Shown piece after piece: positions 1-34,215 of a stretch of 34,215 nt of DNA. The position numbers and the translations under genes were made by a program. The stretch covers positions 1 through 34,215 of the forward strand of contig JAUIKV010000004.1 in the NCBI GenBank assembly GCA_030430615.1. Direction: 5' to 3'. The number at the start of each line of letters is the position of its first letter. The stretch's first letter is position 1. This stretch comes from Bacteroidia bacterium. GTDB lineage: Bacteria; Bacteroidota; Bacteroidia; Flavobacteriales; Flavobacteriaceae. The notes below the pieces were generated by a model. The model saw only the letters and a list, made by a program, of their open reading frames with translations, had not been told where the DNA came from and did no database searches.

Positions 1-3000
1 CTGCTGTCAAAACTGAGTCGAATCGCCCCTTGAAATCACTCTCTGACTCCCTGAAAGGTAAACAAGGTAGGTTCCGTCAGAATTTGCTCGGTAAGCGTGT
101 TGATTACTCGGCACGTTCGGTAATTGTCGTCGGACCAGAATTAAAATTATACGAATGCGGACTGCCAAAAGACATGGCTGCTGAGCTTTACAAGCCTTTT
201 ATCATTCGAAAGCTGATTGAGAGAGGAATTGTAAAGACGGTGAAGTCTGCTAAGAAAATCATCGATAAGAGAGAACCAGTCGTATGGGACATTCTCGAGA
301 ACGTGTTGAAGGGCCACCCGGTTCTGTTGAACAGGGCCCCTACGCTTCACCGTTTGGGCATCCAGGCGTTCCAGCCTAAACTGATCGAAGGTAAGGCAAT
401 TCAGTTGCATCCCTTGGTTTGTACGGCTTTTAACGCGGATTTTGACGGTGACCAGATGGCGGTTCACCTTCCTTTGGGTGAAGAGGCGATCCTCGAAGCT
501 CAGCTGTTGATGCTGGCCTCACACAATATCTTGAACCCGGCGAACGGCTCACCGATCACGGTACCGTCTCAGGACATGGTATTGGGTCTGTACTACATGA
601 CCAAGGAAAGAAAGTCTACGGATGATCACAAGGTGCAAGGTGAGGGAACAACTTTTTACTCTCCTGAAGAGGTGAAAATCGCCTTCAACGAGAAGAAAGT
701 TGACTTGAACGCTGGTATCAAAGTGAGAACCAAGGACATCGACGAGAAAGGTGAATTGGTTGACAAAATCATTGAAACCACGGTTGGTCGTGTTCTCTTC
801 AACGAAGTAGTTCCTGAAAGAGCGGGATATATCAATGAAGTCTTGACCAAGAGATCTTTGCGAGACATCATCGGAAATATCCTCAAGGTGACCGACGTGC
901 CCACTACGGGTAAGTTTCTCGATGACATCAAGAACATGGGGTACAATTTCGCTTTCCAGGGAGGTTTGTCCTTCAGCTTGGGAGATATCATTATCCCGGA
1001 TGAGAAATACGAAATGATTGACGCTGCAAACAAGCAGGTGGATTCAATCATGACCAGTTACAACATGGGTATGCTCACCAACAAGGAGCGTTACAACCAG
1101 GTTATTGACATCTGGGGGTCTACCAACAACAGGCTCACTGAATTGTCCATGAAGCGATTGAGAGAAGACCAACAAGGCTTCAACTCGGTATATATGATGC
1201 TGGATTCTGGTGCGAGGGGCTCGAAAGAGCAGATCCGTCAGTTGACCGGCATGCGGGGTCTGATGGCCAAGCCTAAGAAATCGACTGCCGGAGGTGGTGA
1301 GATCATTGAGAACCCTATTCTTTCGAACTTTAAGGAAGGTCTCTCGATTCTCGAATACTTCATCTCGACCCACGGTGCCAGAAAGGGTCTTGCGGATACA
1401 GCCCTTAAAACGGCGGATGCCGGTTACCTCACCAGGAGGCTGGTAGATGTTGCACAAGACGTCATCATCAATGAAGAAGATTGTGGAACACTGCGAGGTT
1501 TGGAGGTACAGGCTCTAAAGAACAACGATGAGATCGTAGAATCTTTGGGTGAAAGAATTCTCGGTAGGGTGTCCCTGCACGAGGTGCATGATCCTGAAAC
1601 AGATGAAATAATTATTGAGGCAGGAGGTCTCTTCACTGAAGAATCGGTCAGAAAGGTAGAAGCAGCGGAATTGGAGATGATTGAAGTTCGTTCGGCCTTG
1701 ACTTGTGAAGCGACAAAAGGAATCTGCTCGAAGTGTTACGGGGTTAGCCTTTCTAACAACAAGATGGTTCAGAAAGGTGAGGCTGTGGGTGTCGTTGCCG
1801 CTCAGTCGATCGGCGAGCCGGGAACCCAGCTTACCTTGAGAACCTTCCACGTTGGGGGTATTGCCGGAAACATCTCTGAAGAAAGCAGGTTGGTTGCGAA
1901 CCATGCCGGGAAGTTGGCTATTGAAGACTTGAAGACAGTTGATGGTGTTGACAGTGAAGGAAACGCGGTGAAAATCGTCATTTCAAGAACTTCGGAATTC
2001 AAGATTCTGGACAAGAACTCAGAAATTGTTTTGAGTACGAAAAACATCCCTTACGGATCACATATTTTTGTCAAAGACGGAAGTACCGTAAAGAAAGGAG
2101 AAGTGATTTGCCAATGGGATCCATATAACGGGGTCATTGTTTCGGAATTCAGTGGAAAAGCGATCTTTGAAGACGTAGTCGAAGGAGTGACCTACCAGGT
2201 AGAGCTTGACGAGCAGACCGGGTTCAAGGAAAAAGTGATCTCTGATTCCAAGAAGAAGAGGGTGATTCCAACCTTGCATATCCAGGATACGAAAGGCAAG
2301 ACGCAGCGTTCGTACTCTTTGCCTGTCGGTGCGCACCTGCTCATCGAGGAAGGTCAGAAAATCGAAGCCGGTCAAATTCTTGTCAAGATACCGAGAAGAT
2401 CCGGAAAAGCAGGAGATATCACGGGTGGACTTCCAAGGGTGACTGAGCTCTTTGAAGCCAGAAACCCATCAAATCCTGCGGTTGTAACTGAGATCGACGG
2501 CGTGATAAGCTTCGGTAAGATCAAAAGAGGTAACCGCGAGATCATTGTCGAGTCGAAACTGGGTGATGTCAAAAAGTACCTGGTCAAACTTTCCAACCAG
2601 ATCCTGGTTCAGGAGAACGACTATGTCAAGGCGGGCATGCCTTTGTCGGATGGAGCAACAACTCCTAGTGACATTTTGAATATCATGGGGCCGGCTAAAG
2701 TACAGGAATACCTCGTCAATGAGATTCAGGAAGTTTACCGTTTGCAAGGTGTGAAGATCAATGACAAGCACTTTGAAGTTGTGGTGAGACAGATGATGAG
2801 GAAGGTGAAAATCATTGACTCTGGTGATACGATCTTCCTTGAAAATCAGTTGATTCACAAAAATGACTTCATCGAAGTGAATGACAATATTTATGGAATG
2901 AAAGTGGTTGAAGACAAAGGTGATTCTGAAACTCTCAAAAATGGACAGATAATCTCAGCTCGCGAGCTTCGTGATGAAAACTCCTTGTTGAGAAGAAATG

Positions 3001-3278
3001 ACAAGGCATTGGTTGAGGCCCGTGATGCAATTCCGGCAACTGCAGAACCTATCTTGCAGGGAATCACACGAGCGTCGCTGCAGACCAAGTCATTTATCTC
3101 TGCGGCTTCATTCCAGGAAACGACCAAAGTGCTCAACGAAGCAGCGGTCAGCGGAAAAGAAGATTACCTGGAAGGTCTGAAGGAGAATGTGATCGTTGGA
3201 AAGCGAATCCCGGCAGGTACCGGAATGCGGGAGTACGACAATCTCATCGTCGGCCTGAAAGAGGAAATCGAAGAATAA
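1..3278 (+). CDS. rpoC: DNA-directed RNA polymerase subunit beta' (5' truncated by window edge)
   Basis: Reading frame is open from base 3 ([45 protein letters not shown]...); contains [15 protein letters not shown] catalytic motif and [16 protein letters not shown]. The ORF-track start at 30 is an internal TTG. Confidence 0.98.
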
Positions 3279-3283
3279 GGACA

Positions 3284-3313
3284 AAAGGCACGATGATTCG
3301 TGCCTTTTTTTTT
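3284..3313 (+). terminator. Rho-independent terminator after rpoC
   Basis: AAAGGCACGA-tgat-TCGTGCCTTT hairpin followed by T8 run, 6 nt after the rpoC stop. Confidence 0.85.
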
Positions 3314-3334
3314 AACTCTAATTTATTTCAAGAC

Positions 3335-3643
3335 ATGGCTACTGAAGAAAAAAAGAACCAGCTCAATATAGAGATCGATGAAAAGATGGCGGATGGCACC
3401 TATGCGAACCTGGCGATTATCAATCATTCCATTTCTGAATTTGTGGTTGATTTCATCAATGTGATGCCGGGAGCCCCAAAGTCCAAGGTCAAGTCAAGGA
3501 TCATTCTGACACCCCAACACGCGAAACGACTGGCAAAGGCGCTCAATGAGAATGTCAATCGTTTTGAAGCAAACCACGGAGAAATCAAGGATTACGAACA
3601 ACCGCCGATCCCATTGAATTTCGGCCCCACCGGCCAGGCTTGA
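3335..3643 (+). CDS. DUF3467 domain protein
   Basis: MATEEKKNQLNIEIDEKMADGTYANLAIINHSISEFVVDFINVMPGAPKSKVKSRIILTPQHAKRLAKALNENVNRFE; ATG at 3335 chosen because the upstream ORF extension overlaps the terminator. Confidence 0.85.
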   Translation: MATEEKKNQLNIEIDEKMADGTYANLAIINHSISEFVVDFINVMPGAPKSKVKSRIILTPQHAKRLAKALNENVNRFEANHGEIKDYEQPPIPLNFGPTGQA

Positions 3644-3647
3644 TTCC

Positions 3648-4781
3648 ATGAAGTTTCCCGAAGGTTTGTCCAGGAAGCTGAGTGCCCGTATCAAAGATGG
3701 GACTCTACGAACCATGCAAACGCGTGAGGGATTAATCGATTTCTTTTCAAACGACTATCTGGGCTTTGCATCCGACCAATCCATAGACCCTGAAACGGGA
3801 GGTCAAGATTTAATTCTTCTACAGCAGAATGGGAGCACCGGTTCCAGACTGATCTCTGGAAACTCGATTGCGCACGAAGAACTCGAGTTAGCCCTGGCCC
3901 ATGTTTTCAGAGCAGATTCGGCCCTCTTGTTCAATTCGGGATATGATGCGAATATTGGTTTGCTTTCGGCTGTGTTGCAGCGTCAGGACTCAGTATTCTT
4001 TGATCGTCTGTCGCATGCCTCAATTCGGGACGGGATTTCTCTTTCCGCGGCTTCCTCGTTCGGATTCGAGCACAACGACCTGAGTGATCTCGTTAAGAAA
4101 GTCGACAAGGGGCGTTCTAAATCAGGACAGAATTATGTGATTGTCGAATCGGTCTATTCCATGGATGGGGATGAAGCACCGCTCCAGGAGCTCTCAGAAT
4201 ATTGCCGAAGCGAGAATCTCTATCTCATTGTAGACGAGGCCCATTCTACGGGGATCCTGGGACCGGAAGGATCAGGTTTGACCACATCCCTGGGGCTTGA
4301 AAAAGAGGTCTTCGCCCGAATTCACACATTCGGCAAAGCACTTGGCTGCCACGGTGCCGCTGTTCTGGGTTCAGAGACTCTAACAACTTACCTGACGAAT
4401 TTCTCACGTTCGTTCATCTACACCACTGCAATGCCGCCAAGGGAAGCCTTGCGGATAAGAGCCGCTTTGGAAAAAATGAAACATACAAAACGGAGAGACC
4501 GACTCCGGCAAAACATCGAGACATTTTTGCAGGAAATGAAAACTTTGAATCTTTCTTCTCATTTTATTCCCAGCCGATCGCCCATTCAGTCTTTCCTGCT
4601 CCCGGATGCATCGCAGCCAGATGGAATTGGGCAGATTTTTGCGAAAGAAAAGATAGCTGCGAAGATCATTTTTTCTCCGACGGTACCTAAGGGTCAGGAG
4701 CGTATACGGATATGCATACACAGCTTCAATACTTCGGCTGAGATCCGAAGAATTCTTCAATTATTGAGTACTTTTGTCTAG
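3648..4781 (+). CDS. bioF: 8-amino-7-oxononanoate synthase (KAPA synthase)
   Basis: PLP alpha-oxoamine synthase pattern (FFSNDYLGFA, NGSTGSRLISGN, DEAHSTGILGPEGSG, HTFGKALGCHGAAVLG) and position beside bioD/bioA. Confidence 0.9.
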   Translation: MKFPEGLSRKLSARIKDGTLRTMQTREGLIDFFSNDYLGFASDQSIDPETGGQDLILLQQNGSTGSRLISGNSIAHEELELALAHVFRADSALLFNSGYDANIGLLSAVLQRQDSVFFDRLSHASIRDGISLSAASSFGFEHNDLSDLVKKVDKGRSKSGQNYVIVESVYSMDGDEAPLQELSEYCRSENLYLIVDEAHSTGILGPEGSGLTTSLGLEKEVFARIHTFGKALGCHGAAVLGSETLTTYLTNFSRSFIYTTAMPPREALRIRAALEKMKHTKRRDRLRQNIETFLQEMKTLNLSSHFIPSRSPIQSFLLPDASQPDGIGQIFAKEKIAAKIIFSPTVPKGQERIRICIHSFNTSAEIRRILQLLSTFV

Positions 4782-4798
4782 ATTTTTTTTGGGAAAGG

Positions 4799-5419
4799 AT
4801 GCGCAAGATTTTTATTACCGGAATTGGTACCGATGTTGGCAAAACCGTTGTTGCAGCTATCGTAACGGAGGCTTTGAAAGCTGATTACTGGAAACCCGTG
4901 CAGGCGGGTGATCTCGAATTCTCCGACACGGATCGGGCGCGTTCCTGGGTTTCCAATGAACGGTCGGTGTTTCATCCCAGCAGTTATGCCCTGAAAACCC
5001 CGATGAGCCCACATGCGGCAGCGGACAAGGACGGTGTCCGAATTGAGATTGAAAACATACAACCCCCGAAAACGACTAATGACCTGGTTATTGAGGGTGC
5101 AGGTGGATTGCTGGTTCCCTTGAATCAGACGGAAACCATACTCGACATGATACAGGATGACTACAAGATTCTCGTGGTTTCAAGGAATTATCTGGGGAGC
5201 ATCAATCACACCCTTCTTACCCTGGAAGCTCTCGCGGCACGGGGCAAAAAGGTGTCCGGAATTATCTTCAACGGCGAAGAGGTTCCGACGACCGAAAGCA
5301 TCATCGAAACTCAGGGCGGAGTGCCCGTTCTGGGCCGTTTGGATTGGATGGAGCAGGTGGATGCGGAGGCAGTGTCAAAGATCGCTGAAAAGTTCAGGTT
5401 AAAATTGGAGAATCTGTGA
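4799..5419 (+). CDS. bioD: Dethiobiotin synthetase
   Basis: ITGIGTDVGKTVVAAIVTEAL P-loop, YWKPVQAG, VIEGAGGLLVPL. Confidence 0.93.
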   Translation: MRKIFITGIGTDVGKTVVAAIVTEALKADYWKPVQAGDLEFSDTDRARSWVSNERSVFHPSSYALKTPMSPHAAADKDGVRIEIENIQPPKTTNDLVIEGAGGLLVPLNQTETILDMIQDDYKILVVSRNYLGSINHTLLTLEALAARGKKVSGIIFNGEEVPTTESIIETQGGVPVLGRLDWMEQVDAEAVSKIAEKFRLKLENL

Positions 5420-6696
5420 TGAAAAATTACAAAGATCGGGACAAAAAGCACCTTTGGCATCCATTGACGCAGCACGGTTTGAATCCGGATCATATGCCTC
5501 TGGTAAGTGCAAGAGGATCTTATCTCTACGACGAAGAAGGAAATTCTTACATAGACGGCATATCATCATGGTATACCTGCATGTACGGGCATTGCAATCC
5601 GACGATAACCTCCCGCGTGAAGCAGCAGCTTGATCAGCTGGATCAGATCGTCTTCAGCGGTTTTACACATCCGCCCGCGATTGAGCTTTCTGAAAAACTG
5701 GTGGAGATACTTCCCAGTGGAATCAACAAGATATTCTTTTCGGACAACGGTTCAACCTCGGTCGACGTGGCGATTAAAATGGCGCTGCAGTACCACTTCA
5801 ACAGGGGAGAGAAGCGAAACAAGATTGTGGCCTTCGAAAATGCTTTTCACGGAGACACCTTTGGAGCCATGTCGGTCTCTGGATTGTCAGTGTACAATGG
5901 ACCCTTTGAAGATTTTCTTCTGGAGATCGAGCGAATACCTGTTCCCAATGATCATAATATAGGCGAGGTGGAGTCGCGCCTCAAAACGATACTGCAAGAA
6001 GAAGAAGTGGCGGCATTCATTTTTGAACCTCTGGTCCAGGGGGCTGCAGCCATGCACATGTACCCCGCCAGGCATCTCGATGTGTTGATGAATCTCGTCA
6101 GAAGTCATGGAACGCTGGCGATTGCCGATGAGGTCATGACCGGTTTTGGCAAAACGGGTCGCAATTTCGCTTGCGATTACCTCGACGAGGGTCCAGATAT
6201 CATTTGTCTTTCCAAATCACTGACAGCCGGGATAGCACCTATGGCGCTTACCTGCTGCACCCAAAACGTATTTGACGCCTTTTATGACAAAGTAGTCTCC
6301 AAAGGATTTTTTCACGGGCACACCTATTCGGCTAATCCACTGGCCTGTGCAGCCGCCATAGCAGGGATGGATCTGTTGGCTACTGACGCCATCCAGGATT
6401 CTATTCAACGCGTCTCAGCAAGACATCTGGAATTTGAGGCTGAAGTCAGAGAGCATCCGATGGTTAGAAGCACGCGTAGTCTGGGCGTGATTTTTGCTCT
6501 GGATCTAAAGCTGGAAACGGAACGATATGGGAACCTGAGGGATCGCCTCTATAAATTTTTCATGGATGAGGGTGTATTTTTGAGACCCCTTGGAAATACG
6601 ATTTATTTGCTTCCGCCATTTACCATTTCAACAGAAGAGCTGACCGATCTTTACACTTCGGTCCTGAATTGCCTTGAAATGCTGAACAATGATTGA
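5416..6696 (+). CDS. bioA: Adenosylmethionine-8-amino-7-oxononanoate aminotransferase
   Basis: HLWHPLTQHG, FSDNGSTSVDVAIKMALQY, IADEVMTGFGKTG; start overlaps the bioD stop (TGATGA). Confidence 0.93.
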   Translation: MMKNYKDRDKKHLWHPLTQHGLNPDHMPLVSARGSYLYDEEGNSYIDGISSWYTCMYGHCNPTITSRVKQQLDQLDQIVFSGFTHPPAIELSEKLVEILPSGINKIFFSDNGSTSVDVAIKMALQYHFNRGEKRNKIVAFENAFHGDTFGAMSVSGLSVYNGPFEDFLLEIERIPVPNDHNIGEVESRLKTILQEEEVAAFIFEPLVQGAAAMHMYPARHLDVLMNLVRSHGTLAIADEVMTGFGKTGRNFACDYLDEGPDIICLSKSLTAGIAPMALTCCTQNVFDAFYDKVVSKGFFHGHTYSANPLACAAAIAGMDLLATDAIQDSIQRVSARHLEFEAEVREHPMVRSTRSLGVIFALDLKLETERYGNLRDRLYKFFMDEGVFLRPLGNTIYLLPPFTISTEELTDLYTSVLNCLEMLNND

Positions 6697-7855
6697 ACCG
6701 GTATCCATAATGGCCATGACCTCTGTTTCTGCCCTGGGAGCAGACAGGCAGCAGGTATGGAAGAGTTATCTAAACAGGAAACCTTTGATCGAGTCCCGGG
6801 ATTTCGGAAAGTTTTCGGCTTATGTTAGCTCTATAGATAACGAATTGTGGGCAGAGATCAATGCGCTGAGGGATATCAAAAATTACAGGGAGCTAGACCC
6901 TTCAGTATTGTTGGCCATTTTCGTTTCGAGGAAAGCGATTTCACAGTCGGGATGGAACAGTGAAGACATTGGGATCAACATTGGGTCTTCCCGGGGTTCA
7001 ACCCATCTCTTTGAAAAATATCATAGGGAATTTTTAGAATCCAAACAGGAGCTGGCCAGTACCTTGAGCTCTCCGACCACGACCCTCGGCAACCTCTCTT
7101 CATGGGTAGGTCATGACCTCCAGTCCAAAGGGCCTACCATCAGTCACTCTATTGCCTGTTCTACGGCGCTGCACGGCATCCTCAACGGAATTGCCTGGCT
7201 CAATAGCGGGATGAGCCGTTATTTCCTGTCAGGTGGGAGTGAGGCTTCCAATACCCCTTTTACCGTCGCCCAGTTAAAGGCCTTGCGGATTTATGCCGAG
7301 CAGGATGGGGAATTTCCCTGCCGGACACTCGATCCGACGAAGAGGAGTAACTCGATGGTTTTGGGAGAAGCGGCCGCTGTCTTTTGCCTGGAAAAAGGAA
7401 GAAATGCCGGGGCACTTGCATTCATTGAAGGGGTGGGCTATGCCACAGAGCCACTGACTCACAATATTTCCATCTCTGCAGATGCGAAATGCTTTCAAAG
7501 ATCCATGCACATGGCCCTTGAAGGGACAGATCCCGGGGAGATTGACGCCATAGTGACACACGCACCGGGAACTTTGAAAGGGGATAGTTCTGAATTGCTT
7601 GCCATTCAGAAAGTGTTCCGTGATCACCAACCTGCATTGACCTCCAACAAGTGGATCATCGGTCACACTTTAGGGGCTTCAGGAGCGATGAGCCTGGAGA
7701 TGGCAGTCCTGATGATGAACAGGCAGAAATTCATCGATATTCCATTTGTGGAAGGGCAAACAGCCCCCAAGGCCCTCAACAAAGTTCTTGTGAACGCGGT
7801 AGGCTTCGGCGGAAATGCCGTCAGTCTGATCGTGACACGAAAAGAGTCTTCTTAG
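6689..7855 (+). CDS. Beta-ketoacyl-ACP synthase family protein in the biotin operon
   Basis: Ketosynthase Cys motif SHSIACSTALHGIL, His motif VTHAPGTLKGDSSE, second His motif KWIIGHTLGASGAMSLEMA; 8-bp overlap with bioA end. Confidence 0.85.
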   Translation: MIEPVSIMAMTSVSALGADRQQVWKSYLNRKPLIESRDFGKFSAYVSSIDNELWAEINALRDIKNYRELDPSVLLAIFVSRKAISQSGWNSEDIGINIGSSRGSTHLFEKYHREFLESKQELASTLSSPTTTLGNLSSWVGHDLQSKGPTISHSIACSTALHGILNGIAWLNSGMSRYFLSGGSEASNTPFTVAQLKALRIYAEQDGEFPCRTLDPTKRSNSMVLGEAAAVFCLEKGRNAGALAFIEGVGYATEPLTHNISISADAKCFQRSMHMALEGTDPGEIDAIVTHAPGTLKGDSSELLAIQKVFRDHQPALTSNKWIIGHTLGASGAMSLEMAVLMMNRQKFIDIPFVEGQTAPKALNKVLVNAVGFGGNAVSLIVTRKESS

Positions 7856-7895
7856 CATTTTCGAAATTATTTGTTTTCAAGTGAGTGCTATTCCT

Positions 7896-7903
7896 TATTT
7901 TTG
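7896..7903 (+). promoter_or_regulatory. Putative Bacteroidetes sigma-A -7 box for bioB (TATTTTTG); possible -33 TTTG at 7870-7873
   Basis: Perfect TAnnTTTG match 17 nt upstream of the bioB ATG, with TTTG 22 nt further upstream. Confidence 0.5.
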
Positions 7904-7920
7904 ATCTTTATACTGGAGCC

Positions 7921-9012
7921 ATGGAAACTTATTCAAAACAAGATATCATTGACTTGTACAATATGCCTTTGATGGAGCTCATCTATAGGGCGGCACAAGT
8001 TCATCGTGAACATCACGATCCTTCAAAAATACAAGTGAGTACGCTCATCTCGATAAAAACAGGCGGTTGCCCTGAAGACTGTGGGTACTGTCCACAGGCA
8101 GCGCGGTATCATACTTCAATTGAAAAGAATGACCTTTTGCCCTATGAAACCGTGATCGGGCTGGCGAGAAGAGCCAAGGAAAATGGATCCTCTCGCGTCT
8201 GCATGGGAGCAGCTTGGAGAAATGTCAGGGAGGGAGAGGATTTTGAGAAGGTTTTGAAAATGGTTCGGGGCCTCAGTGAGCTTGACATGGAAGTGTGTTG
8301 CACCTTAGGGATGATCACCGAGAGTCAGGCCGTTCGTCTTGCTGAAGCCGGATTGCATTACTACAATCACAATCTCGATACCTCTGAGGAGTACTACAAG
8401 GAAGTTATCTCAACCCGTGGCTATGAGGATCGCCTCAAGACGCTTGACAATGTTAGAAAGGGCGCCCTTAAGGTTTGTTCCGGAGGAATCATTGGAATGG
8501 GTGAGAGCATCGAGGATCGTGCCGGAATGTTGCTGAGCTTGTCCAAACTCGTTCCCCAACCGGAATCGGTGCCGATAAACGCCCTGGTGGCTGTTGAGGG
8601 CACACCCATGGAGGAGCAGGAGATTGTGCCCGTATGGGATGTAGTGCGCATGATCGCGACGACTCGCATTGTAATGCCCAGAACAACTGTTAGACTTTCA
8701 GCAGGCCGAACTGAAATGAGCACGGAAGCGCAGGCTCTCTGCTTTATGGCCGGAGCCTCCTCTATCTTTGCAGGAGAAAAATTGTTGACGACGCCGAATC
8801 CAGGTGAAGACAAGGACGCTGAAATGTTTTCATTATTGGGCCTTACACCTACTGAGAAAAAGAAGGACGATACGGGCAAGTTCAAAATCAGAAGGTCACT
8901 GGTTGAAGCCGAAGACAAGGAAAAATGGAGCCGTCCGGGTCACCGCATTGAAAAAAATGTGCAGGCCGCAGAAAAGGCAAAAGAGATTCGAAAAGCACAG
9001 CGACAGAATTAA
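7921..9012 (+). CDS. bioB: Biotin synthase (radical SAM)
   Basis: [14 protein letters not shown]...; [14 protein letters not shown] radical SAM motif; [41 protein letters not shown] at 7921 fits the promoter; the ORF track starts at 7885. Confidence 0.96.
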
Positions 9013-9400
9013 GTTTCAGTCGGAAGATACTTTGATAAACCCCCTGTACGTTCCGAGATAGAAGCTTTTGTCAGGACCAAAGGTGAATGTTCCCCAAATG
9101 TTGTTGAACACCTTGCGATCGTAGTTCTTCGTACCCAAAGATCCTGCTTTGAGCACGGCGCTTATATTGTCGTTGAATTCTCCCTTTTCAAAAAACAATT
9201 TCGATTGGAGCACTCTTCTGCCAGTGCGGTAGTCTATGGTGGTGATCTGCCAGTCTCGATGTCCATCGGTTTCCTCTTCTGATCTGTTGTAAACATTGTG
9301 TCCAATTCGATTTTCTTGGTCTCTTCATTGAAGTGGAACTTGTCGAGTGCGACATTAAAAACAATGCAAACACCGTCTTCTCCTAATCAAAACGAATTTT
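9013..9400 (-). pseudogene. Frameshifted C-terminal remnant of an unidentified protein
   Basis: Minus strand: LGEDGVCIVFNVALDKFHFNEETKKIEL... in one frame, then ENRIGHNVYNRSEEETDGHRDWQITTIDYRTGRRVLQSKLFFEKGEFNDNISAVLKAGSLGTKNYDRKVFNNIWGTFTFGPDKSFYLGTYRGFIKVSSD* in another, with no start region. Confidence 0.6.
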
Positions 9401-9449
9401 TTGTATTTTTCCACTAGCGATTTTAAAATCTGCAAGCAAATATTTTATT

Positions 9450-10118
9450 ATGACTTATTTCTCTACCGATTACCTCGAATTCTTCAAAGAGTTGGCAGCG
9501 AACAACAATAAGGAGTGGTTTGACCAAAACAGAAAGCGCTACGAATCCGTGGTGAGGGACCCTTTTAAGATTTTTATTGGTCAGTTGATTTCGAAGATGG
9601 CCAAATCCGACCCAGAATTGGATATTGAAGCCAAGGATGCCATCTTTCGCATCAACAGGGACATTCGCTTTTCCAAGGACAAGACGCCGTACAAATTGAA
9701 CAACTCGGCGCTTATTTCCCCGGCAGGCAGAAGGGATAAGAACAACCCGGGAATCTACCTGGAATTCGGGCCTGAAAAACTGGGTGTATACGGAGGTATC
9801 TATATGCCTTCACCGGCTCAGGTTCAGAAGGTCAGAAGTTATATGCTCGAAAATCTCGAAGAATGGGAGAAAGCATTGCGCACTGAGTCATTTAAGAAAG
9901 CATATGGTGAGATCCAGGGGGAGAAGAGCAAGCGCATACCCAAAGAATTCAGGGAAGCGGCAGAGAAGCATTCCCTGCTATATAACAAACAGTGGTACTA
10001 CCATGCAGACCTGCCGCCCAAGGTTATTCTAAGTGACAGTTTGATGGATACCATTCTCGATCTATGGAAGAAAGCTCAGCCGGTAAAGAATTTTTTGACT
10101 CATGCCATTCTAAATTGA
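9450..10118 (+). CDS. DUF2461 / TIGR02453 family protein
   Basis: FFKELAANNNKEWFDQNRKRYE... DAIFRINRDIRFSKDKTPYK... GVYGGIYMP. Confidence 0.85.
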   Translation: MTYFSTDYLEFFKELAANNNKEWFDQNRKRYESVVRDPFKIFIGQLISKMAKSDPELDIEAKDAIFRINRDIRFSKDKTPYKLNNSALISPAGRRDKNNPGIYLEFGPEKLGVYGGIYMPSPAQVQKVRSYMLENLEEWEKALRTESFKKAYGEIQGEKSKRIPKEFREAAEKHSLLYNKQWYYHADLPPKVILSDSLMDTILDLWKKAQPVKNFLTHAILN

Positions 10119-10120
10119 AC

Positions 10121-10453
10121 ATGGAAAGAATCAAAACATTCAAAGAATTTTATCGGTTCTATTTGACTGAACACCAAGACAGAACCTGCCGCATGCTTCA
10201 CTTCATTGGCACCTTCCTTGTTTTTGCCCTGGCTATCGCGGCTGTTTACACCGGACAGAACTTCTTGTGGGCACTGGTTCCTGTGGTGGGTTATGGATTC
10301 GCATGGGTGGGCCATTACTTTTATGAAAAGAATCAGCCGGCAACTTTCAAATATCCGCTTTGGAGCCTGGTATCCGATTTTAAGATGTTCTTCGAACTGC
10401 TCTTTGGCAGGATCTCTTTTGACGGGCGCAGGGATTCCGGTTCTGCTGTTTGA
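10121..10453 (+). CDS. DUF962 / Mpo1-like membrane protein
   Basis: YRFYLTEHQDRTCRMLHFIGTFLVF... GYGFAWVGHYFYEKNQPATFKYPLWSLVSDFKMFFELL; ATG at 10121, 2 nt after the DUF2461 stop. Confidence 0.85.
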   Translation: MERIKTFKEFYRFYLTEHQDRTCRMLHFIGTFLVFALAIAAVYTGQNFLWALVPVVGYGFAWVGHYFYEKNQPATFKYPLWSLVSDFKMFFELLFGRISFDGRRDSGSAV

Positions 10454-10662
10454 CTGCTTTTTTTGTAATCAATGAGACCAATGTGCCCAAGTATTACGAC
10501 AAAGTTGCGGAACTTGTCAACGAATACAATTCGGAAAGTGAAAAGTTATTGCCGGTGCCGGCCACGTATTTGATTGGAACCGACGGAAGAATCGAGTACG
10601 TTCATTACGATCCTGATTACAAGAACCGGTCTGACATTTCCGAGATCGTCAATGGTCTTTAG
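10450..10662 (+). pseudogene. C-terminal remnant of a peroxiredoxin-like (AhpC/TSA redoxin) protein
   Basis: LPVPATYLIGTDGRIEYVHYDPDYKNRSDISEIVNGL resembles the C-terminal end of the fold; no N-terminal half or peroxidatic Cys; the frame runs into the DUF962 3' end with a TTG as the only start. Confidence 0.6.
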
Positions 10663-10694
10663 AGATCAGTGATCAAACCACTAATTAAAGCGCA

Positions 10695-10728
10695 TAAAAA
10701 AATCCGCCCAGTGGGCGGATTTTTTTTA
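10695..10728. terminator. Bidirectional terminator between redoxin remnant and groEL
   Basis: aaaaaaATCCGCC-CAGTG-GGCGGATttttttt; A-run and T-run on both sides. Confidence 0.85.
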
Positions 10729-10745
10729 TTGAGGATCTGCTCGTA

Positions 10746-12389
<1,644 letters not shown>

Positions 12390-12414
12390 TTAAGTGTTAC
12401 TGAATTTATTTTGT

Positions 12415-12693
12415 TTAAAGGATCGCGAATATGTCACTTTCCCTCATGATCAGATAATCATTCCCGTCGAGTTTCAACTCAGTTCCCGCAAATTTTCCGT
12501 AAAGAACGGTATCCCCGATCTTTACTGTCATGGGCTCGTCTTTCGTTCCTTTGCCAACTGCCACAACCTTACCTTGTTGAGGTTTTTCTTTTGCTGAATC
12601 CGGAATGTAGATTCCTGAAGCTGTTTTTGTTTCTGCCGCTAGGGGCTCTACAAGCACTCTGTCTGCAAGAGGTTGAATAGTTAATTTACTCAT
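12415..12693 (-). CDS. groES: 10 kDa chaperonin GroES
   Basis: [49 protein letters not shown]...; ATG at 12693; the longer ORF-track start at 12873 is not supported. Confidence 0.97.
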
Positions 12694-12802
12694 TATATTC
12701 TGTTTTAAGTTATTTAATAAAAAGTTCCTTTGGCCTGTGCCAAAATCTTCCGCTTTCCATTTCGCAAAAACATTGCCATTGTGGAAAAACTGACATAACG
12801 GA

Positions 12803-12836
12803 TAAAAAAAATGCCAACGTGTCATTACGTTGGCAT
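12803..12836 (-). terminator. Terminator downstream of secG
   Basis: Minus strand ATGCCAACGT-aatgac-ACGTTGGCAT followed by T7-8. Confidence 0.85.
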
Positions 12837-12856
12837 AAATTTTATTTTGTTTCCTG

Positions 12857-13198
12857 TCAATTGGTACTGTCAATCACCTTATCCGTGTCCAGGGTCGGAG
12901 GTGCTTCAAGTGCTTCCCGGTCGTTGACGATTCCTTCGGTAGCTGACTCCATGTCCACAGAGTTGTTTCTCGGAATGGCGAAATTAGAAAGAAGGATTAA
13001 AGCGAAAAGCGCTATGGCAAGCGTCCAGGTGCTTTTGTCGAGGAAATTCGTTGTGTTCTGAACTCCACCCAGGTTTTGCGAACCAGCTCCACCAAAAGAA
13101 GATGACAATCCTCCACCTTTCGGATTCTGAACCATGATAACCAGGATCAGCAGAATCGATACGATGATAATCAAAACTAAAAATAATAAATACGACAT
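12857..13198 (-). CDS. secG: Preprotein translocase subunit SecG
   Basis: Two hydrophobic segments with [18 protein letters not shown] between them. Confidence 0.93.
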
Positions 13199-13209
13199 GT
13201 TCTCCAGTA

Positions 13210-13998
13210 TTAGTTTTTCTGCAATTTTTTTACAGCTTCAATTCGGTCTGCAAAGAAAGAACTTTTTTCTGGATATTTCAAACTTAGAACGGTAAATGCA
13301 GCAATGGCTTTTTCGTACTTTTTTTGCTCCAGGTAAACATGGGCGAGCGTCTCTGTCATGAGCTGCTCGTTCTCGGTGGAGCTCTCCATGCCCAAGTCGT
13401 CAAAATCGGCATCTTCAGTAGGCCTTATCCTGGGTCTCTTTGCAATGAAGTCATTGATGAGATCCAGGTTGGTTTTTACTTTTTTACGGCTACTTTCAGA
13501 TGAAACTGTGCGATCGATGGGTTTGAGCTGACTGAGCTGAAGCCATTCCCCAAAGGAATAGGTCTCGTCGCTTTTAAAGTCAAGCGGGGTTCCAATTCCC
13601 AAGCTCTTCTCTGCGGTAATGATCTCTTCAGAAGATGAAGTTTCTTCAAAAGATGGAATTTCTTCTGCAGGTATCGATATTTCTGCAGACTCGATGTCTG
13701 GCGCTTCAGGAGAACCGGACAATTGGGATGTGTCTATTGCGCTGCTCTCGGCAAGGAGCTCAAAATCAAAGTTGGTGACGTAGTTGAAGAGCAGTTCACG
13801 GTCTGTGGTGTAAGCCGCCGTTTTCTTCAATGCATCATTGTACCTGAAGCTTCGCTGTTTCTTCAGGGCATAGAGTCTCAAGAAATGAGCAGCCTGAAAA
13901 AAGGGGTAGTCTTCCAGAATCTTGTCCAAACCTCTGGTCTGCCCTTTTGAGATACTCGAAGGGTCAGAAATAATCTTTGTGAATTCGATGAGGTTCAT
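13210..13998 (-). CDS. Conserved hypothetical protein with C-terminal TPR-like repeat
   Basis: MNLIEFTKIISDPSSI...; C-terminus ETLAHVYLEQKKYEKAIAAFTVLSLKYPEKSSFFADRIEAVKKL; sits between lptE and secG. Confidence 0.75.
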   Translation of the reverse strand: MNLIEFTKIISDPSSISKGQTRGLDKILEDYPFFQAAHFLRLYALKKQRSFRYNDALKKTAAYTTDRELLFNYVTNFDFELLAESSAIDTSQLSGSPEAPDIESAEISIPAEEIPSFEETSSSEEIITAEKSLGIGTPLDFKSDETYSFGEWLQLSQLKPIDRTVSSESSRKKVKTNLDLINDFIAKRPRIRPTEDADFDDLGMESSTENEQLMTETLAHVYLEQKKYEKAIAAFTVLSLKYPEKSSFFADRIEAVKKLQKN

Positions 13999-14013
13999 TT
14001 TGCTGCTTCTTTT

Positions 14014-14517
14014 CTACCACTTTGCTACCGCTGCATTGAAGATGTCTTGTGTAATCCTTTCAAATATGTCTTCATAAGCCGTGTCCAACACGCTTCCCGT
14101 CAGCTGGAGGTTTCCGTCATAGTCACTATAAAAGGAGAAGGTCTGCTCGAAATTGTCTTCTTCGTTGAGTCGGTTGTAATACCTAACACGCACCGCAATG
14201 GTCAACCGGTTTTGTGCCGCTGTTTGCTCTGCTGTCGCAGCAATCGGAATGATCCGATATTGGGTGATCTCACCTTCAAAATGCAAATCGCCCCCGGCAT
14301 CTGTAAGTTTGAGATTGGTCTGGCGCAGAAAGCGATCCTGCAGGGCAATCGTAAAACGCTGACTCAGGCTCGGCTCAACCAGGTTGGCCGAATTCGTGAA
14401 AAAATCTACCTGGACCGTCTCTGCGTCACCGGTGCTTCCTCCTGTGAAGGAATACACCCCACAACCCAACGGCAGGACGAGCATTATCATAATCAGACTG
14501 AGCAGGGTCTTATTCAT
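14014..14517 (-). CDS. lptE: LptE-family LPS assembly lipoprotein
   Basis: Lipobox signal LPLGCGVYSF; NLVEPSLSQRFTIALQDRFLRQTNLKLTDAGGDLHFEGEITQYRI. Confidence 0.82.
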   Translation of the reverse strand: MNKTLLSLIMIMLVLPLGCGVYSFTGGSTGDAETVQVDFFTNSANLVEPSLSQRFTIALQDRFLRQTNLKLTDAGGDLHFEGEITQYRIIPIAATAEQTAAQNRLTIAVRVRYYNRLNEEDNFEQTFSFYSDYDGNLQLTGSVLDTAYEDIFERITQDIFNAAVAKW

Positions 14518-14547
14518 GGAAGAACGATCTTATTCATGGAAGAACGA
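14508..14547. repeat. Exact 20-bp tandem duplication spanning the lptE start codon
   Basis: TCTTATTCATGGAAGAACGA at 14508-14527 and again at 14528-14547, identical. Confidence 0.95.
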
Positions 14548-14617
14548 AATTTGAAGTGAGATTCGCCGCGAACAGCGCTGTGCACATGCAAACAAATAAA
14601 CCATAAAACGCCGAGAT

Positions 14618-15865
14618 TCACAAATTATATTGGTTTATTTTTCTGTAAAGCGTGCGTTCAGAGATACCCAGTTCTCTAGCCGCAAGTTTTCTTTTGCCTT
14701 TGTTTCGATCCAGCGCCTGTTTGATCATTTCAAGCTCTTTTTCCTGAAGCGACAGTGTCTCTTCTATGGTCTCGGCCTCATCGTAAGAAACAATTTTAGG
14801 ATTCTCCTCGTAGGTGGTGTCTTCCTCTGCATCCGCAATGATCTCCAGGGTGTTGCTCTTGCCATCTTTAGAATCTTTTCCGTAGATCTTGTCGATAAGC
14901 AGTTTTGTTGTTTCCTGTGGGGGTTGATTCTGCGAACCTTCCTTGATCAGCTGCCGGGTGAGGTTTTTCAGATCGGTAATGTCATTTCGCATGTCAAAGA
15001 GCACCTTGTACAGGATTTCCCGTTCGTTGGCAAAATCGGATTCGGGCTTCTTATCCGAGATGATGGCCGGAAGATTCTGGTGGTAGTCAGGAAGGTAGGA
15101 CATCAGAATTTCGCGGCTGATGTTTCTGTTTTGCTCAATCACCGAAATCTGTTCTGTAAGATTTCTCAACTGGCGAATATTGCCTTTCCACTCGTAAGAT
15201 TCAAGGGTCTCGACCGCCTCATCGTTCAAGCGCACCGTCGGCATTTTGTACTTTTGGGCGAAATCGGAGGCAAACTTGCGGAACAACAAGTGTATGTCAT
15301 CGGCACGGTCCCTGAGGGGGGGTAGCCATATTTCCACCGTGCTAAGCCTGTAGTAAAGGTCTTCCCGGAACTTTCCTTTTTTGATGGCTTCCTCCATGTT
15401 CAAATTGGTCGCAGCCACAATTCTAACATCCGTCTTCTGAACCTTTGAGGATCCGACCTTCAAGAATTCCCCGTTTTCCAAAACCCTCAGCAGCCGAACC
15501 TGAGTGGTCAGGGGAAGCTCTCCAACCTCATCCAGGAAAATGGTTCCGCCATCAGCAACTTCAAAATATCCGCTGCGCGTCTGTGAAGCACCGGTGAAGG
15601 ACCCTTTCTCATGTCCAAAGAGTTCGCTGTCGATAGTTCCCTCCGGGATGGCCCCGCAATTCACTGCGATGTATTTGGCGTGTTTCCGATGGGAGAGATT
15701 GTGAATTATTTTTGGAATCACTTCTTTTCCGACCCCGCTTTCACCCCGAACCAGAACCGATATGTCGGTAGGGGCTACGCGCATGGCTTTTTGCAATGCC
15801 ACGTTGAGTTGATTGTTGTTCCCGATGATTCCGAAACGTTGCTTTATGGTTTGGAGTGATTCCAT
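14618..15865 (-). CDS. Sigma-54 interaction domain transcriptional activator without N-terminal receiver domain
   Basis: [15 protein letters not shown] (Walker A), [13 protein letters not shown] (GAFTGA loop variant), [13 protein letters not shown] (Walker B), C-terminal Fis-type [20 protein letters not shown]. Confidence 0.93.
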
Positions 15866-15873
15866 GATTGATG

Positions 15874-17319
15874 CTATTTCCTTATTCTTGTGCCGATGAG
15901 GGTGGCCGAAGTACAGTCTTCTATCTTGACCTGAACAAGATCACCGACTTTCTCGTCTCCTTTCGGGAATACAGCGACCGCATTTTGTGTGTTTCTGCCC
16001 ATCCAGTGCTGATCCGACTTTTTGGAATTCCCCTCGATGAGGATCTCCACGGTCTTGCCCACGAACTGTTTCATTCTATACATGCCGTGCTTTTGCTGCA
16101 ACTGGATGATTTCAGCCAGCCGTCGTTTTTTGACCTCGAGAGGAACGTCATCTTCCATTCGCTTGGCGGCCGGGGTGCCCGGTCTCTCCGAATAGGCGAA
16201 CATAAACCCGAAATCGTATTTGACATATTCCATCAAAGACAAAGTATCCTGGTGATCTTCTTCTGTTTCTCCGCAGAATCCGGCAATCATGTCCTGTGAG
16301 ATCGCACAGTCGGGAATAATGCGTCGAATGTTGTCAATGAGCTCCATGTATTCTTCGCGCGTATGCTGTCGATTCATCCGCTCCAGCATGCGTGTGCTTC
16401 CTGTCTGAACAGGCAGGTGAATGTATTTGCAGATGTTATCGTATTTGGCCATTGTATGAAGAACATCCAAACTCATATCCTGGGGATTGGATGTGGCAAA
16501 ACGAATTCTCATCTTTGGAACCGCAAGGGCCACCATCTCCATCAGTCCCGCAAAGTCCACTGCAGTGGAACGAGCGATCTCTGAAGCTTTCTCAAAATCC
16601 TTTTTCAATCCGCCGCCGTACCACAGGTACGAATCCACATTTTGGCCCAAAAGAGTAATCTCCTTGTAGCCCTCTTCCCAGAGCTGAATGGCTTCATTGA
16701 CAATGCTCTTCGGGTCCCGGCTGCGTTCTCGGCCCCGGGTGAAGGGAACCACGCAAAAGGTGCACATGTTGTCACAACCTCTTGTTATCGAAATAAAAGC
16801 GGATACCCCATTGCTGTTCAGTCTTACAGGGGTCACATCGCCATAAGTCTCTTCTTTGGACAGTATAACGTTGATCGCGTCTTTTCCATCCTCGATTTCT
16901 TTGACCAGGTTGGGAAGATCCCGGTAGGCATCGGGCCCAACAACGAGATCCACCATTTTCTCTTCTTCCAGAAATTTGGTTTTCAGACGTTCGGCCATGC
17001 ATCCCATCACACCGATTTTCATCGAAGGATTGATTTTCTTTACCCTATTATACTGCTGCAATCGTTTGCGAACCGTCTGTTCCGCTTTCTCGCGAATGGA
17101 GCAGGTATTGACGAGAACCAGGTCAGCTTCTTCGAGAAGGGTAGTGGTGTTGAATCCTTCGCCAGCTAGAATGGATGCGACTATTTCACTGTCGTTCAGA
17201 TTCATCTGGCAACCATAACTCTCAATAAAAAGCTTTTTGCCATTACCCTCCAGATTCTCTGTTATCAGGGCCTGTCCTTGCTTTTTCTCTTCAATAATGT
17301 GTTCGCTCGCCATTGTCAT
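15874..17319 (-). CDS. miaB: tRNA-2-methylthio-N6-dimethylallyladenosine synthase
   Basis: [41 protein letters not shown] radical SAM motif, C-terminal TRAM domain. Start at 17319 (MTMASEH) or 17313, downstream of a -7 box. Confidence 0.95.
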
Positions 17320-17332
17320 TTTTTTGGAAATG

Positions 17333-17340
17333 CAAAGATA
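17333..17340 (-). promoter_or_regulatory. Putative -7 box TATCTTTG for the miaB operon
   Basis: Minus strand TATCTTTG (plus CAAAGATA), about 14 nt before the first miaB ATG. Confidence 0.5.
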
Positions 17341-17456
17341 CAATCAAAATTCTTTTTTCTGCCATTTTGACAGAAAAAGTCAGTTCAATGCGGGTTTTTG
17401 AACGACTTAAAAGCACTTGTTTTTACAGACCGAGGAATGATTTAATTTTTTCTGTC

Positions 17457-17464
17457 TACTTTTG
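17457..17464 (+). promoter_or_regulatory. Putative -7 box TACTTTTG for topA
   Basis: Perfect TAnnTTTG 32 nt upstream of the topA ATG. Confidence 0.5.
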
Positions 17465-17496
17465 CATTCTCAAATCAGGAGCTAATAAGTGATCGT

Positions 17497-19983
17497 ATGT
17501 CGAAGAATCTAGTTATAGTAGAGTCGCCTGCCAAGGCCAAAACAATCGAGCGTTTTCTGGGCAAAGATTTTGTCGTGGAATCGAGCTTTGGTCATATTGT
17601 TGACTTGCCTTCCAAGGAGTTAGGAGTCAATGTCGAAGGTGACTTTTCACCCAATTACAGTGTTTCCAGCGATAAGAAAGCGGTGGTTAAAAAATTGAAA
17701 TCCCTTGCAAAGAAAGCGGATACAGTTTGGCTGGCAAGTGATGAAGATCGCGAAGGAGAAGCTATAGCCTGGCATCTTTTCGAGCAACTCAAATTGAAGG
17801 ACCTCGACACAAAACGAATCGTTTTTCACGAGATCACTAAAAAGGCTATTCTCAAAGCCATTGAGAATCCGAGAAGCATAGATTACAATCTGGTCAATGC
17901 TCAACAGGCCAGACGCGTTCTCGACAGGCTCGTGGGTTACGAGCTTTCTCCAGTGCTTTGGCGTAAGGTCAAAGGAGGATTGAGCGCCGGACGAGTTCAG
18001 TCGGTAGCTGTTCGATTAATCGTTGAACGGGAAAGGGAGATCGAGAAGTTTGAGCCCGTAGCTTCGTATCGTGTAGTTGGAGAATTTTCTACGGATGAAG
18101 GTTCGAGCTTCCAGGCCAAGTTGCCTCAGAATTTCAAAACCCGAGAGGAAGCAGAAGAATTTTTGCAGTCCTGCGTCTCCGCGACATTCAAAGTGGAAGA
18201 CCTCAGTACCAAACCTGCCAAGAAAACACCAGCCGCTCCTTTTACCACTTCAACACTTCAACAGGAGGCGTCGCGAAAATTGTATTTCCCGGTGGCCAAA
18301 ACCATGATGGTCGCCCAGCGGTTGTATGAAGAAGGATTGATCACTTACATGCGTACCGACAGTGTCAACCTTTCCGGTGATGCCATCAATGAGGCCCAGG
18401 AAGAGATCAAATCCACATATGGACCCGAATTCAGCAAGCCCCGAAACTACTCGACAAAATCCAAAGGCGCTCAGGAGGCGCATGAGGCTATTCGTCCGAC
18501 GAATTTAAGTACCAGGAGCATACAGGCTGACAATGACAAGACACGATTGTACGATCTGATCTGGAAAAGAACCATAGCGTCTCAGATGAGCGATGCTCAA
18601 CTTGAGCGAACCAATGTCCGAATAAGCAACGACAAGAATGAAAAGGTGTTTACCGCCAACGGTGAGGTCATCACTTTTGAAGGCTTTTTGAAAGTCTATC
18701 TTGAAGGAAAGGACAACGATGATGACGAACAGGCAGGAATGCTTCCAAGGTTGAGTCTTAACGAGAATTTGGAGAATCAGAACATAAGGGCTACAGAACG
18801 TTACACAAAACCGCCTTACCGGTATACGGAGGCTTCATTGGTGCGCCAGCTTGAAGAGCTCGGGATCGGCAGGCCATCTACATATGCCCCGACGATTTCT
18901 ACGATTCAGCGTAGAGAATACGTAGTGAAGGGAACGGCAGAAGGAAAGGAAAGATCTTATACTGAATTGGTCCTGTCTCAGGACAAAATCAGTTCAGAGG
19001 TCCTCACTGAAACTGTTGGAGCCGATAAAGGCAAGCTCATGCCCACAGACATAGGGAAGATCGTCAACGATTTTCTTGTGGAGAACTTCAGCGACATTCT
19101 CGATTACAGCTTCACAGCCAATGTTGAAAAAGAATTTGATGACATTGCTGAAGGCAAGGGGAATTGGACTGAAATGATCAAGGAATTCTACGGCAATTTT
19201 CACGATCAGGTAGAGGACGTAGCACAAAATGCGGATCGCGCCAAAGGGGAAAGGCTCCTCGGTGTGGATCCGGAGTCGGGGAAGAATGTTTACGCCCGAT
19301 TGGGCAGGTTTGGCGCCATGGTGCAGATCGGTGAGGCCACAGATGAGGAGAAACCGAGGTTTGCAAGCCTGCAAGGCGAGCAGACGCTGGACACAATTAC
19401 CTTCGAAGAAGCCATGGAACTGTTCAGGTTGCCTAAGGATCTTGGGAAGTTCGAGGAACAGGAGGTCATAGTCGCCAATGGTCGGTATGGACCATATATA
19501 AGATTTGGAAAGAGTTTTATTTCGCTTGACAAAGATGAGAACCCACTCTCTGTAGACATGGCCAGGGCCATTGAACTGATCGAAAAGAAACGCAAAGCCG
19601 ATGCCCCGATTGGTGAATATGAGGGGATGCCCATTCAAAAAGGTGTAGGGCGCTTCGGACCTTTCATCAAGTGGAACAACACATTCATCAATGTGAACAA
19701 AAGCTATGATTTCGACAACCTGACCCAGCAGGATCTCGAGGATCTGATCGAGACCAAGAAAAGAAAGGACAGGGAGAAGGTCATTCACAATTGGGAAGAG
19801 GAAGGCATCCGGGTTGAAAAGGCGCGATGGGGAAGGCACAACATCATCAAAGGGAAGACGAAAATCGAGCTGCCCAAAACTGTGGACGCCCAGGTCCTCA
19901 CTCTCGAGGAGGTGCAGGATCTTCTCGAGAAGAATGCTCCGAAAAAAACCAAAGGCCGCCGTAAGGCAGTGAAGAAGAAGTAA
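17497..19983 (+). CDS. topA: DNA topoisomerase I
   Basis: MSKNLVIVESPAKAKTIERFLGKDFVVESSFGHIVDLP; LITYMRTDSVNLS active-site region; GIGRPSTYAPTISTIQ. Confidence 0.98.
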   Translation: MSKNLVIVESPAKAKTIERFLGKDFVVESSFGHIVDLPSKELGVNVEGDFSPNYSVSSDKKAVVKKLKSLAKKADTVWLASDEDREGEAIAWHLFEQLKLKDLDTKRIVFHEITKKAILKAIENPRSIDYNLVNAQQARRVLDRLVGYELSPVLWRKVKGGLSAGRVQSVAVRLIVEREREIEKFEPVASYRVVGEFSTDEGSSFQAKLPQNFKTREEAEEFLQSCVSATFKVEDLSTKPAKKTPAAPFTTSTLQQEASRKLYFPVAKTMMVAQRLYEEGLITYMRTDSVNLSGDAINEAQEEIKSTYGPEFSKPRNYSTKSKGAQEAHEAIRPTNLSTRSIQADNDKTRLYDLIWKRTIASQMSDAQLERTNVRISNDKNEKVFTANGEVITFEGFLKVYLEGKDNDDDEQAGMLPRLSLNENLENQNIRATERYTKPPYRYTEASLVRQLEELGIGRPSTYAPTISTIQRREYVVKGTAEGKERSYTELVLSQDKISSEVLTETVGADKGKLMPTDIGKIVNDFLVENFSDILDYSFTANVEKEFDDIAEGKGNWTEMIKEFYGNFHDQVEDVAQNADRAKGERLLGVDPESGKNVYARLGRFGAMVQIGEATDEEKPRFASLQGEQTLDTITFEEAMELFRLPKDLGKFEEQEVIVANGRYGPYIRFGKSFISLDKDENPLSVDMARAIELIEKKRKADAPIGEYEGMPIQKGVGRFGPFIKWNNTFINVNKSYDFDNLTQQDLEDLIETKKRKDREKVIHNWEEEGIRVEKARWGRHNIIKGKTKIELPKTVDAQVLTLEEVQDLLEKNAPKKTKGRRKAVKKK

Positions 19984-20006
19984 AACCAGCAGAATATTTG
20001 ATTTTT

Positions 20007-20038
20007 AGTCCCACCGGCTCATGCCGGTGGGACTTTTT
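20007..20038 (+). terminator. Terminator after topA
   Basis: AGTCCCACCGGC-tcat-GCCGGTGGGACT followed by TTTT; 12-bp perfect stem. Confidence 0.92.
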
Positions 20039-20112
20039 ATTTTTTATGAACAGTATTCTTAGGAGGCTATGGATTTTATTTACTTTGCGATTTAAATATT
20101 GAACCTGTACGC

Positions 20113-21270
20113 ATGAGTCTGGACCTCCTTATCCCCGTAGAAGAACTGGCTGTGGCACATACAGCGTTGCAATCTGATCTTAGCCTGGGCAACCGCATCG
20201 GACTGCATACCCGACAAGAAGGCTTGCCTGACTTGAAAGGAGCCTCGCTGGCCATAATTGGCATACTGGAAGGTCGAGGTGCGGCAGACAATCTGGGAAC
20301 GGGAAAAAATCTCGAGCTTGTCAGGAAATACCTGTACCAGATGTTTCCGGGGAACTGGCACAGCAAAATAGTCGATTTGGGTAACATCCAAAAAGGCAAG
20401 GAGGTGTCAGACACCTATTATATAGTCAAAGAGGTTCTCTCTGAGCTTATCCGGCAGAATGTGGTTCCAATCGTCATAGGTGGGAGCCAGGATCTGACTT
20501 ATGCCAATTACCGCGCCTACGACAAGTTGGGTCAGCCCGTGAACCTGGTCTCCGTTGACAACAGGTTTGACCTGGGGGAACTCGATCCCAAAATCAACTC
20601 CTATAACTACCTCCACCATATTATAATGGACAAGCCCACCAATCTGTTCAACTTCAGCAACCTGGGTTTTCAAACCTTTTTTAACTCTCAGGAAGAGATA
20701 GACCTGATGGACCGCTTGTTTTTTGACGCCTACCGCTTAGGGGAGATCTCCTCTGACCTGACCCAGGTGGAACCGGTCCTGAGGGATGCCGATATGGTGA
20801 GCATAGACCTTGGATCGATTCGAATGGGAGATGCCCCGGGAAACAACAATGCGGCACCAAACGGGTTTTACGGTGAGGAGATCTGCGCAATCTCCCGCTA
20901 CGCAGGACTGAGCAGAAAGGTGTCTTCGTTCGGAATCTATGAGTACAACCCGAAGCACGACCAGCGTGAGCAGACTGCTCACCTGATCGCCCAAATGATC
21001 TGGTATTTCATCGAGGGCTACAACCTTCGCATCGATGAGTTTCCGTTCGAGTCGAAGAGGAACTACAAGAAGTATATCGTCATGGTCGAGAATGAAACCA
21101 TCAATTTCTTCAAAAGCGATAAAAGCGAAAGATGGTGGATGGAGATCAACTACACCCATAATAAAACCGAGAAATCTACGTTAATACCCTGTGCGTATCA
21201 AGATTATTTGACAGCAAGTAATCAGATATTCCCAGAAAGATGGTTAAAAACATTTAGAAAATTGAATTAG
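20113..21270 (+). CDS. Arginase/formimidoylglutamase-fold protein with degenerate metal-binding motifs
   Basis: Ureohydrolase-like core: VVPIVIGGSQDLTYANYRAY, VNLVSVDNRFDLGE, DADMVSIDLGSIRMGDAPG, SFGIYEYNPKHD; C-terminal extension of about 70 aa. Confidence 0.82.
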   Translation: MSLDLLIPVEELAVAHTALQSDLSLGNRIGLHTRQEGLPDLKGASLAIIGILEGRGAADNLGTGKNLELVRKYLYQMFPGNWHSKIVDLGNIQKGKEVSDTYYIVKEVLSELIRQNVVPIVIGGSQDLTYANYRAYDKLGQPVNLVSVDNRFDLGELDPKINSYNYLHHIIMDKPTNLFNFSNLGFQTFFNSQEEIDLMDRLFFDAYRLGEISSDLTQVEPVLRDADMVSIDLGSIRMGDAPGNNNAAPNGFYGEEICAISRYAGLSRKVSSFGIYEYNPKHDQREQTAHLIAQMIWYFIEGYNLRIDEFPFESKRNYKKYIVMVENETINFFKSDKSERWWMEINYTHNKTEKSTLIPCAYQDYLTASNQIFPERWLKTFRKLN

Positions 21271-21426
21271 TACACACTAAAGCAGGTTTTTTAACGTTCT
21301 TAGGGAACAAAAGCACAGTTTTTGTGTGGAATTTTATTTGATTTTTTTGGAATAAATATTCAAGTAAAAGTTAAGCTAAAATTGTTTAAGAGTAACAATA
21401 ACATCTTATTAGTAAAGTAAAAAATT

Positions 21427-22824
21427 ATGAAAAAGTTATCCCTAATCCTAACACTGTTTGTTCTGATACTTTTGAGCAGTTGTAAGTCTGGAAATGACAG
21501 AGGCCAACTGGTAGGAGTCAGTGCGAACAAAAAATTCTTTCCTGAAAAACCTTACGGAATGGTTTTGATTCCTGGAGGTGCATTCACGATGGGTAAAGGT
21601 GATGAGGATGTTGCGGGAGCGTTTAGTGCCCCTTCGAGAACCGTTACGGTGAGACCATATTATATGGATGACACCGAGATCACCAACAGCGAGTATCGCG
21701 AATTCGTTTTTAGGGTTAGAGATTCTATCCTGAGGACGAAACTGGCCATTTTGGCTGAAGAGGCTTCGATCGGTGGAAGTGAATCCATTGAACAGAACAA
21801 GGGCGATCTCTCGGGAATTTCAAAATATGCGTTCAAAGAGCAGGACAGCGCAGACAATGCGTACTACAAATACATGATGGACAACTACGGTAGTCTGGGA
21901 GATATCAACTCGCCTACCGAAGGAAGATATTTGAATTGGGACGTGGAATTGGTATGGGATACCAACGAATTCCCAGATGAGTATTACGCCGAGGCTATGG
22001 ACAGCATTTACCTGCCAGTTGACGAGGCTATGGAGCGCAAGCGCAGAATTGACACTAAAAAGCTCAAGTATGTCTACATGACTTACGATCAGGCTGGAGC
22101 TGCCAAAAGAAGCGGGAATCCAAAAGATTTTCTCAAGAAGGTTGAAGTTGAGGTATATCCTGACACTGCGGTTTGGGTGAAGGACTTCAACTACTCGTAC
22201 AACGATCCGATGCACCAGGATTATTTCTGGCACCAGGCTTACAATGAGTATCCTGTAGTAGGTGTTACCTGGAGTCAGGCCAAAGCGTTCTGTAACTTCA
22301 GAACGGATAAAAGAAACAACTTCCTCGCCGGGCGCAAGAAAGGAGCTTCCGGAAGAGAGCCAAGCTTCCGATTGCCAACTGAGGCAGAATGGGAGTATGC
22401 GGCACGCGGCGGACTGGAATATGCAAAATACCCATGGGGTGGACCTTATACAATGACCGACAGAGGTTGCTTCCTGGCAAACTTCAAGCCTGAGAGAGGT
22501 AACTATGCGGCTGACGGCGCCCTTTACACAGTGGAGGCAAAGTCTTACAACGCGAACGATTACGGACTGTACAACATGGCCGGTAACGTTTCGGAATGGA
22601 CCAATACAGCGTATAACCCTTCATCGTATTACCTCGGATCGACCATGAATCCAAACGTTGTTGACAATGACAACCAGCGAAAAGTAATCCGTGGAGGATC
22701 CTGGAAGGACGTAGCCTATTTCCTCGAAGTGGGAACCCGTGACTACGAATACGGCGACTCAGCGAGAAGCTACATCGGATTCCGAACCGTTCAGGACTAT
22801 ATGGGAACAAAAATTTCAGACTAA
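21427..22824 (+). CDS. gldK: Gliding motility/T9SS lipoprotein GldK (FGE-sulfatase fold)
   Basis: Lipobox LLSSCKSG; GMVLIPGGAFTMGKGDEDV, FRLPTEAEWEYAARGGLEYAKYPWGG, NMAGNVSEW, VIRGGSWKD; followed by gldL-M-N. Confidence 0.95.
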   Translation: MKKLSLILTLFVLILLSSCKSGNDRGQLVGVSANKKFFPEKPYGMVLIPGGAFTMGKGDEDVAGAFSAPSRTVTVRPYYMDDTEITNSEYREFVFRVRDSILRTKLAILAEEASIGGSESIEQNKGDLSGISKYAFKEQDSADNAYYKYMMDNYGSLGDINSPTEGRYLNWDVELVWDTNEFPDEYYAEAMDSIYLPVDEAMERKRRIDTKKLKYVYMTYDQAGAAKRSGNPKDFLKKVEVEVYPDTAVWVKDFNYSYNDPMHQDYFWHQAYNEYPVVGVTWSQAKAFCNFRTDKRNNFLAGRKKGASGREPSFRLPTEAEWEYAARGGLEYAKYPWGGPYTMTDRGCFLANFKPERGNYAADGALYTVEAKSYNANDYGLYNMAGNVSEWTNTAYNPSSYYLGSTMNPNVVDNDNQRKVIRGGSWKDVAYFLEVGTRDYEYGDSARSYIGFRTVQDYMGTKISD

Positions 22825-22883
22825 CTACAACTGAAGAATCAAAATAGAAAAAAGCAAATCAATAATTATTAAAGACAAGAATT

Positions 22884-23513
22884 ATGGCACAATCAAAAGC
22901 AAAAAAGAAGATGTTCAACATGGCCTACGGCCTTGGAGCAGCAGTCGTTATCCTGGGAGCTCTGTTTAAAATTGCTCACTATCCTGGAGGAACGGAAATG
23001 TTAACAATCGGGATGGTCGTGGAGGCGTTGGTATTCGCACTCTCAGCCTTCGAACCTGTAGAAGAAGATCTGGACTGGACGAACGTCTATCCTGAGCTGG
23101 TAGGTGGAGAGGCCAAGGATAAAGAACAAGCCAAAGACTCGCAGAGTCTGTTGTCTCAAAAACTCGACGATATGTTGGCAGACGCGAATCTGGACGCTGC
23201 GAAAATGGAAAGACTCTCGAACAGCATCAGCAGCTTTGCAGAAGCTTCAGAAGGCATCAAGCCGGCTACAGACTCAATCGCGGCCTCGAACCGTTATGCT
23301 GAGCAGTTGTCAGTTGCGGCCATCGAGCTTGAGTCATTGAACAGCATGTACATGATCCAGAAGGAACATGCACAGAAGCAGGCTGAACTGAATCAGGAAA
23401 CCCTTGAAAACGCTGAAATACTGAAGGAGCAGATGCAATCTCTTGCTACGAATCTTTCATCGCTTAACGGAGTTTACGGTGGTATGCTATCCGCTATGTC
23501 AAACAGAGCTTAA
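22884..23513 (+). CDS. gldL: T9SS inner-membrane protein GldL
   Basis: KMFNMAYGLGAAVVILGALFKIAHYPGGTEMLTIGMVVEALVFALSAFEP. Confidence 0.95.
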   Translation: MAQSKAKKKMFNMAYGLGAAVVILGALFKIAHYPGGTEMLTIGMVVEALVFALSAFEPVEEDLDWTNVYPELVGGEAKDKEQAKDSQSLLSQKLDDMLADANLDAAKMERLSNSISSFAEASEGIKPATDSIAASNRYAEQLSVAAIELESLNSMYMIQKEHAQKQAELNQETLENAEILKEQMQSLATNLSSLNGVYGGMLSAMSNRA

Positions 23514-23565
23514 TTAGTTACTGGTTTAACAACTTCAATTACTAACCCTATAAAAACTAATTAGA

Positions 23566-25110
23566 ATGGCATCAGGAAATTTATCACCACGGCAAAAAAT
23601 GATCAATTTGATGTATCTGATCTTCATCGCGATGTTGGCCATGAATATGTCAAAGGAAGTCTTACAAGCCTTCGGTTTAATGGATACCAAGCTGGTTTCA
23701 GCCAATGAGGCTGCAACGGCCAGGAACGACCGGTCGTACGAGGACCTCGCTTTGAAAGCAGTGGAACAGTCCGAGAAGTATGGCGATGAGAAGGTAAAGG
23801 CCGACAAGGTAAAAGCTTTGTCGACTGAATTTTACCAATACATCGAGAACATCAAAGATGAAATGAAGGCCACGGTGGATGATCCAACGGATTATCAAAC
23901 CATGGATTCGGGAAAATTCCTGGATGAAAAGTTCTTCAAAGGAGATGACGGAAATTACAAGGAAGAAGGACAAGCCTTTTTAGACAATATAAACAACTAC
24001 CGCGCGGAGATAGTCAACGTGCTTGGAGATGGGAACGAGAACATCAAGAATGATGTTGTCAATCGATTCTCTACGGATAAGGTGACCAACAGAGAAGGAA
24101 AAGAAATTTTCTGGTTGGACTACAACTACAAGGGTTTCCCTTTGGTTGCATCGATCACAAAGTTGACACAGATCCAGGCGGATATCAAGACGACAGAATC
24201 TCAGATCCTTGGCGGAATGCTCCAGGGTCAGATGGCGAGTGACGTCTCTATGAAAAATTATCAGGCGATCCTGATTCCTAAGACTCCTGCGACTTTGCAA
24301 GGTGAGAATTTTGAGGGTAAGATTGTGCTAGGCCGATATGACGGTTCCTTGAAGCCAACCAGAGTAGAGATCAATGGAAGGGAAATCACCGAATTCGAAG
24401 GTGGTGGAGCGCTTCTCAACTTTCCTTCCGGAAATGTAGGAGAGAATGAAATCAAAGGTAAATTCATCTTTATGGAGAACGGCGAGCCTGTCGAGATTCC
24501 AATCGAGACTTCGTATGCTGTTGTGGCCAAGCCGAACAGTGCCGTAATCTCAGCAGACAAGATGAACGTAGTATACCGAGGGGTTGAGAACCCGATTACT
24601 GTTTCGGTACCGGGTGTTGCTGACAACGCCGTCAAAGCGAGCGCCCCGGGATTGAGAAAAGTGAAAGGTATTGGAAAATACATGATGGCACCTGGTAAAG
24701 GCAGAGAGGTCAAGATCAATGTGACTGCCAAGCTTCCTGACGGAACGCCAATCTCTTCAAGCCAGATGTTCAGAATCAAGGACATTCCTGCTCCTGTTGC
24801 GGCGGTGCGTGGAGAGTACGGGATGATCAAAATGCCTAAGAGCACGCTTCAAAAGGCGACTATCAGCTCTATGCTGCCTGACTTTGTGTTCGATCTTACC
24901 ATCAACACTACCGGGTTTAGTGTAAAAGTGCCAGGTCAGCCAACTGTGCAAGTGAGAGGCGACAAATTCGATGCAGCGGCAATCCGTGTGTTGAACAAGG
25001 CCAGAAGAGGAGATGTTGTCATTATCTTTGACATCAAACAAAAGCTGCAAGGCAACTCAGGGTATTACCTGAAAAATGCCTCACCGGTAAACGTAGAAAT
25101 AACAAACTAA
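23566..25110 (+). CDS. gldM: T9SS protein GldM
   Basis: LSPRQKMINLMYLIFIAMLAMNMSKEVLQAFGLM N-terminal TM helix; gene order. Confidence 0.95.
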   Translation: MASGNLSPRQKMINLMYLIFIAMLAMNMSKEVLQAFGLMDTKLVSANEAATARNDRSYEDLALKAVEQSEKYGDEKVKADKVKALSTEFYQYIENIKDEMKATVDDPTDYQTMDSGKFLDEKFFKGDDGNYKEEGQAFLDNINNYRAEIVNVLGDGNENIKNDVVNRFSTDKVTNREGKEIFWLDYNYKGFPLVASITKLTQIQADIKTTESQILGGMLQGQMASDVSMKNYQAILIPKTPATLQGENFEGKIVLGRYDGSLKPTRVEINGREITEFEGGGALLNFPSGNVGENEIKGKFIFMENGEPVEIPIETSYAVVAKPNSAVISADKMNVVYRGVENPITVSVPGVADNAVKASAPGLRKVKGIGKYMMAPGKGREVKINVTAKLPDGTPISSSQMFRIKDIPAPVAAVRGEYGMIKMPKSTLQKATISSMLPDFVFDLTINTTGFSVKVPGQPTVQVRGDKFDAAAIRVLNKARRGDVVIIFDIKQKLQGNSGYYLKNASPVNVEITN

Positions 25111-25123
25111 TTCCACTAGTATT

Positions 25124-26020
25124 ATGAAATTGAAAAGTTTAATCATAGCAGTTATAGGTTTATTGTCTGTCGGGTCCATGCAGGCTCAGGCGAACCTGCT
25201 GAACGCGAAGATTCCCGAACAGATAGGAATGAAAACGCCGGAGCAGCTTGCCGCTGACAATGATCAACCACTGCCTTACGGATATATCGATGACCGCGAC
25301 ATACTTTGGTCAAAGGTGGTTTGGGAATACGTTGACCTGAATGAGAAGATCAACATGCCGTTTTACTATCCAGTAGACACGAGCAATATAAGCTCAAACA
25401 GAAGGTCTCTTTACGACACCTTGCTGAGAGGAATCAAAAGCGGAGAGATCATCGATGTGTATGACGACTCCTATTTTGAGGACAAGCTTACCCTGAAGGA
25501 TATTCAGGGAAGACTCTCGAGAATAGATACTTCAGATGCAGGTATCGAGCGCCTGAATGCGGGAGAGATTCTTACGGATGAGTATGTAGACCGCAGGGAC
25601 ATCACGGCAGCCGATATTGAAGGTTTCCGAATCAAAGGCGTCTGGTACTTTGACAAGCGCCAGGGAGAGCTCAAGTACAGATTGCTTGGGGTGGCTCCGG
25701 TGGCACCCGATGTGAACTTCATCGACGCTGAAGGCGCGCAGGATGAACTCATCGAGCTGTTCTGGGTATGGTACCCGGGAGCGCGTTACTCAACGCATGA
25801 CATGAAAGTGTTCAATCAAAAGAATTCAGCCTATCCGCTGTCTTACGATCACTTGCTGAATGCGAGAAGGTTCAATGCGATCATCTACAGAGAAGAGAAC
25901 ATTTACGGTAACAGAGACGTTGCTGAGTACATTAAAGGCAATTCCCTCTTTCAGGTGTTGGAATCCGACAAATTGAAAGAAGATATTCGAGATAGGGAGC
26001 TCGATATGTGGAATTACTAA
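25124..26020 (+). CDS. gldN: T9SS protein GldN
   Basis: Signal peptide, PYGYIDDRDILWSKVVWEYVDLNEKINMPFYYP, WFWYPGARYSTHD-like region; gene order. Confidence 0.94.
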   Translation: MKLKSLIIAVIGLLSVGSMQAQANLLNAKIPEQIGMKTPEQLAADNDQPLPYGYIDDRDILWSKVVWEYVDLNEKINMPFYYPVDTSNISSNRRSLYDTLLRGIKSGEIIDVYDDSYFEDKLTLKDIQGRLSRIDTSDAGIERLNAGEILTDEYVDRRDITAADIEGFRIKGVWYFDKRQGELKYRLLGVAPVAPDVNFIDAEGAQDELIELFWVWYPGARYSTHDMKVFNQKNSAYPLSYDHLLNARRFNAIIYREENIYGNRDVAEYIKGNSLFQVLESDKLKEDIRDRELDMWNY

Positions 26021-26042
26021 TTATTGAGTTAATAAAGAAGGA

Positions 26043-26069
26043 CCCCTGCTGTGAAGCAGGGGTTTTTTT
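26043..26069 (+). terminator. Terminator after gldN
   Basis: CCCCTGC-tgtgaa-GCAGGGG followed by T7. Confidence 0.9.
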
Positions 26070-26075
26070 ATGTCT

Positions 26076-26083
26076 TATCTTTG
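26076..26083 (+). promoter_or_regulatory. Putative -7 box TATCTTTG for the FAD oxidoreductase gene
   Basis: Perfect TAnnTTTG between the gldN terminator and the proposed GTG start. Confidence 0.5.
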
Positions 26084-26119
26084 GGGTCGGAAAAGGCAGA
26101 TGCCTTACAATTTCAACGT

Positions 26120-27190
26120 GTGGAGAAGATAGACTATATCGTAGTAGGACTGGGACTGGCAGGGATCGCTTTGGTCGAGGAGTTAACCCGTAGAAACCGG
26201 AGTTTTATGGTGTTCGAGGACGAATCTCAAACATCTTCCCTTGTGGCCGGGGGCATGTACAACCCTGTGGTGCTTAAAAGATTCAACCCGGTATGGAAAG
26301 GAGACGAGCAACTGGAAGTGGCTCTTCCTTACTACAAGAGACTCGAGGAGAAGTTCCAGTCTGCATACGACAGGAGAATGGATATTTTACGAATCTTCAA
26401 GAGCGTAGAGGAGCAGAACAATTGGTTCACGGCATGTGACAAGCCTCGTTTGCGGCCTTTCCTGGAGCCCGTGATCGAGGATAACGAATACGCTGAAGTC
26501 AAAGCCGAATTTCGACTTGGAAGGGTCAGGGGAACCGGCAGGGTCAAGGTGAAGGAGCTGGTGAACGACTATCGCGACTATCTCGAATCCCAAGGGCGTT
26601 TGACGCGCAAGAGCTTCTCGTATGACGATCTGAAATTGATTGGCAAGGGAAACAAGGAGGAGCTGCAGTATGGGAGACATATGGCGAATGGCATTGTTTT
26701 CTGTGAAGGCAATGGTGTTGCAAACAATCCTTATTTCAACTGGCTCCCCCTGGAAGGAACCAAAGGAGAGCTCATCACGATCCACGCTACTGATCTGAAG
26801 CTGGAAGAGGTGATAAAATCTGCCGTTTTTGTAATGCCTCTGGGCAACGATCTCTACAAGATCGGGGCGACTTTCAATTGGAGCGACAAGACAAATCTGC
26901 CAACCGATCAGGGTCGTGAGGAGCTTCTGGAGAAATTGAAGACCGTCATCTCCTGTGATTTTGAAGTGAGGGATCATGAAGCGGGGGTCAGACCCACCAC
27001 TCCTGATCGCAGGCCACTGTTGGGCAAACACCCCGATCATCCGAGGCTGGCTATATTCAATGGATTGGGTACCCGCGGTGTAATGTCATCTCCACTTCTT
27101 GCACGTCAGCTCGTAGCCCATCTTGAAAACGAGATTGAGCTGGATCCCGAAGTGGATATTTCCAGGTTCAGGCGCCTTCTTCAGGCTTGA
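26120..27190 (+). CDS. FAD-dependent oxidoreductase (DAO superfamily)
   Basis: KIDYIVVGLGLAGIALVEEL dinucleotide-binding motif, GVRPTTPDRRPLLGKHPDHPRLAIFNGLGTRGVM. GTG at 26120 preferred over 26051, which lies inside the terminator. Confidence 0.82.
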   Translation: MEKIDYIVVGLGLAGIALVEELTRRNRSFMVFEDESQTSSLVAGGMYNPVVLKRFNPVWKGDEQLEVALPYYKRLEEKFQSAYDRRMDILRIFKSVEEQNNWFTACDKPRLRPFLEPVIEDNEYAEVKAEFRLGRVRGTGRVKVKELVNDYRDYLESQGRLTRKSFSYDDLKLIGKGNKEELQYGRHMANGIVFCEGNGVANNPYFNWLPLEGTKGELITIHATDLKLEEVIKSAVFVMPLGNDLYKIGATFNWSDKTNLPTDQGREELLEKLKTVISCDFEVRDHEAGVRPTTPDRRPLLGKHPDHPRLAIFNGLGTRGVMSSPLLARQLVAHLENEIELDPEVDISRFRRLLQA

Positions 27191-27545
27191 AACTTATGAA
27201 CAGATTAATGTAAAGCAGCCTTGAAATTCGCATCACGAAAGGATTGGCCAGGATCAGAACAACCATTATGCTTACGAGTGATGCAACAAGGCTCAGATCG
27301 AACAACTGGCAAATCACAAATACGGCCACAGCCATCGCCACGGTTATCGCATAGCTCACATACATAGCTCCATAGAAGAAGGAAGGCTCGATCATGTACT
27401 TGAGTCCGCAATTCGAGCAGCTTTCGTGCATTTTCAAATTGTCCTTGAACCGAAAGCCGGCAGGTTTGACAAAAAAGTCGCCTTCCTGGCAGCGGGGACA
27501 TTTATTGTGGTTCACACTGTAGAGCTTGGTTCCTTTTTTCCACAT
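27168..27545 (-). CDS. DUF983 membrane protein
   Basis: NKCPRCQEGDFF...ESCSNCGLKYMIEPSFFYGAMYVSYAI; two CxxC pairs plus TM helices. Confidence 0.85.
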   Translation of the reverse strand: MWKKGTKLYSVNHNKCPRCQEGDFFVKPAGFRFKDNLKMHESCSNCGLKYMIEPSFFYGAMYVSYAITVAMAVAVFVICQLFDLSLVASLVSIMVVLILANPFVMRISRLLYINLFISFKPEEGA

Positions 27546-27566
27546 GGCTGAATCGCATATTTCAGT

Positions 27567-27574
27567 TACTTTTG
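27567..27574 (+). promoter_or_regulatory. Putative -7 box TACTTTTG for the ABC-F gene
   Basis: Perfect TAnnTTTG 25 nt upstream of ATG 27600. Confidence 0.5.
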
Positions 27575-27599
27575 CAAAGATAATTGATTAAGGACTACT

Positions 27600-29513
27600 A
27601 TGCTTAACGCGCATGACATACAGGTTACATTCTCAGGAGAGGATCTTTTCTCGGGCATTACCTTCAAACTCAATGCGGGTGACCGGGCAGGTCTCGTCGG
27701 CAAGAATGGAGCGGGTAAGTCCACCCTGTTGAAAGTGATAGCCGGGGAGCAGCCCCTCGACGGGGGATCCCTGGCATTTGAGAAGAACGTTAGCATAGGC
27801 TACCTGAGGCAGGACATCGATTTTGAGCACGGTCGAACTGTGTTGGAAGAGGCTTATCAAGCCTTTACGGAAATCAAGAAAATCGAGAAAAAGCTTGAAG
27901 AAGTCAACACAGAGCTGGCGACACGAACTGATTATGAAAGTGATTACTATCACAACCTGATGCATGACCTTGACGACCTGGGCCATCGCTATGAATTGAT
28001 TGGTGGTTACAATTACCAGGGTGACACTGAAAAGATTTTGGCAGGCCTTGGGTTTCGGCAGGAGGATTTTGACAAATCCACCGAGACGTTTTCGGGAGGC
28101 TGGCGCATGCGCATTGAGCTGGCCAAACTGCTGCTTCAGAACCACGACATTCTCCTGCTGGACGAACCCACGAATCATCTCGACATCGAATCCATCATTT
28201 GGTTCGAGGGCTTTCTCAAGTCCTTCAAAGGAGCGATCATGATGGTTTCTCATGACAGAATGTTTTTGGACAATGTCACCAACAGGACCATAGAGATCTC
28301 ACTTGGGCAGATATACGACTACAAAAAGCCCTATTCTGAATTCCTTTTGCTCAGAGGTGAGATAAGGGAAAAGCAGCTCCAGGCAAAAAAGAACCAGGAG
28401 AGGGAGATCAAGCAAACAGAGCAACTGATTGAAAAATTCAGGGCCAAGGCCAATAAGGCTTCCATGGCCCAATCCCTGATCAAAAAGCTCGACAAGGTGG
28501 AACGGATCGAAGTCGACCAGGAAGACCACGCCGTCATGAAAGTCCGGTTTCCTCTGTCGGTGACTCCGGGCAAAGTCGTGATTGAGGCCCATCATGTGTC
28601 AAAGAGCTATGGCGACAATCTCGTCATCGAAGGGGTAGACCTCCTCATCGAAAGAGGAAGTAAAATAGCTTTTGTGGGCCAGAACGGTCAGGGAAAATCG
28701 ACGATGGCCAAGATTATTGTCGGGGAGATTGAATATGAAGGATCGCTCAAATTGGGTCACAATGTGCAGATCGGATATTTTGCACAAAACCAATCCGAAT
28801 ATCTCGACGGTGAAAAAACCGTTTTGGAGACCATGGAAACAGCTGCCTCTGATGCCAACAGGTTTAAGGTGAGAGACATGCTCGGCGCATTTTTGTTTGG
28901 CGGGGACGAAGTGGACAAAAAAGTCAAGGTCCTTTCAGGAGGCGAGCGAAATCGTCTCGCACTTTGCAAAATGCTACTGACCCCTTTCAACGTGTTGATC
29001 ATGGATGAGCCTACGAATCATTTGGACATGGCATCCAAAAGAGTTCTAAAGCAGGCCCTTGAGCAATTTGAAGGCACCCTTATCCTTGTGTCCCATGATA
29101 GGGACTTTCTTCAGGACCTTGCCCACACGGTCTATTCTTTTCGCGATTCTGAGGTCAAAGCCTACCTGGGTGACATCAATTACTTCCTGGAACAACACCA
29201 GATGGAGAGCATGCGGGAAGTGGAGATGAAGAGCAATTCAGAGAAAGCCAATGAACCCCGGAACAAGACAGGAAAGCAGTCACATCAGGATCTCAAGCAG
29301 AAGAAAAAGCTTCAAAATAAATTGAGCAAAGTCGAATCTGAAATATCGAAATTGGAGCACCAGTTGATCAATGACGATGCCGAGATCGGTGAGAATTTTG
29401 AACAGTTGCAACAAGATGAGAAGTTTTTCGACCTTTATCAGCAAAAAAAGGACAGGCTGGCAGAATTAATGACTTCCTGGGAGGAATTGCATGAATTGTT
29501 GGAAGCCCTTTGA
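27600..29513 (+). CDS. ABC-F family ATP-binding protein
   Basis: Two ABC domains (GKNGAGKSTLLK / GQNGQGKSTMAK), FSGGWRMRIELAKLLL and LSGGERNRLALCKMLL signatures, interdomain linker, C-terminal coiled coil. Confidence 0.94.
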   Translation: MLNAHDIQVTFSGEDLFSGITFKLNAGDRAGLVGKNGAGKSTLLKVIAGEQPLDGGSLAFEKNVSIGYLRQDIDFEHGRTVLEEAYQAFTEIKKIEKKLEEVNTELATRTDYESDYYHNLMHDLDDLGHRYELIGGYNYQGDTEKILAGLGFRQEDFDKSTETFSGGWRMRIELAKLLLQNHDILLLDEPTNHLDIESIIWFEGFLKSFKGAIMMVSHDRMFLDNVTNRTIEISLGQIYDYKKPYSEFLLLRGEIREKQLQAKKNQEREIKQTEQLIEKFRAKANKASMAQSLIKKLDKVERIEVDQEDHAVMKVRFPLSVTPGKVVIEAHHVSKSYGDNLVIEGVDLLIERGSKIAFVGQNGQGKSTMAKIIVGEIEYEGSLKLGHNVQIGYFAQNQSEYLDGEKTVLETMETAASDANRFKVRDMLGAFLFGGDEVDKKVKVLSGGERNRLALCKMLLTPFNVLIMDEPTNHLDMASKRVLKQALEQFEGTLILVSHDRDFLQDLAHTVYSFRDSEVKAYLGDINYFLEQHQMESMREVEMKSNSEKANEPRNKTGKQSHQDLKQKKKLQNKLSKVESEISKLEHQLINDDAEIGENFEQLQQDEKFFDLYQQKKDRLAELMTSWEELHELLEAL

Positions 29514-29551
29514 GACTGACAAACAGCCTAAATATTCTTGAGAATTGAAAA

Positions 29552-30121
29552 TCAGTTATTTGATCCCTCGAGTTGAGGAGGATAAGCCATCATGATCTGG
29601 GTCACAAAGTCGTTGATTTTTGCCTCCTTTTTCTCAACACTTTTGCTGTAGGACAAAATGCCTGTGCCTATTCCCTGCCAGGCCAGCTCCTTTTTGCGGG
29701 CATCGATAAGGTCGATGAAAAGTGTGCCCTCTGTGGATGAAGACACGTTGGTGTAGCCCCATCCCATCCCGGGCCCGTACCAGCCGTATCCGTAACCATA
29801 ATACCAGGGATACCAACCATTGTAGTTGTTGGTGTAAACATCAATTCTCTCACGTGACTTGGTAAATATGTTGACCAGTACATCCGGGTCCTCTGAGGGA
29901 ACCATTCCCTTGCTCTGAAGCTCTCTTTCTATCACTCTTAAAATCCTTCTTTTGTCCAGATCCGAAATCTCAACCCGATCAATGCCTTTTTTGTAGAAGG
30001 CATAGGTTTTGAACTCAGAAAAATCTGCTTCCTTGTCGTAATCCGAGTACACGCTTATCGAAGAGCAGGAAACGAAGAGCAAGAGAAAAAGGGTTGCAAA
30101 AGCCGAGTAAATTTTTACCAT
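29552..30121 (-). CDS. DUF4136-like lipoprotein
   Basis: Lipobox FVSCSSISVYSDYDKEADFSEFKTYAFY...; ALAWQGIGTG-like segment ELAWQGIGTGIL; ATG at 30121. Confidence 0.8.
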   Translation of the reverse strand: MVKIYSAFATLFLLLFVSCSSISVYSDYDKEADFSEFKTYAFYKKGIDRVEISDLDKRRILRVIERELQSKGMVPSEDPDVLVNIFTKSRERIDVYTNNYNGWYPWYYGYGYGWYGPGMGWGYTNVSSSTEGTLFIDLIDARKKELAWQGIGTGILSYSKSVEKKEAKINDFVTQIMMAYPPQLEGSNN

Positions 30122-30183
30122 GGTCTGTGACTTGATTATTTTGGACGTTCCTAGATACATTATCAAGAATCGTACCATATCTG

Positions 30184-30369
<186 letters not shown>

Positions 30370-30373
30370 TTAT

Positions 30374-30718
30374 ATGGTTCTGATTATCCCCTATATCTTT
30401 CCTTCCACGTTCAATGCGCTAGCCGTATGGCCTTTTATCATTTTGAAAGAGCCGGCGCTACGATCGGATTTCATTCTGATCCATCACGAGAGAATTCACC
30501 TTAGACAGCAGCTCGAATTGCTGTGGGTATTCTTCTTCATCATCTACATGACGGAATTCCTTGCAAAAATAATCATTTACAAGCAACCAAAACTGGCATA
30601 CCGCAACATCAGCTTTGAACGAGAGGCCTATGAAAACGAATACGATCTTGACTATGCCCGAAAAAAACCACTATGGAGCTTTGTCGGATATATCTTTGAG
30701 CGACCGTTGAAACATTGA
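30374..30718 (+). CDS. Small membrane protein with HExxH motif (putative metallopeptidase-like)
   Basis: MVLIIPYIFPSTFNALAVWPFIILK...ILIHHERIHLRQQLELLWVFFFIIYMTEF...ISFEREAYENEYD; ATG at 30374 preferred over ORF-track 30329. Confidence 0.7.
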   Translation: MVLIIPYIFPSTFNALAVWPFIILKEPALRSDFILIHHERIHLRQQLELLWVFFFIIYMTEFLAKIIIYKQPKLAYRNISFEREAYENEYDLDYARKKPLWSFVGYIFERPLKH

Positions 30719-30743
30719 AAAGAAGGTGAAACATTGAAAAGAA
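30708..30743. repeat. 17-bp direct repeat with 19-bp period at a gene junction
   Basis: TGAAACATTGAAAAGAA at 30708-30724 and 30727-30743. Confidence 0.9.
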
Positions 30744-31673
30744 ATGGAGAGGAGCCGTAACCAGCAGGTGCATATGCAAGAAATCGAATCGGCGGAGGTA
30801 TCCCTTTGGATGAAAAGAGAAGATCAGCTGCACCCTCACATTTCAGGCAATAAATTCAGGAAACTCAAATACAACCTGGAGGAGGCCGTTGATCAGGGAT
30901 ACAGCACCTTACTCACCTTTGGTGGAGCTTATTCCAATCATATTTCGGCCCTCGCTTATGCAGGAAAAAAGAACGGGTTGAATACCATAGGTATAATTCG
31001 GGGAGATGAACTTGCGGTGCGGCCTGAGCTCGTGTCCGAGAATCCCACCCTGTCTTTGGCCACAAACCTGGGCATGCAGCTCGAATTTGTGTCACGCGAT
31101 CTTTACAAGTCAAGGCACAAGGAGGAGTTTATCGACCTGCTGAGGGAGCGTTTCGGTGAGTTTTATCTCGTTCCCGAAGGTGGCACCAATGCCCTGGCGA
31201 TCAAGGGTTGTGAAGAGATTCTGAAGGAGGATGACGAGATTTTTGATTATATCTGTGTCTCCGTTGGCACGGGAGGAACAATGACGGGCCTGATCAATTC
31301 TGCCGGAGTCGATCAGAGAGTTTTGGGTTTTCCGAGCCTCAAAGGCGACTTTTTAAGAGAAGAAATTGCAAAAATCGCAATACATCGGGAAAATTGGAGT
31401 TTAGTAAGTGACTATCATTTTGGCGGATATGCGAAAATCAATGAAAAATTGATTAGTTTTATCAACCAGTTTTACAGATCAACCACCATTCCTTTAGATC
31501 CGGTATACACAGGTAAAATGATGTACGGCCTTGTAGACATGATCAAAAACAAACAATTTGAAAAGAATAGCCGAATTTTGGCTATTCATACGGGAGGCCT
31601 ACAAGGCATTGACGGGATGAATCAGAAATTGACAAAAAAGAAATTGCCACTTATATGTGTGGGAGACGAATAA
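30744..31673 (+). CDS. ACC deaminase/D-cysteine desulfhydrase family PLP enzyme
   Basis: LWMKREDQLHPHISGNKFRKLKYNL (PLP Lys), LTFGGAYSNHISALAYAGK, VPEGGTNALAIKGCEEI, VSVGTGGTMTGL. Confidence 0.88.
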   Translation: MERSRNQQVHMQEIESAEVSLWMKREDQLHPHISGNKFRKLKYNLEEAVDQGYSTLLTFGGAYSNHISALAYAGKKNGLNTIGIIRGDELAVRPELVSENPTLSLATNLGMQLEFVSRDLYKSRHKEEFIDLLRERFGEFYLVPEGGTNALAIKGCEEILKEDDEIFDYICVSVGTGGTMTGLINSAGVDQRVLGFPSLKGDFLREEIAKIAIHRENWSLVSDYHFGGYAKINEKLISFINQFYRSTTIPLDPVYTGKMMYGLVDMIKNKQFEKNSRILAIHTGGLQGIDGMNQKLTKKKLPLICVGDE

Positions 31674-32551
31674 GTGTTTTTTTATTGGCTGGATTTGCAT
31701 TGATGCTCTTGGGAGCATGCGGATCGAAGAAAACAGGCAACTCAAAGAGCGACAAGAATGGTTTGACGGTCAGGGAGCGTTATCTCTATGACGAAAGTGA
31801 TCAGATCTTTTATGATTTCAGGGAAAGGAACCAGGACAAGGTCAACAATTTCACCGTAGACTACATCGGTACCTATAAGGACATTGCCATTCGAAAAATG
31901 GAAGAGTACAAAATCCCTGCAAGCATCACCCTGGCCCAGGGAATTCTGGAATCCGGCAACGGATTGTCTGAACTGGCGAAGAAATCAAACAATCATTTCG
32001 GAATTAAATGTCATTCTTCCTGGAAGGGTCAGAAAGTTTATCACGACGATGACCGACGCGGAGAATGTTTCAGAAAGTATCCTACCGCAGAGGGATCATT
32101 CAATGATCATTCCAAGTTTCTCACGAGCAGAGGACGATACGAGTTTCTCTTTGACCTGAGACGAGATGATTACAAGGCCTGGGCAAAGGGACTCAAAAAG
32201 GCAGGATATGCAACCGATCGAAAATACCCGAAGAAACTGATTTCCTTCATCGAGAATTTTGAGCTTTACAAATACGATGACCTTGTGCTTGACGACAAGG
32301 CATATAAGAAGTACGCAAAAGCCCGCGCTTTGGAGATTCCCGAGGAGAGCCAGGTAGCCGATGTCAAGACACATGAAGAGAGAGGTGGAAGGGTGGCCTA
32401 TCGAAGCATTTCGACTTACACCGTTGACAAAGGAGACACGCTTTATTCGATCGCACGAGAACACGATCTCACCGTTGATGAATTAAAGGAGCTCAATAAA
32501 TTGAACTCTAACCATTTATCGGTTGGGCAGGAGTTGATCGTCTCGGAATAA
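31655..32551 (+). CDS. Glucosaminidase (FlgJ-like) lipoprotein with C-terminal LysM
   Basis: Lipobox LLGACGSKK; IPASITLAQGILESGNGLSELAKKSNNHFGIKCHSSWKG; LysM YTVDKGDTLYSIAREHDLTVDELKELNKLNSNHLSVGQELIV. Confidence 0.92.
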   Translation: MCGRRISVFLLAGFALMLLGACGSKKTGNSKSDKNGLTVRERYLYDESDQIFYDFRERNQDKVNNFTVDYIGTYKDIAIRKMEEYKIPASITLAQGILESGNGLSELAKKSNNHFGIKCHSSWKGQKVYHDDDRRGECFRKYPTAEGSFNDHSKFLTSRGRYEFLFDLRRDDYKAWAKGLKKAGYATDRKYPKKLISFIENFELYKYDDLVLDDKAYKKYAKARALEIPEESQVADVKTHEERGGRVAYRSISTYTVDKGDTLYSIAREHDLTVDELKELNKLNSNHLSVGQELIVSE

Positions 32552-32553
32552 AA

Positions 32554-32579
32554 AAAACCGGGAGCAATGTCCCGGTTTT
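32554..32579. terminator. Bidirectional terminator
   Basis: AAAACCGGGA-gcaatg-TCCCGGTTTT between convergent genes. Confidence 0.85.
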
Positions 32580-32617
32580 ACAATCAACTCAAAATTAATC
32601 CAATCTACTCCATCCAA

Positions 32618-33064
32618 TCAACTTTCTCTTTTGTCGCTATTTCTCTTTCCGTTGCCCTTTCGGCAGGTCTGACCCCGATTTCTTTTGTTCTGATGCTCCT
32701 TCCAAGTGGCATACTGATCTTTATTTAAGATCTTCTCAACCTCTTTCTGATAGGCCATTTTATCATCCAGCATTTTCAATTGATGCTCGTAACGGGCGTC
32801 GGCGTCAGGCCGCTCATCGCCCTCGAATTGTGCCTTGAACTCTTTTCTCTTCTCGGCCTTTTTCTCGGCCCAGGATTTATTCACCTGAGTCAGTCTTTCC
32901 TGCTGATCTTCGCTGAGATCGAGGTGGAGAGCCATTTTCTTGGTTTTCAAAACCGCCTGCTGCTCAGGCGTAAATTCGCTTCTTTGATGCTGATCTCCTT
33001 TTCCGCGCTGGGCATGAAGGGATAAACTCAATCCTAAAATGATGATGAATGCTATTCTCTTCAT
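32618..33064 (-). CDS. Spy/CpxP-like LTXXQ-type periplasmic protein
   Basis: Signal peptide MKRIAFIIILGLSLSLHAQ; LDLSEDQQERLTQVNKSWAEKKAEKRKEF; basic Arg/Lys-rich tail. Confidence 0.65.
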   Translation of the reverse strand: MKRIAFIIILGLSLSLHAQRGKGDQHQRSEFTPEQQAVLKTKKMALHLDLSEDQQERLTQVNKSWAEKKAEKRKEFKAQFEGDERPDADARYEHQLKMLDDKMAYQKEVEKILNKDQYATWKEHQNKRNRGQTCRKGNGKRNSDKRES

Positions 33065-33238
33065 GTTTTCAATTTTTTTCATTTTGTTTTATTTGTTTGC
33101 CCTTTTGACTGCCATGGTTGAATTGGGTTTAACACCGAAGTTGTAAAAAAAGTGTTAAAATTTCGAGACCATATCGAATTGCAGAAAAGACCGAATCAGT
33201 ACCTTTAGTCTTTACAAAGTCTTATCTAATTTTCGGAT

Positions 33239-34215
33239 ATGAAATTTTTATTGAGAACAGCATCCCTTATCGCATTCGGACTTCTTCTATCATGTTCCAG
33301 ACAAAGCGATCAAAAGCTTGAGGCCGAAACTGTAGCCCAAAGACCCAATATCCTGTTCATCATGTCGGATGACCATGCCTATCAGGCTATAAGCGCATAT
33401 GGGAGTGAATTGCTGCAAACCCCAAATATTGATCGACTCGCTGACGAAGGGCTTCTCTTTACCAATGCCTGCGTCTCCAATTCCATTTGCGCACCTTCGC
33501 GTGCCACGATTCTGACGGGCAAGCACACCCACATCAACGGGAAAATTGACAACCTGATGCCTTTTGACACCACACAGGTCACTTTTCCCCAGCTCTTTCA
33601 AAAAGCGGGATATCAGACGGCCATGTTCGGAAAGCTGCATTTCGGAAACAATCCCAAAGGCGTGGATGACTTTATGATACTGCCCGGTCAGGGAAACTAC
33701 ATCAATCCGAAGCTTATCGGATCCAAAGGTGATACGATCATCACGGGATACGTGACAGATATCATCACGGACCTGACTTTGAACTGGCTTGATGAAAAAC
33801 GGGACAAGAACAAGCCTTTTATGATGATGTACCTGCACAAGGCGCCACACAGGCCCTGGTGGCCCAGCCCTGAAAAGTTTGCCGAATTCACCCGAAAGAC
33901 ATTTCCTGAACCAACGACTCTTTTTGATGATTACAGCAACCGCGGAACAGCGGCAAAAACGGCAGAAATGAACCTGCTGACTCATATGATGTACAATCAT
34001 GACAGCAAAGTGCGACCGGAAACCCTTGAGGCCATGGGGGGAGTTACGCCAGCTGTGGAGGAATATCCCAATGGGTTTTACGGACCTTATAACCGTGCCA
34101 ATGATGCGCAGAAGGCCCTGTACGACCCCATCCTGGATTCGATCAACGAGGATTTTCGAAGGCGATGGCCCGGAATGACTGACCAGGAAAAGATGAGATG
34201 GAAGTATCAGAGATA
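33239..34215 (+). CDS. Sulfatase (lipoprotein), 3' truncated by window edge
   Basis: Manual translation: MKFLLRTASLIAFGLLLSCSRQSDQ...RPNILFIMSDDHAYQAISAYG...SNSICAPSRATILTGKHTHINGKIDN...AMFGKLHFGN; CxPSR sulfatase signature. Absent from the ORF track because no stop lies in the window. Confidence 0.92.
   Translation, partial: MKFLLRTASLIAFGLLLSCSRQSDQKLEAETVAQRPNILFIMSDDHAYQAISAYGSELLQTPNIDRLADEGLLFTNACVSNSICAPSRATILTGKHTHINGKIDNLMPFDTTQVTFPQLFQKAGYQTAMFGKLHFGNNPKGVDDFMILPGQGNYINPKLIGSKGDTIITGYVTDIITDLTLNWLDEKRDKNKPFMMMYLHKAPHRPWWPSPEKFAEFTRKTFPEPTTLFDDYSNRGTAAKTAEMNLLTHMMYNHDSKVRPETLEAMGGVTPAVEEYPNGFYGPYNRANDAQKALYDPILDSINEDFRRRWPGMTDQEKMRWKYQR

What the first reader, a model, noticed from the sequence alone, without database searches (positions are those of the whole stretch)
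20113..21270. Arginase-fold probable pseudoenzyme fixed between topA and the T9SS core operon
The sequence has a recognisable ureohydrolase core, but three of the six canonical Mn ligands appear lost. GGDHS reads GGSQD (His to Gln), DAHxD reads DNRFD (His to Arg, both Asp kept), and SxDxDxxDP reads SIDLGSIRMGDAP (second Asp to Gly). It also carries an extra C-terminal tail of about 70 aa (KRNYKKYIVMVENETINFFKSDKSERWWMEINY...). It lies immediately upstream of and co-directional with gldKLMN. Automated annotation would probably call it formimidoylglutamase, which the residues do not support. A dead enzyme scaffold beside gldK, itself built on an FGE fold without the catalytic Cys pair, suggests a structural or regulatory role in gliding/type IX secretion.
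Basis: partly seen in the sequence, partly recalled or inferred. Interest (0 to 1): 0.68.

Follow-up and report, generated by a model that had tools for sequence, protein, structure and literature searches.

The report
Dead arginase-like protein heading T9SS operon
A gene that automatic annotation would call a histidine-breakdown enzyme is a metal-less, catalytically dead relative with its own extra tail; nearly all Bacteroidia genomes sampled carry it, often at the head of the type IX secretion operon, and I found no paper that studies it.

Summary
Window 20113-21270 (+) encodes a 385-aa arginase-fold protein with three of six Mn ligands lost (Q126, R151, G234; D149, D153, D232 kept) and a ~78-aa C-terminal tail. 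It lies between topA and gldKLMN in every Flavobacteriaceae locus that could be read (108 of 108).

Beyond the window, it belongs to one clade (support 100/100) found in 372 of 396 Bacteroidia genomes. None of 210 members keeps more than four ligands, while paralogues in the same genomes are intact. The tail is an undescribed domain found nowhere else, with invariant F332, W341, W342 and C360. In 34 of 66 families the gene order is topA - this gene - (porP) - gldK-L-M-N. dN/dS is 0.01-0.10, so the gene is functional and not decaying.

[quoted passage not shown] About half the families have the gene away from gld genes. Several lineages have T9SS without it. One 99%-complete genome lacks GldM, SprA and GldK but keeps it.

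Best reading: a cytosolic pseudoenzyme scaffold, probably a T9SS accessory or regulator. Rival: a housekeeping regulator that only travels with the operon. No published study was found in the library searched.

The parts
17497..19983 (+). topA, DNA topoisomerase I; conserved upstream neighbour
   Evidence: TIGR01051 718.8 bits; upstream of the gene in all readable Flavobacteriaceae loci and in most gldK-linked families
20007..20034 (+). intrinsic terminator after topA: 12-bp perfect stem, 4-nt loop, then T-run
20113..21270 (+). argL (label used here only): arginase-fold pseudoenzyme, 385 aa, predicted cytosolic (no signal peptide or hydrophobic segment)
20479..20493 (+). degenerate GGDHS motif: GGSQD (residues 123-127), ligand His -> Gln126
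20557..20571 (+). degenerate DAHxD motif: DNRFD (149-153), ligand His -> Arg151, both Asp kept
20722..20790 (+). signature specific to the pseudoenzyme clade, residues 204-226 (F204, R208, G210, E220-P221, R224, A226)
   Evidence: 85-100% in 67 family representatives, 0-11% in intact ureohydrolases
20800..20841 (+). degenerate SxDxDxxxP motif: SIDLGSIRMGDAPG (230-243), second ligand Asp -> Gly234
21034..21267 (+). C-terminal orphan tail domain (residues 308-385), four strands plus two helices; F332, W341, W342 and C360 invariant in an 80-sequence alignment
21427..22824 (+). gldK (PorK/GldK)
   Evidence: TIGR03525 579.5 bits
22884..23513 (+). gldL
   Evidence: TIGR03513 196.6 bits
23566..25110 (+). 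gldM
   Evidence: TIGR03517 441 bits
25124..26020 (+). gldN
   Evidence: TIGR03523 268.3 bits

Best explanation
The gene encodes a cytosolic pseudoenzyme. A ureohydrolase ancestor lost its metal site once, gained a C-terminal domain, and its descendants spread through most of class Bacteroidia. In many descendants Arg or Lys takes the place of a metal-binding His next to three retained Asp, so a salt bridge may replace the metal cluster (inferred). The fold is kept as a scaffold and the tail carries the conserved working surface (inferred). Its most likely job is non-catalytic, as an accessory or regulator of the type IX secretion and gliding machine with whose core operon (porP-gldKLMN) it is encoded. 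The plausible contact is the only large cytoplasmic part of that core, the GldL cytoplasmic domain (inferred, untested). Shown: ligand loss, single origin, tail, purifying selection, operon linkage, near-universal co-occurrence. Inferred: lack of activity, T9SS function, partner.
For: Ligand loss in all 210 tail-bearing sequences, against intact HDHDDD in paralogues of the same genomes and in tail-less out-of-class relatives; the window's own genome has an intact paralogue (GGDHS, DAHSD, SLDLD). One clade, 100/100, built without ligand and tail columns. AF2 pLDDT 93; best PDB matches are ureohydrolases. Tail only in this gene, one copy per genome, only in Bacteroidia. dN/dS 0.01-0.10, same range as topA and gldK. 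Linkage: 108 of 108 readable Flavobacteriaceae loci; topA-gene-(PorP)-gldKLMN in 34 of 66 families; only 6 changes of gldK linkage on the tree of 76 rows. In one family lacking gldK linkage the gene lies beside murF-gldJ-porP (L152). Present in 370 of 387 T9SS-positive against 2 of 9 T9SS-negative genomes. No signal peptide or TM segment. Precedent for a pseudo-arginase with a non-catalytic partner role: MetCb (PMC11271267).
Against: Unlinked to gld genes in about half the families. T9SS-positive genomes without the gene: 17 of 387, in a few families, plus 6 in Flavobacteriales. G488 lacks GldM, SprA and GldK but keeps an intact copy. The co-occurrence statistic is not corrected for phylogeny; five of the seven joint absences are one family (f11) whose T9SS-positive members also lack the gene, and the other two are small genomes (0.5 and 1.2 Mb). 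miaB and topA belong to the same conserved block. No interaction or mutant data exist here.
Confidence: 0.5

Rival explanations
1. A pseudoenzyme with a general regulatory or structural role in the Bacteroidia cytosol, unrelated to T9SS; it sits beside gldK because an old block miaB-topA-gene-porP-gldKLMN has been inherited.
For: G488 keeps the gene without GldM, SprA and GldK. Half the families have other contexts, including a divergent SDR/epimerase neighbour in about 13 families. topA linkage without gldK in f2, f64 and f87. T9SS without the gene in f10, f11, f96, f105 and f114.
Against: The order gene-porP-gldKLMN is kept across dozens of families although it can be broken; the gene is absent from most T9SS-negative genomes in the sample, with the caveats on family f11, reduced genomes and contig gaps.
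Confidence: 0.35
2. An enzyme or ligand sensor with new chemistry: the old pocket is reused without the binuclear metal, with the clade-specific residues F204, R208, E220, R224 and W297 as the new site.
For: E220, R224 and W297 are 99-100% conserved in the clade and almost absent from intact relatives; the three Asp are mostly kept.
Against: The pocket is scrambled in several lineages (e.g. NSISND in f2) and the N-terminal half is degenerate or missing in L152-L155, while the tail stays conserved. These residues may simply pack against the tail.
Confidence: 0.15
3. A nucleic-acid-binding regulator: the four-strand-plus-helix tail binds DNA or RNA and controls the operon or topA.
For: The tail topology resembles several nucleic-acid-binding folds at non-significant E-values (integrase arm domain 3jtz, E 0.16, TM 0.41; Pur-alpha and PC4-like proteins at E 2-3); next to topA.
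Against: No significant structural match. Profile comparison with the PUR/DUF3276 family gives 0.1% probability. No Pfam match.
Confidence: 0.08
4. A non-catalytic subunit of an active ureohydrolase, as MetCb is for MetCa.
For: Best Foldseek match is the metformin hydrolase heteromer; many genomes, including this one, have an intact paralogue.
Against: No genetic linkage to the paralogue. Many genomes in the phylum survey had the gene as their only match, e.g. G021, G053, G107. Some members lack most of the arginase core.
Confidence: 0.04
5. A working formimidoylglutamase/HutG, as automatic annotation would say.
For: Weak HutG family match, 94.7 bits.
Against: Below the 229-bit cut-off; H->R151 and D->G234 remove one metal site; clade-wide loss.
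Confidence: 0.02

Closest known systems
Formimidoylglutamase HutG (TIGR01227; structures 3m1r, 1xfk, 4mxr)
   Same: Same fold over residues ~45-305; closest solved relatives by profile
   Different: Three of six metal ligands lost, below the family cut-off, extra 78-aa tail, clade-specific signature 204-226
MetCb/MfmB, metal-free subunit of metformin hydrolase (8ryi, 8x3g; PMC11271267)
   Same: A ureohydrolase-fold pseudoenzyme that lost metal ligands and works as a protein partner; best Foldseek match
   Different: MetCb pairs with an active ureohydrolase in one operon and is recent; this one has no paired enzyme, an extra domain and a class-wide distribution
Trypanosoma brucei arginase-like protein and the Fusobacterium ODC/arginase domain (cited in PMC11271267)
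   Same: Arginase folds without a binuclear metal centre, function elusive
   Different: Narrow taxa; no tail domain of this kind and no secretion-operon link is recalled for them (not tested here)
PorP-PorKLMN / GldKLMN core operon of the T9SS
   Same: The gene is encoded with it in 34 of 66 families
   Different: In the papers read it is not listed among T9SS or gliding genes (e.g. PMC7440613); missing from some T9SS lineages

Membership tests
Ureohydrolase/arginase superfamily (fold) | Arginase fold, PF00491 above cut-off | tested here: met
   69.5 bits vs 22; AF2 model matches solved ureohydrolases, E ~1e-17
Ureohydrolase/arginase superfamily (enzyme) | Six ligands H-D-H-D-D-D for the binuclear metal | tested here: not met
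   Q-D-R-D-D-G in the window; 0 of 210 clade members keep five or six
Formimidoylglutamase HutG | TIGR01227 score above 229 bits | tested here: not met
   94.7 bits
Formimidoylglutamase HutG | Hydrolysis of formimidoylglutamate | not testable with these tools
   Needs an enzyme assay
T9SS/gliding gene set | Encoded with core T9SS genes | tested here: met
   34 of 66 families, 108 of 108 readable Flavobacteriaceae loci; about half the families are unlinked
T9SS/gliding gene set | Present and absent together with T9SS | tested here: inconclusive
   370/387 T9SS+ vs 2/9 T9SS-, p 4e-8 uncorrected, 0.008 without family f11; counterexample G488; T9SS+ lineages without it
T9SS/gliding gene set | Needed for secretion or gliding, or binds a component | not testable with these tools
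   Needs a mutant or pull-down
PUR-alpha/DUF3276 nucleic-acid-binding domain (for the tail) | Sequence-profile similarity | tested here: not met
   hhalign probability 0.1%

The most novel reading that the evidence does not exclude
An overlooked, near-universal cytosolic component of the Bacteroidia type IX secretion/gliding machine: a pseudoenzyme with an undescribed tail domain that docks on the cytoplasmic side of the GldLM motor and controls its assembly, stoichiometry or activity.
Probability: 0.35. Interest if true: 0.85.

Novelty: new variant of a known kind. Interest (0 to 1): 0.64.

Why it matters
Pseudo-arginases are known from a few narrow cases; this one marks most of a bacterial class, has a unique tail domain, and would by homology be mislabelled as a histidine-degradation enzyme. 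If it works with the T9SS, the secretion and gliding machine of Bacteroidota has a missing cytosolic part that can be tested directly in Flavobacterium johnsoniae. If it does not, a conserved class-level protein of unknown function still needs explaining.

Tried and rejected
Tail as a known domain: no Pfam match, no PDB sequence match below E 0.05, no significant Foldseek match in PDB or viral libraries. PUR-alpha idea tested by profile comparison and rejected. Tail against GldN: no similarity. Bacteroidetes-type promoter scan of the two intergenic gaps: nothing convincing. Sigma-70 scan is not informative in this phylum. Diverged copies sought with a second profile in T9SS-positive genomes that seemed to lack the gene: none found in f10, f11, f96, f105 or f114. 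Literature for a published link between an arginase-like or formimidoylglutamase gene and gldK/T9SS: none found. Co-occurrence as proof of T9SS function: rejected as decisive, because the losses are few and clustered by family and because linked genes vanish together in fragmented assemblies (G651 has its copy near a contig end; G345 too).

Full report
Observation. ORF 20113-21270 (+) is real. It has an arginase fold by Pfam, by profile search of PDB sequences and by an AF2 model with pLDDT 93 whose best PDB matches are metformin hydrolase and formimidoylglutamases. The HutG model is hit at 94.7 bits against a cut-off of 229. Ligand positions are Q126, D149, R151, D153, D232 and G234. From established arginase chemistry (own knowledge), His126 and Asp234 of arginase are the exclusive ligands of one Mn; both equivalents are gone here, so that site cannot form, and the other has lost its His.

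The clade. Related sequences from 67 family-level groups were aligned. Every sequence with the C-terminal tail lacks part of the metal site: of 210, none keeps five or six ligands; the His126 equivalent is lost in 65 of 67 family representatives and the Asp234 equivalent in 66 of 67. Intact HDHDDD paralogues sit elsewhere in the same genomes (L156-L168), and the nearest out-of-class relatives are intact or nearly so and have no tail. The window's own genome also has an intact ureohydrolase. A tree built without ligand and tail columns puts the 79 tail-bearing rows on one side of a branch with 100/100 support. So ligand loss and tail gain are best explained as a single old event.

What is conserved. 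The tail has F332, W341, W342 and C360 invariant in an 80-sequence alignment, and it survives in members whose arginase core is degenerate (L152-L155). It occurs once per genome, always in this gene, only in Bacteroidia (two marginal hits elsewhere at E 0.006-0.007). In the core a new signature appears (F204, R208, G210, E220-P221, R224, A226, C258, Y263, W297) that intact enzymes lack. Pocket positions vary freely in several lineages. dN/dS is 0.012-0.095 in 13 close pairs, in the range of topA and gldK. The gene is therefore selected, and the tail plus scaffold look more important than the pocket.

Surroundings. In all 108 Flavobacteriaceae loci whose contig reaches far enough, the order is topA-gene-gldK. 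In other families the usual order is topA-gene-porP-gldK-gldL-gldM-gldN, the extra gene being PorP/SprF (TIGR03519). By my count, 34 of 66 families are gldK-linked, f2, f64 and f87 are linked to topA only, and about 29 are unlinked. gldK linkage needs only six changes on the tree. Among unlinked families, the gene is next to murF-gldJ-porP in L152 (f5), and next to a similar opposite-strand group in f91. About 13 families show a divergent SDR/epimerase neighbour. In the window a strong terminator separates topA from the gene. Family labels such as f5 are the anonymous ones of the genome search; only the Flavobacteriaceae loci bear names.

Does it follow the T9SS? In 396 Bacteroidia genomes the gene was found in 372 (after removing G528, which only has a weak paralogue hit), and GldM in 385. 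Adding SprA gives 387 T9SS-positive and 9 T9SS-negative genomes, with the gene in 370 and 2 respectively (Fisher p 4e-8, not corrected for phylogeny). Family f11 contributes five of seven joint absences, and its T9SS-positive members also lack the gene; without f11 p is 0.008. The remaining joint absences are genomes of 0.5 and 1.2 Mb. G488 is a clean counterexample: 99% complete, no GldM, SprA or GldK over cut-off, gene intact. G345 is ambiguous because its copy is at a contig edge and it has a GldJ-like protein. In Flavobacteriales the T9SS-negative genomes searched, mostly 0.6-Mb ones, lack the gene except G651, whose copy is near a contig end, and six T9SS-positive genomes lack it. The association is strong but not obligate in either direction.

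Mechanism. The protein has no signal peptide or membrane segment, so it should be cytosolic, while GldK and GldN are periplasmic or outer-membrane proteins. If it acts on the T9SS, the GldL cytoplasmic domain (residues 59-189 in F. johnsoniae, PMC8986121) is the natural partner. This is inference. MetCb (PMC11271267) shows that a metal-free arginase fold can work as a binding partner.

Known or new. No paper in the library links an arginase-like protein with gldK or T9SS. The library holds open-licence papers only, so this is not proof that none exists. I file it as a new variant of a known kind (arginase-fold pseudoenzymes), with an undescribed domain and a probable but unproven T9SS connection.

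Noticed in passing
window 21427-22824 (gldK): GldK is not free of conserved cysteines: AFCNFR and DRGCFLANF look like the two conserved Cys of F. johnsoniae GldK, one of which forms disulfides with SprF and PorG (PMC12635249).
   Followed up: partly
L152-L155 (family f5) and L240 (f92): Extreme members keep the tail but have a shortened or unrecognisable arginase core (no Pfam Arginase hit in L152, L154 and L155), as if the tail were the part under strongest selection.
   Followed up: partly
L141, L142, L144-L146 (family f2): In f2 the gene stays near topA but away from gldK; the ligands read NSISND and the WW of the tail is WY.
   Followed up: no
L200, L210, L220, L227, L229, L241, L243, L248, L249, L258, L113, L117: Recurrent divergent neighbour of the gene in families unlinked to gldK: an SDR/NAD-dependent epimerase (weak HpnA-like match).
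   Followed up: partly
L128, L131, L138 (family f4): The gene is followed closely by a gene whose product looks like a PBP4-type D-alanyl-D-alanine carboxypeptidase (recognised by eye, not scanned).
   Followed up: no
L124 (family f6): GldK here is 678 aa with a large insertion and GldN is 421 aa, much longer than usual.
   Followed up: no
window 14618-17343: A sigma-54-type response regulator and a MiaB-like gene (both on the - strand) are part of the conserved block upstream of topA in many families.
   Followed up: no
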